DNA from: Streptomyces sp. V3I8
Lineage (GTDB): Bacteria > Actinomycetota > Actinomycetes > Streptomycetales > Streptomycetaceae
Assembly (NCBI RefSeq): GCF_030817535.1
Contig: NZ_JAUSZL010000002.1
Coordinates: 6,696,001-6,760,000 of the forward strand
DNA length: 64,000 nt
Direction of reading: 5' to 3'
A program made the position numbers and the translations under genes. Of this stretch, positions 1 to 64,000 are shown in pieces; position 1 is the stretch's first letter; the number at the start of each line of letters is the position of its first letter. Under the pieces are notes generated by a model, which saw only the letters and a list, made by a program, of their open reading frames with translations, did not search any database and was not told where the DNA came from.

Positions 1-287
1 ACGGCCAGACCCAGGTTCGTCCACAGCAGCAGCAGCGGCCGGCGGCGGGTGCGGTCCGCGAGGGTGCCGAGGACGGGGCCGACCAGCGTGGGCGCCCAGA
101 GGGCGAAGACACAGAGGGCGGCCAGGCCGTCCGAGCCGGTCAGGTCCTTCACCCAGACCCCGGCCACCAGCCACATCGCCGACGTGCCGAACCCGGAGAC
201 CACGACACCCGCCAGGTACAGCCCCGCGTCGCGGTCGCCGAGGACGCGGCACACCGCCCGGGCCGGCCGCTTCGTGTGTTTCGTCAT
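1..287 (-). CDS. MFS transporter, N-terminal part (runs off window)
   Basis: The reverse strand opens with ATG at 285-287 and stays open to the window edge, giving about 95 residues. The protein begins with a short basic segment, followed by a membrane segment (roughly residues 22-45) and a second one ending in TLADRTRRRPLL. That string is the loop 2-3 signature of the major facilitator superfamily (G/T-x-L-A-D-R-x-x-R-R). The family exports drugs or metabolites by proton antiport. The substrate cannot be told from this fragment, and the C-terminal part lies outside the window. No neighbour here is co-directional and close enough to suggest an operon. Confidence 0.75.
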   Translation of the reverse strand, partial: MTKHTKRPARAVCRVLGDRDAGLYLAGVVVSGFGTSAMWLVAGVWVKDLTGSDGLAALCVFALWAPTLVGPVLGTLADRTRRRPLLLLWTNLGLA

Positions 288-376
288 GCCTGGTCATCGT
301 GCGGCTAAGGCCCCGGCCCCGGGATCGGGCGGATGCCGTAGGCGGCCGGCGGCACGGGGCCGGCCGGTGGAACCCT

Positions 377-700
377 CTAGGGCACCGTGACGACGAGTTT
401 GCCGCGGGGGTGGCCCTTCTCCAGGTGGCGGACGGCCTCCGGCACCCGGGCCAGCGGACAGGTGCGGTCCACGGGGGCGGTGAGCGTGCCCTTCTCGGCG
501 AGGTCCTTGAGGGTCAGGAGGTCCTCGCGGCGGGTGACGGCGACGAGGTTGCGCAGGTGCCGGCCGGTGAACGGGGAGAGCAGGACGGCCCGCAGGCCGC
601 GGGTCAGGCCGCCGAACAGGGCGGTTCCGCCCTCGCCGCCGACGATCACCAGGGTGCCGCGCGGGGCGAGGGCGCGGCGCAGGACGGGCACGACCCTCGA
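377..700 (-). pseudogene. C-terminal remnant of a zinc-type quinone oxidoreductase / alcohol dehydrogenase
   Basis: About 105 codons on the reverse strand read as the C-terminal end of the medium-chain dehydrogenase/reductase family. They include the strand ALAPRGTLVIVGGEGG from the NADPH-binding fold and the typical ending HPRGKLVVTVP. The N-terminal catalytic domain (GroES-like fold) and the Rossmann GxGxxG region are missing. The same frame continues upstream only as unrelated low-complexity sequence. The recognisable homology stops near 700, exactly where the next remnant begins on the other strand. I read it as a decayed, truncated gene. Confidence 0.7.
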
Positions 701-702
701 CC

Positions 703-1274
703 TAGGGCCCGCAGGCCCTGGTCGTGGCGCGCGTCGCGGACGCGGTGCGCGAGGACCGGCCGGCGGCCGCGACGCCGTGTCCGCAGTACGCGGTACGCCA
801 TCTGATCGGGCACCTGACCGGTCTCTCGGCGGCCTTCCGGGACGCCGGGCGCAAGGACCTCGGAGCCACCACGGACACCGCGCCCACGTCCGGCCTGCCG
901 GACCTGACACCGGGCTGGCGTACCGAACTGCCGAAGCTGCTGGACGAGTTGGCCGAGGCCTGGCGCGACCCGGCCGCGTGGACGGGGGAGACCCGCGCGG
1001 GGCGAGGGCGGTCGCGGTCGCGGGCGTCGTCGCCGCCGACGAACTCGTCGTGCACGGCTGGGACCTGGCCGTGGCGACGGGACAGGGGTACGTCCCCGAC
1101 GCGGCGGCCCTGGAGGCGGCGTACCGGATGCCGGCCGCGTCCGTCGGCGACCCGTCGCGCGGCAGCATCTTCGGCCCGGTGGTACCCGTACCGGAAGGCG
1201 CGCCCCTGCTGGACCGGGTGATCGGTCCGAGCAGGCGCGACCCGGGGTGGGGGCCCACCACCGGAGGCCGCTGA
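703..1274 (+). pseudogene. Frameshifted TIGR03086-type maleylpyruvate-isomerase-like gene
   Basis: Two plus-strand frames together spell one protein of the mycothiol-dependent maleylpyruvate isomerase / TIGR03086 metal-binding family. The first frame (to about 1000) gives TPCPQYAVRHLIGHLTGLS, with the family's metal-ligand helix and H-L-x-G motif. The second frame (about 995-1274) gives ADELVVHGWDLAVATGQ and ends with the characteristic DRVIGPSRRDPGW tail. The switch near position 1000 implies a small deletion, and the N-terminus is cut at the junction with the preceding remnant. Members of the family are DinB-like four-helix bundles, some using mycothiol. No working product is expected. Confidence 0.7.
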
Positions 1275-1278
1275 GGAC

Positions 1279-2391
1279 TCAGGACCCGGGCAGTTCCACG
1301 GTGACGCGAAGCCCGCCGGCGGGGCGCGGGGTGAGGGTGAGCGTTCCGTCGTGCGCGTGGGTGATGGTCTCGACGATCGCCAGGCCGAGGCCGACGCCCG
1401 GGTGGCCGGCGCGCACGCGTTCGGCGCCGCGCCGGAACGGTTCGGTGAGGGTGGCGGCGAGCTGCGGGGAGATGCTCCCGCCGGTGTTCTCGACGGTGAG
1501 CACCGCACCGCCGGGGCGGACGCCGGTGTCCACCCGCACGACGCCCCGTCCGGGCAGATTGTGGACGATCGCGTTCTGCACGAGGTTCGTGGTCAGCTGC
1601 AGGAGGAGCGCGCGCGATCCCGTCGTGAGCGCGATGTCGCCGCTGGTCCCGACACGCACGCCGTGCCTCTCCGCCAGGGGCAGGAGCGTCTCGGTGGCCT
1701 CCTCCGCCAGGAGGGACAGGTCGACGGGTTCCAGGGTGAAGGACCGCTGCTCGGCGCGGCTGAGCAGGAGCAGGGCCTCGGTGAGGTCGATCGCCCGGGT
1801 GTTGACGGCGTGCAGGCGGTCGATGATTTCGCCGGTGTCGTGGCCCGGGTCGGCGCGGGCCACCTCGAGGAGGGTCTTCGAGACCGCCAGCGGGGTGCGC
1901 AGCTCGTGCGAGGCGTTGGCGGCGAACCTCCGCTGTCCGGCCACATGCGCCTCCAGCCGTGCCAGCATCGTGTCGAAGGTGTCGGCGAGGTCGCGGAACT
2001 CGTCCCGGCGGCCCGGGAGTCGGATGCGGTGGGCGAGTGCTCCGGTCGAGGCCAGCCGGGTGGCGTCGGCGATGCGGGTCAGCGGGGCGAGCATCCGGCC
2101 GGCGAGGATCCACCCGCCGACGAGGCCGAACGCCAGCAGGAACACCAGCACCGCGGCCGCCCTCGGGGCGAAGACCCGCAGGAGGCCGGACCGGACGGGG
2201 AAGACCCCGTTCGTGCTGTTGTCGTCGGGGTTGATGAGCATCGCCCGGTCGGGGACGTACCGCAGGAGGAACAGCCACACCGCCGCCAGCAGCAGGACGC
2301 CGGCGAGCATGAGGAATCCGGCGTAGCTGAGGGTGAGCCTGGCGCGCACGCTCAGTCCCGGCGCCCTGTCCGGGCCTGTTCCGCTATCCAT
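1279..2391 (-). CDS. vanS: VanS-like sensor histidine kinase
   Basis: This is a 370-residue membrane histidine kinase. It has TM1 at about 21-44, a short extracytoplasmic loop at about 45-77 and TM2 at about 78-98. HAMP follows, then the H-box ASHELRTPL with His162 as phosphorylation site, an N-box (TTNLVQNAIVHN) and a G-box (GVGLGLAIVE). The SYAGFLMLAGVLLLAAVW and RYVPDRAMLI stretches match what I remember of S. coelicolor VanS. The ATG at 2389-2391 is preceded by GGAGGG, and the gene overlaps the regulator stop by 8 bases, so the two are translated together. VanS senses glycopeptides or cell-wall perturbation. The loop contains a variable DDNSTNG segment, so ligand specificity is open. Confidence 0.85.
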   Translation of the reverse strand: MDSGTGPDRAPGLSVRARLTLSYAGFLMLAGVLLLAAVWLFLLRYVPDRAMLINPDDNSTNGVFPVRSGLLRVFAPRAAAVLVFLLAFGLVGGWILAGRMLAPLTRIADATRLASTGALAHRIRLPGRRDEFRDLADTFDTMLARLEAHVAGQRRFAANASHELRTPLAVSKTLLEVARADPGHDTGEIIDRLHAVNTRAIDLTEALLLLSRAEQRSFTLEPVDLSLLAEEATETLLPLAERHGVRVGTSGDIALTTGSRALLLQLTTNLVQNAIVHNLPGRGVVRVDTGVRPGGAVLTVENTGGSISPQLAATLTEPFRRGAERVRAGHPGVGLGLAIVETITHAHDGTLTLTPRPAGGLRVTVELPGS

Positions 2392-3079
2392 GTCCGTCCC
2401 TCCGGTGCGGGGCCTCCGGCGGTGTGCCGATGCGGTAGCCGGCGCCGGGCACGGTGGTGACGATCCCGGGTTCGCCGAGCCGTTTGCGCAGCGCCGAGAC
2501 GGTGATGCGCACGGCGTTGGTGAACGGGTCGGCGTTCTCGTCCCACGCGCGTTCCAGCAGCTCCTCGGCGCTGACGACACCGCCCTCGGCGGCGACGAGG
2601 ACTTCGAGCACGGCGAACTGCTTCCTGGTCAGCGCGACGTAGCGGCCGTCGCGGTAGACCTCGCGGCGGAACGGGTCAAGACGCAGACCCGCGATCTCCC
2701 GCACGGGTGGCCTGCTGTGGGCGCGCCTGCGGTCGAGCGCTCTGAGCCTGAGCACGAGCTCCCGCAGTTCGAACGGTTTCGTGAGGTAGTCGTCGGCGCC
2801 GAGTGCGAACCCGGTGGCCTTGTCGTCGAGACGGTCGGCGGCGGTCAGCATGAGGATCGGCATGCCGCTGCCGGAGGCGACGATGCTCCTGGCGATCTCG
2901 TCGCCGGACGGTCCGGGGACGTCGCGGTCGAGGACGGCGATGTCGTAGGTGTTGACGCTCAGCAGTTCCAGCGCGGTCTCGCCGTCACCCGCGGTGTCCG
3001 CCGCGATCGCCGCCAGGCGCAGGCCGTCGCGGACGGCCTGCGCCATGAACGGTTCGTCCTCGACGATCAGCACACGCAT
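2384..3079 (-). CDS. vanR: VanR-like OmpR-family response regulator
   Basis: This 231-residue protein has a receiver domain (acidic pocket near E7/D8, phosphoacceptor D51, T79, K101 in YLTKPFE). An OmpR/PhoB winged-helix domain follows (RREVYRDGRYVALTRKQF through VSALRKRLGEP). The FRREVYRDGRYVALTRKQFA region and overall length match my memory of S. coelicolor VanR. VanR activates the van resistance genes in response to VanS. It is translated just before the kinase gene and divergently from the vanJ-like gene, 87 bases away. Two CGTATCG repeats 11 bases apart lie in that gap, a spacing typical of OmpR-type binding sites. Confidence 0.87.
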   Translation of the reverse strand: MRVLIVEDEPFMAQAVRDGLRLAAIAADTAGDGETALELLSVNTYDIAVLDRDVPGPSGDEIARSIVASGSGMPILMLTAADRLDDKATGFALGADDYLTKPFELRELVLRLRALDRRRAHSRPPVREIAGLRLDPFRREVYRDGRYVALTRKQFAVLEVLVAAEGGVVSAEELLERAWDENADPFTNAVRITVSALRKRLGEPGIVTTVPGAGYRIGTPPEAPHRRDGHG

Positions 3080-3102
3080 GTACGCGAGGCTACGAGCCCG
3101 CG

Positions 3103-3120
3103 CGTATCGGCGGCGTATCG
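3103..3120. promoter_or_regulatory. Candidate OmpR-type direct repeat between vanR and vanJ
   Basis: CGTATCG occurs at 3103-3109 and again at 3114-3120, one helical turn (11 bases) apart, in the 87-base divergent gap. OmpR-family dimers bind direct repeats with this spacing, so this is a plausible VanR-like target controlling both sides. This is inference from position and spacing only. Confidence 0.35.
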
Positions 3121-3166
3121 AAAACCGCAGACGCCGCGGCGACACGGGGCCGCCTTGACTGACGGC

Positions 3167-4282
3167 ATGACGTCGAAGTCCTCGCCCTCCTCGTCCTCCG
3201 CGACATCCTCCACCCCGGCCTCCACCCCGGCCTCCGCGTACGGGGCCGTCCGGGACGCCGGCTCCGGTGACCGGCGTGCGCGCGTCCGCCGGGCGCTCCG
3301 CGGCCGGCCCCGGCCGAAGCCCTGGAAGCGCGGTCCGGTGCTCGCGGCGTCGGCGCTGCTGCTCGGCCTGGTCATGCTGCTGCACGCGTCGATCCCGAAC
3401 CGGGCCGGGAACCTCGGCAGCCTGGTGGAGACCTTCCTGCCCTGGTTCGGCCTGTTCATCCCGGTGCTGCTGGCCGGGGCCCTGTGGCGCCGCTCGGCCT
3501 GCGCGGTGGCCGCGCTGCTGCTGCCCGTCACGGTGTGGCTGAACCTCTTCGGCGGGCTGCTCACCGACCGGTCCGACGGGGACGGCGACCTCACCGTGGC
3601 CACCCACAACGTCGGCGCCGGCAACCCCGACCCGGCCGGCACCGCCCGCGACCTGGCCGCCCTGGGCGCGGACGTGCTGGCGCTGGAGGAGCTGACCCCC
3701 GAGGCCCGGGGCGCGTACGAGGAAGGGCTCGCCGGGGCCTATCCGCACCACGTGGTGCTGGGCACGGTCGGGGTGTGGAGCAGGCTGCCGCTGTCGGACA
3801 CCCGGCCGGTCGACATCGCGACGGACGTCGGGCCCCTGGCGGACACCGGGGCGGCCGGCGTCACGACGGCCGACAACCGGGCGCTGCGCACCACGGTGGC
3901 CACGGACCACGGGCCGCTGGCGGTGTACGTGGCCCACCTGGGATCCGCCCGGGTGAACCCCAGGGCGGGCTTCTGGACGGACACGCGGGACAGGAACGCG
4001 CGGGCGCTCGGCGAGGCCGTCGCCGCCGAGCGGAACGGGCGGGTGGTGCTCCTCGGCGACCTGAACGGCACCATGGACGACCGCGCGTTCGACGGCATCA
4101 CCGCACGGCTGCGTTCCGCCCAGGAGACGGCCGGGGACGGCTTCGGCTTCACCTGGCCGGCGGGGTTCCCGGTGGCACGGATCGACCACGTCCTGGTCCG
4201 CGGCGTGCGGGCGGAGAGCTCGCGGGTGCTGCCGGCCACCGGCAGCGACCACCTGCCGGTGGCCGCCGGCATCAGCTGGTAG
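3167..4282 (+). CDS. vanJ: VanJ-like membrane-anchored endonuclease/exonuclease/phosphatase-fold hydrolase
   Basis: The product has 371 residues. A Ser/Thr/Pro-rich and basic cytoplasmic head is followed by three membrane segments (about 57-75, 90-107 and 109-130). The rest is an EEP-fold hydrolase domain: THN at about 146-148, the LEEL acidic site near 173-176, GDLNG, and the terminal GSDHLP motif near 359-364. The topology places the catalytic domain outside. S. coelicolor VanJ has this architecture and is known to confer teicoplanin resistance, probably by acting on a lipid-linked wall intermediate. No vanK, vanH, vanA or vanX lies beside it here. The ATG at 3167 is chosen; a TTG at 3155 in the same frame is an alternative start. 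Confidence 0.82.
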   Translation: MTSKSSPSSSSATSSTPASTPASAYGAVRDAGSGDRRARVRRALRGRPRPKPWKRGPVLAASALLLGLVMLLHASIPNRAGNLGSLVETFLPWFGLFIPVLLAGALWRRSACAVAALLLPVTVWLNLFGGLLTDRSDGDGDLTVATHNVGAGNPDPAGTARDLAALGADVLALEELTPEARGAYEEGLAGAYPHHVVLGTVGVWSRLPLSDTRPVDIATDVGPLADTGAAGVTTADNRALRTTVATDHGPLAVYVAHLGSARVNPRAGFWTDTRDRNARALGEAVAAERNGRVVLLGDLNGTMDDRAFDGITARLRSAQETAGDGFGFTWPAGFPVARIDHVLVRGVRAESSRVLPATGSDHLPVAAGISW

Positions 4283-4296
4283 GCACCGGACACACG

Positions 4297-4325
4297 GCCG
4301 CCGGCCGCCGGCGGCAACTTCTTTT
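4297..4325 (+). terminator. Intrinsic terminator after vanJ
   Basis: GCCGCCGG (4297-4304) and CCGGCGGC (4308-4315) form an 8-bp stem with a 3-base loop, followed by a T-rich run (AACTTCTTTT). It lies 14 bases after the vanJ stop codon. Confidence 0.6.
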
Positions 4326-4335
4326 GTCGGAAGCA

Positions 4336-4364
4336 TTGACGAAACACAGGGGTGCTTCTAGCTT
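4336..4364 (+). promoter_or_regulatory. Sigma-70-like promoter for the GntR/sugar-acid operon
   Basis: TTGACG (4336-4341) and TAGCTT (4359-4364) are separated by exactly 17 bases, upstream of the GntR gene. The distance to the first start codon leaves about 95 bases of leader that contain a palindrome and a direct repeat. Confidence 0.5.
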
Positions 4365-4383
4365 CGTCGCGTCGTACTTCGTA

Positions 4384-4427
4384 CGTCATATATGAGACGC
4401 GATACGCGAGATCAGATACGCGAGATC
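4384..4427. promoter_or_regulatory. Candidate GntR operator: palindrome plus 14-bp-spaced direct repeat
   Basis: CGTCATATATGAGACG (4384-4399) is an imperfect palindrome centred on CATATATG. GATACGCGAGATC follows at 4401-4413 and again at 4415-4427. The cluster sits just downstream of the promoter and before the GntR gene. FCD-subfamily GntR proteins usually bind short AT-centred palindromes in their own promoter, so autoregulation is likely but unproven. Confidence 0.45.
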
Positions 4428-4464
4428 CCGTTCCCCGGGGTCCCCGTACCACCGAGAGGCGCGC

Positions 4465-5121
4465 ATGACCTCTGTGCCCACGCCGATCCCCTCCCGCACG
4501 CAGTTCGTGCAGGACGGGATCAAACACCGCATCCTCACCGGACAGCTCACCCCGGGACAGGCCTTGGTCGAGACCGAGCTCGCCGCACAGTTCGGGGTGT
4601 CCAAGACCCCGGTGCGCGAGGCGCTCAAGACCCTGGCCGGCACCGGACTCGTCGTGATGAACCAGTACAAGGGCGTCACGGTGCGCATGGTGGACGCGGA
4701 CATGGCGCGCGAGGTGTACGACGTACGGCTGCTGCTCGAACCGGAGGCGCTGCGGCGCTCGGTGCGGCGAGGCGCCTCCCTCGACACGGCGCGCGAGGCG
4801 CTCGAACGCGCCGACAACGCCACCGACACCGCACAACGCTCCCTCGCCAACCGCGAGTTCCACCGCTCCCTGTACGTCCGCTGCGGCAACCCGCTGCTCG
4901 GCCGGATGCTCGACGAGGTCCGGGACCAGGCCGCCCTGGTCTCCGCGGTCGCCTGGGCGGCCGACCCGTCCTGGGAGCGCGAGGCCACCGAGCACCGGGA
5001 GATCCTGCGGCTCGCCCTCGGCGGTGACTCGGACGGCGCGGCGCGCGCCCTGCACTCGCACATCGCCTCGTTCGTGCAACGGGCCTTCCCCGAGGCCCAG
5101 GGAAAGGGTGAGCAGGAATGA
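4465..5121 (+). CDS. GntR-family regulator (FCD/FadR subfamily)
   Basis: The 218-residue protein has an N-terminal winged helix (about 15-75; LVETELAAQFGVSKTPVREALKTL is the classical GntR recognition helix region). An all-helical FCD effector domain follows, with EFHRSLY and EHREILRLAL providing the conserved Asp/His metal-site positions. FCD regulators bind carboxylates or sugar acids. The gene starts at ATG 4465 and its stop overlaps the next ATG (ATGA). It is therefore translated with a DapA-type enzyme and an IlvD-type dehydratase, and a sugar-acid intermediate is the likely inducer. It is probably a repressor of its own operon. Confidence 0.88.
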   Translation: MTSVPTPIPSRTQFVQDGIKHRILTGQLTPGQALVETELAAQFGVSKTPVREALKTLAGTGLVVMNQYKGVTVRMVDADMAREVYDVRLLLEPEALRRSVRRGASLDTAREALERADNATDTAQRSLANREFHRSLYVRCGNPLLGRMLDEVRDQAALVSAVAWAADPSWEREATEHREILRLALGGDSDGAARALHSHIASFVQRAFPEAQGKGEQE

Positions 5122-6035
5122 CCGCGACCACGACCACGTTCGAGGCCCAGCGGGCCGCCCTCGCCGACGTGGTGGCGATCCCCGTGACCCCCTTCGCGGC
5201 GGACGGCTCCATCGACCAGGACGTCCACCGCCTCCTGCTGCGCCGGGCCCTCGACGCCGGCGTACGCATCGTCACGCCGAACGGCAACACCGGCGAGTTC
5301 TACGCCCTCGGCCCCGAGGAGCGGCGCCTGGTCACGGAGCTGACCGTCGACGAGGCGCGGGGCCGGGCCACCGTGCTGGCCGGGGTCGGGCACGACCTGC
5401 CGACCGCCGTCGCCTCCGCCCGCCACGCCCGCGACCTCGGCGCGCAGATGGTGATGGTCCACCAGCCCGTGCACCCGTACGTCTCCGAGGACGGCTGGGT
5501 CGACTACCACCGGGCGATCGCGGAGGCCGTGCCCGAACTGGGCGTCGTCCCCTACATCCGCAACGCGGTGCTCGCCGGCGCCCGGCTCGCCGAACTGGCC
5601 GACGCCTGCCCGAACGTCATCGGCGTGAAGTACGCGGTGCCGGACGCCTCCCGCTTCGCCGCGTTCGCCCGGGACGCCGGGCTGGAGCGCTTCGTGTGGG
5701 TGGCCGGCCTCGCGGAGCCGTACGCGCCCTCCTACTTCTCGGCGGGCGCGACCGGCTTCACCTCCGGCCTGGTGAACGTGGCCCCGGCCGTCTCGCTGAA
5801 CATGATCGAGGCGCTGCGCTCCGGCGACTACGCGGGCGCCATGAAGGTCTGGGAGCAGATCCGCCGCTTCGAGGAACTGCGCGGGGCCAACAACTCCGCC
5901 AACAACGTGACGGTGGTGAAGGAGGCCCTGGCCTCGCTGGGCCTGTGCCGCCGCGACGTCCGCCCGCCGAGCCGTCAGCTCCCCGAGTCCGAACGCGCCG
6001 AGATCGCCGCCATCGCAGCGGGGTGGTCCGTATGA
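5118..6035 (+). CDS. DapA/NAL-superfamily 2-keto-3-deoxy sugar-acid aldolase or dehydratase
   Basis: This 305-residue TIM-barrel enzyme belongs to the dihydrodipicolinate synthase superfamily. The Schiff-base lysine is K171 in GVKYAV, and the catalytic tyrosine is probably Y146 in VVPYIRN. The NGNTGEFYAL loop replaces the GTTGE of true DapA. That favours a member acting on 2-keto-3-deoxy or 5-keto-4-deoxy sugar acids, either as an aldolase or as a KdgD/2-keto-3-deoxyarabinonate dehydratase giving 2-oxoglutarate semialdehyde. It overlaps both neighbours by 4 bases and directly precedes a sugar-acid dehydratase, whose product would be its substrate. Pentonate versus uronate origin cannot be decided from sequence. 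Confidence 0.83.
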   Translation: MTATTTTFEAQRAALADVVAIPVTPFAADGSIDQDVHRLLLRRALDAGVRIVTPNGNTGEFYALGPEERRLVTELTVDEARGRATVLAGVGHDLPTAVASARHARDLGAQMVMVHQPVHPYVSEDGWVDYHRAIAEAVPELGVVPYIRNAVLAGARLAELADACPNVIGVKYAVPDASRFAAFARDAGLERFVWVAGLAEPYAPSYFSAGATGFTSGLVNVAPAVSLNMIEALRSGDYAGAMKVWEQIRRFEELRGANNSANNVTVVKEALASLGLCRRDVRPPSRQLPESERAEIAAIAAGWSV

Positions 6036-7798
6036 CCGGCGGGCACACCACCGGAGCCGCCGGCGGGAACGACGCCCCGGACGCGCCGAGGCAGTTGCGC
6101 AGCCACCAGTGGTACGGAACCGAGGGGTTGCGCTCCTTCAGCCACCGCGCCCGCACCCGCCAGCTCGGCTACCTCCCCGAGGAGCACCTCGGCAAGCCGG
6201 TCATCGCCATCCTCAACACCTGGTCCGACATCAACCCCTGCCACGTCCACCTGCGCGACCGTGCCCAGGCGGTCAAGCGGGGCGTGTGGCAGGCCGGCGG
6301 CTTCCCGCTGGAGTTCCCGGTGTCGACGCTGAGCGAGACCTTCCAGAAGCCCACCCCGATGCTCTACCGCAACATGCTCGCGATGGAGACCGAGGAGCTG
6401 CTGCGGTCCTACCCCGTGGACGGGGCCGTCCTGATGGGCGGCTGCGACAAGTCCACGCCCGCGCTGCTCATGGGCGCCGCGTCCGTCGACCTGCCGACCG
6501 TGTTCGTGCCGGCCGGCCCCATGCTGCCCGGCCACTGGCGCGACCAGGTGCTGGGCTCCGGCACCGACATGTGGAAGTACTGGGACGACAAGCGCGCCGG
6601 CCTCATCGGCGACTGCGAGATGACCGAACTGGAGAGCGGGCTCGCGCGTTCCCCCGGGCACTGCATGACCATGGGGACGGCGTCCACGCTCACCGCGGCC
6701 GCCGAGGCGCTCGGCGTCACCGTGCCCGGCGCGTCCAGCATCCCCGCCGTCGACTCCGGGCACGACCGGATGGCGGCGGCCTCGGGGCTCAGGATCGTCG
6801 AACTGGTCCGCAGGGACCGCAGGTTGTCCGACATCCTCACCCAGGAGGCCTTCGAGGACGCCGTGACGACCGTCCTCGGGCTCGGCGGCTCCACCAACGC
6901 CGTGATCCACCTCATCGCCATGGCGGGACGCGCCGGCGCCCGGCTCACCCTCGACGACTTCGACCGCATCGCCCGTACGGTGCCGGTCCTGGCGAACGTA
7001 CGGCCCGGCGGCCGCAGGTACCTCATGGAGGACTTCCACTTCGCCGGCGGTCTGCCCGGGTTCCTGTCGCGGATCACCGACCTGCTGCACCTGGACCGGC
7101 CGACCGTCTCCCACGACACCCTGCGCGAGCAGCTCGCCGGCGCGCGGGTGCACGACGACGACGTCATCCGCACCCGTGACAACCCCGTCGCCGACGAGGG
7201 GGGCGTCGCCGTCCTGCGCGGCAACCTCTGCCCCGACGGCGCGGTCATCAAGCACATCGCCGCCGAGCCGCACCTGCTCCAGCACACCGGCCCCGCGGTC
7301 GTCTTCGACGACTACCGGACCATGCAGGCGACCATCAACGACCCGGAGCTGGGCATCACCGCCGACACCGTGCTGGTGCTGCGCAACGCGGGCCCCAAGG
7401 GCGGCCCGGGCATGCCCGAGTACGGGATGCTGCCGATCCCCGACCACCTGCTCAAGCAGGGGGTACGGGACATGGTGCGGATCTCCGACGCCCGGATGAG
7501 CGGCACGAGTTACGGCGCGTGCGTGCTGCACGTGGCACCCGAGTCGTACATCGGCGGCCCGCTCGCCCTGGTCCGCACCGGCGACACCATCACGCTCGAC
7601 GTCGAGGCGCGGACCCTGCGGCTCAACGTGGACGACGACGAACTGGCGCGGCGCCGGGCGCGGTGGACCGCGCCGCCCGAGCGCTACGAGCGCGGCTACG
7701 GCGCGCTCTACAACGAACAGATCACCCAGGCCGACAGCGGCTGCGACTTCGCCTTCCTGGCCCGGCCGGGCAAGGTGCCGGACCCGTACGCGGGCTGA
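6032..7798 (+). CDS. IlvD/Edd-family sugar-acid dehydratase (L-arabinonate dehydratase-like)
   Basis: The product has 588 residues and belongs to the [2Fe-2S] IlvD/EDD dehydratase family. Candidate cluster cysteines are C70 (DINPCHVH), C138 (GGCDKSTPA) and C211 (PGHCMTMGTAST). Their spacing of 68 and 73 residues equals what I recall for R. leguminosarum L-arabinonate dehydratase. GDCEMTE near 193-199 and the C-terminal DARMSGTSYGACVLHVAPE are also family hallmarks. Reaction: aldonate to 2-keto-3-deoxyaldonate plus water. The ATG overlaps the preceding stop (ATGA). Together with the DapA-type gene it forms a two-step non-phosphorylative sugar-acid route. It is not the branched-chain amino-acid enzyme, given this context and its sugar-acid-type motifs. 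Confidence 0.87.
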   Translation: MTGGHTTGAAGGNDAPDAPRQLRSHQWYGTEGLRSFSHRARTRQLGYLPEEHLGKPVIAILNTWSDINPCHVHLRDRAQAVKRGVWQAGGFPLEFPVSTLSETFQKPTPMLYRNMLAMETEELLRSYPVDGAVLMGGCDKSTPALLMGAASVDLPTVFVPAGPMLPGHWRDQVLGSGTDMWKYWDDKRAGLIGDCEMTELESGLARSPGHCMTMGTASTLTAAAEALGVTVPGASSIPAVDSGHDRMAAASGLRIVELVRRDRRLSDILTQEAFEDAVTTVLGLGGSTNAVIHLIAMAGRAGARLTLDDFDRIARTVPVLANVRPGGRRYLMEDFHFAGGLPGFLSRITDLLHLDRPTVSHDTLREQLAGARVHDDDVIRTRDNPVADEGGVAVLRGNLCPDGAVIKHIAAEPHLLQHTGPAVVFDDYRTMQATINDPELGITADTVLVLRNAGPKGGPGMPEYGMLPIPDHLLKQGVRDMVRISDARMSGTSYGACVLHVAPESYIGGPLALVRTGDTITLDVEARTLRLNVDDDELARRRARWTAPPERYERGYGALYNEQITQADSGCDFAFLARPGKVPDPYAG

Positions 7799-7902
7799 CC
7801 CGCACCGCCCGCACGGCCTCGCACCGCCCGTACCGCTTTTCGGAGCACCCGCACCACCCCGCAGCCGCGCACCTCGCGGCAGGGACCCGGCACACCGTAC
7901 GT

Positions 7903-7916
7903 GAAAGCGCTTGCCA
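7903..7916. promoter_or_regulatory. LacI-family-type operator before the sugar ABC permease genes
   Basis: GAAAGCGCTTGCCA contains the core AAGCGCTT typical of LacI/GalR-family sites, 60 bases before the permease start. A perfect relative occurs at 13481-13492. No LacI gene is present in the window. The remainder of 7799-7975 shows only CG-rich direct repeats. Confidence 0.5.
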
Positions 7917-7975
7917 TCAAGATCGCGCGCCCGTACCACCGGCTCGACCCGCACACCCGAGAACGGAGAACAGTC

Positions 7976-8914
7976 ATGGCACAAGCCGCAGCCGTGGCGA
8001 AGCAGCCCGCGCCACCGAGGCGGCGCCGTGGCTCGGCGACGCCCCGCAGGCTCCCGTATCTGCTGATCGCCCCGGCGGGACTGCTGATGCTGGGCTTCAT
8101 CGCCTACCCGGTGCTCAGCGTCTTCTACTACAGCCTGCAGGACTACAACCCCACCAAACCGTGGCGCAACGGCTTCGCGGGCCTGGACAACTTCACGCAC
8201 GCCTTCACCGAGGACCCGCAGTTCTGGGACACCCTGGTCTTCAGCGGCAAGTGGGTCGTCGTCGAGGTCGGACTCCAGCTGATGTTCGGCCTGGCGCTCG
8301 CCCTGATCGTCAACCAGACCTTCGTGGGCCGCTCGCTCGGCCGCGCCATGGTCTTCTCGCCCTGGGCCGTCTCCGGCGTGCTCACCTCCGCGATCTGGGT
8401 GCTGCTCTACAACTCCCAGACGGGCATCACCCGTTACCTCGCGGACCTGGGCATCGGGGAGTACGGCACCAGCTGGCTCTCCGACACCTCGACGGTCTTC
8501 CCGGCGGTGGTGGTCGCGGACCTGTGGCGCGGCGTCCCCTTCTTCGCGATCCTCATCCTCGCCGACCTCCAGTCCGTCTCGAAGGACCTGTACGAGGCCG
8601 CCGAGGTCGACGGCGCGAGCCGCCTGCGGCAGTTCGTGCACATCACGCTGCCGCACCTCAAGGACGCGATCATCCTCTCCACGCTGCTGCGCGCGGTGTG
8701 GGAGTTCAACAACGTCGACCTGCTCTACACGCTCACCGGCGGCGGACCCGCGGGGGAGACGACCACACTCCCGCTCTACATCGCCAACACCAGCGTCGAC
8801 GCGCACAACTTCGGCTACGCCTCGGCCCTGACCACCGTCGCGTTCGTGATCCTCCTCTTCTGTTCGATGGTCTACCTGCGGCTGAGCAAGTTCGGAGTGG
8901 GTGGGGACAAGTGA
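7976..8914 (+). CDS. Carbohydrate ABC transporter permease (MalF/UgpA type)
   Basis: This 312-residue integral membrane protein has six predicted membrane segments. The EAA loop EAAEVDGASRLRQFVHITLP contacts the ATPase. The N-terminus is a basic cytoplasmic tail (PPRRRRGSATPRR). The ATG at 7976 follows an ACGGAGAA ribosome site. A GTG further up at 7901 is in frame but lies in the operator, so it was rejected. It pairs with the next gene to form the CUT1-class channel for oligosaccharides. No ATPase gene is nearby; Streptomyces normally energises such systems with a shared MsiK ATPase encoded elsewhere. Confidence 0.92.
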   Translation: MAQAAAVAKQPAPPRRRRGSATPRRLPYLLIAPAGLLMLGFIAYPVLSVFYYSLQDYNPTKPWRNGFAGLDNFTHAFTEDPQFWDTLVFSGKWVVVEVGLQLMFGLALALIVNQTFVGRSLGRAMVFSPWAVSGVLTSAIWVLLYNSQTGITRYLADLGIGEYGTSWLSDTSTVFPAVVVADLWRGVPFFAILILADLQSVSKDLYEAAEVDGASRLRQFVHITLPHLKDAIILSTLLRAVWEFNNVDLLYTLTGGGPAGETTTLPLYIANTSVDAHNFGYASALTTVAFVILLFCSMVYLRLSKFGVGGDK

Positions 8915-9813
8915 TCACCAAGGACATCGACACCATCGCCCCGGCCGTGCCCGCGCCGGTGGCCGACGAACCGCCGCAGCGCCCGCGCAGGGGCCGGCGC
9001 GCCTGGGACGAGGCCCCGCGCTGGCAGATCTACCTCCCGCTCGGCATCTACCTCCTCTTCACGCTCGTCCCCTTCTACTGGATCCTGCTCTTCGCCCTCA
9101 GGCCGACCGGCTCCACCTCGCTCGTGCCCTGGCCGATGACCTTCGAGCACTTCGACAAGGTCTGGAACGACCGCAGCTTCGGCACGTACTTCGAGAACAG
9201 CCTCTACGTCGGACTCGCCACGCTGGTCATGACCACGGTCGTCGCACTGGCCGGCGGCTACGCCCTGGCCCGCTTCGACTTCAAGGTCAAGCGCGTCTTC
9301 ATGCTGGCGCTGCTCTGCTCGCAGTTCGTGCCGGGCGCGCTGCTCCTGGTGCCGCTGTTCCAGATCTTCGCCGAACTGCAGATGATCAACTCGCTGGGCA
9401 GCGTCATCATCGCCGAGACCGTCTTCCAGCTGCCGCTGTCGATGATCCTGCTCAGCGGCTTCATCCGGAACGTGCCGTACTCCCTGGAGGAGGCCGCCTG
9501 GGTCGACGGCTGCAACCGCTTCACCGGCTTCCGGGTCGTCGTCCTGCCGCTGCTGCGGCCCGGACTGATCGCGGTCGGCTCCTTCGCCTTCGTGCACTCC
9601 TGGAACCACTTCCTGTTCGCCCTGATGTTCCTCAGCAACCAGGAGAAGCAGACGATCCCCGTTGGCCTCAACAGCCTGATGAGCGCCGACAGCGTCGACC
9701 TCGGCGCACTCGCCGCCGGCGGCATCGTCGCGGCCGTGCCCGTCGTGATCGTCTTCGCCTTCATCCAGAAGTGGCTCATCACGGGCTTCAGCGCCGGGGC
9801 GGTGAAGGGATGA
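8911..9813 (+). CDS. Carbohydrate ABC transporter permease (MalG/UgpE type)
   Basis: This 300-residue partner permease starts at GTG 8911, overlapping the previous stop (GTGA). It has six membrane segments. The EAA motif is EEAAWVDGCNRFTGFRVVVLP, and the segment VPLFQIFAELQMINSLGSV is typical of MalG-like proteins. Its long cytoplasmic N-terminus is rich in Pro and Arg. With the upstream permease and the lipoprotein encoded at 13706 it should import a plant-wall oligosaccharide, possibly an arabino- or galacturono-oligomer. It is co-translated with the oxidoreductase that follows. Confidence 0.92.
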   Translation: MITKDIDTIAPAVPAPVADEPPQRPRRGRRAWDEAPRWQIYLPLGIYLLFTLVPFYWILLFALRPTGSTSLVPWPMTFEHFDKVWNDRSFGTYFENSLYVGLATLVMTTVVALAGGYALARFDFKVKRVFMLALLCSQFVPGALLLVPLFQIFAELQMINSLGSVIIAETVFQLPLSMILLSGFIRNVPYSLEEAAWVDGCNRFTGFRVVVLPLLRPGLIAVGSFAFVHSWNHFLFALMFLSNQEKQTIPVGLNSLMSADSVDLGALAAGGIVAAVPVVIVFAFIQKWLITGFSAGAVKG

Positions 9814-10991
9814 GCGACCACGGGGGACCTCTTCCCGTCGTCCTGGCGGGCGCCCGCGGGCACGGCCGCTGGCATCTGCAGAACATCCGCCGCCTCCAGG
9901 ACAAGGGCGTGGTGCGGCTCGCGGGGATCTGCGAGCTGACCCCGCTCACCCCGGAGGAACTGGACGGCTTCTTCACCGCCGGTGCCGGTGAACTTCCGCA
10001 GCAGTCAGCCGACTTCGGGTCCCTGCTGGACTCCACCGGCGCCGCGGTGGCCGTGATCTGCACGCCCATCCCCACCCACACCGACCTGGCGCTGACGGCC
10101 GCCGCCAGGGGCGTGCACCTGCTCCTCGAGAAGCCGCCGGCCCCGTCGTACGCCGAGTTCCGCCGGATGGCCGACGGGGTCGCGGCGGCCGGGGTGGTGT
10201 GCCAGATCGGCTTCCAGTCGATGGGATCGCACGCCGTGCCCGCGATCCGGGAGCTGATCGCGAAGGGCACCATCGGCCGCGTGCAGGGCATCGGCGGGGC
10301 CGGGGCCTGGGGCCGCGCAGAGGAGTACTACCGCCGCGCGCCCTGGGCGGGACGGCGCCGGATGAACGGGGCCGACGTCGTCGACGGCGTACTGACGAAC
10401 CCCCTCGCCCACGCCGTGGCCACCGCCCTCGCACTCGACGGCGCCACCCGCGCCGAGGACGTCGCCGGCATCGAGACCGAGTTGCTGCGCGCCAACGACA
10501 TCGAGTCCGACGACACCTCCTGCGTCCGCGTCACCACCACGGGCGGCAACCGGATCACCGTCGCCGCGACCCTGTGCGCCGAACGCCCCGACGAGCCGTA
10601 CGTCCTCGTGCACGGCGCCGACGGGCGCATCACCTTCTGGTACAAGCAGGACCGCGTCCTCGTCCAGCGCTCGGGGCACGGTCCGCAGGAACTCACGTAC
10701 GGCAGGACCGATCTGCTGGAGAACCTGGCCGAGCATCTCGAAGGCCGGGCCGCGCTGCTGGTCACCCCCGACGGGACGGGCGCCTTCATGAAGGTCGTCG
10801 AAGCGATCCGGCAGGCGCCGGACCCGGTCGCGCTGCCCCGGGACGCCTGGTACCTCGACGCCGACGAGAACCGTCGGGTCGTGGCCGGGGTCGACGGACT
10901 CGTCGCGGCCGCCGCCGACACCCTCGCCCTCTACTCCGAGCTGGGCGCCTCCTGGGCGGTCCCGCGGCCCCAGAAAGAGGTGAGCACCTGA
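9810..10991 (+). CDS. Gfo/Idh/MocA-family NAD(P)-dependent oxidoreductase
   Basis: The 393-residue protein carries an N-terminal Rossmann fold (VVLAGARGHGRWHLQNI, a variant GxGxxG written GARGHGR). The family signature LLLEKPPAPSYAEF, with EKP, is at about 103-116. A C-terminal alpha/beta dimerisation domain contains NPLAHAV, where a catalytic His is expected. Family members oxidise or epimerise sugars and sugar acids, or dehydrogenate glycosides. The gene overlaps the permease stop (ATGA) and is followed at once by a DUF6807 gene, so the imported sugar or its acid is the probable substrate. The nucleotide-binding glycine motif is unusual (ARGHGR), which could alter cofactor choice. Confidence 0.85.
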   Translation: MSDHGGPLPVVLAGARGHGRWHLQNIRRLQDKGVVRLAGICELTPLTPEELDGFFTAGAGELPQQSADFGSLLDSTGAAVAVICTPIPTHTDLALTAAARGVHLLLEKPPAPSYAEFRRMADGVAAAGVVCQIGFQSMGSHAVPAIRELIAKGTIGRVQGIGGAGAWGRAEEYYRRAPWAGRRRMNGADVVDGVLTNPLAHAVATALALDGATRAEDVAGIETELLRANDIESDDTSCVRVTTTGGNRITVAATLCAERPDEPYVLVHGADGRITFWYKQDRVLVQRSGHGPQELTYGRTDLLENLAEHLEGRAALLVTPDGTGAFMKVVEAIRQAPDPVALPRDAWYLDADENRRVVAGVDGLVAAAADTLALYSELGASWAVPRPQKEVST

Positions 10992-11833
10992 TGAGCACCG
11001 AGTCGCTGGTCCTGCGCGTCGCGGGCCGTCCGGTCGGCCGGTACACCGCCCGGCCCGAGCTCGCGCCGGCCCTGTCGCCGCGTCCGTACCTGCACCCCGT
11101 CACCACCCTGGCCGGCACGGCCGTCACGGAGCTCAGCCCCGCCGACCACCTCCATCACCTCGGCGTCGGTGTCGCCGTTCCCGACGTCGAGGGGTACAAC
11201 TTCTGGGGCGGCCGCACCTTCGTACGCGACCGGGGCCCCACCGAGCTGGACAACCACGGCGCCCAGCGGCACTTCGCGTTCCAGCTGTCCGACCCGGACG
11301 GCTTCGTGGAGGAGCTGCGCTGGGTCGCCGACGGAACCGAGCTGCTGCGTGAGCGGCGTACGGTCGCGGCGACCGAACTGACCGACGCCGCCTGGGCGCT
11401 GGACTTCACCTTCTCGCTCACCAACACGACCTCCGGGCCCCTGTCGATCGGCAGCCCGGCCACCAACGGCCGGCCCGGCGCGGCCTACGGCGGGTTCTTC
11501 TGGCGGGCCCGCAAGGAGGCCGAGCCGCCCGCCGTGTTCACCGCGGGCGGCGAGGGCGAGGACGCGGTGCACGGATCGCGGGCCGGCTGGGTGGCGCTCG
11601 CGGGCGCCGGCTGGACGCTGGTGTTCGCCGGTGCCACGGACCGCACCCGCCGCGACCCGTGGTTCGTGCGCACCACCGAGTACCCGGGCGTCGGCTCGTC
11701 CCTCGCCCACGAGGAGCGGCTGCCGGTCCCGGCCGGGGAGACCGTCGTACGCCGGGTCGTCACCGTCGTCGCCGACGGCCGGCTCGACCCGAGCGAGGCG
11801 GCGGCCCTCGTCCGCAAGGCGGTGAGCCCGTGA
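10991..11833 (+). CDS. DUF6807 (PmoA-like) beta-sandwich protein of unknown function
   Basis: This 280-residue cytoplasmic protein has no signal peptide. It shows the family's SPRPYLHPVTTLAG and DHLHHLGVGVAVPDV motifs near the N-terminus, and NGRPGAAYGGFFWRA in the second half. The histidines of the LHP and DHLHHLG motifs could form a metal or sugar site. The family is often labelled methane oxygenase PmoA in databases, which is misleading here; no membrane segments exist. It starts one base inside the Gfo/Idh stop and ends inside the GH43 start, so it belongs to a tight sugar-catabolic operon. Likely a carbohydrate-active enzyme or aldose-handling protein, but the reaction is not known to me. 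Confidence 0.7.
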   Translation: MSTESLVLRVAGRPVGRYTARPELAPALSPRPYLHPVTTLAGTAVTELSPADHLHHLGVGVAVPDVEGYNFWGGRTFVRDRGPTELDNHGAQRHFAFQLSDPDGFVEELRWVADGTELLRERRTVAATELTDAAWALDFTFSLTNTTSGPLSIGSPATNGRPGAAYGGFFWRARKEAEPPAVFTAGGEGEDAVHGSRAGWVALAGAGWTLVFAGATDRTRRDPWFVRTTEYPGVGSSLAHEERLPVPAGETVVRRVVTVVADGRLDPSEAAALVRKAVSP

Positions 11834-13422
11834 GCGGCCAGGGCATCCCCGCCTTCACCGCCGACCTCGGCGACGGCACGTACCGCAACCCGGTCCTGGA
11901 CGCCGACTGGTCGGACCCCGACCTGCTGCGCGTCGGCGACGACTACTACCTGACCGCCTCCAGCTTCGGCCGGGCCCCGGGCCTGCCGCTGCTGCACTCC
12001 CGCGACCTGGTCAACTGGACCCTCGTCGGCCACGCCCTGCACCGCCTGGAGCCGGCGGACGAGTTCGCCACGCCGCGGCACGACTGCGGCGTCTGGGCGC
12101 CGGCGCTGCGGTACCACGACGACCGGTTCTGGATCTTCTGGGGCGACCCCGACCACGGCGTCTACCAGATCAACGCCCCCGGGATACGCGGCCCCTGGAC
12201 CGCCCCGCACCTCCTCAAGGCCGGCAAGGGGCTCATCGACGCCTGCCCGCTGTGGGACGAGGAGAGCGGCGAGGCCTACCTCGTGCACGGCTGGGCCAAG
12301 TCCCGCTCCGGCATCAAGAACCGGCTCACCGGCCACCGGATGCGGCCCGACGCCACCGGCCTGCTCGACGAGGGCAAGGTGATCGTGGACGGCGACCGCA
12401 TCCCCGGCTGGTTCACGCTGGAGGGGCCGAAGCTGTACCGGCACGACGGCTGGTTCTGGATCTTCGCCCCGGCGGGCGGGGTCGAGACCGGCTGGCAGGG
12501 CGCCTTCCGCTCGCGCGGCTTCTTCGGGCCGTACGAGGAGAGGGTCGTCCTGGAGCAGGGCGACACCGACGTCAACGGGCCCCACCAGGGCGGTTGGGTG
12601 AGCACCCCGTCCGGCGAGCACTGGTTCGCGCACTTCCAGCACAAGGGCGCGTACGGAAGGGTCGTCCACCTCCAGCCGATGCGCTGGGGCACCGACGGCT
12701 GGCCGGTCATCGGCGACCGGGGCACCCCCGTCGCCGTGCACCGCAAGCCCGACCTGCCGCGGCAGCCGCTCTCCGCGCCCGCCACCGACGACGACTTCCC
12801 CGGCGGGCGGTACGGGCGGCAGTGGTCGTGGACCGCCAACCGGCAGGACGGCTGGGCGACCCAGCACTCCGGCGACGGGCTGCGGCTGACCTGTGTACGG
12901 TCGGCGGACGCGCATGACCTGCGCAGGCTGCCGGGCGTGCTCACCCAGCGGCTGCCCGGCAGGCACTGCACCGTCGAGGTCGGGCTGCGGCTCGACGCCG
13001 ACCAGCCGGGCGCGCGGGCCGGACTCGCCGTCCTCGGCGACGCGTTCGGCTGGATCGGGCTCGAACGGGGGGCCGACGGGACGGTCCACCTCGTGCACCG
13101 GTTCGCCGAGTCGGTCGCGGACCGGGAGCGGGACGCCGCCCATCCGCGGATGGCCCCCCAGGGACGGGTCCGGCTGCGGATCGAGGCCGGCGCGGGGGCG
13201 CGCTGCCGGTTCTCCTGCGACCTGGGCACCGGCAGCGGCTGGGAGCCCTCCGGGCAGGTCTTCGCCGCCACTCCCTGGCGCTGGGTCGGTGCCCTGCTCG
13301 GCCTCTTCGGGGTCGCGCCGGCCGGCGCGGGACACGCCGGATCGGCCACGTTCACGCAGTTCCGGATCACCGGCCGCCGCGCTGTCGGCGGGACCGGCCG
13401 CACCGCCGCGCCACCTGCCTGA
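11830..13422 (+). CDS. Cytoplasmic GH43-family glycosidase (arabinofuranosidase/xylosidase type)
   Basis: The 530-residue product is a five-bladed beta-propeller glycoside hydrolase family 43 enzyme with a C-terminal concanavalin-like beta-sandwich (from about residue 318). The catalytic base lies in NPVLDADWSDPDLLRVGD, the pKa modulator Asp in ACPLWDEESG (LIDACPLW), and the acid Glu probably in FTLEGPKLYR. GTG 11830 overlaps the DUF6807 stop. There is no signal peptide, so it cleaves imported oligosaccharides. GH43 enzymes with this two-domain plan release arabinose, xylose or galactose from side chains of hemicellulose or pectin. It is the last gene of the permease operon. Confidence 0.88.
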   Translation: MSGQGIPAFTADLGDGTYRNPVLDADWSDPDLLRVGDDYYLTASSFGRAPGLPLLHSRDLVNWTLVGHALHRLEPADEFATPRHDCGVWAPALRYHDDRFWIFWGDPDHGVYQINAPGIRGPWTAPHLLKAGKGLIDACPLWDEESGEAYLVHGWAKSRSGIKNRLTGHRMRPDATGLLDEGKVIVDGDRIPGWFTLEGPKLYRHDGWFWIFAPAGGVETGWQGAFRSRGFFGPYEERVVLEQGDTDVNGPHQGGWVSTPSGEHWFAHFQHKGAYGRVVHLQPMRWGTDGWPVIGDRGTPVAVHRKPDLPRQPLSAPATDDDFPGGRYGRQWSWTANRQDGWATQHSGDGLRLTCVRSADAHDLRRLPGVLTQRLPGRHCTVEVGLRLDADQPGARAGLAVLGDAFGWIGLERGADGTVHLVHRFAESVADRERDAAHPRMAPQGRVRLRIEAGAGARCRFSCDLGTGSGWEPSGQVFAATPWRWVGALLGLFGVAPAGAGHAGSATFTQFRITGRRAVGGTGRTAAPPA

Positions 13423-13705
13423 CCGCACGACGTCATCACCGTAGTGAGCCTGTGGGGAGCCGCAATGACGCACTTCCGTAGCAAGCGCTTGCCGAGACGG
13501 GGCGGGCGGGCCCCGACGGCGGCCGTCGCCGTGCCGGTGCCCGTGTTCCCGGGGTTCCGGAAGCGGCTCGGCACCGGCACCGGTACGGGCACCGGTCGCC
13601 GTTCCTGACCTCCACCACCGCACCACCGCGCACCGGCACCACCGCGCACCGGCACCACCGCGCACCGGCACAACCCTCGTTGGATCCAGAAGAAGAGAGC
13701 CGATC
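13423..13705. other. Leader of the sugar-binding lipoprotein gene, with repeats
   Basis: The 283-base gap contains the 12-bp operator at 13481-13492 and a GC-rich segment with several GCACCGG/CCGGTGC half-sites at about 13536-13600. It also holds three tandem 16-base units of the type ACCACCGCGCACCGGC at about 13621-13676. A GGAAGAAGAGA-like purine stretch (AGAAGAAGAGAG) then leads to the ATG at 13706. The tandem units are probably slippage-derived. Confidence 0.5.
13481..13492. promoter_or_regulatory. Perfect LacI-type palindrome before the sugar-binding protein gene
   Basis: GCAAGCGCTTGC is a perfect 12-base inverted repeat and shares the AAGCGCTTGC core with the site at 7903-7916. It indicates that one LacI-family repressor controls both the permease operon and the separately transcribed binding protein. 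Confidence 0.6.
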
Positions 13706-15076
13706 ATGAAGAGCAGCATCCGCAGGAGCAGCAGAGGAGCGCGCCGCTCCGTCACCGCCGTCGCCGTGAGCGCCGTGCTCGCGCTGACGGCCACCGCGTG
13801 CGGCGACGACGGCAACGGTTCGTCGGGCGACAAGGGCGCCGAAGGCAGCGGCAAGGGCGAGATCACCTTCTGGGACAACAACGGCGGTGTCCGCACCGAC
13901 ATCTGGAAGGAGATCATCGCCGACTTCGAGAAGGCGAACCCGGACATCGACGTCAAGTACGTCCCGATCGCCGCCACCGAGTACCAGTCGAAGGTCGACA
14001 CCTCCATCCAGGCCAAGGGTCTGCCGGACGTCGGCGGTGTCGGCGCGGCGATGCTCGCGGGCTTCGCCGCGCAGAACGCGCTGGAGCCGCTGGACGACCG
14101 CCTCGGCAAGTCCTCGCTGAACGGCAAGCTCAACGAGGACATGGTCAAGTCGCTGAAGGCGGCGGGCGGCGGCGGCGCCGACGACAGCACGCTGTACTCG
14201 GTGCCGACCTCCGCCAACAACGGCGTCCTGTACTACCGCACCGACCTGTTCAAGTCGGCCGGTCTGGAGGCGCCGACCACCTGGGACGCGTTCTACGAGG
14301 CCGCCGACAAGCTCACCGACAAGGACGAGAACGCCTTCGGCTACACCATCCGCGGGGGCGCCGGGTCCATCGCCCAGGCACTGGACGCGATGTACGGGCA
14401 GTCCGGCATCACGTCCTTCTGGGACGCCGGCAACGAGAAGACCACGGTCGACGACCCGAAGAACGTGGCGGCCCTGGAGAAGTACACGGGCCTCTTCAAG
14501 AAGGTCACGCCGGCCGCCGACCTCAACAACGACTTCACCAAGATGGTCGCGCAGTGGGACTCCGGCACGATCGGCATGCTCAACCACAACCTGGGCTCCT
14601 ACCAGGACCATGTGAAGGCGCTGGGCGCCGACAAGTTCCGCGGCATCCCGCAGCCGATCGGGCCCGGCGGCAAGCGGGTCCAGGTGTCCAATCCCGTCGA
14701 CGGGCTCGGCATCTTCAAGACCTCCAAGAACAAGGACGCCGCCTGGAAGTTCATCGAGTTCGCCACGGCGGAGGCGCAGAACTCCAAGTTCAACGAGTCC
14801 GCGGGGCAGGTGCCGGCCAACACCGATGCCGCGAAGGCGGCGTGGGTCTCGAAGGCCGAGCCGACCGAGCTGGCCGCCGAGGCGCTGAGCGACGGGTCCA
14901 CCACGATCGTGCAGCTGCCGTACTACCTGCCCGACTGGAACACCATCTCCAAGACGGACAACGAGCCGGCGTTCCAGAAGGTGCTGAACGGGTCGTTGAG
15001 CGAGAAGGAGTTCCTGGGCACGCTTGCCGATCAGCTCAACGAGGCGCAGGCGGAGTGGAACGAGCAGAAGGGTTAG
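13706..15076 (+). CDS. Sugar-binding lipoprotein of the carbohydrate ABC importer
   Basis: The 456-residue protein has a basic n-region, a hydrophobic core and a lipobox LTATAC with Cys32 as the lipidation site. An acidic/glycine linker follows (DDGNGSSGDKGAEGSG). The mature part is a family-1 solute-binding protein (EITFWDNNGGV, FEKANPDIDVKYVP, DFTKMVAQWDSGTIGM). It sits on the outer face of the membrane and delivers oligosaccharide to the permeases encoded at 7976-9813. It is in its own transcription unit with its own LacI-type operator and purine-rich ribosome site, which allows higher expression than the permeases. Confidence 0.92.
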   Translation: MKSSIRRSSRGARRSVTAVAVSAVLALTATACGDDGNGSSGDKGAEGSGKGEITFWDNNGGVRTDIWKEIIADFEKANPDIDVKYVPIAATEYQSKVDTSIQAKGLPDVGGVGAAMLAGFAAQNALEPLDDRLGKSSLNGKLNEDMVKSLKAAGGGGADDSTLYSVPTSANNGVLYYRTDLFKSAGLEAPTTWDAFYEAADKLTDKDENAFGYTIRGGAGSIAQALDAMYGQSGITSFWDAGNEKTTVDDPKNVAALEKYTGLFKKVTPAADLNNDFTKMVAQWDSGTIGMLNHNLGSYQDHVKALGADKFRGIPQPIGPGGKRVQVSNPVDGLGIFKTSKNKDAAWKFIEFATAEAQNSKFNESAGQVPANTDAAKAAWVSKAEPTELAAEALSDGSTTIVQLPYYLPDWNTISKTDNEPAFQKVLNGSLSEKEFLGTLADQLNEAQAEWNEQKG

Positions 15077-15174
15077 TCGGGTCTGTACGGGCCTGTGCGG
15101 GTCTGTTACCTGTACGGGTCGGTCGGCCCGGAGGTCAGGAGGTCGTGGGGAGCTGCGGGTCCGTTGTGGCTGGT

Positions 15175-15217
15175 CGCGCAGTTCCCCGCGCCCCTGAAGG
15201 ACTGCGCGGTTTCCCGT
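15175..15217. repeat. Dispersed Streptomyces intergenic element, one arm
   Basis: GCGCAGTTCCCCGCGCCCCTGAA at 15175-15197 is one arm of an element that recurs at 23871, 23930, 28530, 34990-35064, 38850 and 40264-40331. In the complete copies it forms a long hairpin with its inverse complement. Here only a weak partner (ACTGCGC at 15201) is left. It lies in the 169-base gap after the lipoprotein gene and may act as a transcription stop. Confidence 0.75.
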
Positions 15218-15245
15218 GTCCCCTGAAGGCGAAAGGCACATCGGT

Positions 15246-16046
15246 ATGAGCCTCACCCGTAGACAGGTCACCACCGCGGCGCTCGCCGGCGTTCCGCTCG
15301 CCGTGGCGGGGACGGGACCCGCCGTCGCCGCCGCCTCGGCGCGGCCCCACGGGCGCACGCTCTTCATCGCCGGCGATTCCACCGCCGCCCAGAAGTACGC
15401 CGACGCCGCGCCCGAGACCGGGTGGGGCATGGCCCTCCCGTTCTTCCTGCGCGAGCGGCTCACCGTCGCCAACCACGCCGTGAACGGCCGGAGTTCGAAG
15501 AGCTTCGTCGACGAAGGGCGGCTCGACGCCGTGCTCGCCGCCGTCCGGCCCGGCGACCTCCTGCTGGTCCAGTTCGGGCACAACGACTCCAAGGCCGCCG
15601 ACCCCACGCGCTACACCGAGCCGTGGACGACCTACCAGGACTATCTCCGGCAGTACGTCGACGGGGCGCGGGCGCGGGGGGTCCGGCCGGTGCTGGCCAC
15701 GTCCGTGGAGCGGCGGAAGTTCGACGCCGACGGGAACGCCGTGCCGACGCACGGCGAGTATCCGGCGGCCATGAAGGCCCTCGCCGCGGAGGAGGGGGTG
15801 GCTCTCCTCGACGTCCAGGCCCTGTCCATCGCGTTGTGGCAGGAGCTGGGGGTCGAGGAGACGAAGAAGTTCTTCAACTGGACCGACGTCGAACAGGACA
15901 ACACGCACTTCAATCCGCCGGGGGCCGTCGCCGTGGCCCGGATGGTGGCGCGGGAGTCGGTGCGGCGCAGGGTGCTCGGGGCCCGGGACGTCCGGCGGCT
16001 GGACGAGGTGATCCCCGAGTCCTGGATCAGCTGGCCCGAACCGTAG
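15246..16046 (+). CDS. Secreted SGNH/GDSL rhamnogalacturonan acetylesterase (CE12-like)
   Basis: This 266-residue SGNH hydrolase has all four blocks: FIAGDST (nucleophile Ser45), the Gly block (HAVNGRSSKSF), FGHND with the oxyanion Asn, and DNTHFN with the catalytic Asp-His pair. The N-terminus TRRQVTTAALAGVPLAV is a twin-arginine-type signal, and AVAA looks like the cleavage region. CE12 enzymes remove acetyl groups from rhamnogalacturonan or other pectic chains, exposing the backbone to lyases. It is followed by pectate lyase and pectin methylesterase genes. The ATG at 15246 has a weak AAGGCGAAAGG purine ribosome site. Confidence 0.86.
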   Translation: MSLTRRQVTTAALAGVPLAVAGTGPAVAAASARPHGRTLFIAGDSTAAQKYADAAPETGWGMALPFFLRERLTVANHAVNGRSSKSFVDEGRLDAVLAAVRPGDLLLVQFGHNDSKAADPTRYTEPWTTYQDYLRQYVDGARARGVRPVLATSVERRKFDADGNAVPTHGEYPAAMKALAAEEGVALLDVQALSIALWQELGVEETKKFFNWTDVEQDNTHFNPPGAVAVARMVARESVRRRVLGARDVRRLDEVIPESWISWPEP

Positions 16047-16048
16047 TA

Positions 16049-16072
16049 CCGCCGGGGCCGCGGGCCCGGCGG
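16049..16072 (+). terminator. Hairpin after the acetylesterase gene
   Basis: CCGCCGGG (16049-16056) and CCCGGCGG (16065-16072) pair across an 8-base loop directly after the stop codon. No T-run follows, as is usual for Streptomyces terminators. Confidence 0.45.
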
Positions 16073-16126
16073 ACCACCCGTTACCCGTTCCCCGTGCTCA
16101 GAAGTCAGAAGTCGGAAGACGCAACT

Positions 16127-16168
16127 CAGAAACCGGAAGACAGAAGCCGGAAGACAGAAGCCGGAAGT
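16127..16168 (+). repeat. Three tandem 14-base purine-rich repeats in the pectate lyase leader
   Basis: CAGAAACCGGAAGA, CAGAAGCCGGAAGA and CAGAAGCCGGAAGT lie head to tail at 16127-16168. Degenerate copies flank them (from about 16100 and to about 16180). The array ends just before the ribosome site GAAAGGA. It forms an almost pure purine leader and could act on transcript stability, translation or expression variation by slippage. Confidence 0.8.
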
Positions 16169-16194
16169 CGGAAGACTGAAAGGAATCCCGCATC

Positions 16195-17523
16195 ATGCGT
16201 ACTCGTATATGGCATGCTCACGCCAGGGCATCCCTCGTCGGATGCACCGCTCTCGTGCTCGGTCTCACCGGGACCCTCGCCCACGCCCACAGCCCTGCCC
16301 GGCCCCACGCCCGTGACCTCGGGCGCGAGACCCTTCCCGCCGGGGACGGGTGGGGGTCCGAAGGGGCCGGAACCACGGGCGGGGCCGCCGCCACCGCCGC
16401 GCAGGTCCACACCGTCACCACCTGGGCCGGGTTCAAGGCCGCGTTGCAGGCCGGCGGGGACGCACCGAAGATCATCAAGATCAGGGGTGTCATCGATCCG
16501 GTCGCCGAGGGGTGTGCGTCCTTCCAGGCTCCCGGCTACGACTTCGACGCCTACCTGGAGAAGTACTCGCCCGAGAACTGGGGCCTGGACACCGATCTGT
16601 CCGGGGAGCCCGCCGACAGTCCCGAAGGGCTGCGTGCCGCCTCCGCCGCCGCCCAGGACGCGGCCATCAAGGTGAACGTCCCGGCCGACACCACCATCGT
16701 CGGCGTCGGCAAGGGCGCCGGGATCAGAGGCGGCAGCCTGCAGATCAAGGGCGTCGACAACGTCATCCTGCGCAACCTCACCATCGAGGCGCCGCTGGAC
16801 TGCTTCCCGCAGTGGGACCCGACCGACACCGACACCGGTGCCTGGAACTCCGAGTACGACGCGGTCGTGGTGTACGGCTCCACCCATGTGTGGGTCGACC
16901 ACAACACCCTGACCGACGGCCGCTACCCGGACGGCACCCTGCCCACGTACTTCGGCCGGACCTACCAGCAGCACGACGGCCTGCTCGACATCGTGCGCGG
17001 CGCCGACCATGTGACGGTGTCCTGGAACTCGGTCGAGGACCACGACAAGACCATGCTGATCGGCAACAGCGACAGCGCCGGAGCGACCGACACCGGCAAG
17101 CTCAAGGTCACCCTCCACCACAACAGGTTCGAGGGCGTCGTCGAGCGCGCGCCGCGAGTCCGCTTCGGGCAGGTCGACTCGTACAACAACCACTTCGTGG
17201 TGACCGAGGAGCAGGCGTACGGCTACACCTTCGGCGTCGGCGCCTCCTCGCAGCTGTACGCCTCGGACAACGCGTTCTCGCTGCCGGCCGGCGTCAGCGC
17301 CGCCAAGACCCTGAAGAAGTGGAGCGAGGCACCGCTCACGGCCGAGAACAACTACGTCAACGGCAGGAAGACCGACCTCATCGCCGTCCACAACGCGGAG
17401 ATCCCCGCGGAGACCCTCCGGTCGGGTGCCGGGTGGACACCCACCCTGCGCACGAAGGTCGACCCGCCGCGTGCCGTGCCGGGCATCGTCGACGGCCGCG
17501 CGGGCGCCGGAAAGGTCCGCTGA
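16195..17523 (+). CDS. Secreted pectate lyase, polysaccharide lyase family 1
   Basis: The 442-residue protein has a Sec signal (LVGCTALVLGLTGTLAHAHS, cleavage near residue 32) and a parallel beta-helix. Family 1 signatures are HVWVDHNTLTDG (the vWiDH region, calcium ligand Asp) and VERAPRVRFGQVDSYNNHF (the RxPxxR motif with the catalytic Arg). It cleaves de-esterified homogalacturonan by beta-elimination, using calcium. The ATG at 16195 follows GAAAGGA. It stands 2 bases before the pectin methylesterase gene and is presumably co-transcribed with it, so demethylation and cleavage are expressed together. Confidence 0.93.
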   Translation: MRTRIWHAHARASLVGCTALVLGLTGTLAHAHSPARPHARDLGRETLPAGDGWGSEGAGTTGGAAATAAQVHTVTTWAGFKAALQAGGDAPKIIKIRGVIDPVAEGCASFQAPGYDFDAYLEKYSPENWGLDTDLSGEPADSPEGLRAASAAAQDAAIKVNVPADTTIVGVGKGAGIRGGSLQIKGVDNVILRNLTIEAPLDCFPQWDPTDTDTGAWNSEYDAVVVYGSTHVWVDHNTLTDGRYPDGTLPTYFGRTYQQHDGLLDIVRGADHVTVSWNSVEDHDKTMLIGNSDSAGATDTGKLKVTLHHNRFEGVVERAPRVRFGQVDSYNNHFVVTEEQAYGYTFGVGASSQLYASDNAFSLPAGVSAAKTLKKWSEAPLTAENNYVNGRKTDLIAVHNAEIPAETLRSGAGWTPTLRTKVDPPRAVPGIVDGRAGAGKVR

Positions 17524-17525
17524 CC

Positions 17526-18680
17526 ATGGCCTCGCCGACAGCGACCGGCGGCAACGGCAACGGCAACGGCAGACGGTCCTTCGTGCTCGCGGGCGTCGGG
17601 GCCGCGCTCGCGCTCGGCGCCGGCGGGAACGCCCACGCACGCGGGCGTTCCCCCTTCGGACGGTACGGTTCGCCCTCGGTCCGGCTCCACGGACGGACCC
17701 TGTACGTCCACCCCGGCGGCCTCGGCGACCACACCACGCTGCAGGCCGCGGTGACCGCCGCGGGTGCGGGCGGACAGGACGGGCAGGGCGGACACACCCT
17801 GGTCGTCGCGCCGGGAACGTACCGCGAGACGGTCGCCGTCGGTGCCGACCGTACGGGGATGACCTGGCTCGGCGCCTCCGAGGACGCGCGTGACGTCGTC
17901 GTCGTGTACGACAACGCCAACGGCACCCCCAGGCCCGGCGGCGGCACCTACGGCACGAGCGGCTCGGCCACCACCACCGTGCAGGCCGACGGGTTCACCG
18001 CCCGGCACATCACCTTCGCCAACGACTGGCTGCGTGCCGACCACCCCGGGACCACCGGGACGCAGGCCGTCGCGATCAAGGTGCAGGGCGACCGGTCGGC
18101 GTTCCACCACTGCCGGTTCCTGGGCCACCAGGACACGCTGTACGCCGACACCACGGCCCTCGGCGTCCTCGCCCGGCAGTACTTCACGCACTGTTACGTC
18201 GAAGGGGACGTGGACTTCGTGTTCGGGCGGGCCACCGCCGTGTTCGAGCACTGCCACTTCCGCACCCTGGACCGGACGGACCTCACCACGGCCCCGTACG
18301 GCTTCGTCTTCGCGCCCTCGACCGCGGCCGCCGCTCCGCACGGCTACCTGGTGACGGGCAGCCGGGTGACGAGCGGAGCGCCGGACGCCTTCTACAAGCT
18401 GGCCCGGCCCTGGGTGCCCAGCTCCGACCCCACCGCGCGGCCCATGCTGACCGTACGCGGGACCCGCCTGGGCCCCGGGATCGACGCGGTGGAGCCGTAC
18501 GCCACCATGTCGGCCGCCCACCCGTGGCAGGACCAGCGGTTCGCCGAGTACCGCAACAGCGGGCCGGGCGCCGAGATCACCGTCGCCGCGAACCGGCCCC
18601 AGCTCACACGTGCCGAGGCCGCCTCGCACACCCGCAGGACGTATCTCGGCGACTGGAGGCCGCATGAGCAGGGGGACTGA
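17526..18680 (+). CDS. Secreted pectin methylesterase (CE8)
   Basis: This 384-residue right-handed beta-helix esterase shows all CE8 motifs: GTYRETV, FLGHQDTLYADT (oxyanion Gln, catalytic Asp), YVEGDVDFVFGRATAVFE (second catalytic Asp) and KLARPW (the conserved Arg-Pro-Trp). The N-terminus NGRRSFVLAGVGAALALGAG is a twin-arginine signal, so the folded enzyme is exported. It removes methyl groups from homogalacturonan, making substrate for the preceding pectate lyase. A run of GGCAACGGC codes for the N-terminal GNGNGNG stretch. Its 3' end overlaps the next gene by 17 bases. Confidence 0.93.
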   Translation: MASPTATGGNGNGNGRRSFVLAGVGAALALGAGGNAHARGRSPFGRYGSPSVRLHGRTLYVHPGGLGDHTTLQAAVTAAGAGGQDGQGGHTLVVAPGTYRETVAVGADRTGMTWLGASEDARDVVVVYDNANGTPRPGGGTYGTSGSATTTVQADGFTARHITFANDWLRADHPGTTGTQAVAIKVQGDRSAFHHCRFLGHQDTLYADTTALGVLARQYFTHCYVEGDVDFVFGRATAVFEHCHFRTLDRTDLTTAPYGFVFAPSTAAAAPHGYLVTGSRVTSGAPDAFYKLARPWVPSSDPTARPMLTVRGTRLGPGIDAVEPYATMSAAHPWQDQRFAEYRNSGPGAEITVAANRPQLTRAEAASHTRRTYLGDWRPHEQGD

Positions 18681-19860
18681 GCGGTCACCGCTGGGCCGGC
18701 GGGGTTTCGTGACGGGCGCGGGGGCGGCGGCGCTGTTCGGCGCGGCGGGGGCGGGAGCGGACGCGTCCACGGCGCACGCGGCACAGGCCGCGGGCGTTGT
18801 GGAGGGCAGCCTCCCCGACTTCCACCCCCTCCTCAAGGACGAGCTGCGCTTCCCGCTCGCCTGGGGCACCTCCCCGGTCCGGGACTTCCGGACCTGGCGG
18901 CGGACGGCCCGCTCGAAGGTCGAGGAGCACCTGTTCACCGAGCGGGACAGCACCCCGTACGACCCCTCGTTCGACGAGGGCGAGCGGGCCGAGGCCGACG
19001 GGTACACGCGGGAGTCGGTGACGCTCTCCCTCACCCGGTACGAGCGGGTCCGCGGCCTCCTGCTCACCCCGCACGGCACCGGCCCGTTCCCCGCCGTCCT
19101 GCTGCTCCACGACCACGGGTCGACATTCGACATAGGCAAGGAGAAACTGGTCCGGCCCTGGAACGACGACACGCGCCTGGCCTCCGCGCAGGCCTGGGCG
19201 GACCGGTGTTTCGGCGGACGGTTCGTCGGTGACGAGCTGGCCCGGCGCGGATACGTGGTCCTCGCCCTGGACGCGTTCGGCTGGGGCGACCGCGGCCCGG
19301 TCACCTACGAGCAGCAGCAGGCCCTGGCAAGCAACTTCTTCAATCTGGGGTCGTCGCTCGCCGGGCTCATGGCCCGCGAGGACGTGCGCGCCGCCCGCTT
19401 CCTGGCGGGCCTCGACCGGGTGGACCGGCGCCGGGTCGCCGCCGTCGGCTTCTCCATGGGGGCCTTCCGCGCCTGGCAGACGGCCGCCCTCAGCGACGAG
19501 GTCGCGGCCGCGGCGAGCGTGTGCTGGATGACCGGGCTGAAGGAGGTCATGGTGCCCGGCAACAACATCCTGCGCGGCCAGTCCGCCTACTGCATGCTGC
19601 ATCCCGGGCTCGCCCGCCACCTCGACTTCCCCGACGTGGCGAGCATCGCCGCCCCCAGGCCCATGCTCTTCTTCCACGGCGCCCAGGACACCCTGTTCCC
19701 CGCGGAGGGCGTCCGGGTCGCGTACGGGAAACTGCGCGCCGTCTGGCGCTCCCGGCACGCGGGGGAGCGGCTGCGCACCGAGGTCTGGCCCGGGCTGGGC
19801 CACGTGTTCACCGTGCCGCAGCAGGACGAGGTGTTCAGCTGGCTCGACTCCGTTCTGTGA
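18664..19860 (+). CDS. Tat-exported alpha/beta hydrolase (abhydrolase_7-like acyl esterase)
   Basis: This 398-residue hydrolase has a twin-arginine leader (LGRRGFVTGAGAAALFGAAGAGA). The catalytic core has nucleophile elbow GFSMGA, acid HGAQDTLF and base GLGHVF. It resembles the family of secreted hydrolases whose start region reads LLLTPHGTGPFPAVLLLHDHGS. Several members are acetyl or feruloyl esterases on plant polymers. It begins inside the pectinesterase gene (17-base overlap) and is the last of three translationally linked pectin genes. A role in removing acyl decorations from pectin is a reasonable inference; the specificity is unknown. Confidence 0.8.
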   Translation: MSRGTERSPLGRRGFVTGAGAAALFGAAGAGADASTAHAAQAAGVVEGSLPDFHPLLKDELRFPLAWGTSPVRDFRTWRRTARSKVEEHLFTERDSTPYDPSFDEGERAEADGYTRESVTLSLTRYERVRGLLLTPHGTGPFPAVLLLHDHGSTFDIGKEKLVRPWNDDTRLASAQAWADRCFGGRFVGDELARRGYVVLALDAFGWGDRGPVTYEQQQALASNFFNLGSSLAGLMAREDVRAARFLAGLDRVDRRRVAAVGFSMGAFRAWQTAALSDEVAAAASVCWMTGLKEVMVPGNNILRGQSAYCMLHPGLARHLDFPDVASIAAPRPMLFFHGAQDTLFPAEGVRVAYGKLRAVWRSRHAGERLRTEVWPGLGHVFTVPQQDEVFSWLDSVL

Positions 19861-19894
19861 AGCGCCCCCGCCGGTCGTCACCGGCGGGGGCGCT
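19861..19894 (+). terminator. Strong bidirectional terminator hairpin
   Basis: AGCGCCCCCGCCGGT (19861-19875) and its exact inverse complement (19880-19894) form a perfect 15-bp stem with loop CGTC. It starts at the base after the hydrolase stop and lies between convergent genes, so it can serve both strands. Confidence 0.85.
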
Positions 19895-19954
19895 CCTCTG
19901 TCCGGCCGAGGGGGGCTCAGGCCGGCAGCTCCGTGGAGCCGGACGAGGCGGCTC

Positions 19955-20782
19955 TCACCGGTACGTGATGTCAGATGCCGTGTAGTCGCAGTAGGTTCCG
20001 TCCGGACCTGATCCGTTCGTGGTCGGTTCGGCTCCGGTGTTGTTGCCGGTGTACTTCTGGCACGGCACGATCTTCTTGCTGCTGTCCCCGATGATCGTGA
20101 TGTTGCGCAGGGCGGCGGTGTCGCCGTAGTTGGTGTTGATGCCGACCAGCCGCGAACCGGGCGTGGTCACCTCGACGGTGTTGAAGATCGAGGTGCGCTT
20201 GTACTGCGTCGAGCAGTTGCCGCACGAGCGGTAGAGGGTCTTGAAGTCCTGGACCGCGAACTTCGACACGACGAGCTTGCCGCCGCCGTTGTGCTGGAAG
20301 ACCTTGTCCGCGGCCTTCTTCGCGCCGCCGCCGTACACGGTGTAGACGGCGGAGTTGCCGCCCTTGAAGGTCGCGGCGTCCTCGCCGACGTCCTCCCACC
20401 AGACGTTCTGGAGCGTGCAACTGCCCTGGCAGTGGACGCCGTCGGCGCCGGGGCTGCCGATGATGACGTTCTTCAGCGTCGCACCGTCGGCGAGCTGGAA
20501 GATCGGGTCCTGCCCCTCCTCCTGGCCGTCACCGGCGAGGTCGCCGCTGCCGTAGTAGCGCTTGTAGCCCCCGTCCCGGGTGCCGGAGACGGCGATGGTC
20601 GCCGGGACGGCCTGGCTGCCGGTGGCGGTCGGCCAGGTGGTGGCGGCGCTCGCCGTCGACGTCATCGTGCTGGTGAGCATCGCGGCCGCGGTCAGGGCGA
20701 GGGCGGACGCCCCCGAGACGACGGCACGTCGGCGGTCGGTCCTTCGGCGGTGGCGTGCGGGGTGTTCCGGCCTGGGGGTCAT
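19955..20782 (-). CDS. Secreted pectate lyase, polysaccharide lyase family 3
   Basis: The 275-residue protein has a long basic signal (RRRAVVSGASALALTAAAMLTST, mature start near AATTWP). The mature part is a compact family 3 beta-helix: GDGGQEEGQDPIFQLADGAT-like repeats, IGSPGADGVHCQG and VWWEDVGEDAATFKG (the acidic calcium-binding cluster). Six to eight cysteines sit in pairs. It cleaves polygalacturonate. ATG 20780-20782 follows a GAAGGAAA ribosome site; the longer frame to 20857 was rejected because it lacks one. It lies downstream of and co-directional with the sigma factor pair at 20902-22250. Confidence 0.9.
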   Translation of the reverse strand: MTPRPEHPARHRRRTDRRRAVVSGASALALTAAAMLTSTMTSTASAATTWPTATGSQAVPATIAVSGTRDGGYKRYYGSGDLAGDGQEEGQDPIFQLADGATLKNVIIGSPGADGVHCQGSCTLQNVWWEDVGEDAATFKGGNSAVYTVYGGGAKKAADKVFQHNGGGKLVVSKFAVQDFKTLYRSCGNCSTQYKRTSIFNTVEVTTPGSRLVGINTNYGDTAALRNITIIGDSSKKIVPCQKYTGNNTGAEPTTNGSGPDGTYCDYTASDITYR

Positions 20783-20901
20783 GTCCCGGTTTCCTTCGGT
20801 GAGGGGAAGACAGTGCGTCTTCCGGTCGCCACCAGGACGGCGGAGGTTGCCGCGCACCGGTTTTTTCCGCCACCGCCACCGCCACCGCCGGCCCGACGGG
20901 G

Positions 20902-21687
20902 CTACGAGCGGCCGTCGGCGGACCCGGTGCGCGCGAAGCCGCCCGCCACGGACCGCTGTTCGCCGTCGGCCCGGGCGGCCACCGTGTACCGGTCGTCCCC
21001 GGCGTCACGGCCGCCGCGGTCGTGGTCGTACTGGCCCGCGAACACCCACTCGCCCGGCCACACCGTACGGCCCGGCTTCAGCACCCAGGTGTAGACGAGG
21101 AAGCCGTCCCGCTCGGCGACGGTCGCCGTGAAGTCCTCCTCGGGTGCGGAGCGCCAGGCACCGGACGAGGTGACCCCGCCGGTCTGCCTGACCTTCAGCA
21201 CGACCTCCAGCGCGGTGAGCCGCCTGCCGGTCTTCACCGTCACGTCGCTCTGCGCCCAGAAGTCGTTGCTGTGCGGGTCGACCGAGCCGTCCGACCACAG
21301 CGGGCCGTCCTCGGTGCCGGCGGAAGGGGCGGAGGCGGAGGCGGAGGGGCTCGTACGGTTTGGCGGGAGCGGGGCCTTCCCCGGTGCCGGCGTCCGCGGC
21401 GTGCGGTCCGGACCGGGCGTGACCGCCACCGTCTGCTCGTCCGTCCCGTCCCGCACCGCCGACGCGACCGTGTAGGCGCCCACCGCGAGCACGCCCGCCA
21501 CCGCGGCCGTGGCGCCGGCGACCCGCAGCCAGCCGGGCGCGGACGGGCGCGTGGTGGAGCGCGGCGCGCTCTCCCCGCCCGCCATGCCCCGTTCGACGCG
21601 GGCCAGGATGCGCGCGCGGTCGGGCTCGTACGCCTCGGCCGAGTCCCGCAGTCCGGCGCGCAGTTCGTCGTCGCGCACGTCCCTCAT
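20902..21687 (-). CDS. Single-pass membrane protein partner of the SigE-family sigma factor
   Basis: The 261-residue protein has a cytoplasmic head (about 1-55, with ELRAGLRDSAEAYEPDRARILARVERGM), one membrane segment (about 56-75, VAGATAAVAGVLAVGAYTVASAV) and a Pro/Ser-rich stalk. Its extracytoplasmic domain is about 120 residues long (WSDGSVDPHSNDFWAQSDVT to AGQYDHDRGG). Its ATG overlaps the sigma stop (ATGA). I infer an anti-sigma or surface-sensing role from this arrangement. The Trp/Asp-rich outer domain has a beta-sandwich look and could bind a ligand such as polysaccharide. No ZAS zinc motif (HxxxCxxC) is present, so it is not a classical zinc anti-sigma factor. Confidence 0.7.
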   Translation of the reverse strand: MRDVRDDELRAGLRDSAEAYEPDRARILARVERGMAGGESAPRSTTRPSAPGWLRVAGATAAVAGVLAVGAYTVASAVRDGTDEQTVAVTPGPDRTPRTPAPGKAPLPPNRTSPSASASAPSAGTEDGPLWSDGSVDPHSNDFWAQSDVTVKTGRRLTALEVVLKVRQTGGVTSSGAWRSAPEEDFTATVAERDGFLVYTWVLKPGRTVWPGEWVFAGQYDHDRGGRDAGDDRYTVAARADGEQRSVAGGFARTGSADGRS

Positions 21688-22250
21688 CGCCCCCTCCCCG
21701 CGGCCCCGCCGGCCCGCAGCGCCGCCGCGTGCACCCGCCGCGGCGCCTCCTGGGACCCCAGCAGCCGCTGCAGCTCCGCCATGCCCTTCGACGTCTGGCT
21801 CTTCACGGTACCCACCGAGACACCGAGGGCGAGCGCGGTGTCCTTCTCCGAGAGGTCGAAGGAGTGGCGCAGGACCACGCACGCCCGCTTGCGGAACGGC
21901 AGCCTGCGCAGGGCCTCCTGGACATCGACCATGCCGGGGACGTCGGGGTTCTCCGTCCTGTCCTCACGCTGCGACCAGAACAGCGTGATCCGTCTGCGTT
22001 CGCGCACCGCGCTGCGGATCCGGCTGCGGGCCATGTTGGCGACCACACCGCGCGCGTACGCCACCGGGTGGTCCGCCGCCCGTACCCGGTCCCAGCGGTG
22101 CCACAGCGCGAGCAGGGCGTCCGCCGCGAGGTCGTCGGCCGCGTCCGGCTCACCCGTCAGCAGGCGGGCCAGGCGCGCCAGTTCGACGTAGTGCCGCTCG
22201 AAGAAGTCGCGGAACTCCACGGAGGCGGCGTCGTCGACGACAGTGCCCAC
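21684..22250 (-). CDS. SigE-family (ECF) RNA polymerase sigma factor
   Basis: The 188-residue protein has sigma region 2 (FRDFFERHYVELARLARLLTG...DDLAADALLALWHRWDRV) and region 4 (LRRLPFRKRACVVLRHSFDLSEKDTALALGVSVGTVKSQTSKG), typical of the actinobacterial SigE-like ECF group. GTG 22250 is chosen because GGGAGAG lies 7 bases ahead of it; the ATG at 22301 has no ribosome site. It directs transcription of a regulon released by its membrane partner, with which it overlaps by 4 bases. The next co-directional gene is the PL3 pectate lyase, 119 bases beyond the partner gene, suggesting one target. Confidence 0.88.
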   Translation of the reverse strand: MGTVVDDAASVEFRDFFERHYVELARLARLLTGEPDAADDLAADALLALWHRWDRVRAADHPVAYARGVVANMARSRIRSAVRERRRITLFWSQREDRTENPDVPGMVDVQEALRRLPFRKRACVVLRHSFDLSEKDTALALGVSVGTVKSQTSKGMAELQRLLGSQEAPRRVHAAALRAGGAAGRGR

Positions 22251-22397
22251 GGGCGGCCTCTCCCTGTTCGTTCCTGCGCGGCCCGGCGGGCCCAACCCCA
22301 TTCCGTAACACGATGAAAACCTGAAACAGGTTCAACGCGGGAACAATCCAGCCAGCATCCGGCCCACCCGGCACGCAGGCAACGAGGAGTGTCCGCC

Positions 22398-23849
22398 ATG
22401 TCCCGAACACAGCAGGTGGAAGACCGGCCGGGCGCCGGACGGCCCCCGGCGAACGGTGTCGACCGGTTCTTCAGGATCTCGGCACGGGGGTCCACCGTCG
22501 GCCGGGAGGTGCGGGGCGGCTTCGCCACGTTCTTCACGATGGCCTACATCCTTGTCCTGAACCCCATCGTCCTCAGCGGCGCCGAGGACAAGTTCGGCGA
22601 GCGGCTCGACAGCGTGCAACTGGTCACCGCCACCGCCCTGGTGGCCGCGGTGATGACGATCGTCATGGGGATCGGCGGCAACCTGCCGCTGGCGCTCGCC
22701 GCCGGTCTCGGCCTCAACGCCGTCGTCGCCTTCCAGATCGCCCCGCTGATGAGCTGGGACGACGCGATGGGCCTCGTCGTCCTCGAAGGCCTGCTGATCT
22801 GCGTCCTGGTGATGACCGGGCTGCGTGAGGCCGTCATGCACGCGATACCGCAACCGCTGAAGCAGGCGATCAGCGTCGGCATCGGGCTGTTCATCGCGTT
22901 CATCGGCTTCGTCGACGCCGGGTTCGTGACACGCGTCCCGGACGCGGCCGGCACCACCGTGCCGGTGCAGCTGGGCGGCACGGGCACCCTGTCCGGCTGG
23001 CCGGTCCTGGTGTTCTGTCTCGGGGTGCTGCTGACCATCGGGCTGCTCGCGCGCAAGGTCAGGGGCGCGATCCTGATCGGCATCGTCACCATGACGGCCG
23101 TCGCGATCGTCGTCGACGAGCTCGCCGACGTCGGGAGCTGGGGCCTGACCACGCCCCGGGTGCCGGACGACGTGGTGGCGTCGCCCGACTTCGGGCTGCT
23201 CGGGGACTTCAGCCTGTTCGGCGCGTTCGGTCAGGTGAGCGCGATCACCGTCGTGCTGCTCGTCTTCACGCTGATCCTGTCGGACTTCTTCGACACCATG
23301 GGCACCGTCGTCGGCGTCAGCGCGGAGGCGGGGCTGCTGGACGAGGAGGGCAGGGTGCCGAACCTCGGCCGCGTCCTGCTCATCGACGGAGCCGCGGCGG
23401 TGGCCGGCGGGGCGTCGTCCGCGTCGTCGGCCACCTCGTACATCGAGTCGGCGGCGGGGGTGGGGGAGGAGGCCCGTACCGGGTTCGCGAACCTGGTCAC
23501 GGGCGGGCTGTTCGCCTGCGCGCTCTTCCTCACGCCGCTGCTGACCATCGTGCCGATGCAGGCGGCGGCACCGGCGCTCGTCGCGGTCGGGTTCCTGATG
23601 ATGACGCAGGTCAAGAACATCGACTGGGACCGGTACGAGGTCGCCCTCCCGGCGTTCCTGACGATCGCGGTGATGCCGTTCACGTACTCGATCACGAACG
23701 GCATCGGCGCCGGCTTCCTGGCCTACGTCACCATCCAGGCGGTACTGGGCAGGGCGAAGGAGATCCACTGGCTGCTGTGGGGCACGGCGGCCCTGTTCCT
23801 GGTCTACTTCGCCATCGACCCCCTGGAACAACTCCTGGGAGTCCGGTGA
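22398..23849 (+). CDS. NCS2-family purine permease (AzgA-like)
   Basis: The 483-residue transporter has 12-14 membrane helices. Signatures of the AzgA group of nucleobase:cation symporters are FFTMAYILVLNP, LGLNAVVAFQ, the FFDTMGTVVGV helix-8 motif with its binding Asp, and SATSYIESAAGVGEEARTG. It takes up adenine, guanine or hypoxanthine with protons. ATG 22398 is placed 9 bases after ACGAGGAG; a GTG at 22389 lies too close to that ribosome site. The gene is monocistronic, divergent from the sigma factor, and followed by dispersed repeats. Confidence 0.9.
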   Translation: MSRTQQVEDRPGAGRPPANGVDRFFRISARGSTVGREVRGGFATFFTMAYILVLNPIVLSGAEDKFGERLDSVQLVTATALVAAVMTIVMGIGGNLPLALAAGLGLNAVVAFQIAPLMSWDDAMGLVVLEGLLICVLVMTGLREAVMHAIPQPLKQAISVGIGLFIAFIGFVDAGFVTRVPDAAGTTVPVQLGGTGTLSGWPVLVFCLGVLLTIGLLARKVRGAILIGIVTMTAVAIVVDELADVGSWGLTTPRVPDDVVASPDFGLLGDFSLFGAFGQVSAITVVLLVFTLILSDFFDTMGTVVGVSAEAGLLDEEGRVPNLGRVLLIDGAAAVAGGASSASSATSYIESAAGVGEEARTGFANLVTGGLFACALFLTPLLTIVPMQAAAPALVAVGFLMMTQVKNIDWDRYEVALPAFLTIAVMPFTYSITNGIGAGFLAYVTIQAVLGRAKEIHWLLWGTAALFLVYFAIDPLEQLLGVR

Positions 23850-23862
23850 CGGCCGGGGCGCC

Positions 23863-23965
23863 CCGTCGGGGGCGCGGGGAACGGCGCGGCCGACCCCCAC
23901 CGGCCCGCGGCCGGCCGTCGGCCTTCAAGGGGCGCGGGGAACTGCGCAGTCTTTCAGGGCGGCCC
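23863..23965. repeat. Two copies of the dispersed GGGGCGCGGGGAACTGCGC element
   Basis: GGGGGCGCGGGGAACGGCGCGG (near 23869) and AAGGGGCGCGGGGAACTGCGCAG (near 23927-23949) are same-direction copies separated by CGGCCGGCCG-like filler. They sit between the convergent permease and PBP genes. Confidence 0.7.
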
Positions 23966-23992
23966 GCACGGGCCCGCGGCCCGCACGGGCCG

Positions 23993-25441
23993 TCAGCGGA
24001 GCGCCGCCCGCATCATGGCGGCAGCCACCGGCGCGGCCAACCCGTTCCCGCTCACCTCCGAGCGCGCCGCGTCCGACTGCTCCACCAGCACCGCCACCGC
24101 GACCTCCTTGTCCGAGGAGTCGGACTTCGCGTAGGACGTGAACCACGCGTACGGCGTCTTGCTGTTGTTCTCGCCGTGCTGCGCCGTACCGGTCTTGCCC
24201 CCCACCGTCGCCCCGGCGATGCGCGCGTTCGTCCCCGTGCCGTCCTCGACGACCGTCCGCATCGCCGACTGCAGCTGCTCCGCCGTGGACGGATCGACGA
24301 TCTGCGTGCTCCGCGCCCGGTCGTCGTAGTTCTCCAGCACGTCACCGTTCGCGTCGCTGATCTGCGACACCATGTGCGGCGAGACCAGCTTCCCGCCGTT
24401 GGCGATGGCTGCCGACACCATGGCCATCTGCAGCGGCGTCGCGGTCACGTCGAACTGGCCGATACCCGTCAGCGCCGTGGACGACTTCTCCATGTCCGAC
24501 GGGTACACGCTGGTGTACGCCCGCACGGGCACGTCCTGCGACCCGTCGTTGAAGCCGAACTTCTCGGCCATCGCCTTCAGCTTGTCCTGCCCCAGGTCGA
24601 CGGCCATCTTCGCGAAGACGTTGTTGCACGAGTACTGGAGCGCGACCCGGATCGAGGCGTCCGCGCAGGGCGCCGACGCGCTCTCGTTCGCCAGGACCGT
24701 CGTCGTGCCCGGCAGCGTGTACGGGTTCTCGCTGTCCGTCCTGGCGTCCACCGACGTATACAGCCCGTCCTCCAGCGCGGCCGCCGCGACGACCAGCTTG
24801 AACGTCGAACCCGGCGGCAGCGGCTGGCGCAGCGCCCGGTTCGTCATCGGCTTGTCGGGGTCCTCGGTCAGCCCGTCCCAGACCTCGGAGGCGCTCGTGC
24901 TGATCTTCGACGGGTCGTACGACGGGGTGGACACGACGCCCAGGATCCGGCCCGTCCCCGGGTCGATCGCGACGGCCGCGCCCTTCTTGTCGCCGAGCGC
25001 CTCGTAGGCCGCCTTCTGCACGTCCGGGTCGATGGTGGTGATCACGTCACCGGGGTCGGAGCGCTTGCCGGTGACTGTGTCGAGGGGGTTCTTCAGCCGG
25101 CTGTCGGTGCCGTCGAGGAGCTGCCGGTAGATGCCCTCCAGCTGGGTGGCCCCGTACACCTGCGAACTGAAGCCCGTGACGGCCGCGTACAGCCGGCCGT
25201 CGGTGTAGGTGCGCTTGTACGCGAGGTCGCCGCCCTTCGTCCGCGCGGAACCGGTGACCGCGTCCCCGCCCACGACGATGTTCCCGAGGGGATACGCGTA
25301 CTGCTCGATCGCGTTCCGCCGGTTGTCCTTGTCCTCTGCGAGCGCCCGGCCCTCGTAGAACTGCACCCAGGTCGCCCTGACCAGCAGGGCGAGCACGAGC
25401 AGCAGGGTGAAGACGGAGGCGCGCCTGATCGTTTTGTTCAT
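23993..25441 (-). CDS. Class B penicillin-binding protein (transpeptidase)
   Basis: This 482-residue protein has one N-terminal membrane anchor (about 9-25), a dimerisation/pedestal domain and a C-terminal transpeptidase domain. The three active-site motifs are intact: SxxK in PGSTFKL, SxN in YSCNNVF, and KTG in GGKTGTAQHG. Penicillin-binding proteins of this shorter class (PbpA/FtsI-like in actinobacteria) cross-link peptidoglycan during growth or septation. A RodA/FtsW partner is not adjacent, so it acts alone or with partners encoded elsewhere. ATG 25441 begins MNKTIRRASVF, a typical Streptomyces PbpA start. Confidence 0.92.
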   Translation of the reverse strand: MNKTIRRASVFTLLLVLALLVRATWVQFYEGRALAEDKDNRRNAIEQYAYPLGNIVVGGDAVTGSARTKGGDLAYKRTYTDGRLYAAVTGFSSQVYGATQLEGIYRQLLDGTDSRLKNPLDTVTGKRSDPGDVITTIDPDVQKAAYEALGDKKGAAVAIDPGTGRILGVVSTPSYDPSKISTSASEVWDGLTEDPDKPMTNRALRQPLPPGSTFKLVVAAAALEDGLYTSVDARTDSENPYTLPGTTTVLANESASAPCADASIRVALQYSCNNVFAKMAVDLGQDKLKAMAEKFGFNDGSQDVPVRAYTSVYPSDMEKSSTALTGIGQFDVTATPLQMAMVSAAIANGGKLVSPHMVSQISDANGDVLENYDDRARSTQIVDPSTAEQLQSAMRTVVEDGTGTNARIAGATVGGKTGTAQHGENNSKTPYAWFTSYAKSDSSDKEVAVAVLVEQSDAARSEVSGNGLAAPVAAAMMRAALR

Positions 25442-25553
25442 CCCGCCGTGAAGACGAGCGGGAAGCGGCCGAACGTTCCCTTCGCCCCGCTTTTCTCATG
25501 TTCTGTTCATGGAGCCCGCGGCGCACCCGCGGCGGTCGACGGCGCCGCGGCGG

Positions 25554-26024
25554 TCAGCCCGGCAGGGACAGCACGAGCTCGTCGATCTCGGCGCCCCGCG
25601 CGTGCGCGAACCCCCGGGCCCGGGCGGTCACGCGGAAACCGCACTTCTCCAGGACCCGCAGCGACCCCGCGTTGTCCGCCGCCGCCCGCGCGTACAGCGG
25701 CCGCTCGGGCACGGCGGCGAGCAGTGCCCCCAACGCCGCCGTGGCGACGCCGCGCCCCCAGTGGGTGCGGTCGACCCAGTAGGTGACCTCCCGCTCACCG
25801 GGCGAGCCGTACACCGCCGCGCTGCCGACGACGTCCCCGTCCACGAGGATCGTGCGCACCACGGCGGACGAGGCGCGCACCCGCTTCCAGTGGGCGTCGA
25901 ACGCGTCCCGGTCGGCCGGGTCCTCGGCCGTGAAGGCGGCCATCCGCACGGACTCGGGATCGTTCATCTGCCGGAAGAAGACCGGCAGGTCGCTGTCGTG
26001 GACCTCACGCAGCACGGTCTCCAC
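25554..26024 (-). CDS. GNAT-family N-acetyltransferase
   Basis: This 156-residue single-domain acetyltransferase has the acetyl-CoA motif A in THWGRGVATAALGAL (Q/R-x-x-G-x-G/A, here RGVATA). The ending NAGSLRVLEKCGFRVT is the standard GNAT beta6-alpha4 signature. It resembles the RimJ/RimL branch acting on protein N-termini or small amines; the substrate is unknown. It ends 112 bases before the PBP start and begins 1 base after the IclR stop, so it is probably co-transcribed with the IclR gene. Confidence 0.85.
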   Translation of the reverse strand: METVLREVHDSDLPVFFRQMNDPESVRMAAFTAEDPADRDAFDAHWKRVRASSAVVRTILVDGDVVGSAAVYGSPGEREVTYWVDRTHWGRGVATAALGALLAAVPERPLYARAAADNAGSLRVLEKCGFRVTARARGFAHARGAEIDELVLSLPG

Positions 26025-26025
26025 G

Positions 26026-26799
26026 TCAGAGCCTCCGGGTCGCGAGCGTCAGCCGGTCCCGCGCGTCGAACAGCGCGTCCTTCACCATCTGCTCGTGCGC
26101 GGGCGTCAGCCGCGCCACCGGCACCGAGCAGCTGATCGCGTCCCGCGCGGGCGTCCGGTAGGGGATCGCCACGCCGAAGCAGCGCAGTCCCAGCGTGTTC
26201 TCCTCGCGGTCCACGGCGAACCCCTGCTCCCGCACGAGGTGCAGCTCCTCGATGAGCTTCTCCCGGTCGGTGATCGTGTGCTCGGTCAGCGCGGGCAGCG
26301 TCTGGGGCAGCAGCTTGCGTACCTGCTCGTCCGTGTGCGTCGCCAGGAGCGCCTTGCCGAGGGACGTGGAGTGGGCCGGCAGCCGGCGCCCCACGCGCGT
26401 GAAGGGACGCAGGTAGTGCTGCGACTGGCGGGTCGCGAGGTAGACGACGTTCGTGCCGTCGAGACGGGCGAGGTGGATCGTCTCCGTGGTGTCGTCGGAG
26501 AGCCGGTCCAGCGTCGGCCGGGCCGCGGCGACGACCTCGTCGCCGTCGATGTACGACGTACCGACGAGCAGCGCCCGTACGCCGATGCCGTAGCGCGTGC
26601 CCGTGGCGTCGGTCTCGACCCAGCCGAGCTCCACGAGCGTGCGCAGTAGCATGTAGAGGCTGGACTTGGGGTACCCGACGGCCTCCTGCACGGCGGCCAG
26701 GGAGTGCATCCCGGGGCGCCCGGCGAAGTACTCGAGCAATTCAACTGTCCGTACCGCGGACTTGACCTGCGCCCCGCCGCCCGTCTCGCCTGCCGACAT
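26026..26799 (-). CDS. IclR-family transcriptional regulator
   Basis: The 257-residue protein has an N-terminal winged helix (about 12-70, VKSAVRTVELLEYFAGRPG, VGYPKSSLYMLLRTLVELGW). An IclR effector domain follows (LPAHSTSLGKALLA, AVDREENTLGLRCFGVAIPYR). ATG 26799 follows an AGGGGG purine tract; the longer frame to 26943 overlaps the divergent gene and was not used. It is transcribed away from the aldehyde dehydrogenase gene. IclR proteins in such arrangements respond to aromatic or sugar-acid intermediates, here probably the substrate pathway of that dehydrogenase. Confidence 0.9.
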   Translation of the reverse strand: MSAGETGGGAQVKSAVRTVELLEYFAGRPGMHSLAAVQEAVGYPKSSLYMLLRTLVELGWVETDATGTRYGIGVRALLVGTSYIDGDEVVAAARPTLDRLSDDTTETIHLARLDGTNVVYLATRQSQHYLRPFTRVGRRLPAHSTSLGKALLATHTDEQVRKLLPQTLPALTEHTITDREKLIEELHLVREQGFAVDREENTLGLRCFGVAIPYRTPARDAISCSVPVARLTPAHEQMVKDALFDARDRLTLATRRL

Positions 26800-26860
26800 C
26801 GGCCTTGACCCCCTAGTTCGCCGGGAAATAGTCTCGACAGCATATTCACCATCAGAGACA

Positions 26861-26880
26861 GCGTTCAGCATATCGAACGC
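26861..26880. promoter_or_regulatory. Candidate IclR operator
   Basis: GCGTTC (26861-26866) and GAACGC (26875-26880) are exact inverse complements across 8 bases, in the gap between the divergent IclR and aldehyde dehydrogenase genes. Position and symmetry fit an IclR dimer site; binding itself is not shown. Confidence 0.45.
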
Positions 26881-26930
26881 CCCTGGTGAGTGGCACACGT
26901 ACTGCGGCATTACATCTGGAGGGACCCGCG

Positions 26931-28460
26931 GTGGCAGCAGCACCAGTCTGGAGTGTCGACCCCCGAACCGGGAAGCAGCGCGAGCAGGTTGCGGTGGAGG
27001 CCACAGCCCAGGAGGTGGACGAGGCCGTCCGTGCCGCGCACGCCGCCCGGGGGGCCCTCGCCGACCGCACGGTCCGCGCGGCCTTCCTGCGTACCGCGGC
27101 CGACCTGCTCGAGGAGGCCAAGGAGCACCTCGTGGAGGCCGCCGACGCGGAGACCGCGCTCGGCCCGGTCCGGCTCACGGGCGAACTCGCCCGCACCTGC
27201 TACCAGCTGCGGGCTTTCGCTGACATCGTGGACGAGGGCGAGTTCCTCGGTGTCGTGATCAACCACCCCGACGCCACCGCGACGCCGCCGATCCCGGACC
27301 TGCGCCGCTACAAGGTGCCGCTGGGCGTCGTCGCCGTGTACTCGGCGTCGAACTTCCCCTTCGCCTTCTCGGTCGCCGGCGGCGACACCGCCAGCGCGCT
27401 CGCCGCGGGCTGCCCGGTCGTCGTCAAGTCGCACCCCGACCACCCGGGCCTGTCCGAGCTGGTGGCCTCCGTCCTGCGCCGGGCCGCCGTGCGGCACGAC
27501 ATCCCGGACGGCGTCCTGGGCCTCGTCCACGGCTTCGAGGCGGGCGTCGAGCTGGTCAGGCACCCGCTGGTGTCGGCCGCCGGCTTCACCGGTTCGGTGC
27601 GCGGCGGACGCGCCCTCTTCGACGCGGCGGCGGCGCGGCCCGTGCCGATCCCGTTCCACGGCGAGCTGGGCTCGCTGAACCCGGTCGTGATCACCGAGGC
27701 CGCGGCGGCCGAGCGCGCCGAGGCCATCGGTACGGGGCTGGCGGGCTCCATGACGCTGGGCGTCGGCCAGTTCTGCGTGAAGCCGGGTCTGGTGCTGGCG
27801 CCGGCCGGCGCGGCGGGCGACCGCCTGCTGAAGTCCCTGACGGACGCGGTCAGCGACACCGACGCGGGCGTCCTGCTCGACCACCGGATGCGCGACAACT
27901 TCGTCGCGGGGGTCGCCGAGCGGGCCGAACTGCCCGAGGTGGACGCGCCCGTGACACCGGGATCGGGCGGGGAGCACACGGTGAGCCCCGGCTTCCTGAC
28001 GGTCCCGGCGCAGAAGCTGGCCGCCGAGAGCGAGTACGACCTGCTGCTCGAGGAGTGCTTCGGCCCGGTGACCGTGGTCGCCCGCTACGAGGACCAGACC
28101 GAGGCGAACGCGGTGCTCGCGCGGCTGCCCGGCAACCTCACCGCGACGGTCCACCTGTCCGAGGAGGAGGCGGCCGGCGAGGGACGCGGCGCGGAGATCC
28201 TCGCCGAACTGACGCCGCTCGCGGGACGGGTGCTCGTGAACGGGTGGCCCACCGGGGTGGCCGTGGCGCCGGCCCAGCACCACGGAGGGCCCTACCCGGC
28301 CACCACCTCGACGTCGACGTCCGTGGGCGGGACGGCGATCGAGCGGTGGCTGCGGCCGGTCGCGTACCAGGGCGCGCCGGAGGCGCTGCTGCCGCCGGAG
28401 CTGCGCGACGACAACCCGCTGGGGCTGCCCCGGCGGTACGACGGGCGTCTGGAGCGGTAG
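26931..28460 (+). CDS. NADP-type aldehyde dehydrogenase, 2-oxoglutarate-semialdehyde dehydrogenase-like
   Basis: This 509-residue ALDH belongs to the subgroup called aldehyde dehydrogenase (NADP+), which includes 2-oxoglutarate (alpha-ketoglutaric) semialdehyde dehydrogenases. The nucleotide-binding region is YSASNFPFAFSVAGGDTASALAAGCPVVVKSHP. The general-base Glu is in HGELGSLNPV and the nucleophilic Cys in GVGQFCVKPGL. GTG 26931 has GGAGGGA 6 bases ahead, better than the upstream GTG 26886. It would convert the semialdehyde from non-phosphorylative sugar-acid breakdown to 2-oxoglutarate, the step missing from the locus at 5118-7798. That link is inference, because the genes are 19 kb apart. 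Confidence 0.85.
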   Translation: MAAAPVWSVDPRTGKQREQVAVEATAQEVDEAVRAAHAARGALADRTVRAAFLRTAADLLEEAKEHLVEAADAETALGPVRLTGELARTCYQLRAFADIVDEGEFLGVVINHPDATATPPIPDLRRYKVPLGVVAVYSASNFPFAFSVAGGDTASALAAGCPVVVKSHPDHPGLSELVASVLRRAAVRHDIPDGVLGLVHGFEAGVELVRHPLVSAAGFTGSVRGGRALFDAAAARPVPIPFHGELGSLNPVVITEAAAAERAEAIGTGLAGSMTLGVGQFCVKPGLVLAPAGAAGDRLLKSLTDAVSDTDAGVLLDHRMRDNFVAGVAERAELPEVDAPVTPGSGGEHTVSPGFLTVPAQKLAAESEYDLLLEECFGPVTVVARYEDQTEANAVLARLPGNLTATVHLSEEEAAGEGRGAEILAELTPLAGRVLVNGWPTGVAVAPAQHHGGPYPATTSTSTSVGGTAIERWLRPVAYQGAPEALLPPELRDDNPLGLPRRYDGRLER

Positions 28461-28482
28461 CGCTCCGCTTGCAGCCGCAGCG

Positions 28483-28523
28483 ACGACGGACCCGCGGCCG
28501 TATGCCGGCCGCGGGTCCGTCGT
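28483..28523 (+). terminator. Terminator after the aldehyde dehydrogenase gene
   Basis: ACGACGGACCCGCGGCCG (28483-28500) pairs perfectly over 18 bp with 28506-28523 across the loop TATGC. It begins 22 bases after the stop. Confidence 0.8.
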
Positions 28524-28529
28524 GGCCGG

Positions 28530-28577
28530 GCGCGCAGTTCCCCGCGCGCCTTTCAAGGGTGCGGGGAACTGGCAGAC
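28530..28577. repeat. Dispersed intergenic element, diverged inverted pair
   Basis: GCGCAGTTCCCCGCGCGCC and GGGTGCGGGGAACTGGC (about 28530-28573) are the two arms of the same element as at 34990-35064, here with a short loop and several mismatches. The 3' arm ends 12 bases before the next start codon. Confidence 0.7.
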
Positions 28578-28584
28578 TCGGGGC

Positions 28585-29193
28585 ATGGATCTGGACATAC
28601 CTGAACTTCCCTTCTCCCTGCGCTCCTACGGACCCGACGGGCACTGGTCGTACGAGGACGGGGTGCTGACCGGGTGGGCGGGGGCACGGCAGGACCGGTT
28701 CGTGCCGCCCACCGACGAAGGGCTGGACCCCGCCTCCGACGCGCCGCGGCTGCTCGGAGCGCCCGAAGGGGACTTCCAGCTCATCGCGCGCGTCACGGTC
28801 GGCTTCGCCGGTGCCTTCGACGCGGGTGTCCTCTACGCGCACGTGGGCGAGCGGGCCTGGGCCAAGCTCTGCCTCGAGAACTCCCCGGACGTGCCCACCG
28901 TCTGCACGGTCGTCACCCGGGGCCGTTCCGACGACGCCAACTCCTTCACCGTCGACGGCAGCTCGGTCTGGCTGCGGATCAGCCGCACCGGCCGCGCCTT
29001 CGCCTTCCACGCGTCGAAGGACGGCGAGCGCTGGACCTTCGTCCGCCTGTTCACCCTGGCCGACGAGAAGGAGACCGGCGCCGCCCTGGTCGGCTTCATG
29101 ACCCAGTCGCCGATGGGCGAGGGCTGCGTGGTCACGTACGACCACATCGCATTCCGCCCGGACTGGCCGGCGGATCTGCGGGACGGTCGCTGA
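28585..29193 (+). CDS. DUF1349 concanavalin-like beta-sandwich protein
   Basis: This 202-residue cytoplasmic protein has no signal or membrane segment. It matches the DUF1349/regulation-of-sucrose-like (YeeN-type) lectin-fold family: FQLIARVTVGFAGAFDAGVLYAHVGERAWAKLCLENSPD, then VTRGRSDDANSF and ASKDGERWTFVRLF. The fold is that of LamG/concanavalin carbohydrate-binding proteins, but a specific ligand or reaction is not known. The ATG at 28585 lies only 12 bases after the dispersed repeat, so the ribosome site is poor (GGGGC). It is flanked by terminators and is probably transcribed alone. Confidence 0.72.
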   Translation: MDLDIPELPFSLRSYGPDGHWSYEDGVLTGWAGARQDRFVPPTDEGLDPASDAPRLLGAPEGDFQLIARVTVGFAGAFDAGVLYAHVGERAWAKLCLENSPDVPTVCTVVTRGRSDDANSFTVDGSSVWLRISRTGRAFAFHASKDGERWTFVRLFTLADEKETGAALVGFMTQSPMGEGCVVTYDHIAFRPDWPADLRDGR

Positions 29194-29197
29194 ATTT

Positions 29198-29223
29198 CAG
29201 GCCTGCTTTTGAAAGCAGGCCTG
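29198..29223 (+). terminator. Terminator after the DUF1349 gene
   Basis: CAGGCCTGCTTT (29198-29209) and AAAGCAGGCCTG (29212-29223) form a perfect 12-bp stem with a 2-base loop, 4 bases after the stop. Confidence 0.75.
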
Positions 29224-29512
29224 ATCCGGCTTTTATTCATTGCAGCTTCCCATGAACTTCTGCCCGGTTTCCCAAAGCCTAAACACTGCAGTTTCGCGAA
29301 CGCCACTCTTGTAATTCGAGCAGGTCTCAGGGTGGTTTCGTCCTTGTGACGCAATCCACAATCGGTCCTTTTCGTCCGGTATTTTCCTGACAAAGTGGCG
29401 GTTTCAGCCGAGCCCACGCGCTGCCCGCGCCCGCGTGATAACACAAGCACTTCGCTTGTGTAACCCTTCCCGGCGGTGCAATTTTGATTTTTGCTGGGTA
29501 AATTCAACCGAC
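29224..29512. promoter_or_regulatory. AT-richer control region of the ectoine operon
   Basis: This 289-base region is visibly poorer in GC than its surroundings. It carries short T-runs (CTTTTATTCATT, ATTTTGATTTTTGC). A hairpin at 29441-29461 (ACACAAGC, loop ACTTC, GCTTGTGT) stands about 50 bases before the ectA start. No long Shine-Dalgarno is visible. The region must carry the osmotic/temperature-responsive promoter of ectABCD; I cannot place -10/-35 boxes with confidence. Confidence 0.5.
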
Positions 29513-30052
29513 ATGACCGCCGCACAAGCAGACCTGCAAGCGGAATTCCTGGAAATGCCGGAAGGGCTTCGGATCGACCGTCCGCACGTGACGGACGGAG
29601 CCGCTCTCTGGCGCATCGCCAAGGACTCCGGAACCCTCGACCTGAACTCCTCCTACAGCTATCTGCTGTGGTGCCGTGACTTCGCCGGCACCTCCGCGGT
29701 GGCACGTACGGCCGACGGCGAACCGGTCGCCTTCGTCACCGGATACATCCGGCCCGAGCGCCCCCGCACACTCCTCGTGTGGCAGGTGGCCGTCGACGCG
29801 GCGCAGCGCGGACGCGGTCTCGCCGCCGCGCTCCTCGACGGACTGACCCGCCAGGTCGCCGGCCGGCACGAGCTGACCTCCCTGGAGACCACGATCTCCC
29901 CGGGCAACACCGCGTCCGAGCGGCTGTTCACCTCGTACGCCGCACGCCACGGCGCGGACGTCGAGCGTGAGGTCCTCTTCGACACGGGGCAGTTCCCCGA
30001 CGGCCCGCACGACCCCGAGGTGCTGTACCGCATCGGCCCCCTGTCGTTCTGA
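29513..30052 (+). CDS. ectA: L-2,4-diaminobutyrate acetyltransferase
   Basis: This 179-residue GNAT enzyme carries out the second committed step of ectoine synthesis, acetylating the gamma-amino group of 2,4-diaminobutyrate. It has the EctA hallmarks RPHVTDGAALWRIAKDSGTLDLNSSYSYLLWCRDF and VWQVAVDAAQRGRGLAAALLDGL (acetyl-CoA loop), plus LETTISPGNTASERLF. ATG 29513 is chosen because everything upstream is AT-rich non-coding. It is the first gene of ectABCD, 26 bases before ectB. The product, ectoine, is a compatible solute for salt and heat stress. Confidence 0.96.
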   Translation: MTAAQADLQAEFLEMPEGLRIDRPHVTDGAALWRIAKDSGTLDLNSSYSYLLWCRDFAGTSAVARTADGEPVAFVTGYIRPERPRTLLVWQVAVDAAQRGRGLAAALLDGLTRQVAGRHELTSLETTISPGNTASERLFTSYAARHGADVEREVLFDTGQFPDGPHDPEVLYRIGPLSF

Positions 30053-30078
30053 ACCCCCCACGCCCGAGGAGCACCGCC

Positions 30079-31350
30079 GTGACCATCACCCAGCCCGACC
30101 TGAGCGTCTTCGAGACCCTGGAGTCGGAGGTGCGCAGCTACTGCCGCAGCTGGCCCACCGTGTTCGACCGCGCCCAGGGCAGCCGCATGTACGACGAGGA
30201 CGGCCACGCGTACCTCGACTTCTTCGCCGGCGCCGGCTCACTCAACTACGGACACAACAACCCGGTACTGAAACGGGCCCTGATCGACTACCTGGAGCGC
30301 GACGGCGTCACCCACGGCCTCGACATGTCGACGACCGCGAAACGCGGCTTCCTGGAGTCGTTCCAGAACATGGTGCTGCGGCCGCGCGACCTGCCGTACA
30401 AGGTCATGTTCCCCGGTCCGACGGGGACCAACGCCGTCGAGTCCGCGCTGAAGCTGGCCCGGAAGGTCAAGGGCCGCGAGGCGATCGTCTCCTTCACCAA
30501 CGCCTTCCACGGCATGTCGCTCGGCTCGCTCGCGGTGACCGGCAACGCCTTCAAGCGGGCGGGCGCCGGCATCCCGCTCGTGCACGGCACGCCGATGCCC
30601 TTCGACAACTACTTCGAGGGCCAGGTGCCGGACTTCCTCTGGTTCGAGCGGCTGCTCGGGGACCAGGGCTCCGGCCTCAACAAGCCCGCCGCCGTGATCG
30701 TCGAGACGGTGCAGGGCGAGGGCGGCATCAACGTCGCCCGGGCCGAGTGGCTGCGCGCCCTCGCCGAGCTGTGCGAACGCCAGGACATGCTGCTGATCGT
30801 CGACGACATCCAGATGGGCTGCGGCCGCACGGGCGCCTTCTTCTCCTTCGAGGAGGCGGGGATCGTGCCCGACATCGTGACCGTCTCCAAGTCCATCAGC
30901 GGCTACGGGCTGCCCATGTCGCTGTGCCTGTTCAAGCCCGAGCTGGACATCTGGGAGCCGGGCGAGCACAACGGCACGTTCCGCGGCAACAATCCCGCCT
31001 TCGTGACGGCCGCCGCCGCCCTGCAGACGTACTGGTCCGACGGCCCCGCCATGGAGAAGCAGACCCGCACCCGTGGCGAGCAGGTCGAGCAGGCGCTGAT
31101 CTCCGTCACCGAGGAGAACCTCGCCGACGTCAAGGAGTACCGCGGCCGCGGTCTGGTCTGGGGCCTGGAGTTCCACGACAAGGCGCGCGCGGGCCGGGTG
31201 GCCCACCGGGCCTTCGAACTCGGCCTGCTGATCGAGACGTCGGGCCCGGAGAGCGAGGTCGTGAAACTCCTCCCGGCGCTCACCATCACGCCCGACGAGC
31301 TGGACGAGGGCCTGCGCGTCCTGGCCCGCGCCGTCCGCGAGACGGCCTGA
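30079..31350 (+). CDS. ectB: Diaminobutyrate-2-oxoglutarate aminotransferase
   Basis: This 423-residue class III PLP aminotransferase makes L-2,4-diaminobutyrate from aspartate semialdehyde and glutamate. Motifs are FFAGAGSLNYGHNNP, FTNAFHGMSLGSLAVTGN, IVDDIQMGCGRTG (PLP-binding Asp) and TVSKSISGYGLPMS with the Schiff-base Lys. GTG 30079 follows GAGGAGC. It is cotranscribed with ectA and ectC, 66 bases before the latter. Confidence 0.96.
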   Translation: MTITQPDLSVFETLESEVRSYCRSWPTVFDRAQGSRMYDEDGHAYLDFFAGAGSLNYGHNNPVLKRALIDYLERDGVTHGLDMSTTAKRGFLESFQNMVLRPRDLPYKVMFPGPTGTNAVESALKLARKVKGREAIVSFTNAFHGMSLGSLAVTGNAFKRAGAGIPLVHGTPMPFDNYFEGQVPDFLWFERLLGDQGSGLNKPAAVIVETVQGEGGINVARAEWLRALAELCERQDMLLIVDDIQMGCGRTGAFFSFEEAGIVPDIVTVSKSISGYGLPMSLCLFKPELDIWEPGEHNGTFRGNNPAFVTAAAALQTYWSDGPAMEKQTRTRGEQVEQALISVTEENLADVKEYRGRGLVWGLEFHDKARAGRVAHRAFELGLLIETSGPESEVVKLLPALTITPDELDEGLRVLARAVRETA

Positions 31351-31416
31351 ACCGCACCGCCCCCACAACCGCTCCCCCCACACCCGTACATCGGCCTGAG
31401 GAGGCTTCGTAGCACC

Positions 31417-31821
31417 GTGATAGTCCGTTCGTTCAAGGAGATCGAGGGCACCGACCGGCACGTGAAGTCCGCGTCGGGCACCTGGGAGAGCAAGCGCGTC
31501 GTCCTCGCCAAGGAGAAGGTCGGCTTCTCCGTGCACGAGACGATCCTGTACGCGGGTACGGAGACGTCGATGTGGTACGCGAACCACATCGAGGCCGTCG
31601 TCTGCGTGGAGGGCGAGGCCGAACTCACCGACGACGAGACCGGCAAGAAGTACACGATCACGCCGGGGACCACGTACCTCCTCGACGGCCACGAGAGGCA
31701 CACGATGCGGATCAAGGAGGACTTCCGCTGCATCTGTGTCTTCAACCCGCCGGTGACCGGACGGGAGGACCACGACGAGAACGGCGTCTACCCCCTGCTG
31801 ACCGAACCCGAGGAGGTCTGA
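31417..31821 (+). CDS. ectC: L-ectoine synthase
   Basis: This 134-residue single-domain cupin cyclises N-gamma-acetyl-diaminobutyrate to ectoine. The cupin and iron-ligand region includes [19 protein letters not shown] (Glu ligand), [12 protein letters not shown] (Tyr and His) and [29 protein letters not shown], the EctC C-terminal signature. GTG 31417 is preceded by GGAGGCTTCG. The stop is 3 bases before ectD, so the two are tightly coupled. Confidence 0.96.
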
Positions 31822-31824
31822 ACG

Positions 31825-32712
31825 ATGACGACGATCACCGACCTGTACCCCAGCCGCGGCGACACCGAGGTCTCGGTGCCCCGGCAGGACCCGGTCGTGT
31901 GGAGCGAACCCGGCACACCGGGACCGATCCCGGGGGCCGACCTGCGGTCGTACGAGCGGGACGGCTTCCTCACCGTGGACCAGCTCATCGAGGACGACGA
32001 GGTCGCGCTCTACCGGGCCGAGCTGGAGCGCATGATCGCCGACCCCGCGGTCCGCACCGACGAGCGCTCGATCGTCGAGCCGCAGTCGCAGGAGATCCGC
32101 TCGGTCTTCGAGGTCCACCGGACCAGCGAGGTCTTCGCCCGGCTCGTGCGCGACGAGCGCCTGGTGGGCCGCGCCCGCCAGATCCTCGGTTCCGACGTGT
32201 ACGTGCACCAGTCGCGGATCAACGTCAAGCCCGGGTTCGGCGCGAGCGGCTTCTACTGGCACTCGGACTTCGAGACCTGGCACGCCGAGGACGGTCTGCC
32301 GAACATGCGGACGGTGTCCGTCTCGATCGCGCTGACCGAGAACCACGACACCAACGGCGGCCTCATGATCATGCCGGGGTCGCACCGCACGTTCCTCGGC
32401 TGTTCCGGCGCCACGCCGAAGGACAACTACAAGAAGTCGCTGCAGATGCAGGACGCAGGCACGCCCTCCGATGAGGCGCTCACCGAGTTCGCGTCCCGGC
32501 ACGGCATCAGGCTCTTCACGGGCCGGGCCGGCTCGGCGACCTGGTTCGACTGCAACTGCATGCACGGGTCGGGCGACAACATCACGCCGTTCCCGCGCTC
32601 GAACGTCTTCATCGTGTTCAACAGCGTGGAGAACGCGGCGGTGGAGCCGTTCGCGGCGCCGGTGCGCCGGCCCGAGTTCATCGGCGCGCGGGACTTCACC
32701 CCGGTGGGGTGA
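31825..32712 (+). CDS. ectD: Ectoine 5-hydroxylase
   Basis: This 295-residue Fe(II)/2-oxoglutarate dioxygenase of the PhyH superfamily converts ectoine to 5-hydroxyectoine. Its EctD signature is FYWHSDFETWHAEDGLPNMR, which supplies the His and Asp iron ligands; the second His is in NCMHGSGDNITPFPRSN. ATG 31825 follows GAGGAGGTCTGA, a strong ribosome site inside the ectC end. It is the last gene of the operon, before a hairpin at 32736. Confidence 0.96.
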   Translation: MTTITDLYPSRGDTEVSVPRQDPVVWSEPGTPGPIPGADLRSYERDGFLTVDQLIEDDEVALYRAELERMIADPAVRTDERSIVEPQSQEIRSVFEVHRTSEVFARLVRDERLVGRARQILGSDVYVHQSRINVKPGFGASGFYWHSDFETWHAEDGLPNMRTVSVSIALTENHDTNGGLMIMPGSHRTFLGCSGATPKDNYKKSLQMQDAGTPSDEALTEFASRHGIRLFTGRAGSATWFDCNCMHGSGDNITPFPRSNVFIVFNSVENAAVEPFAAPVRRPEFIGARDFTPVG

Positions 32713-33035
32713 CCGCCCGTACCCGCGGACGACGGGCCCGGTGCGCGACTCGTGCGAGTTCGGGCACCGGGCGGCCGGTGCGCCTGCAGCGCGGGGTGGT
32801 CCGTGCAGCCCTTCGCGCCGCCGCCCCGACCCCCGGGACGGCCGCGCGGCTCCCGCGCCGGGGACCGGCTACAGCCAGGCCAGGGACGCCGTCCGCGCCA
32901 GGTACACCAGCCTCGGTGCAACTCCGCGTCCGGGGAAGGCCGTTCGGGCGTGTGGGGAGTTGGCTCCACCGGCACCACCACCTCGTGCTGCCCTTGCTGG
33001 CGCCCCCGCGGGCCGCGCGCCAGTGGGCCGGACCG
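32713..33035. other. Gap between ectD and the aminotransferase gene; no gene seen
   Basis: The 323 bases hold the terminator at 32736-32772. Several overlapping reading frames have Arg/Pro/Gly-rich composition without recognisable motifs or ribosome sites. I see no gene in it. Confidence 0.5.
32736..32772 (+). terminator. Terminator after ectABCD
   Basis: GCCCGGTGC (32736-32744) and GCACCGGGC (32764-32772) pair over 9 bp. The 19-base loop itself contains the palindrome ACTCGTGCGAGT. It is 23 bases after the ectD stop. Confidence 0.65.
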
Positions 33036-34085
33036 TCATCCGGACAGGACGTCCAGCAGACGGTCGACGTCGGCGGTCGTGTTGTACAGGTGGAAGGCGG
33101 CCCGCAGATGGCCCGCGCGGTCGGAGACCTCGATGCCCGCCCGGCTCAGGTCCGGCTGCCGGTGGCCGAGTCCCGGCACGGAGACGATGGCCGAGCCCGG
33201 CGCCGGGACCGGCTCCTGCCCGAGAGCGGCGAGACCGGCGCGGAAACGGTCGGCGAGGCCGAGGTCGTGGGCCCGTACGGCGTCCGTCCCCAGCTCCTCG
33301 AGCAGTTCGAGGGAGTGGCGGGCGCCGGCGTACGAGAAGAGGGCGGGGCTCTCGTCGAACCGCCGCGCGGAGTGGGCGAGTTCCTCGACCGGCCCGTAAC
33401 AGCTGTCCCAGGGCTTCTCTCCCGCGACCCAGCCCGCGAAGACCGGCTCGAGTCCGCCGAAGTCCGCCGGAACGACGAGGAAGGCCACGCCCCGCGGGCA
33501 GACGAGCCACTTGAAGGCGACGGAGGAGACGTAGTCGTACGCGTCCGCGTCGATCGGCAGCCATCCGGCGGCCTGGGACGCGTCGACGTACGTACGGGCG
33601 CCGTGTTCGCGCGCCGCTTCGCGCAGCGCCGGCAGGTCGGCGATCCGGCCGTCCGCGGACTGCGCCGCGCTCACCGCGACGAGCGCGGTGCCGGGACGCA
33701 CCGACTCGGCGATCCGCTCCAGCGGCACCGTGCGGACCTTGAGGTCGCGGCGCACATGGAAGGGGTTCACCACGGAGGTGAAGTCGGCCTCGGCGGTGAG
33801 GACCTCGGCGCCGGCGGGCAGCGAGGCGGCGATCAGCGCGGTGTAGACGGCGACCGACGCCCCGGCCGCGACCCGGCTGCCGGGGACGTGCAGCAGGCGG
33901 GCGAAGGAGGCGCGGGCCGCCTCCACATCGGCGAACATGTCCTGCGGCCGGCCGGCCGCCACGGACTCGACGCCGGCCCGCACGGCGGCCACCGCGCGGG
34001 CCGGCAGCAGCCCGGTGGCGGCAGTGTTCAGATAGGTGTTCTTCGCGGCGAACTCGGTACGCACGAGGTTCTCGAAGGTCTCCAT
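33036..34085 (-). CDS. Class V PLP-dependent aminotransferase / cysteine desulfurase-like enzyme
   Basis: This 349-residue fold-type I PLP enzyme has TYLNTAATGLLPARAV at the N-terminus, the PLP Asp in YVDASQAAGWLP and the Schiff-base Lys in SSVAFKWLVCPRGVAF. It belongs to the SufS/NifS-like or isopenicillin-epimerase-like branch, but the usual desulfurase Cys loop is not evident. An aminotransferase, epimerase or lyase role is more likely. ATG 34085 (METFENL) is preferred over the ATG at 34121. It stands alone, 82 bases from the DsbA-type gene, with no clue to a pathway. Confidence 0.78.
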   Translation of the reverse strand: METFENLVRTEFAAKNTYLNTAATGLLPARAVAAVRAGVESVAAGRPQDMFADVEAARASFARLLHVPGSRVAAGASVAVYTALIAASLPAGAEVLTAEADFTSVVNPFHVRRDLKVRTVPLERIAESVRPGTALVAVSAAQSADGRIADLPALREAAREHGARTYVDASQAAGWLPIDADAYDYVSSVAFKWLVCPRGVAFLVVPADFGGLEPVFAGWVAGEKPWDSCYGPVEELAHSARRFDESPALFSYAGARHSLELLEELGTDAVRAHDLGLADRFRAGLAALGQEPVPAPGSAIVSVPGLGHRQPDLSRAGIEVSDRAGHLRAAFHLYNTTADVDRLLDVLSG

Positions 34086-34167
34086 GGGACCACTCTGGAG
34101 CCCGCGGAACCCTTCGTCCATTGCGTTCTTTTACGTGGTTCCGCGTAGGAACGCTTATAGGTGCACG

Positions 34168-34893
34168 TCAGTGCTGGTGGGGCACCGCGCAGCCGTCCGG
34201 GCCGCACGCCTCGGCGCCGTCCTGGCCGGGCCGCTGGATCAGCTTCAGCGGGGAGTGGTTCGCCCACGCCTGCTCCAGGGCCTGGCCGAAGACCTCGGCG
34301 GGCTGGGCACCGGAGACGCCGTACGTGCGGTCCAGCACGAAGAACGGCACGCCGTTCGCGCCGAGCTCGGCGGCCTCGCGCTCGTCGGCGCGGACGGCGT
34401 CGGCGTACGCCGACGGGTCGGCCAGCACCCGGCGGGCCTCGTCCGCGTCCAGGCCGGCGGAGACCGCCAGCCCGACGAGCCGCTCGTCGTCGCCGAAGAC
34501 GGACCGCTCCTCGGCGAAGTTGGCCCGGTACAGGGCCTGGATCAGCTCGTCCTGCCGGCCGCGCTCCTTGGCGAGGTGCAGCAGCCGGTGCATGTCGAAG
34601 GTGCTGCCGTGGTCGCGGTCGCGGGTGCGGTAGTCCAGGCCCTCCGCGGCGGCCTGGGTGCCGAGGTTCTCCTCGCCGGCCTGCGCCTGTGCCTCGCTCA
34701 TGCCGTACTTCTCGGTGAGCATCCGGACGACGGGCTGGATGTCGTCCTTGGCGCGGCCGGGGTCGAGCTCGAAGGAGCGGTGCACGACCTCGACGTCGTC
34801 GCGGTGCGGGAAGGCCTGCAGGGCCTTCTCGAAGCGGGCCTTGCCCACGTAGCACCACGGGCAGGCGATGTCGCTCCAGATCTCGACGCGCAT
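34168..34893 (-). CDS. FrnE-like DsbA-family oxidoreductase
   Basis: This 241-residue thioredoxin-fold protein of the DsbA/FrnE subfamily has the active-site CPWC motif at residues 13-16 (SDIACPWCYVG), a helical insertion, and the cis-Pro in GVPFFVLDRTYGVSGAQP. It lacks a signal peptide, so it acts in the cytoplasm, as S. coelicolor FrnE-type and Deinococcus FrnE do in redox stress. The C-terminal tail CGPDGCAVPHQH is rich in Cys and His and could bind metal. ATG 34893 (MRVEIWSD) fits the family start; an in-frame ATG at 34917 is an alternative. Confidence 0.88.
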   Translation of the reverse strand: MRVEIWSDIACPWCYVGKARFEKALQAFPHRDDVEVVHRSFELDPGRAKDDIQPVVRMLTEKYGMSEAQAQAGEENLGTQAAAEGLDYRTRDRDHGSTFDMHRLLHLAKERGRQDELIQALYRANFAEERSVFGDDERLVGLAVSAGLDADEARRVLADPSAYADAVRADEREAAELGANGVPFFVLDRTYGVSGAQPAEVFGQALEQAWANHSPLKLIQRPGQDGAEACGPDGCAVPHQH

Positions 34894-34989
34894 GTCTCCG
34901 ACACTCCCTTTGTTCACGGTCCGGCCCCGCCGGGTACGTGAACGTTCAAGGTCCGACGGTTCATTCCCCGCGGGCCGGTGGAAGTGCTC

Positions 34990-35064
34990 GCGCAGTTCCC
35001 CGCGCCCCTGAAAAGCGAAAGACCGGGGCGCGGCCCCGTCTCTCAGGGGCGCGGGGAACTGCGC
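34990..35064. repeat. Complete copy of the dispersed hairpin element
   Basis: The 22-base arms at 34990-35011 and 35043-35064 are exact inverse complements (GCGCAGTTCCCCGCGCCCCTGA and partner). The loop carries its own CGGGGCGCGGCCCCG hairpin. This is the best copy of the element in the window and sits between two minus-strand genes, probably ending transcription. Confidence 0.85.
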
Positions 35065-35124
35065 GGCCCGCCCCCGCGGGCCCGCGGGCGACGTCCGTCC
35101 CGCGCGGGCCGGCGGAGCGGACGT

Positions 35125-36171
35125 TCAGGCCGTTGTCAGAGCCGTACGCAGCGCGGCCAGGCAGCGGTCCACGACCGCCTCGTCCGCCGCCGCACCGTAG
35201 TGGTTGACGCGGATCATCGACGACGCCAGCGGCCCGCCGCCCGCGGCCAGCGGAAGGGTGGGGTCCGAAGCCAGCGCCCGACCCACCACACCGGCGGCGT
35301 CGACCCCCGGAGGGGTCCGCAGCGTCGTGGCGACCGGCGCCGCGTCCGAGGCCTCGTACACGTACGGCTCCAGCCCCCCGCCCAGCGCGAGCGCCCCCGC
35401 ACGGGTGGCGGCGGCCGCCGACGCGTGGCGGGCCGTCACCGTCTCCAGCCCCTCCGCCTCGATCCGCTCCACGCACGCCTCCAGCGCCAGCATCTCCAGC
35501 TGCGCAGGAGCGTGCGGCAGCACCGTGCGCCCGGCGTCGACCCACCGCTCCTTCCAGTCCAGCAGCGACAGGTAGGAGCGCCGCGGAGCGTGCGGGTTCG
35601 CGGCCATCCGGGCCCACGCCCGCTCGCTCACCGACACCGCCGAGACCCCTGCGGGCCCGCCCATCGCCTTCTGCGCCCCGATCACGCACAGGTCCACGCC
35701 CCACGCGTCCGGCAGCACCGGCTCGGCGCCGATCGAGGCCACCGCGTCCAGGTAGAAGAGCGCGCCGTGCTCGCGTACGGCCTCGCCGATCTGCGCGACC
35801 GGGTTGGTGTTCCCGGTGGCCGCCTCCGCGTGCACCAGGGAGACGAAATCGATCTCCGGGTGCTCGGCGAGGGCCTCGCGGACCTGCGCGGCCGTGACCG
35901 CCGTGTGGAAGGGGACCGCCAGGTCGTGCACGGTCGCACCGCAGTCCCGCAGCCAGTCGCCGAACGTCTGCCCGTACGGACCCGTGATCACGTTGAGGGC
36001 CGTCGTGCCGGGACCCGCGGCGCCACGGATGGCCCCCTCCAGCGGCAGCAGTGCCTCGCCCTGCGTGATCACGACGTCCTGCGAGGTGGAGAGCAGCCGC
36101 GCCACCCGGTCCTCGATCGCCGCGAAGTGCGCCGCGCTCAGCGGTGCGAGGTCCAGGAAGGGATGGTTCAC
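35125..36171 (-). CDS. Class V aminotransferase (alanine/serine-glyoxylate type)
   Basis: This 348-residue PLP enzyme has LVHAEAATGNTNPV, the PLP-binding Asp in ALFYLDAVASIGAEP, the Schiff-base Lys in CVIGAQKAMGGPAGVS, and a C-terminal SSMIRVNHYG. It resembles the alanine-glyoxylate or purine-catabolic (S)-ureidoglycine-glyoxylate aminotransferases. GTG 36171 (VNHPFLDLAPL) has GAAGAGAG 7 bases ahead; the longer frame to 36273 runs into the promoter of the ABC operon and was rejected. It is divergent from the amino-acid ABC transporter, which suggests that its amino acid substrate may be imported by that system. Confidence 0.85.
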   Translation of the reverse strand: MNHPFLDLAPLSAAHFAAIEDRVARLLSTSQDVVITQGEALLPLEGAIRGAAGPGTTALNVITGPYGQTFGDWLRDCGATVHDLAVPFHTAVTAAQVREALAEHPEIDFVSLVHAEAATGNTNPVAQIGEAVREHGALFYLDAVASIGAEPVLPDAWGVDLCVIGAQKAMGGPAGVSAVSVSERAWARMAANPHAPRRSYLSLLDWKERWVDAGRTVLPHAPAQLEMLALEACVERIEAEGLETVTARHASAAAATRAGALALGGGLEPYVYEASDAAPVATTLRTPPGVDAAGVVGRALASDPTLPLAAGGGPLASSMIRVNHYGAAADEAVVDRCLAALRTALTTA

Positions 36172-36280
36172 GGCGTTGCTCTCTTCACTCACGGGGTAGG
36201 CAGCAACGAGCGTAACCGCCGTCCCGCCGGCCGTCCCCCCGGCGATCACGGGGCCGGGTGCCGACCGGGCCATGGGATCG

Positions 36281-36297
36281 GTTTGAGAGCCTCAAAC
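36281..36297. promoter_or_regulatory. Palindromic operator over the ABC promoter
   Basis: GTTTGAG and CTCAAAC (36281-36287 and 36291-36297) are exact inverse complements around AGC. The palindrome covers the -35 box of the promoter at 36283-36310, a geometry for repression. The regulator is not in the immediate neighbourhood. Confidence 0.6.
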
Positions 36298-36310
36298 AAA
36301 TCCTTATAAT
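36283..36310 (+). promoter_or_regulatory. Near-consensus sigma-70 promoter of the amino-acid ABC operon
   Basis: TTGAGA (36283-36288), a 16-base spacer and TATAAT (36305-36310) lie 37 bases before the GTG start. A consensus -10 is unusual in Streptomyces and predicts strong vegetative transcription when the overlapping palindrome is free. Confidence 0.7.
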
Positions 36311-36346
36311 CAGAAGCCACAGTTCCCCCACAGGAGGTCACCCCTC

Positions 36347-37195
36347 GTGAAGACCGTCCCCGCGCGCCGGACCCGCATCCTGGCCGCCATCACCGCGACG
36401 GCCGGGCTGCTGCTCGTCGCAGGCTGCTCCTCGGACGACGACGGGGGCAAGAAGACCACCGCGAACGGGGTCGAACTCGTCAAGAGCGGACAGCTCACCA
36501 CCTGCACGCACCTGCCGTATCCGCCGTTCCAGTCGGTGATCGACGGCAAGGAGCAGGGCTTCGACGTCGCGCTCGTCGACCTGGTGGCCGAGGACCTGGG
36601 CGTGAAGCAGCACATCCTCGACCAGCCCTTCGAGAACTTCAAGACCGGCGGATCCCTCAACTCCGGCCAGTGCGACCTCGCCGCGGCCGGTATGACGATC
36701 ACCGAGGAGCGCAAGAAGAACGTCGCCTTCTCCGACCCGTACTTCGAGGCCACCCAGGGCATCCTGGCCGACAAGAAGAGCGGCATCTCCTCCCTCGCGG
36801 ACCTCAAGGGCAAGAAGGTCGGCGCGCAGGCGCAGACCACCGGCGAGGAGTTCGCGAAGAGCAAGGGCCTGAACCCGGTCTCCTTCGAGTCCTCGGACGC
36901 CCTCCTCAACGGCCTGCGCACCGGCCAGGTCAAGGCCGTCGTCATCGACTACCCGGTCGTCCAGGGCTGGCTGAAGGACAAGGCCAACGCCGCCGCCTTC
37001 GAGGTCGCCGACAACATCAACACCGGTGAGGAGTACGGCTTCACCATGAAGAAGGGCAACACCAAGCTCCTCGAAGCCGTCAACAAGGCGCTGGCGGACG
37101 CGAAGTCGGACGGCACGTACAAGAAGCTGTACGAGAAGTGGATCGGCCCGTACGACGAGAACGCCGCCTCCGCTTCCCCGTCCGCCTCCTCATGA
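36347..37195 (+). CDS. Amino-acid ABC transporter substrate-binding lipoprotein
   Basis: This 282-residue family-3 solute-binding protein has a signal peptide and lipobox LLVAGC near residue 26. The mature part is a two-lobe binding domain ([55 protein letters not shown]). The GTG at 36347 follows a full AGGAGG at 36332-36337. It captures a polar amino acid outside the cell for the permease and ATPase that follow. Operon of three genes with GTGA/ATGA overlaps. Confidence 0.94.
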
Positions 37196-38025
37196 GCGAG
37201 GCCGGCACCCGGGACCGGCCCCGCCGGAAAGGCCTGAGCAGGCGGCAGAAGCGGGCCGTGTCGCGCGGCGTCCAGTACGCGGTGTTCGTCGCCGCGCTGG
37301 TCGCCTTCGGCGTCACGGCCGACTGGGAGCAGCTGCGCAACCAGTTCGCGCAGGTCGACCTGGCCGAGCGGATGTTCCCGGACATCATCACGCTGGCTCT
37401 GAAGAACACCGTCCTCTACACAGTGTCCGGCTTCGTCTTCGGCCTCGTCCTCGGCGTGGTCGTCGCCCTGATGCGGCTCTCGTCGGTCGGCCCGTACCGC
37501 TGGCTGGCCGGCATCTACATCGAGATCTTCCGCGGACTGCCCGCCCTGCTGATCTTCATCTTCGTGGGCGTCGCCGTGCCACTGGCGTTCCCCGGCACGG
37601 AGATCCCCGGCGGCACGTACGGGAAGGTCGCGCTCGCGCTCGGCCTGGTGGCCGCCGCGTACATGGCGGAGACGATCCGCGCCGGCATCCAGGCCGTCCC
37701 CAAGGGGCAGATGGAGGCGGCCCGTTCGCTGGGCTTCTCCCATGCCCGGGCGATGGTCTCCATCGTCATCCCGCAGGCGTTCCGCATCGTGATCCCGCCG
37801 CTCACCAACGAGTTGGTCCTCCTGTTCAAGGACTCCTCGCTGGTGCTGTTCCTCGGGGTCACCCTGGAGGAGCGCGAACTGTCCAAGTTCGGGCGCGACC
37901 TGGCCAGCGAGACCGCCAACTCCACACCGATCCTGGTGGCGGGCCTGTGCTACCTGCTGGTCACGATCCCGCTCGGTTTCGTCGTACGCCGCCTCGAGAC
38001 GAAGGCCGGGGAGGCCACCAAGTGA
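37192..38025 (+). CDS. Amino-acid ABC transporter permease (HisM/GlnP type)
   Basis: This 277-residue membrane protein has a long basic cytoplasmic head and about six membrane segments. The HAAT permease signature is [20 protein letters not shown] and the EAA loop is [25 protein letters not shown] 37192 overlaps the stop of the binding-protein gene. The single permease gene suggests a homodimer channel. Confidence 0.94.
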
Positions 38026-38849
38026 ACACCGAGAAGAGCGACGACGGCCGGGACGGCGGCGGTACGCCGGAGATCCGGGTCCGCGGTCTGCGCAAGGCCT
38101 TCGGCGACAACGAGGTGCTGCGCGGCATCGACCTGGAGGTCGGCGCCGGTGAGGTGGTGTGCGTCATCGGCCCCTCCGGTTCCGGCAAGTCGACCCTGCT
38201 GCGCTGCGTGAACCTCCTGGAGGAGCCGACCGGCGGGCAGGTCTTCGTCGGCGGCACCGAGATCACCGACCCGGACGTCGACATCGATGCCGTACGCCGC
38301 CGGATCGGCATGGTCTTCCAGCAGTTCAACCTCTTCCCGCACCTGACGGTGACCGACAACCTGACGCTGCCGCAGCGCCGGGTGCTGGGCCGGGGCAAGG
38401 AGGAGGCCGCGCAGGTCGCCGCCGAGAACCTGCGGCGCGTCGGGCTCTCCGAGAAGGCGACGGCCTATCCCGGCTCGCTCTCCGGCGGCCAGCAGCAGCG
38501 CGTCGCCATCGCCCGGGCGCTCGCCATGGGCCCCGAGGTGATGCTCTTCGACGAGCCCACCTCGGCGCTCGACCCGGAACTGGTCGGGGACGTCCTCGCC
38601 GTGATGCGGATGCTCGCCGACGAGGGCATGACCATGATGGTCGTCACCCACGAGATGTCCTTCGCACGCGAGGTCGCCGACCGGGTCGTCTTCATGGACG
38701 GCGGCGTCATCGTGGAGCAGGGCCCCCCGGCCCAGGTCATCGGCGCCCCGACTCACGACCGGACCCGCCACTTCCTCTCCCGCCTGCTGGACCCGGCGAT
38801 GGCGGACGTGGAGGAGGGAACCCCGGACCGGTCGGGCAAGCCCCTTTAG
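38022..38849 (+). CDS. Amino-acid ABC transporter ATP-binding protein (GlnQ type)
   Basis: This 275-residue ABC ATPase has a Walker A (GPSGSGKST), Q-loop ([12 protein letters not shown]), signature ([15 protein letters not shown]) and Walker B ([14 protein letters not shown]). The His switch is in VVTHEMSFA. The N-terminus bears an extra acidic stretch ([11 protein letters not shown]). GTG 38022 overlaps the permease stop. It completes a standard three-gene importer. Confidence 0.95.
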
Positions 38850-38885
38850 AGGCGCGGAGAACTGCGCGGCCGGCCCTCGCCGGCC
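38850..38885. repeat. Dispersed element, single degenerate arm
   Basis: GAGGCGCGGAGAACTGCGCGGCC (about 38850-38872) matches the 3' arm of the dispersed hairpin element with a few substitutions, right after the ABC operon stop codon. Confidence 0.55.
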
Positions 38886-38938
38886 GGCCCCACCGGCCTG
38901 CAGCCGACGCACATGCCTGACGAACTAGGCTGCCGCAC

Positions 38939-40030
38939 ATGAGTGAACAGCCGGCGGTACTGCACGTGAAGGGCCGGGTACTGGTCGCCCCCGACGACGC
39001 CAGGGACGAACTCTGGGTCGTCGGCGGCAAGGTCACGTACGAGCGGCCCGCCGCCGCCCGGGACGTCCGTACCCTCGACGGCTGGGTCCTGCCGGGGCTG
39101 GTGGACGCCCACTGCCACGTGGGCCTCGGCCCGCACGGCGCGGTCCCCGACGACGAGTCGCAGAAGCAGGCCCTGGCCGACCGGGAGGCCGGGGCGCTGC
39201 TGCTCCGGGACGCGGGTTCGCCCGCGGACACCCGGTGGGCCGACGACCGCGACGACCTCCCGAAGATCATCAGGGCGGGCCGCCACATCGCCCGCACCCG
39301 CCGCTACATCCGCGGCTTCGCGCACGAGATCGAGCCGGCCGACCTGGTCGCGTACGTGGCCCGGGAGGCCCGCCGCGCGGACGGCTGGGTCAAGCTGGTG
39401 GGTGACTGGATCGACCGCGGAACGGGCGATCTCGCCGCCTGCTGGCCGCGCGACGCGGTCGAGGCGGCGATCGCCGAGGCACACCGGCTCGGCGCCCGCG
39501 TCACCGCGCACTGCTTCGCCGAGGACTCGCTGCGGGACCTCGTCGAGGCGGGCATCGACTGCGTCGAGCACGCCACCGGGCTGACCGAGGACACGATCCC
39601 GCTCTTCGCCGAACGAGGCGTCGCGATCGTCCCGACCCTCGTCAACATCGCGACCTTCCCGCGGCTCGCCGCCGCGGGCGACGCCGGCTACCCGCGGTGG
39701 TCCGCGCACATGCGGCGGCTGCACGAGCGGCGCTACGACACCGTGCGCGCCGCCTACGACGCCGGCATCCCGGTGTTCGTCGGCACCGACGCGGGTGGCA
39801 CGCTCCCGCACGGTCTGGTGGCGGCGGAGGTCGCCGAGCTGGTGACCGCCGGCATCCCGCCCGTGGCCGCGCTCTCGGCCACCACCTGGGGTGCCCGCGC
39901 CTGGCTGGGACGGCCCGGCCTGGAGGAGGGCGCTCCGGCCGACCTCGTCGTGTACGAAGAGGATCCGCGGGCGGACGTCCGCGTCCTCGCGGCCCCGAGC
40001 CGGGTGGTCCTCAACGGCCGGGTCCACTGA
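38939..40030 (+). CDS. Amidohydrolase-superfamily metal-dependent hydrolase
   Basis: This 363-residue cyclic amidohydrolase has the metal ligands HxH in VDAHCHVG, His in RVTAHCFAE, His in CVEHATGL and the catalytic Asp in FVGTDAGGTLPHG. The imidazolonepropionase/dipeptidase-like branch is the closest by motif (TWGARAWLGRPGLEEGAPADLVVYEEDP). The substrate is unknown, and no partner gene is adjacent. ATG 38939 is 12 bases after a short CGAACTAGG stretch, a weak ribosome site. Confidence 0.83.
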   Translation: MSEQPAVLHVKGRVLVAPDDARDELWVVGGKVTYERPAAARDVRTLDGWVLPGLVDAHCHVGLGPHGAVPDDESQKQALADREAGALLLRDAGSPADTRWADDRDDLPKIIRAGRHIARTRRYIRGFAHEIEPADLVAYVAREARRADGWVKLVGDWIDRGTGDLAACWPRDAVEAAIAEAHRLGARVTAHCFAEDSLRDLVEAGIDCVEHATGLTEDTIPLFAERGVAIVPTLVNIATFPRLAAAGDAGYPRWSAHMRRLHERRYDTVRAAYDAGIPVFVGTDAGGTLPHGLVAAEVAELVTAGIPPVAALSATTWGARAWLGRPGLEEGAPADLVVYEEDPRADVRVLAAPSRVVLNGRVH

Positions 40031-40100
40031 CACAGAGTGACCGCGAGCGCGGGTGTGCGGGATCCGTCCTCCCTCTGCCGCCCGGAGGAACGTACGTGCC

Positions 40101-40199
40101 GGGTGATTCGAGGCGACCCCGTACGTCGCGGGTGGGGCGGTCGCGCTGCTCGCCGCGGGGGGTGGGGCGGTGGCCCTGTCCCGGCGTCGGAGGGGCTGA
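40101..40199 (+). pseudogene. Possible remnant of a membrane-anchored protein tail
   Basis: The frame ending at the TGA 40197-40199 reads YVAGGAVALLAAGGGAVALSRRRRG before the stop: a hydrophobic stretch followed by a short basic tail. That is the plan of the C-terminal anchor of sortase or single-pass surface proteins. A stop lies about 90 bases upstream in frame, so nothing else of the gene survives. This is weak evidence. Confidence 0.3.
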
Positions 40200-40263
40200 C
40201 CACCTAGGGGCGCCCCCCGACGGGCCGGGTCGCGTGTCGGCTGCGGGCCGGTGGGGGCCGGTC

Positions 40264-40331
40264 GCGCAGTTCCCCGCGCCCCCGGCGGGGCGGGGCGCAG
40301 CCCCGGTTTTCAGGGGCGCGGGGAACTGCGC
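40264..40331. repeat. Dispersed hairpin element before the cobalamin block
   Basis: The 19-base arms at 40264-40282 and 40313-40331 are exact inverse complements of the same element as at 34990-35064; the loop contains a GGCGGGGCGGGGCGCAGCCCC segment. It lies between the convergent amidohydrolase and cobC-like genes and can terminate both. Confidence 0.85.
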
Positions 40332-40366
40332 GAGCAACCCCTACCGGCCTGCGGGTGCGGCGGGCG

Positions 40367-41530
40367 TCAGCCGTGGGTTCCCCGGTCCGCGCCGCCGGCG
40401 AGGGTCAGGGACTGGTCCAGGGCCTGGAGGAAGCGGTTGACCGTGGCGCGGTCACGGACCGCCAGGCGGAGCCAGGTGTCGTCCAGCCCCGGGAACGTGT
40501 CACCGCGCCGCACCGCGAAGCCGAGCCGGCGCAGCCGGGTGCGCACAGCCGTCGCCCCGGGCAGGCCGACCAGGACGAACGGCCCCTCCGCGGGCCCGAC
40601 GACCCGGACGCCGTCGGACGCGAACTCCGCGAGCCCGGCCAGCAGATGCGCCCGGTCCGTGGCCACACGGCACGCCGCCCGCGCCTGCTCGGCGAGGGCC
40701 GGCCCGGTCATGCACGCCTCCGCGGCGGCCAGCGCCGGCGTGGACACCGGCCACAGCGGCTGCCCCCGCCCGAGCTCACCGATCGTCCCGGGCGCCGCCA
40801 GCACGTACCCGATCCGCAGCCCCGCGAGCCCCCACGTCTTCGTGAGGCTGCGCAGCACCACGAGCCCCGGCACGTCGGTGCGCCCCGCGAGGGCCTCCCG
40901 CTCGTCCGGCACCGCGTCCATGAACGCCTCGTCCACCACCAACGTCCGCCCCGGACGCGCCAGTGCGGTGATCGAGGCGGCCCGATGGAGGACGGACGTG
41001 GGATTGGTCGGGTTGCCGATCACGACCAGGTCCGCCTCCTCGGGAACGGCCGACGGATCGAGCCGGAACCCCTCCTCGGGCCGCAGCAGTACCCGGTCCA
41101 CCCGGTGCCCCGCGTCCCGCAGCGCCGCCTCCGGCTCGGTGAACTGCGGGTGCACGACCACCGGGTGACGGACCTTCAGCGCGCGGGCGAGCAGCACGAA
41201 GGCCTCGGCGGCCCCGGCCGTGAGCAGCACCCGCTCCACGGGCAGCCCGTGGCGCGCCGCGACGGCGGCCCGCGCGGCCCGCCCGTCCGGGTAGGCGGCC
41301 AGCCCGCCCAGCGACCCGGCGATGTGCTCGCGCAGCCAGTCCGGGGGAGTGCCGGCCCGGACGTTCACCGCGAGGTCGACCAGCGCCGAGCCGTCGTCCC
41401 GCACCTCCGCGTCACCGTGGTGCCGGAGGTCGTACGACCACGGCGACGGCGGTGCCTGCCCGCCGGAGCCGGTGCCCCGCGGACCGGAGCCGCCGTCCCC
41501 GCCGCCGTTGCCGCCGCTGTCAGTGCGCAT
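40367..41530 (-). CDS. cobC: CobC-like PLP-dependent L-threonine-phosphate decarboxylase / aminotransferase
   Basis: This 387-residue fold-type I enzyme is like histidinol-phosphate aminotransferase. Its PLP motifs are VIGNPTNPTSV, LVVDEAFMDAVPDE and SLTKTWGLAGLRIGYV with the Schiff-base Lys. Rv2231c/CobC-family members in actinobacterial cobalamin clusters make (R)-1-amino-2-propanol phosphate for the nucleotide loop. A Gly-rich head (SGGNGGGDGGSG) precedes the catalytic domain. It begins inside the end of the cbiX gene (11-base overlap) and is the last gene of the second cobalamin unit. Confidence 0.85.
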   Translation of the reverse strand: MRTDSGGNGGGDGGSGPRGTGSGGQAPPSPWSYDLRHHGDAEVRDDGSALVDLAVNVRAGTPPDWLREHIAGSLGGLAAYPDGRAARAAVAARHGLPVERVLLTAGAAEAFVLLARALKVRHPVVVHPQFTEPEAALRDAGHRVDRVLLRPEEGFRLDPSAVPEEADLVVIGNPTNPTSVLHRAASITALARPGRTLVVDEAFMDAVPDEREALAGRTDVPGLVVLRSLTKTWGLAGLRIGYVLAAPGTIGELGRGQPLWPVSTPALAAAEACMTGPALAEQARAACRVATDRAHLLAGLAEFASDGVRVVGPAEGPFVLVGLPGATAVRTRLRRLGFAVRRGDTFPGLDDTWLRLAVRDRATVNRFLQALDQSLTLAGGADRGTHG

Positions 41531-42446
41531 GGGAGTGCGCGTGACTGTCGTGGTGGTGTCCGTGGTGGTGTCCCTCGTCGTCCGGGTGGAAGTGCGGCTG
41601 CTGCGCGGCCCCCACCTTGTCCTCGAAGCCTGGCAGCGCGATGCGGTAGACGCAGGAGTCGCAGTTCATCCGCAGGTCGCCCTCGATCGCCTCGCGGTAG
41701 CGCTCCATCACCAGGTCGAGCAGCTCGGGCTCCGGTCCGATGACGTCGGCGCAGCGCACCTCGACCTCCGGGTGCGCCGCCGCCCACCCCTCGGTCTGCT
41801 GCCGGACCCGGTCCGGGAGGATGCCGGTGAACAGGAAGTAGGGCAGCACGACGACCCGTCGCGCGCCGAGCTTCGCACAGCGGTCCAGGCCCGACGGCAC
41901 GTCCGGCGCGGCCAGCGACACGAACGCCGTCTCCACGCCCGCGTACCCCCGCCCCTCCCACAGCAGCCGTGCCGCCTTGTGGACCTCCGCGTTGGCGTCC
42001 GGGTCGGTCGAGCCGCGCCCGACGAGCAGCACGGTCACCCCGGCCCGGTCCTCGGGCGTGCGCGCCGGGCCGCCGAGCGCCTCGTCGAGCCGCCGCTCCA
42101 GCACGGTGAGGAGGGCGGGGTGCGGGCCCAGCGGACGCCCGTAGGTGTACGAGACCCCGGGGTGCCGCTCCTTCTCGCGGGCCAGCGCCGCCGGGATGTC
42201 GCCCTTGGCGTGCCCGGCGGACACGAGCATCAGCGGGACCGCGGCGAACCGGCGCACCCCCTGGTCGACCAGCTCGGTCACGGCGTCGCCGAGCGGCGGC
42301 GGGGAGAGCTCGATGAAGCCGCCCGCCACCGGCAGGCCGGGGTTGCGGCGGCCCAGCTCCCGGACGAAGTCACGGAACGCCTCGGCTCCGGCATCGTCCC
42401 GGGTGCCATGGCCGGCGATGAGCAGGGCGGGGGCGGGGGTGGTCAC
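41520..42446 (-). CDS. cbiX: Sirohydrochlorin cobalt/iron chelatase, long form with His-rich tail
   Basis: This 308-residue CbiX/SirB protein has the N-terminal metal-binding GHGTRDDAG with its His, a repeated half (VLLVGRGSTDPDAN), and the C-terminal domain characteristic of longer CbiX (MNCDSCVYRIALPGFEDKVG). A histidine-rich tail follows (HHHGHHHDSHAHSHAH). GTG 42446 has AAGGAGAA 7 bases ahead. It inserts Co(II) into sirohydrochlorin for early cobalt insertion, or iron for siroheme. The His tail is a metal store or buffer in some homologues. Confidence 0.9.
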   Translation of the reverse strand: MTTPAPALLIAGHGTRDDAGAEAFRDFVRELGRRNPGLPVAGGFIELSPPPLGDAVTELVDQGVRRFAAVPLMLVSAGHAKGDIPAALAREKERHPGVSYTYGRPLGPHPALLTVLERRLDEALGGPARTPEDRAGVTVLLVGRGSTDPDANAEVHKAARLLWEGRGYAGVETAFVSLAAPDVPSGLDRCAKLGARRVVVLPYFLFTGILPDRVRQQTEGWAAAHPEVEVRCADVIGPEPELLDLVMERYREAIEGDLRMNCDSCVYRIALPGFEDKVGAAQQPHFHPDDEGHHHGHHHDSHAHSHAH

Positions 42447-42688
42447 GGGTTCTCCTTCAGGGGCGTAACGAGGTGAGCGGGGTGCCCGAAGCGGGCGGGA
42501 CGCCCGGGGTGGGCGAGGTGCACGGGCCGAGCGGGGGGACGGTGCCGGCCGCGAACGGGCGCCGGGCAGCCGGTGCACCGACAGCCGATGTGCCGGCACT
42601 CGATGTGCCGGCACTCGATGTGCCGGCAACCGGTGCGCCGGCGGCCGGTGTGCCCGCAGGCGGCGTACGAGGCGGCGGTGCGGCTCAC
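42443..42688 (-). CDS. Small Cys/His-rich ORF coupled between cobGJ and cbiX (tentative)
   Basis: This is an 81-codon frame. Its GTG at 42686-42688 overlaps the stop of the upstream cobGJ gene (GTGA), and its own TGA overlaps the cbiX GTG in the same way. The N-terminal half has repeated CRHIEC-type units and about seven Cys and several His; the rest is Pro/Arg/His-rich. Part of the pattern comes from tandem GATGTGCCGGCACTC repeats at about 42586-42626, so it may be a passive by-product. No family is recognised. If real, a metal-binding chaperone role for cobalt would suit its position. Confidence 0.3.
   Translation of the reverse strand: MSRTAASYAACGHTGRRRTGCRHIECRHIECRHIGCRCTGCPAPVRGRHRPPARPVHLAHPGRPARFGHPAHLVTPLKENP
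42586..42628 (-). repeat. Tandem 15-base repeats before cbiX
   Basis: GATGTGCCGGCACTC occurs in nearly three adjacent copies (42587-42628, the last diverging to GGCAACC), followed by related CCGGTGYGCCGGC units. The units are themselves palindromic (GTGCCGGCAC), so they can also fold. Confidence 0.75.
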
Positions 42689-44421
42689 TTCGGCTCCTCC
42701 TGCCAGCGGTAGCCGCGCGGTGTCACCATGCGGCCGGCGATCTCACGGGTCGCCGTGTTGCCCACGGTCACCACCGTCATCATGTCCACCGTGGTGGGGT
42801 CAAGACCCGCGAGCGTGGTGACCCGGCTGGATTCGTCCGTCCGTGAGGCGTTGCGCACGACTCCCACGGGTGTCGCCGGCTCCCGGTGACGGGCGAGGAT
42901 CGCGAGCGCCTCGGGCAGCTGCCAGTCACGGCCCCGGCTGCGCGGGTTGTAGAAGGTGACCACGATGTCGGCCTCGGCCGCGGCGCGTACCCGGCGCTCG
43001 ATGACCTCCCACGGCGTGTGCAGGTCGGAGAGGCTGATCGACACGTGGTCGTGGCCGAGCGGCGCGCCCAGGATCGCCCCGGCGGCGAGCGCGGCGGTGA
43101 CCCCCGGGACGCCGACCACGTCGATGTCGTCGGACGCCTCCGCGAGCGCGGGCGACGCCATCGCGTACACCCCCGCGTCCCCGCTGCCGATCAGCGCGAC
43201 GGCCCGGCCGCGCCGGGCCTCGGCCACGGCCGTGCGGGCCCGCTCCTCCTCGGCGCCGAGCCCCGACTCCAGGACCCGGGTGCCGGGGCGGAGCAGGTCG
43301 CGGATCTGGTCGACGTACTGGTCGAGGCCGACGAGCACGGAGGCCCGGCGCAGCTCGTCCTTCGCACGCGGGGTGAGCAGGTCCCGGGCGCCCGGTCCGA
43401 GCCCGACCACCGCGAGCCGCCCGCGCGCGGGCCGGCGTACGACCGCACAGGTCGCCATCGCCGGCCGCGCGGCCGACTTCCGCTTGGGGACCAGCAGTTC
43501 ACCGCCGCGTACGAGGGCCGCGGCCTCGGCGACCGAGGGCGTCCCGACGGCGGCGAGCGGCGCGTCCGAGGGGTTCGGCACGTCGATCCCCGCCAGCTCC
43601 CCGGCGCTGTACGTCACCACGGGCACCCCGAGCCGCGCGGCGGCCCCGAGAATGCCGGGCTCGTCGGCCTTCGCGTCGACGGTGGCCAGCTCGGCGACCG
43701 ACTTCGCGGACAGACCGGCGTCCCGCAACGCGTCCTCGACGAGTCCGAGCACCTCCTCGACCGGGGCCCCCTTGGAGGCCCCGACGCCGACGACGAGGGA
43801 CGGCGGACGCAGCACGACCTCACGCTCGGCGGGCCCGGCGGCCCTGTCGGTCACCCGGATCGAATACCCGGCCTCGGAATCGGCCTCGGAATCGGCCTCG
43901 GAACCGGCGTCGGCGGCGGTGGCGGTGACGACGGCGGCCGGGAGCGGCGGCAGCGGCCAGGCCAGCTCGGCGTGCAGGGCGACCGGTCCACCGTCCAGCA
44001 CGGCCCGCGACACCCCCGCCACGTCACCCTCCACGGGGAACCCGAGCGTGTCGAGCCCCGGCACACCGACCGCGTCGGTGGCGGTCGTCACGACGGGCCG
44101 GGCACCGAGCAGGTCCCCGATCGCGAGGGCGAGTTCGTTGGCACCGCCGCCGTGGCCCCCGACCAGGGACACCGCGAACCGGCCGCCCTCGTCGACGCAG
44201 ACGACCCCGGGATCGGCGGCCTTGTCGGAGAGCAGCGGCGCGACGAGCCGCACCACGGCCCCCGTGGCGAGGAAGCACACGAGCTGCTCGCACTCCGCGA
44301 ACGCCCGCCGCACGGCGTCCCCCACGGGCCCCTCGTACACGCGGGTACGGCCGGGCCAGGCCGAGGCCACCCGCCGGGCGCCCGCCGCTCCGGCCGCCGT
44401 CGCGGAAATCAGGCCGATCAC
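42685..44421 (-). CDS. cbiG-cobJ: Fused cobalt-precorrin-5A hydrolase and precorrin-3B C17-methyltransferase
   Basis: This 578-residue fusion has a CbiG N-terminal part (about 1-325: ECEQLVCFLATGAVVRLVAPLL, GGHGGGANELALAIGDLLG, GVGASKGAPVEEVL). The CobJ/CbiH methyltransferase half follows (from about 332: LAVVGLGPGARDLLTPRA, VALIGSGDAGVYAMASPALAE, GVPGVTAALAAGAILGAPLGHD). It performs ring contraction steps of corrin synthesis. A short EADSEADSEAG repeat near residues 170-180 comes from 12-base repeats in the DNA and lies in the linker of the CbiG part. GTG 44421 overlaps the cobL stop. Confidence 0.93.
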   Translation of the reverse strand: MIGLISATAAGAAGARRVASAWPGRTRVYEGPVGDAVRRAFAECEQLVCFLATGAVVRLVAPLLSDKAADPGVVCVDEGGRFAVSLVGGHGGGANELALAIGDLLGARPVVTTATDAVGVPGLDTLGFPVEGDVAGVSRAVLDGGPVALHAELAWPLPPLPAAVVTATAADAGSEADSEADSEAGYSIRVTDRAAGPAEREVVLRPPSLVVGVGASKGAPVEEVLGLVEDALRDAGLSAKSVAELATVDAKADEPGILGAAARLGVPVVTYSAGELAGIDVPNPSDAPLAAVGTPSVAEAAALVRGGELLVPKRKSAARPAMATCAVVRRPARGRLAVVGLGPGARDLLTPRAKDELRRASVLVGLDQYVDQIRDLLRPGTRVLESGLGAEEERARTAVAEARRGRAVALIGSGDAGVYAMASPALAEASDDIDVVGVPGVTAALAAGAILGAPLGHDHVSISLSDLHTPWEVIERRVRAAAEADIVVTFYNPRSRGRDWQLPEALAILARHREPATPVGVVRNASRTDESSRVTTLAGLDPTTVDMMTVVTVGNTATREIAGRMVTPRGYRWQEEPK

Positions 44422-45734
44422 TGTGCGACTCCTTCATCACTACGGACATCACTGCGCACCGGAGGCCGGACGCCCCACAGCAGGAACACGGGGTTGGTCG
44501 CCGCGAGCCGGGTGACGTCCCCCGGCAGCGGCGCCAGACGGGACGACTGCAGCAGTACGCCGCCGCAGTCGAGCCCGGCCGCGACGAGCGCCTCCCGCAC
44601 GGCGGGCACCCGGTCGAGCGCGGCCATCGCCACCACGACCGACCGCCGGGCCCGCCGCGCGCAGGCCGTCACGACGGCGGGCAGGTCCCGGCCGCCCCCG
44701 CCGACGAACACGGCGTCGGGGTCGGGCAGGCCGGACAGCACGGCCGGCGCGGCCCCGTGCACGACGCTCACGTCGACGCCGTGCGCGGCCGCGTTGGCGC
44801 GCACCCGCTCCACGCCGTCCCCGGTCTTCTCCACGGCGGTCACGGCGGCGCCGAACCGCGCGCACTCCACCGCGACCGAGCCGGAGCCCGCGCCGATGTC
44901 CCACACGTGGTCGCCGAGCCGCGGCCCGAGCCGGGCCAGCGCCAGCGCCCGCACCTCGAACTTGGTGATCATCGAGTCCCGGTGCGTGAACTCGTCCTCG
45001 GCCAGCGCCCACCGGGAGGGACCGGGCGCCGCCCCGGCGACCGTGCGCACGGGGGAGAGGACCCGCGGCTCGTCGAGGCACAGCACGACGTTCACCGCCC
45101 GGCCCCAGTCGCGTACGGCGGCCTCGGCGGGCGTGACCCGCTCCACCCGCTCACCCGAGGCCGCCCCCGCGTCCGATCCGAGGGCCGACGCCACCACGAG
45201 CACCCGGTCGCCGGACCGCGCCAGCGCCGCGCCGAGTTCGGCCGGGCCCGAGCCGGGACCGGTCAGCACGGCGACCTTCGGGTGCGCCCGGCAGACGTTC
45301 ACCGCGGTCCGCAGGTCACGCCCGTGCGCGCTCACCACCACCGCGTCGTCCCAGGTCAGCCCGGCCCGCGCGAAGGCGGTGGCGACGGACGACACCGCGG
45401 GGTGGACGGTCAGCCGGCCGGCTCCGAACCGCTCGGCGAGCGCCCGTACGATCCCGAAGAACCCGGGGTCCCCGGAGGCCAGCACGACGACCTGCCCCCG
45501 GCCGGCGGCAGCCGCGTCCCCCTCCCGTCCGCCCTTCGCCGCCTTCTCCAGGTGGCGCTCGATCGCGTCGAGGGCGGGGGCGAGCGGTCCGAGGACGATC
45601 CGCGCGGCCGTGTCCGGCGGCGCCGCGGCCGCCAGATGGCGCCGGGCGCCCACGACGAGCCCCGCCCCGTCCAGCGCGGCTGCGGCCTCCGGGGGCAGGG
45701 GCGCCCCCGTGCCCGTACCGACGACGGTGATCAC
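44418..45734 (-). CDS. cobL: Precorrin-6Y C5,15-methyltransferase (decarboxylating), CbiE-CbiT fusion
   Basis: The 438-residue protein joins a CbiE-type methyltransferase (MITVVGTGTGAPLPPEAAAAL, VVVLASGDPGFFGIVRALAERFG) to a CbiT Rossmann methyltransferase (from about 245: EFTHRDSMITKFEVRALALARL, SAM motif WDIGAGSGSVAVECARFG). It adds methyl groups at C5 and C15 and removes the C12 acetate carboxyl. GTG 45734 overlaps the cobM stop (GTGA), and its own stop overlaps the next start. Confidence 0.94.
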   Translation of the reverse strand: MITVVGTGTGAPLPPEAAAALDGAGLVVGARRHLAAAAPPDTAARIVLGPLAPALDAIERHLEKAAKGGREGDAAAAGRGQVVVLASGDPGFFGIVRALAERFGAGRLTVHPAVSSVATAFARAGLTWDDAVVVSAHGRDLRTAVNVCRAHPKVAVLTGPGSGPAELGAALARSGDRVLVVASALGSDAGAASGERVERVTPAEAAVRDWGRAVNVVLCLDEPRVLSPVRTVAGAAPGPSRWALAEDEFTHRDSMITKFEVRALALARLGPRLGDHVWDIGAGSGSVAVECARFGAAVTAVEKTGDGVERVRANAAAHGVDVSVVHGAAPAVLSGLPDPDAVFVGGGGRDLPAVVTACARRARRSVVVAMAALDRVPAVREALVAAGLDCGGVLLQSSRLAPLPGDVTRLAATNPVFLLWGVRPPVRSDVRSDEGVAQ

Positions 45735-46549
45735 GTGGTGGCACCCCGCGTGCGCAGCGCTCTGCGCGCCTCGGGGTCGGCCTTGCGGAAGCCGTGGAAG
45801 TGGCCCGGGTGGTAGAGGTGCGAGCGCGTGCCCCGCGCTTCGAGGGCCGGGCCGACCAGGAACAGCGTGTGCTTCCAGAGCTTGTGCTCCTTGACGGTCT
45901 CCTCCAGCGTGCCGATCGTGCACCGCACGATCAGCTCCTCGGGCCAGGTCGCCTGGTAGGCGACCACGACCGGGGTGGAGGTGGGGTAGCCGCCCTCCAG
46001 CAGCTCCCGTACGAGCTGCCCGCTGCGGGCGGCCGACAGGAACAGGGCCATGGTGGTGCCGTGCCGCGCGAACTCCCGTACCTCCTCGCCCGGCGGCATC
46101 GGCGTCTTGCCGCCGCCGAGCCGGGTGAGGATCACGGACTGGGCGACCTCGGGGATGGTCAGCTCGCGCTGCGCGAGCGCGGCCACGGCCGAGAAGGACG
46201 AGACACCGGGCACGATCTCGGTGGCGATACCGATCTCCGCGCACCGGTCGACCTGCTCCTGCGTACCGCCCCAGAGCGCGGGGTCGCCCGAGTGGATGCG
46301 GGCCACCTTCAGTCCTCCGGCGGCGGCCCGCCCGTACACCGCGACGACGTCCTCCAGCGACATCGTCGCCGAGTCGAGGATCTCCGCGTCCGCGCGGGCA
46401 TGCTCGAGGACCTCCGCCTGCACCAGGCTGGCCGCCCAGATGACGACGTCCGCCTCGGCGATCGCGCGGGCCGCACGGAAGGTCAGCAGGTCTGCGGCGC
46501 CGGGACCGGCCCCGACGAAGGTCACCTTGCCGGTGCGGTCATCGGACAT
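45731..46549 (-). CDS. cobM: Precorrin-4 C11-methyltransferase
   Basis: This 272-residue SAM-dependent tetrapyrrole methyltransferase has VTFVGAGPGAADLLTFRAARAI, VARIHSGDPALWGGTQEQVDRC, EIVPGVSSFSAVAALAQRELT and VVVAYQATWPEELIVRCTIG, all CobM/CbiF signatures. It methylates C11 of precorrin-4. It is the first gene of the second minus-strand cobalamin unit. Its start is 85 bases from the divergent ZIP transporter gene, so it has its own promoter, for which no second riboswitch is visible. Confidence 0.95.
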   Translation of the reverse strand: MSDDRTGKVTFVGAGPGAADLLTFRAARAIAEADVVIWAASLVQAEVLEHARADAEILDSATMSLEDVVAVYGRAAAGGLKVARIHSGDPALWGGTQEQVDRCAEIGIATEIVPGVSSFSAVAALAQRELTIPEVAQSVILTRLGGGKTPMPPGEEVREFARHGTTMALFLSAARSGQLVRELLEGGYPTSTPVVVAYQATWPEELIVRCTIGTLEETVKEHKLWKHTLFLVGPALEARGTRSHLYHPGHFHGFRKADPEARRALRTRGATT

Positions 46550-46634
46550 GGGACGGTTCCTTTCCGGAAAGCCACGAGGGCTCGGGAGTGCGGCGGACGT
46601 GCGGGGAAGCGGGTTGATCGGATAGCAAGGGCGT

Positions 46635-47363
46635 ATGGCGGTGTTCGTCGCGCTCGGCGCGTTCCTCATGACGCTGGCCGGCGGCTGGACGGCGCAACGC
46701 GTCACCGACCGCCGCCACCTGGTACTCGGCCTGGCCGGCGGCCTGATGCTGGGGGTCGTCGGCCTCGACCTGCTGCCCGAGGCGCTCGACGCGGCGGGCG
46801 GCGAGGTCTTCGGCGTGCCGGCCGCGCTGCTGCTCTTCGTGGCCGGCTTCCTCGCCGCCCACATGGTGGAACGCCTGCTGGCCGTGCGCCAGGCCTCGCA
46901 CGGCGGCGGGGAGCACGACGGCCGGACGCCCGAGGTGGGCCTGACGGCCGCCGCCGCGATGACCGGCCACAGCGCCATGGACGGTGTGGCGATCGGCGCG
47001 GCCTTCCAGGTGGGCGGCGGCATGGGAGCCGCGGTGGCGGTCGCGGTGATCGCCCACGACTTCGCGGACGGCTTCAACACGTACACGATCACGACCCTGT
47101 ACGGGAACGCCCGCCGCAAGGCGGTCGCGATGCTCTGCGCGGACGCCGCGGCCCCGGTGGCGGGCGCCGCCTCGACCCTGCTGTTCACGATCCCCGAACG
47201 CCTGCTCGGCGGGTATCTCGGCTTCTTCGGCGGCGCGCTCCTCTACCTCGCGGCGGCCGAGATCCTCCCCGAGGCCCACCACGAGCACCCGGCCCGCTCC
47301 ACCCTGCTGTGCACGCTCGCCGGGGTGGCCTTCATCTGGCTGGTGGTGGGCATCGCGGAGTGA
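46635..47363 (+). CDS. ZIP-family metal transporter
   Basis: This 242-residue membrane protein has about eight membrane segments. The ZIP metal-binding helices are TGHSAMDGVAIGAAF (HxxxxDG, helix 4) and AVIAHDFADGFNTYTI (HxxxD, helix 5). A short variable loop holds two His/Glu stretches (HGGGEHDGRTPE). It is the only plus-strand gene inside the cobalamin block, divergent from cobM and convergent with cobI. Uptake of cobalt or zinc is therefore plausible; ZIP proteins carry divalent metals with low specificity. Confidence 0.88.
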   Translation: MAVFVALGAFLMTLAGGWTAQRVTDRRHLVLGLAGGLMLGVVGLDLLPEALDAAGGEVFGVPAALLLFVAGFLAAHMVERLLAVRQASHGGGEHDGRTPEVGLTAAAAMTGHSAMDGVAIGAAFQVGGGMGAAVAVAVIAHDFADGFNTYTITTLYGNARRKAVAMLCADAAAPVAGAASTLLFTIPERLLGGYLGFFGGALLYLAAAEILPEAHHEHPARSTLLCTLAGVAFIWLVVGIAE

Positions 47364-47422
47364 GCCGGAGCACAGCGGACCGGAGCGCGGCGGACCGGAC
47401 CCTGGGAGGGTTTCGGCGGACG

Positions 47423-48175
47423 TCACAGCTTGCCGCCGCGCCCGCCGTCGCGCCGGGCGGGCGCGATGAGCGTGGAGAGGTACGGCAGCGGGGCCCCGTC
47501 CAGTTCCGCGGCGCCGCTGATCGACTCCTCGGGCAGCCCCAGCGCGGATCCCCACACGGCGTCGTCGATCCGGCCGGTCTCCCGCAGGGCCGCCGCGACC
47601 TCCTGCGCCTGCCGCCCGAACTTGTACGCGACGACGGTCCCGGGCCCGTTCAGGGCGTCCTTGAGGACACCGGACCCGGCGGTGACGGGCACGAGCGTCA
47701 GCGGCTCGGTCCCCTCGGTCAGGACCGCGCCGGACCGGGCGGCGAGGTCCTGCATGGCGGTGATGCCGGGCACGGTCTCGACGAGCGTGCCCGGCACGAG
47801 CCGCTGGACGGTCTGCGCGAGATAGGTGAACGTCGAGTACACGTTCGGGTCGCCGATGGTGGCGAAGGCGACGCTGCCGTGCGTACGCAGCAGCTCGGCC
47901 ACCCGTCTGCCGGCGACGTCCCAGGCGCTCTCGCGGCGGCCCCGGTCGGAGCGTTCGTTGAGCGCGAAGACGACCCGGACGACCTTCTCCCTCTCCACGT
48001 AGTGCAGCACGGTCGCCTCGGCCCGCCCGGGCTCCCCGCCGTCCTTCCCGTCGGGCGCGGCCATCACGGGCACGACGACGACCTCCGCCGCCCGGAGCCG
48101 GTTGACGCCCTTGACGGTCACCAGCTCGGGGTCCCCGGGCCCGACCCCGACCCCGATCAGCCTGCTGTCGCCCAT
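47423..48175 (-). CDS. cobI: Precorrin-2 C20-methyltransferase
   Basis: This 250-residue CbiL/CobI protein has LIGVGVGPGDPELVTVKGVNRL at the N-terminus, VAFATIGDPNVYSTFTYLAQTV and ETVPGITAMQDLAARSG, the SAM-binding motifs of the family. It methylates C20 of precorrin-2 or its cobalt form. ATG 48175 lies inside the 3' end of cobB (19-base overlap). Last gene of the riboswitch-led unit. Confidence 0.93.
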   Translation of the reverse strand: MGDSRLIGVGVGPGDPELVTVKGVNRLRAAEVVVVPVMAAPDGKDGGEPGRAEATVLHYVEREKVVRVVFALNERSDRGRRESAWDVAGRRVAELLRTHGSVAFATIGDPNVYSTFTYLAQTVQRLVPGTLVETVPGITAMQDLAARSGAVLTEGTEPLTLVPVTAGSGVLKDALNGPGTVVAYKFGRQAQEVAAALRETGRIDDAVWGSALGLPEESISGAAELDGAPLPYLSTLIAPARRDGGRGGKL

Positions 48176-49629
48176 GACCGGACACACCTCTCCACGAACC
48201 GACGGGCGACGCCGGGAGCGGCCGCCCAGTGCGTGTGCAGATAACTCGCGTGCACACCTTGCTGTACGAAACCCTCGAGCCGCCGCGCCGGAGCGCGCAT
48301 CCCCCAGGCGGCGACCGCCCCCGCCCCCGGTTCGACGACGGTCCGGTGGAACTCGTGCCCGCGCATCCGGGTGCCCGCCTCGGCCAGCACGCTGTCGGAC
48401 ACCGCCACGGCGTCCCGGTACCCGAGCGTCAGCCGCTCCTCCATCCGCGCCGAGGCGTCGATGACCCCGCACATCGGCAGCGAGTCGAGCTCGCGGGCGA
48501 GGTAGAGCAGCCCCGCGCACTCGGCGGCGACGGGCGCGCCGCTCTCGGCGAGCGCGGCCACGGCCTTGCGCAACGGCTCGTTGGCGGACAGCTCCGGCCC
48601 GTACACCTCGGGGAACCCGCCTCCGACGACCAGTCCCCGGGTCCCGTCGGGCAGTCGCTCGTCCCGCAACGGATCGAAGCCGACGACCTCCGCCCCGGCG
48701 GCCCGCAACAACTCGACATGCTCGGCATAGGAAAAACTGAAAGCTGCCCCACCGGCGACGGCGACGACGGGAGCTCGTTTCCTCAGCCCGTCCGGCGCCT
48801 TGTTCAGCCCGTCCGGCGTTCGAGGACAAGGGGGGTCCGGGGGCGCGGCCCCCGGGGCAGGGACGGGAAGGGGCGGCGGGGGCGAGACAGCCAGGGCCTC
48901 CGCCGCATCCCAGGCGCCACCGGCCAACGCCCCGGCCCCCCGCGCCAACGCGAACAACGCGTCCAGATCACACCCGTCCCGCACCTGCGCGGCCATCGCG
49001 GCAACAGCCTCGACCGCCTCGGCCCGCCGCTCGGCGACCGGCACCAGCCCAAGGTGCCGGGAAGGCGTCGAGACCTGCGGAGCCCGCCGCAGAACCCCCA
49101 GCACCGGCACCCCCGCCTGGTCCAGCGCCTCCCGCAGCAGTGCCTCGTGCCGGTCGGACCCGACCTTGTTGAGGATCACCCCGCCGATCCGCACCTGCGG
49201 ATCCCAGGAGGCGAACCCGTGCACGAGCGCGGCCACCGACCGCGACTGCGACGAGGCGTCCACGACCAGCACGACGGGCGCCCGCAGCAGCTTCGCCACC
49301 TGGGCGGTGGAAGCCAGCTCCCCTTCCCCGGACGCCCCGTCGAACAGCCCCATCACCCCCTCGACGACGGCGAGATCGCAGCCGTCGGCCCCGTGCGCGA
49401 ACAGCGGCGCGATCAATTCCGCCCCGCACATGTAGGCGTCGAGATTGCGCCCCGCCCGCCCGGTGGCGAGCGCGTGGTAGCCGGGATCGATGTAGTCGGG
49501 CCCCACCTTGTGCGGGGACACGGCCAGCCCCCGCGCGGCGAACGCGGCCATCAGCCCCGTGGCGACGGTGGTCTTGCCGCTGCCCGAGGAAGGCGCGGCG
49601 ACGACCAGCCGGGGGACGGAGGACGTCAC
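48157..49629 (-). CDS. cobB: Cobyrinic/hydrogenobyrinic acid a,c-diamide synthase with an in-frame repeat insert
   Basis: This 490-residue amidotransferase has an N-terminal ATP-binding dethiobiotin-synthetase-like domain (VVAAPSSGSGKTTVATGL; KVGPDYIDPGYH). Its C-terminal class I glutaminase domain has Cys in AAECAGLLYLAREL and His in MRGHEFHRT. The linker at about residues 253-285 is unusually long and Pro-rich (PPPPLPVPAPGAAPPDPP then TPDGLNKAPDGLRK). Its DNA (48781-48870) equals a common intergenic Streptomyces repeat, read in frame. GTG 49629 overlaps the cobO stop. It amidates the a and c carboxyls of the corrin. Confidence 0.93.
   Translation of the reverse strand: MTSSVPRLVVAAPSSGSGKTTVATGLMAAFAARGLAVSPHKVGPDYIDPGYHALATGRAGRNLDAYMCGAELIAPLFAHGADGCDLAVVEGVMGLFDGASGEGELASTAQVAKLLRAPVVLVVDASSQSRSVAALVHGFASWDPQVRIGGVILNKVGSDRHEALLREALDQAGVPVLGVLRRAPQVSTPSRHLGLVPVAERRAEAVEAVAAMAAQVRDGCDLDALFALARGAGALAGGAWDAAEALAVSPPPPLPVPAPGAAPPDPPCPRTPDGLNKAPDGLRKRAPVVAVAGGAAFSFSYAEHVELLRAAGAEVVGFDPLRDERLPDGTRGLVVGGGFPEVYGPELSANEPLRKAVAALAESGAPVAAECAGLLYLARELDSLPMCGVIDASARMEERLTLGYRDAVAVSDSVLAEAGTRMRGHEFHRTVVEPGAGAVAAWGMRAPARRLEGFVQQGVHASYLHTHWAAAPGVARRFVERCVRSWATAG
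48781..48870. repeat. Dispersed GCCGGACGGGCT-type element inside cobB
   Basis: Read on the minus strand, two GCCGGACGGGCTGA units are preceded by CTTGTCCTCGAACGCC and by the GC-rich CCCCGGGGGCCGCGCCCCCGG stem. This is the form that I know from many Streptomyces intergenic regions. Here it adds about 30 residues to the CobB linker without a frame break. Confidence 0.65.
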
Positions 49630-50225
49630 CACTCGATGCCCCTCTGCCCCTTCTGACCGGCGTCCATCGGGTGCTTGACCTTGGACATGTCGGTCACGAG
49701 GTCGGCGGCCTCCACGAGCTTCTCCGGAGCGTTGCGCCCGGTGATCACGACGTGCTGGGTGCCGGGCCGGTCCCGCAGCACGGCGACCACCTCGTCGACA
49801 TCCACCCAGCCCCAGTGCATGGGGTACGCGAACTCGTCGAGCACGTACAGCTTGTACGTCTCGGCGGCGAGGTCCCGCTTGACCTGCTCCCAGCCCTCGC
49901 GGGCCTTCTCCTCGTTGTCCAGCTGCGCGTCGCGCTGCACCCACGACCAGCCCTCGCCCATCTTGTGCCAGTCGACGGACCCGCCCTCACCGCTGGCCCC
50001 GAGGACGCGCAGCGCGTTCTCCTCGCCGACCTTCCACTTCGCGGACTTGACGAACTGGAACACCCCGATGGGCCACCCCTGGTTCCAGGCACGCAGCGCG
50101 AGCCCGAAGGCGGCGGTGGACTTGCCCTTGCCGATCCCGGTGTGCACGACGACGAGCGGCCGGTTCCGTCGCTGACGGGTCGTCAGCCCGTCCTCGGGCA
50201 CGACACTCGGCTGTCCCTGCGGCAT
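49626..50225 (-). CDS. cobO: Cob(I)yrinic acid a,c-diamide adenosyltransferase
   Basis: This 199-residue CobA/CobO-type P-loop protein has the Walker A GIGKGKST at about 30-37, followed by AAFGLALRAWNQGWPIGVFQF, DEFAYPMHWGWVDVDEVV and VVITGRNAPEKLVEAADLVTDM. It attaches the adenosyl group from ATP to the cobalt. Its ATG shares one base with the stop of the preceding chelatase gene (TAATG), and its TGA overlaps the cobB GTG. Confidence 0.96.
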   Translation of the reverse strand: MPQGQPSVVPEDGLTTRQRRNRPLVVVHTGIGKGKSTAAFGLALRAWNQGWPIGVFQFVKSAKWKVGEENALRVLGASGEGGSVDWHKMGEGWSWVQRDAQLDNEEKAREGWEQVKRDLAAETYKLYVLDEFAYPMHWGWVDVDEVVAVLRDRPGTQHVVITGRNAPEKLVEAADLVTDMSKVKHPMDAGQKGQRGIEW

Positions 50226-52327
50226 TACGCGGTCCTCCTGCTGTCGCTCCTGCGGTCGCCCCGGACATCCCTGACCAGACCGGCGATCGAGTCGGCCCGC
50301 AGCTCGTCGAGCGTCACCGCGGTGCCGCCGAGCTCGCCCGCGAGCTGCCCGGCGAGTCCGAGCCGTACGGGCCCCGACTCGCAGTCGACGACGACGGAGG
50401 CGATCTCGTCGGCGGCGAACAGCCGGGCGGCCCGCCCCGCGAGTGCCACCGGTTCGGGGCCTCCGGTGGCCCGCCCGTCCGTCACCAGCACGACCAGCGC
50501 GCGCCGCGCCGGATCCCGCAACCGCTCCACCCGCAGCACGTCGTGCGCCCGCAGCAGCCCGGCCGCGAGCGGCGTACGCCCGCCGGTGGGCAGCGACTCC
50601 AGCCGTACGGCGGCCGCGTCGACCGACGACGTGGGCGGCAGGGCCACCTCGGCGGCGGACCCGCGGAAGGTCACGAGCCCCACCTTGTCCCGCCGCTGGT
50701 AGGCGTCGAGGAGCAGGGACAGCACCGCGCCCTTCACGGCGCTCATCCGCTGCCGGGCCGCCATCGACCCGGACGCGTCCACGACGAACAGCACGAGGTT
50801 GCCCTCGCGGCCCTCGCGCGTGGCCTGCCGCAGGTCGTCCCGGCGTACGACGAGGCCGGGTCCGGAGCGTCCGCGGGCCCGCTGGTGCGGGGCGGCGGCC
50901 TGCACGGTCGCGGCCAGGTGCAGCTTGGTGAGCGTGCCGCGCGGCCGGCGCGCCCCGGTGGTGCGGCCGTGCTCGGTCCGGGCCCGCGACCGCCGCCCGG
51001 CGGCCCCCTCACCGAGGCCGGGCACGCTCAGCATCTTCGTGCGGAAGGGTTCGGCGGCCCGTACGGGGGACTGCTCGCCGGCGCCGGGGGAGGGCGCCCG
51101 CCCGTTCTCGGAGCTCTCGGAGTTCTCGGCGGGCTTGCCCTGCGCGGGCACCTCACCGGAACCCTCGCTGTCGCCGGCGTCACCCCCGCCGTCGGGCCCG
51201 TCCTGCGGGGACCGCCCGCCACCGGGCCCGTCCGGGTCCGGATCCGGGTCGTCGTCACCGGAGCCGTCGGGGTCACCGGAGCCGTCGGAGCCGTCGGAGC
51301 CGTCCGCGTCGTCCCCGCTCCCGAACTCCTCCAGCGTCTCGTCGAGCTTGTCCTCGTCGAGGCCCGGCGCGTCGAAGGGGTTGCGCCGGCGGCGGTGCGG
51401 CAGTGCGAGGAGCGCGGCCTGCCGCACGTCCTCCGCCAGCACCACGGTCCGTCCCGCCCACGCGGCCAGCGCCGTCGCGGTCCTGGCCATCACGATGTCG
51501 GCCCGCATGCCGTCCACCTCGAACGCCGCGCAGGTCGCCGCGATCTGCCGCAGCGCGCCGTCGCCGAGCCGCACCGACCCCAGCAGCTCCCGCGCGGCCA
51601 CGATCCGGGCCCGTACGGCGGACTCCTCGTCGGCCCAGCGCGTCGCGAACCCCTCGGGGTCGTCGTCGTACGCGAGCCGCCGCCGGACGACCTCCACCCG
51701 CTGGTCGGGCTCGCGGGAGGCCGCCACCTCGACGGTCAGCCCGAACCGGTCGAGCAACTGCGGGCGCAGCTCGCCCTCCTCGGGGTTCATGGTCCCGACG
51801 AGCAGGAACCGCGCAGCATGCCGTACGGAGACGCCCTCGCGCTCCACGTACGAGGCCCCCATCGCGGCCGCGTCAAGGAGCAGGTCGACCAGGTGGTCGT
51901 GGAGAAGGTTGACCTCGTCCACGTACAGGATGCCGCGGTGGGCGTCGGCCAGCAGGCCGGGCTCGAAGGCCTTCACACCCTCCGCGAGCGCCCGCTCGAT
52001 GTCGAGCGCGCCCACCAGGCGGTCCTCGGAGGCGCCGACGGGCAGTTCGACCATCCGGGCGGGCCGGGACACCCCAGGACCCACCTCGTGCGGACCGTCG
52101 GGGCAGGCCGGATCGGGCGCGTGGGGAGCACAGGAGAACCGGCACCCCGCCATGACGTCGACCTGCGGCATGAGGGCCGAAAGGGCGCGCACGGCCGTGG
52201 ACTTGGCGGTGCCCTTCTCGCCGCGGACGAGCACGCCGCTCACCGCGGGGGACACGGCGTTCAGCAGCAGCGCGAGCCGCAGGTCGTCCTGGCCGACCAC
52301 GGCCGTGAACGGGAACGGGGTACTCAC
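50225..52327 (-). CDS. ChlI-ChlD-like cobaltochelatase AAA+/VWA subunit
   Basis: The 700-residue protein combines an AAA+ ATPase (Walker [12 protein letters not shown] at about 35-45, Walker [17 protein letters not shown], sensor [12 protein letters not shown]), an acidic Gly/Asp/Ser-rich linker (about 332-390) and a VWA domain. The VWA metal site is DASGSMAA near residue 517. It drives CobN in aerobic cobalt insertion, replacing separate CobS and CobT. The linker is the usual hinge in ChlD/BchD. GTG 52327 follows GGAGTGA at 7 bases. It is 169 bases from cobN, a gap that holds a hairpin and a CRISPR relic. Confidence 0.9.
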
Positions 52328-52368
52328 GCCGAAATCACTCCTCCGAGTGGCTGGTGCAAAGACTGTGC

Positions 52369-52389
52369 GCTGTCGGCGGCGCCGACAGC
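52369..52389. promoter_or_regulatory. Palindrome before the chelatase subunit gene
   Basis: GCTGTCGGC and GCCGACAGC (52369-52377 and 52381-52389) are exact inverse complements around GGC, 42 bases before the GTG start. It may be a terminator-like or operator structure in the leader, or part of the neighbouring CRISPR leader. Confidence 0.4.
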
Positions 52390-52401
52390 CAAACTGTGGT
52401 T

Positions 52402-52491
52402 GTGGTCCCCGCCGACGCGGGGGTGTTCCGAAGTCGAACCCGTGAGCACTGCGCGGGATGACCTGCTCCCCGCCGGCGCGGGGATGCGGAG
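52402..52491 (+). CRISPR. Two-repeat type I-E CRISPR relic
   Basis: Two 29-base repeats start at 52402 and 52463, exactly 61 bases apart, with a 32-base spacer (52431-52462). Both have the type I-E form TCCCCGCC...CGCGGGG with a short hairpin stem. Read from the same strand, they resemble the GTG/CTGCTCCCCGC...GCGGGGAT repeats of Streptomyces arrays. The second repeat is degenerate at its 3' end, as last repeats usually are. No cas genes are in the window. The array lies between cobN and the chelatase gene, in a space without other genes. Confidence 0.75.
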
Positions 52492-52496
52492 GGAGC

Positions 52497-56161
<3,665 letters not shown>

Positions 56162-56165
<4 letters not shown>

Positions 56166-57682
56166 GCGGGTGCTCCCGGTGGGATGAAAGGCAGTCCTGT
56201 CGGCGCGCCGGACTCGATGAGCCGCCACAGCGCGTCCGTGTCCGCGTGTTCCTCGATCAGATCGCCGAGCCGGTCCAGCTGCTCCTCGCGCAGCCCCGCG
56301 AACGACGTGTCGGCGGCCGGTACGAAGCGGCGCCCCGCGGCGGCGGCCACCTCGCGCAGGAAGGCACGCCGGAAGCCGTCCGACTCCAGGGAGCCGTGCC
56401 AGTGCGTGCCCCGGACCGCGCCGACCCGGCAGCCGTCCAGGAAGGGCTCGCCGCCGGTCACCTCGGCGACCCCGTGATGGATCTCGTACCCCTCGACGGG
56501 TTCGCCGAGGGCCTCGCCGACGGGCCGGGCGAGGGTCTTCTCGCGCGCGAACCGCACCCGTACGGGGAGGAGTCCGAGCCCGTCGACGGCGCCGGCCTTC
56601 GACTCGACCTCGTCCTCGATGTGGTCGCCGAGCAGCTGGAAGCCGCCGCAGATGCCCAGCACGGGGCGCCCCTCGGCGGCCCTGCGCACCAGGGCGTCGG
56701 CGAGGCCGCGCCGCCGCAGCCACTCCAGGGCGCGGACCGTGCCGCGGGTGCCGGGGACGACGACCAGGTCGGCGTCGACCAGTTCCTCGGCCCGGTCCAC
56801 GAACCGCACGACGACGCCCGGTTCGGCGGCGAGGGCGTCCAGGTCGGTGAAGTTGGACATCAGGGGGATCGCGCAGACGGCGACCCGCAGGATGTCCTCG
56901 CCGACGGGGGCGGACACCTCGGACTCCCGTACCGAGCCGCGCATGCTGACCCCCAGTCCGTCCTCCTCGTCGATGCCGAGCCCGTGTTGGAAGGGCAGGA
57001 CGCCGTAGGTGCGGCGCCCGGTGAGCCCGTGCAGCATGTCGATGCCGGGTTCGAGGAGGGAGACGTCCCCGCGGAACTTGTTGACCAGGAACCCGGCGAC
57101 GAGCTCCTGGTCCTCGCGCGACAGCAGGGCCACCGTCCCGAAGAAGGAGGCGAAGACCCCGCCGCGGTCGATGTCGCCGACCACGAGCACGGGCAGCCGC
57201 GCGTTGCGCGCGATCCCCATGTTCACGATGTCCGTCCGCCGCAGATTGATCTCGGCGGGACTTCCGGCCCCCTCACAGATCACCGCGTCATACGTGCCCC
57301 GCAACGCGGCCAGACAGTCCAGCACGGTCCCGAGCAACGCCTCCTGGCGTCCGCCGTGGTAGCCGCGCGCACTCATCTCGCCCACGGGTTTCCCCATCAG
57401 GACGACCTGGCTGCTGCGGTCGCCGCCCGGCTTCAGCAGGACGGGGTTCATGAGCGCGGTGGGCTCCACGCGGGCGGCCTGCGCCTGCATGGCCTGCGCG
57501 CGCCCGATCTCGGCGCCCTCGCGCGTGACGAACGAGTTCAGGGACATGTTCTGCGCCTTGAAGGGCGCGACCTTCACCCCCCGCCGCACCAGCCACCGGC
57601 AGATCCCGGCGGTCACGACGCTCTTGCCCGCGTCGGAGGTGGTGCCGGCGACGAGCAGGCCCCTGCCCGGTCCACGGTTCAT
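56162..57682 (-). CDS. cobQ: Cobyric acid synthase
   Basis: This 506-residue class I glutamine amidotransferase amidates four carboxyl groups of the corrin ring. The ATP domain has LLVAGTTSDAGKSVVTAG and KVAPFKAQNMSLNSFVTREGAEIGRAQAMQA. The GATase domain has Cys in PVLGICGGFQLLG and His in VRGTHWHGSLESDGFRRAFL. ATG 57682 overlaps the cobD stop. Confidence 0.96.
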
Positions 57683-58659
57683 GAGGTACGCCCCTTCCCG
57701 GCGGGCTTCCTGGCGAGTCTCCCGGTGAGCGGGGTGACCAGCAGCCGGCCGGTGACGCACGCGCCCAGCGCGAGCAGGCTCACGCGCCGGGAGAGCCGGA
57801 CGGCCCGCTCGATGTCTTCGACCCGTACGGCGCGCCCCGGGCCGTTGAGGACGGGCCGGTGCTCGACCCGCCCCGCGTACGAGAGCGTGCCGCCGAGCCG
57901 CACCCCGAGCGCCCCCGCGAACGAGGCCTCGACGGGCCCGGCGTTGGGGCTCGGATGCCGGTCGGCGTCCGCACGCCAGGTGCGCAGGGCTCCCCGCGGA
58001 TCGCCCCCGGCGACGGTCGCGAGGACCGCCGTCAGCCGGGCCCCGGGCCATCCGACGACGTCGTCGAGGCGCGCGGAGGCCCAGCCGTACCGCCGGTGAC
58101 GGGCCGACCTGTGCCCGACCATGGCGTCCAGCGTGTTGACGGCCCGGAACCCGACCAGACCGGGCACGCCCGCGACCGCGCCCCACACCAGGGCGCCCAC
58201 GACGGCGTCGGAGGTGTTCTCGGCGACCGACTCGACCACGGCCCGGGCGATCCCGTCGGCGTCCAGCGCCTGCGGGTCCCGTCCGCACAGGTGCGGCAGC
58301 CGCTCACGGGCCGCCTCGACGTCCCCGGCGGCCAGCGCCCCACCGACCGCCCGCGCCTCCCGCCCCAGCGAGGTCCCCCCGACGACGGCCCAGGTGGCGG
58401 CGGCGGTCAACGCGACGGAAGCGGCACGGCAGTCACGTACGGAACGCCCGGCGGCCACGGCGAGGGCGACGGCGCCGCCCGCGCACACGGCGGTGTGCAG
58501 GGCGCCCCACCCCCGGTGGTCCCGCCACAGCACCCGCTCCACGGCGCCCGCGGCCCGGCCGAACGCGGCGACCGGATGCCCCCGGCGGGGATCGCCGAGC
58601 AGCAGGTCACCGAGGAGGCCGGCGGCGGCGCCGTACGCGAAGACGCGATCGGCACGCAC
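57679..58659 (-). CDS. cobD: Adenosylcobinamide-phosphate synthase (CbiB type)
   Basis: This 326-residue membrane protein has several hydrophobic helices and the CobD/CbiB signatures LLLGDPRRGHPVAAFGR, ARAVVESVAENTSDAVVGALVWGAVAGVPG and FRAVNTLDAMVGHRSARHRRYGWASARLDDVVGW. It joins (R)-1-amino-2-propanol (phosphate) to adenosylcobyric acid. GTG 58659 is the start. No clear ribosome site is seen, but a 34-codon ORF ends 4 bases upstream, so translation may be coupled to it. First enzyme gene of the riboswitch-led operon. Confidence 0.94.
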   Translation of the reverse strand: MRADRVFAYGAAAGLLGDLLLGDPRRGHPVAAFGRAAGAVERVLWRDHRGWGALHTAVCAGGAVALAVAAGRSVRDCRAASVALTAAATWAVVGGTSLGREARAVGGALAAGDVEAARERLPHLCGRDPQALDADGIARAVVESVAENTSDAVVGALVWGAVAGVPGLVGFRAVNTLDAMVGHRSARHRRYGWASARLDDVVGWPGARLTAVLATVAGGDPRGALRTWRADADRHPSPNAGPVEASFAGALGVRLGGTLSYAGRVEHRPVLNGPGRAVRVEDIERAVRLSRRVSLLALGACVTGRLLVTPLTGRLARKPAGKGRTS

Positions 58660-58663
58660 GGGC

Positions 58664-58768
58664 TCAGCCCGCTTCTACGTCGGACAGCACCCTCGTACTC
58701 GGCACCCTCGTACCGGGTGCGGGCACACTGGTACTGGGCACACTGGTCCACAACGGGCAGCCGCGCAT
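58664..58768 (-). CDS. Putative 34-residue leader peptide downstream of the cobalamin riboswitch
   Basis: On the minus strand an ATG at 58766-58768 is preceded by GTGAGGAC at a suitable distance. It opens a 34-codon frame ending in TGA at 58664-58666, 4 bases before the cobD GTG. The peptide contains short repeats (TSVPSTSVPAPG, TRVPSTRV), which correspond to imperfect 16-base DNA repeats. It is unlike any family that I know. Its place between riboswitch and first gene suggests translational coupling or attenuation, but it may also be chance. Confidence 0.4.
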   Translation of the reverse strand: MRGCPLWTSVPSTSVPAPGTRVPSTRVLSDVEAG

Positions 58769-58799
58769 GGCGATATGTCCTCACTCAGGGTGTCCACGC

Positions 58800-58970
58800 C
58801 CTGGTTCGACGAGACCGACGACGAGAGTTCCTGGCTTCCCGGGGGATGGATTCCCCGGTAACAGTGGCGGGACCGCGCCGGATTCGCACCGGCTTCCTCT
58901 CCTGCCGTCGTACATGGCCCCGGCAGTCCACCACGGCCCCGGAACACCCGTCAACTTGCTGTTGACCTGC
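58800..58970 (-). promoter_or_regulatory. Cobalamin (adenosylcobalamin) riboswitch
   Basis: Read on the minus strand, this leader contains GAAGCCGGTGCGAATCCGGC, the most conserved core of cobalamin riboswitches. GGTCCCGCCACTGT and a GGGGAATCCATCCCC hairpin follow. The B12-box region GGGAAGCCAGGAACTC is close to the downstream end at about 58830. The order and spacing of these parts are as in published actinobacterial elements. It lies 5' of cobD and should switch off the operon when B12 is plentiful. Exact ends are estimated. Confidence 0.92.
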
Positions 58971-59152
58971 GAAGGGAGAGTGTGCCGAGGCCCACATCCC
59001 GGGGGCGGGCCGTTCCCGCGGGCCGGTCGTCCAGCCGGAAATCGACTCTCGGCCGCGCACCCCTGACCACGGGTTCGTGATCACCTTCCTCCCGCTGTCC
59101 CTGAGTCGCGGGCCTTCCTGATCCGGCACGGGCGACCCGGGGCACGGCTTCG

Positions 59153-59174
59153 GGGGCGGACATGCGTCCGCCCC
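59153..59174 (-). terminator. Hairpin downstream of the phosphate transport operon
   Basis: GGGGCGGAC (59153-59161) and GTCCGCCCC (59166-59174) form a 9-bp stem with loop ATGC. It lies 79 bases beyond the stop of the small membrane protein. Confidence 0.6.
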
Positions 59175-59175
59175 G

Positions 59176-59202
59176 CCGGGACCGCGGGTGAGGCGGTCCC
59201 GG
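59176..59202 (-). terminator. Second hairpin downstream of the phosphate transport operon
   Basis: CCGGGACCGC (59176-59185) and GCGGTCCCGG (59193-59202) form a 10-bp stem with a 7-base loop. Together with the adjacent hairpin it makes a tandem terminator. Confidence 0.65.
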
Positions 59203-59252
59203 CAGGGCGGACGGTGAGCTCCGGCGGCACGGCTCGTCGGCCGTACCGCCGG

Positions 59253-59474
59253 TCAGGCGACGATCAGATAGATCCCGTACGCCACCGCCGCCGCGCAGGC
59301 CGCGAAGCAGGCGTACGCGCCCGTGACCGCGAGGGCCGCGGAGCCGCCCTGGGCGGTGGCCGTCTCGCGCTTGGAGAGGCCGACGATACCGAGGGTGAAC
59401 AGGCCCACGAGGGCGACGGTGGAGAGGAGACTGACTCCGAACACGGAGCCGAGGGCTGCCCAGTCGATCTTCAT
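59253..59474 (-). CDS. Small two-helix membrane protein downstream of pitH2
   Basis: This 73-residue protein has two membrane segments (about 12-33 and 46-70) and a short positively charged loop SKRETATAQGG between them. It follows the Pit transporter by 12 bases in the same direction, and such a small partner is found next to PitH2 in other Streptomyces (as I recall SCO1846). It may stabilise or regulate the transporter; no function is established. ATG 59474 lies 12 bases after the transporter stop and has the purine GAACG ahead. Confidence 0.75.
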   Translation of the reverse strand: MKIDWAALGSVFGVSLLSTVALVGLFTLGIVGLSKRETATAQGGSAALAVTGAYACFAACAAAVAYGIYLIVA

Positions 59475-59486
59475 GCGGTTCGTTCC

Positions 59487-60746
<1,260 letters not shown>

Positions 60747-60782
60747 TTACCCAGGCTTCTGTTGGACGTCAGTGGCATGGGA

Positions 60783-60815
60783 AACGTAGGCAACCTGGAT
60801 GAACGGAAGATGAAC
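60783..60815 (-). promoter_or_regulatory. PHO box (PhoP binding repeats) of pitH2
   Basis: On the minus strand three consecutive 11-base units are read: GTTCATCTTCC, GTTCATCCAGG and the weaker TTGCCTACGTT. The GTTCAYC core and 11-base period are those of the Streptomyces PhoP direct repeats. Phosphate starvation should therefore control pitH2. Confidence 0.8.
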
Positions 60816-60847
60816 TGGGTCGGGCGGTGTGGTGGCCCGATAGGGGT

Positions 60848-60878
60848 GCCGCCACTCCGCTTGTGTCGAAGTGGCGGC
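60848..60878 (-). terminator. Terminator after the GH25 gene
   Basis: GCCGCCACT (60848-60856) and AGTGGCGGC (60870-60878) form a 9-bp stem with a 13-base loop, 45 bases beyond the stop of the lysozyme gene, before the pitH2 promoter. Confidence 0.55.
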
Positions 60879-60922
60879 GGGAGCCCTCGAACGGGTCCGG
60901 AATGAGGGGGTCCGCTACGTCC

Positions 60923-61666
60923 CTAGCCCTTGGCGAAGCGTTTCAGCTGGGACAGGGAACCGTTGAAGAGATTCTGGTCACCCGGGAGACCGCCGCTGTT
61001 GTCGTACTGCCAGAACGTCCAGAACTTCCAGCCCGCGGGCAGTGGCCCCGCGGACGCGCTGTAGCGGGCCAGCCACAGCGGATGGTCCGAGGCGAAGGCG
61101 GCGCTGTTGCCCGTGCACGCCTTCCACCAGTTGCGGCTGGTGTAGATGACGGGCCGGCGGCCGGTCCGCCGGTTCACCTCGTCGCTGAAGGCCCTGATCC
61201 AGTCGACCGTCGCGCTCCTGCTCAGCCCGTAGCACTTCTTCTTTTTGTCGTACGGGTTGTACTCGATGTCCAGTGCGGGCGGCAGGGTCCAGCCGTCCGG
61301 CCGCCAGCCGCCGCCGTTGCGTACGAAGTACGCGGCCTGCGTCGTGCCCGACGACCGGTTCGGCAGCGCGAAATGGTAGGCGCCGCGGATGATGCCCGCG
61401 TTGCGCGCGCCGTTGTACTGCTGGTTGTAGTACGGATTGCGGTACGTGTGCGACTCGGTCGCCTTCACGTAGACGAACGTGGCGCCCTTCTTCTTCGCGC
61501 TCGACCAGTTCACGTTCCTCTGGTGCGAGGAGACGTCGTGTCCCCTGGGTCCGGCGGCGGCCGAGGCCGGCACCTCCAGGAGGGCGGTGCCGCCGAGTGC
61601 CAGCGTCGCCACGGAGGCGACGACGAGGCGGACGCGCTGACGGGACGGTGTGCGATCACGGGCCAT
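60923..61666 (-). CDS. Secreted GH25 muramidase (lysozyme)
   Basis: This 247-residue enzyme has a signal peptide (RLVVASVATLALGGTALLEVPASAAA, cleavage near residue 37) and a complete GH25 TIM-barrel domain. The catalytic pair is Asp in GHDVSSHQ and Asp/Glu in ALDIEYNPY, with FVYVKATESHTY and FWQYDNSG as further motifs. It hydrolyses the beta-1,4 bond between N-acetylmuramic acid and N-acetylglucosamine. No wall-binding repeat is attached. ATG 61666 follows GGGGGAAAC. It is divergent from the aldolase gene and monocistronic. Confidence 0.93.
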   Translation of the reverse strand: MARDRTPSRQRVRLVVASVATLALGGTALLEVPASAAAGPRGHDVSSHQRNVNWSSAKKKGATFVYVKATESHTYRNPYYNQQYNGARNAGIIRGAYHFALPNRSSGTTQAAYFVRNGGGWRPDGWTLPPALDIEYNPYDKKKKCYGLSRSATVDWIRAFSDEVNRRTGRRPVIYTSRNWWKACTGNSAAFASDHPLWLARYSASAGPLPAGWKFWTFWQYDNSGGLPGDQNLFNGSLSQLKRFAKG

Positions 61667-61860
61667 GTTTCCCCCGGAACGGCGGCGTGCGCGACGGATC
61701 CCCGGAGGGTACGGGACGGTCCCCGGAAGTCCGTCGCCCACCGGCCGTTCACTGTCGGTGGTCTTTTTATCCTTGTTCGTGATATTTCGGACGTTCGGGT
61801 TCCGCTCTACAGTGACCTCGCCCGAACGGAGCAGCGGCGAGCGGCTGACAGGATCACGGC

Positions 61861-62580
61861 ATGGCTGAGCGGCGGCGGGACACGGGAGACGGACAGGGCG
61901 CGGGGCGGACGGGCGGGTCCCGGACGGAGCGGGCGCGGGCGCAGGCGCTCGAGCGGGCATGGGACGACCTCGTGGCGACGGCCCGCCGGACGGTGGCCGA
62001 CGGCCTGGTCGTGGGCACCTCCGGCAACGTGTCCGTGCGCGTGGACGACACGGTCCTGGTCACGCCGACCGGGGTCCCGTACGACCGGCTGACGCCCGGG
62101 GACCTCTGCGGGGTCTCCCTCGACGGCCGGCGGGTGCTCGGTCCGCTCGTTCCGACCAGCGAACTGCCCATGCACCTCGCCGTCTACCGCTCCACCGGCG
62201 CCCGCGCCGTCGTGCACACCCACGCCGTGCACGCCACGGCCGTCTCGACCCTCGTCACCGAGCTGCCGCTCGTCCACTACATGGCGGCCGCCCTCGGCGG
62301 ACCCGTCCGCGTCGCGCCCTACGCCCCCTACGGCACCGAGGAGCTGGCCGGGAACGTGCTCGGGGCCCTGCGCGACCGTACGGCCTGCCTGCTGCGGAAC
62401 CACGGCACCCTCGCCCACGGCGCCACCCTCGACCAGGCCTACGACCGCACGGCCCAGCTCGAATGGATGTGCTGCGTCTGGCTCACCGCGTCGTCCGTCC
62501 CGGGCCTCGCACCCACCCTCCTGACCGAGGCACAAGTGGCGGAAGTGGGGGAACGACTGAAGGGGTACGGCCAGCCGTGA
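61861..62580 (+). CDS. Class II aldolase/adducin-family protein
   Basis: This 239-residue zinc aldolase is of the L-fuculose-1-phosphate aldolase type. Zinc His ligands are in VVHTHAVHATAV and the third in RNHGTLAHG; the catalytic Glu is in PTSELPMHLAVY. GTSGNVSVRVDDTVLVTPTG is the phosphate-binding start. It cleaves sugar phosphates or acts on related methylthioribulose-type substrates; the substrate is not clear. ATG 61861 has weak GACAGG ahead. Its stop overlaps a GTG that could start the next gene, but a better start lies further on. Confidence 0.86.
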   Translation: MAERRRDTGDGQGAGRTGGSRTERARAQALERAWDDLVATARRTVADGLVVGTSGNVSVRVDDTVLVTPTGVPYDRLTPGDLCGVSLDGRRVLGPLVPTSELPMHLAVYRSTGARAVVHTHAVHATAVSTLVTELPLVHYMAAALGGPVRVAPYAPYGTEELAGNVLGALRDRTACLLRNHGTLAHGATLDQAYDRTAQLEWMCCVWLTASSVPGLAPTLLTEAQVAEVGERLKGYGQP

Positions 62581-62666
62581 CCGCCGGCCGCGACGCCCAC
62601 CCGACCGCACCCACCCCTGCCGTCCTTCCGCTGGCCGACGGACGGCTCCGTCAGGAGACTGGACCC

Positions 62667-63803
62667 GTGCGCACCGTGAAGCCGACCACCGCAGCCCTCG
62701 CCACCGCCCTCACCATGGCCGCAGCCGGCGCGGCCGGCATCGCGGCCGGCCGCCTCGCCAGTGACGCCGCCCTCAAGGCGTCACCGGGCCGGCCGCTGCC
62801 CACCGAACCCCGCCTCACCGTGCACGCGACGGCCGCCGGCCAGGTGACCCTGACCCGTGCCCTCGCCTCGCAGCGCCCCGGTGTGTACGGGCTGGACGGC
62901 GACCGCGGCCACGCCGTCGTCGGTCCGCTCCTGACCGGCGCCCCGCACACCGCCGACACGGTGGTGCGCCGCCTGGAACGCGTCACGCGCGGCACGCTGG
63001 AACCGGGCGACAAGGTCTGGTTCACCCCCGCCCTGCACACCGGGGACCCGGGCGCCGCCCTGGGACTCGACCACGCCGACGTGGACGTCCCGGGCGAACT
63101 GGGCGCTCTGCCCGCGTGGTTCGTGCCCGGCGACCGCGACACCTGGGTGATCGCCGTGCACGGCCTCGGCGCCACCCGCGAACACCCCATGAACGTCATG
63201 CGGTTCCTGCGGGGTCTGGAGATCCCCGTCCTCGCCCTCGCCTACCGCGGAGACCCCGGCGCGCCCCGCTCCCGGGACGGACTGCACCACCTGGGCGAGA
63301 CCGAGTGGCGCGACCTGGACGCGGCCGTCCGCTTCGCCGTCCGGCACGGCGCCGAGAGCGTCGTCCTGCACGGCTGGTCCACCGGCGCCACCATGGCGCT
63401 GCGCGCCGCCGAGCACTCCGCGCTGCGCGACCGGATCTGCGGGCTCGTCCTGGACTCGCCGGTCCTCGACTGGCAGACCACGCTGCGCGCCCTCGCCACG
63501 GCCCGCCGCACGCCCGACGCCCTGCTGCCCCTGGCCGTGCGCGCCGCCCAGGGCCGTACGGGACTCGGCGCCGACGGCGTCCGGGGCGCCACCGACCCGG
63601 CGCGGATCAGGGTGCCGACGCTCGTCGTGCACGGCCCCGACGACACCGTCGCCCCCTGGGGGCCCTCCCGCCGTCTCGCGGCCCGCCACCCCGGCCTCGT
63701 CACCCTCCGTACGGTCCACGGCGCCTCGCACGGCGCCATGTGGAACGCGGACCCGAGCGCCTACGAGGAGGCCCTGCGCCGCTTCCTCACCCCGCTGATG
63801 TAG
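62667..63803 (+). CDS. Membrane-anchored alpha/beta hydrolase
   Basis: This 378-residue protein has an N-terminal hydrophobic signal anchor (TTAALATALTMAAAGAAGIAAGRLA). The hydrolase fold has nucleophile elbow HGWSTGATMAL, acid HGPDDTVAPW and base HGASHGAMW. It resembles the YqkD/BEM46-like family of lipase or esterase enzymes. GTG 62667 is preferred because AGGAGA stands 8 bases ahead; the in-frame GTG 62577 overlaps the preceding stop and would add a Pro-rich head. The substrate is unknown. Confidence 0.82.
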   Translation: MRTVKPTTAALATALTMAAAGAAGIAAGRLASDAALKASPGRPLPTEPRLTVHATAAGQVTLTRALASQRPGVYGLDGDRGHAVVGPLLTGAPHTADTVVRRLERVTRGTLEPGDKVWFTPALHTGDPGAALGLDHADVDVPGELGALPAWFVPGDRDTWVIAVHGLGATREHPMNVMRFLRGLEIPVLALAYRGDPGAPRSRDGLHHLGETEWRDLDAAVRFAVRHGAESVVLHGWSTGATMALRAAEHSALRDRICGLVLDSPVLDWQTTLRALATARRTPDALLPLAVRAAQGRTGLGADGVRGATDPARIRVPTLVVHGPDDTVAPWGPSRRLAARHPGLVTLRTVHGASHGAMWNADPSAYEEALRRFLTPLM

Positions 63804-63959
63804 CTCTTCACGGGCCCGGTACCGAAGCTTCCGTTTAACCCTGTACCAACGGGCGCGCACCCCTCGGAACCCCTGCCCCGCACCGTCCGCCGAGCGTCTC
63901 GGCGGGCCCACGAGGCATTCCGTTTGGGTTTTCGGACCGTCAACCGGAAGACTGCCCCC

Positions 63960-64000
63960 GTGACGTCCCGTATCCCGCGCGACTCCAGGCTCCGACTCGT
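63960..64000 (+). CDS. Probable start of a further gene (runs off window)
   Basis: GTG 63960 follows CGGAAG at 9 bases and opens a frame to the window end with the start VTSRIPRDSRLRL. The preceding 156 bases are comparatively AT-rich (CCGTTTAACCCTG, TTTGGGTTTTCGG) and look like a promoter region. Too short for identification. Confidence 0.4.
   Translation, partial: MTSRIPRDSRLRL

Follow-up and report, generated by a model that had tools for sequence, protein, structure and literature searches.

The closest described counterpart of the locus studied here is found at ppe2 of Mycobacterium tuberculosis. As reported by Kipkorir et al. (2024, PMC11260477, excerpts), a B12 riboswitch there controls an upstream ORF (uORF), uPPE2. 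According to these excerpts, PPE2-LacZ was severely diminished when the Shine-Dalgarno sequence (SD) or the start of uPPE2 was removed, and likewise when its stop was removed; uPPE2 and PPE2 were made as separate peptides, mainly via termination-reinitiation. The preliminary description of our locus had known of no report of a riboswitch-controlled leader ORF with reinitiation for this element; the 2024 publication describes such an arrangement. According to the excerpted part of a 2025 review (PMC12713380), neither the ppe2-cobQ-cobU association nor its riboswitch is strongly conserved in mycobacteria. The word Streptomyces occurs neither in the text of PMC11260477 nor in PMC12713380. For Streptomyces, an excerpt of PMC8079986 lists a (Cobalamin)-cobD-cobQ-cobN transcript, and one of PMC4991794 cites a cobalamin riboswitch before SCO1847-1853; a leader ORF is mentioned in neither excerpt. 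Our search of titles and abstract starts, with most subscription journals and supplements outside it, returned no description of a leader ORF at this position in Streptomyces. The riboswitch before Streptomyces cobD is already known, and this kind of leader relay is known from uPPE2; what appears to be new is its conservation in Streptomyces.

We analysed a stretch of 64,000 nucleotides from Streptomyces sp. V3I8 (the window; GCF_030817535.1, contig NZ_JAUSZL010000002.1, positions 6,696,001 to 6,760,000), in which the following features were located, in the order of transcription:

58806..58947, minus strand: cobalamin riboswitch aptamer with a truncated P6 extension (RF00174, 46.1 bits, E 2.2e-08)
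58786..58803, minus strand: P13 hairpin, CAGGG-CGTGGACA-CCCTG, its loop being the putative kissing partner (L13) of L5 (sequence)
58778..58784, minus strand: SD of the leader ORF, GTGAGGA, 9 nt 5′ of the leader ATG
58664..58768, minus strand: leader ORF of 34 codons, from ATG to TGA (58666-58664), peptide MRGCPLWTSVPSTSVPAPGTRVPSTRVLSDVEAG
58660..58663, minus strand: spacer from the leader stop to the cobD start, 4 bases, GCCC (sequence)
57679..58659, minus strand: cobD/cbiB, adenosylcobinamide-phosphate synthase, with a GTG start at 58659 and without an SD core (NCBIfam equivalogs)
56162..57682, minus strand: cobQ, cobyric acid synthase, the next gene of the operon; frame only, start approximate (NCBIfam NF001989, 586 bits)

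The RF00174 match exceeded its gathering score of 31.5 bits and was the sole match above a gathering score within the window; 25 nt separate the CCCGCCACTGT box from the B12 box. The identity of cobD was given by NF002276 (454 bits, cut-off 381) and TIGR00380 CbiB (175 bits, cut-off 166). The layout claimed in the preliminary description, a riboswitch followed by a 34-codon leader and then cobD, was borne out by the coordinates of the RF00174 match, the ORF and the NCBIfam matches. The same holds for its details: the leader has its own ribosome site, the distance of 4 bases from its stop to the cobD GTG is exact, and no GGAG, GAGG or AGGA is present upstream of the cobD start, which had been said to have no clear ribosome site. 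We must also note that the anti-SD duplex at the cobD start of the window (−6.2 kcal/mol) was not far from that at the leader start (−7.7 kcal/mol), though an SD core is missing. Upstream of the riboswitch, we observed a Pit-like transporter frame (59487-60746) with scores under the family cut-offs. The same genome holds further B12 riboswitches.

Two sets of related loci were compared with the window. Set 1 consisted of the window and the 80 nearest loci by cobD similarity alone (79 from Streptomyces, 1 from another actinobacterium). Set 2 consisted of 80 genomes hand-picked from the matches of a P13-SD-ATG pattern, and P13, SD and ATG were thus part of the selection. Of 199 Streptomyces genomes, 177 carried the pattern, which left the 22 pattern-negative ones out of set 2, and the reversed control of the pattern gave 0 among the matches listed. 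Some species may occur in both sets (139 of 147 leader sequences were distinct), and counts over loci are not independent because the loci are related. With both sets combined, a separate leader ORF preceded cobD in 147 of the 161 Streptomyces loci (78/81 in set 1 and 69/80 in set 2). In set 1, 81/81 loci had both the SD block and, 6-10 nt past GAGGAC, an ATG; in the three without a separate leader (L048, L059 and L061), that ATG belongs to cobD itself. The exact SD block CCCTGAGTGAGGAC was present in 78/78 leader loci of this set, which was chosen by cobD similarity, and each of these 78 carries a short SD-bearing ORF directly after the aptamer, one of the features that mark the uPPE2 type. 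The leaders were 17-50 aa long, in 21 different lengths, and all ended with TGA (147/147). The stop lay 2-5 nt 5′ of cobD in 77 of the 78 separate leaders of set 1.

Conservation of the leader frame in relatives, which the preliminary description had proposed as a check, was assessed with the cobD start set from the conserved GDPRRGHPV motif and with the leader stop ignored (n = 146; L122 was excluded, having no usable start). The first in-frame leader stop fell −4 to +7 nt from the cobD start in 145/146 loci (77/78 in set 1, 68/68 in set 2), compared with 0/146 and 4/146 in two control frames, and the frame thus proved to be kept. The single outlier of set 1, at +22, was taken as L050, which has a longer cobD N-terminus and another in-frame ATG at +4; a nearest-start variant of the test gave 146/146 in the true frame and 0 and 4 in the controls. 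With the nearest in-frame start taken, the leader stop and the cobD start were 4 nt apart in 109/146 loci and 3 nt in 24/146 (range −4 to +7), and a true overlap of stop and start was present in only 3/146, unlike in uPPE2. Moreover, the cobD tree called for at least 56 changes in leader length, each of them in whole codons. This tree comprised 160 loci (L176 dropped out) and 330 columns, with less than 80% support for 63 of 151 inner branches. The figure of 56 is therefore approximate; far fewer frame-keeping changes would already decide for the leader frame. Openness of the leader alone is a weak argument because frames in GC-rich DNA are often open: frame +2 was stop-free over the leader in 122/139 cases and frame +1 in 76/139. 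The GC content by codon position was 0.66, 0.78 and 0.78, which differs from the typical pattern of Streptomyces genes. The conservation indicates that the leader is not a product of chance, and that what is selected is its start with the SD, its open frame and its stop beside cobD.

The missing ribosome site of cobD was equally general. An SD core upstream of cobD was found in 0/146 leader loci. The mean anti-SD duplex over these loci was −7.52 kcal/mol at the leader start (shuffled, −4.59) and −3.75 kcal/mol at the cobD start, and in 111/146 loci anti-SD binding by the region upstream of cobD did not exceed that of its shuffled sequence (means of −3.75 and −4.54). The weak anti-SD binding at the cobD start (58659-58678 in the window, and in other leader loci) looks as if a ribosome site were avoided there. 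We also observed that GGCTGANCC, around the leader stop (58660-58669), is strongly conserved among the 109 Streptomyces loci with a 4-nt gap, with no obvious reason.

In 14 of the 161 Streptomyces loci (3 in set 1 and 11 in set 2), no leader is present and cobD sits directly on the riboswitch SD; for the 11 loci of set 2, this SD belonged to the selecting pattern. Two types were recognised, (i) loci in which cobD begins at the leader position (e.g. L059, L131, L132, L192), and (ii) loci in which the cobD N-terminus is fused to codons resembling the first codons of a leader (e.g. L048, L061, L174, L180). That the riboswitch SD serves as the cobD SD in these loci is as expected if it was always the entry point. 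The presence or absence of the leader required 6 changes on the cobD tree, of which at least 3 are forced by well-supported branches. From the majority of loci and from the other families described below, we infer that the leader-less loci are losses from an older, leader-bearing state.

On the riboswitch side, the P13 stem with a CGNGGA loop was present in 161/161 Streptomyces loci, 80 of which had been picked by a pattern containing it. Across families, 93% of the cells of the stem were paired, and 2 of the 5 pairs were changed on both sides. Its covariation score, from 6 distinct rows with the arms entered by hand, exceeded that of 497/500 shuffles and of all slid versions; the count was limited to the stem arms because MAFFT misplaced gaps when given whole P13 pieces. 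The P6 extension of the Streptomyces cobD riboswitch was long in 39/161 loci (72-104 nt) and truncated in 122/161 (20-36 nt, the type of the window), and 6 changes between the two forms were needed on the tree.

Most likely, the locus is a cobalamin-repressed translational relay, in which the riboswitch would act on the leader ribosome site and the leader on the coupled translation of cobD, most probably by termination-reinitiation. At low B12, the P13/SD region would be open and ribosomes would initiate at the leader ATG, read 17-50 codons of indifferent sequence and terminate at the TGA. They would then restart within a few bases on the SD-less cobD start, with cobQ and the remaining cob operon to follow. 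With B12 bound, the aptamer would dock with the P13 hairpin beside the SD through the L5-L13 kissing contact and shut the leader site, and cobD would be deprived of its sole ribosome supply. The preliminary description had proposed control of the leader site together with reinitiation at cobD. Control of the leader site and coupling are indeed the most likely reading, given a frame kept in 145/146 loci; as the form of coupling, reinitiation is more probable than unfolding of the cobD start.

In the unfolding form of coupling, ribosomes on the leader would melt a pairing between the two starts, and fresh ribosomes would initiate at cobD with no restart by the same ribosome. We consider this possible, if unlikely, as the whole account. 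The duplex between leader start and cobD start was stronger than in dinucleotide shuffles (mean z −1.0, with 45% of 135 loci below −1), in 123/146 loci the predicted folding gave the leader start more openness than the cobD start, and the predicted fold of the window pairs the two starts. Furthermore, an excerpt of the review PMC12548453 leaves both models of coupling open. The pairing showed no co-variation, however: in an arm-swap test of the leader hairpin over 140 loci, its own arms paired no better than swapped ones (z 0.03), and column scans of the leader gave no convincing covarying helix, which is why we claim no structural role for this hairpin. The cobD start was also no less open than positions +12..+40 of cobD (0.313 and 0.311, respectively), and fresh ribosomes would find no SD at cobD in 146/146 loci. 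Finally, unfolding does not require a close stop, yet a close stop was found in 145/146. Within the relay, melting of the weak start-start pairing may contribute, as the folding predictions suggest.

We regard it as very doubtful that the main role of leader translation is to protect the transcript against termination by Rho, which would make the effect one of polarity and not of coupling at cobD. Rho was weighed for uPPE2 by its authors, and Rho-dependent termination at the M. tuberculosis metE switch is reported in the review (excerpts of PMC11260477 and PMC12713380, respectively). The stop-codon constructs described in the former excerpts nevertheless indicated that Rho was not responsible for the loss at uPPE2, and polarity leaves the missing cobD SD and the tight stop-start spacing unexplained.

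It is highly improbable that the leader is a chance open frame, that cobD initiates by itself in an SD-less or leaderless manner and that the riboswitch works by transcription termination. Such a reading could draw on the 17% of leaderless transcripts in S. lividans (PMC8079986, excerpt), on a Streptomyces griseus cobalamin riboswitch with premature termination before another gene (PMC8914203, excerpt), and on the frequency of open frames in GC-rich DNA. Against it stand the conservation of frame and stop relative to the two control frames, the length changes, at least 56 of them and all frame-keeping, and the 14 leader-less loci, in which cobD uses the usual SD of the leader (11 of these, in set 2, were selected with that SD).

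An attenuator or arrest peptide, in which the leader amino acids would sense something and stalling would control cobD, is scarcely credible, for although leucine leaders are known in S. lividans (PMC8079986, excerpt) and Cys-4, Arg-5 and Gly-19 are common among the 59 leaders of 19 aa (56/59, 53/59 and 59/59, respectively), pN/pS is 1.0, the leaders have 21 lengths and 14 loci have none. The pN/pS of these 59 leaders was 1.01 in the true frame and 1.07 and 1.02 in the other frames, and we reject a function of the peptide because the ratio is close to 1.0, as in the false frames. A few residues at the leader ends are shared, but with a ratio no better than that of the control frames, a conserved attenuator-type peptide or set of codons was discarded; the conserved leader ends could equally be explained as RNA or as start and stop context. 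A Pfam search with the leader peptide gave no match. A conserved fusion or frameshift product was rejected because cobD stands in no fixed frame to the leader (110, 25 and 11 of 146 loci in the three relative frames). The internal VPST repeats noted in the preliminary description are present, as three copies of a 15-nt unit. They bear no sign of function: the repeat is shorter or altered in relatives, and as a signal it was set aside as lineage-specific. Tandem Repeats Finder, at a score of 30, did not include it in its list.

Beyond Streptomyces, we found a co-directional riboswitch next to cobD in five genomes of other families. Four of these loci have leaders (the one in L233 less certain), and in the fifth, L274, cobD follows directly. 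The four leaders were:

L203: leader of 21 aa, 5-nt gap to cobD
L232: leader of 19 aa, 1-nt gap to cobD
L239: leader of 26 aa, 3-nt gap to cobD, TAA stop
L233: leader of 35 aa with a GTG start, less certain

In L233 (G022), cobD has no ATG, GTG or TTG after P13, and the nearest candidate, a CTG, overlaps the leader TGA. The four-to-one ratio of leader to direct cases is no frequency, because the four were found by comparing coordinates by eye. When the regions upstream of cobD at 40 loci of other families and orders, one region of only 261 bases, were scanned for a riboswitch (E 0.01), a co-directional match appeared only in L274; the matches in L269 and L272 were below the gathering score and on the strand opposite to cobD. 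When uORFs were called automatically at 89 riboswitch loci (60 regions from outside Streptomyces and L086-L114, a few of the latter from Streptomyces), the noise was too high for counting, and for leaders beyond the genus only loci read by eye were used. These readings place leaders before riboswitch-linked cobD genes in three actinobacterial families besides that of Streptomyces, and probably in a fourth.

The same platform was also seen before other genes. In L111 (G055), a hairpin-SD platform is followed by a 41-codon leader that overlaps the next gene by 4 nt at stop and start; in two loci of a different genus in the same family, L213 and L215, the gene sits directly on the SD of the platform. 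We take the genes behind the platform in all three loci to be cobN-like, as recognised by eye from their sequences. In L214, a 24-codon leader overlaps the next gene by 4 nt and the P13 is like that of Streptomyces; this gene, again by eye, is presumably mycobacterial ppe2-like.

These data make the riboswitch-controlled uORF look like a general kind of arrangement. Tentatively, and as a real possibility, we suggest that the translated leader is an old and general part of one actinobacterial cobalamin-riboswitch platform: a landing pad, indifferent to its own sequence, that fixes the P13/SD site, to which any gene can be attached, and that was repeatedly lost by the gene moving onto the riboswitch start. 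If so, the genes hooked to it would be cobD in Streptomyces and other families, the cobN-like gene, and mycobacterial ppe2-cobQ-cobU, and uPPE2 would be a surviving instance and no pathogen peculiarity. The single M. tuberculosis case would become a rule on riboswitch-operon coupling in a group of B12-making bacteria, including the model streptomycetes. The leader-bearing and leader-less forms of one gene would allow a direct comparison of the riboswitch-to-reinitiation relay in a harmless and genetically easy system. There is also a warning in this, since reporters that rely solely on the annotated start, and gene callers that ignore short ORFs, would overlook what the switch really targets.

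Among known systems, the B12 riboswitch of Streptomyces nrdABS shares the type of riboswitch and the genus, and differs in that it reportedly controls transcription, as stated in the title of the 2006 paper by Borovok et al. Neighbouring genes are also reported to be translationally coupled through termination-reinitiation (Huber et al. 2019). Such gene pairs have the close stop and start in common with our locus, and coupling is best at small distances (excerpt of the review PMC12548453); in contrast, the upstream ORF in Streptomyces encodes a non-conserved peptide, is missing in some species and would be under direct ligand control. M. tuberculosis metE/uMetE2 likewise has a uORF in a cobalamin riboswitch leader. 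According to the excerpts of PMC11260477, uMetE2 is located within the aptamer and has a suppressing effect on MetE, whereas the Streptomyces leader comes after the aptamer and is predicted to be necessary. With uPPE2 the likeness is closest: a cobalamin riboswitch, a short SD-bearing ORF by a P13-type hairpin, and a next gene without an SD whose start adjoins the uORF stop. The dependence of the downstream gene on uORF translation was demonstrated experimentally there and is predicted for the Streptomyces leader. In Streptomyces, moreover, the first gene is cobD, stop and start mostly lie 3-5 nt apart where uPPE2 has an AUGA overlap, conservation of the leader spans the genus, and natural leader-less versions exist.
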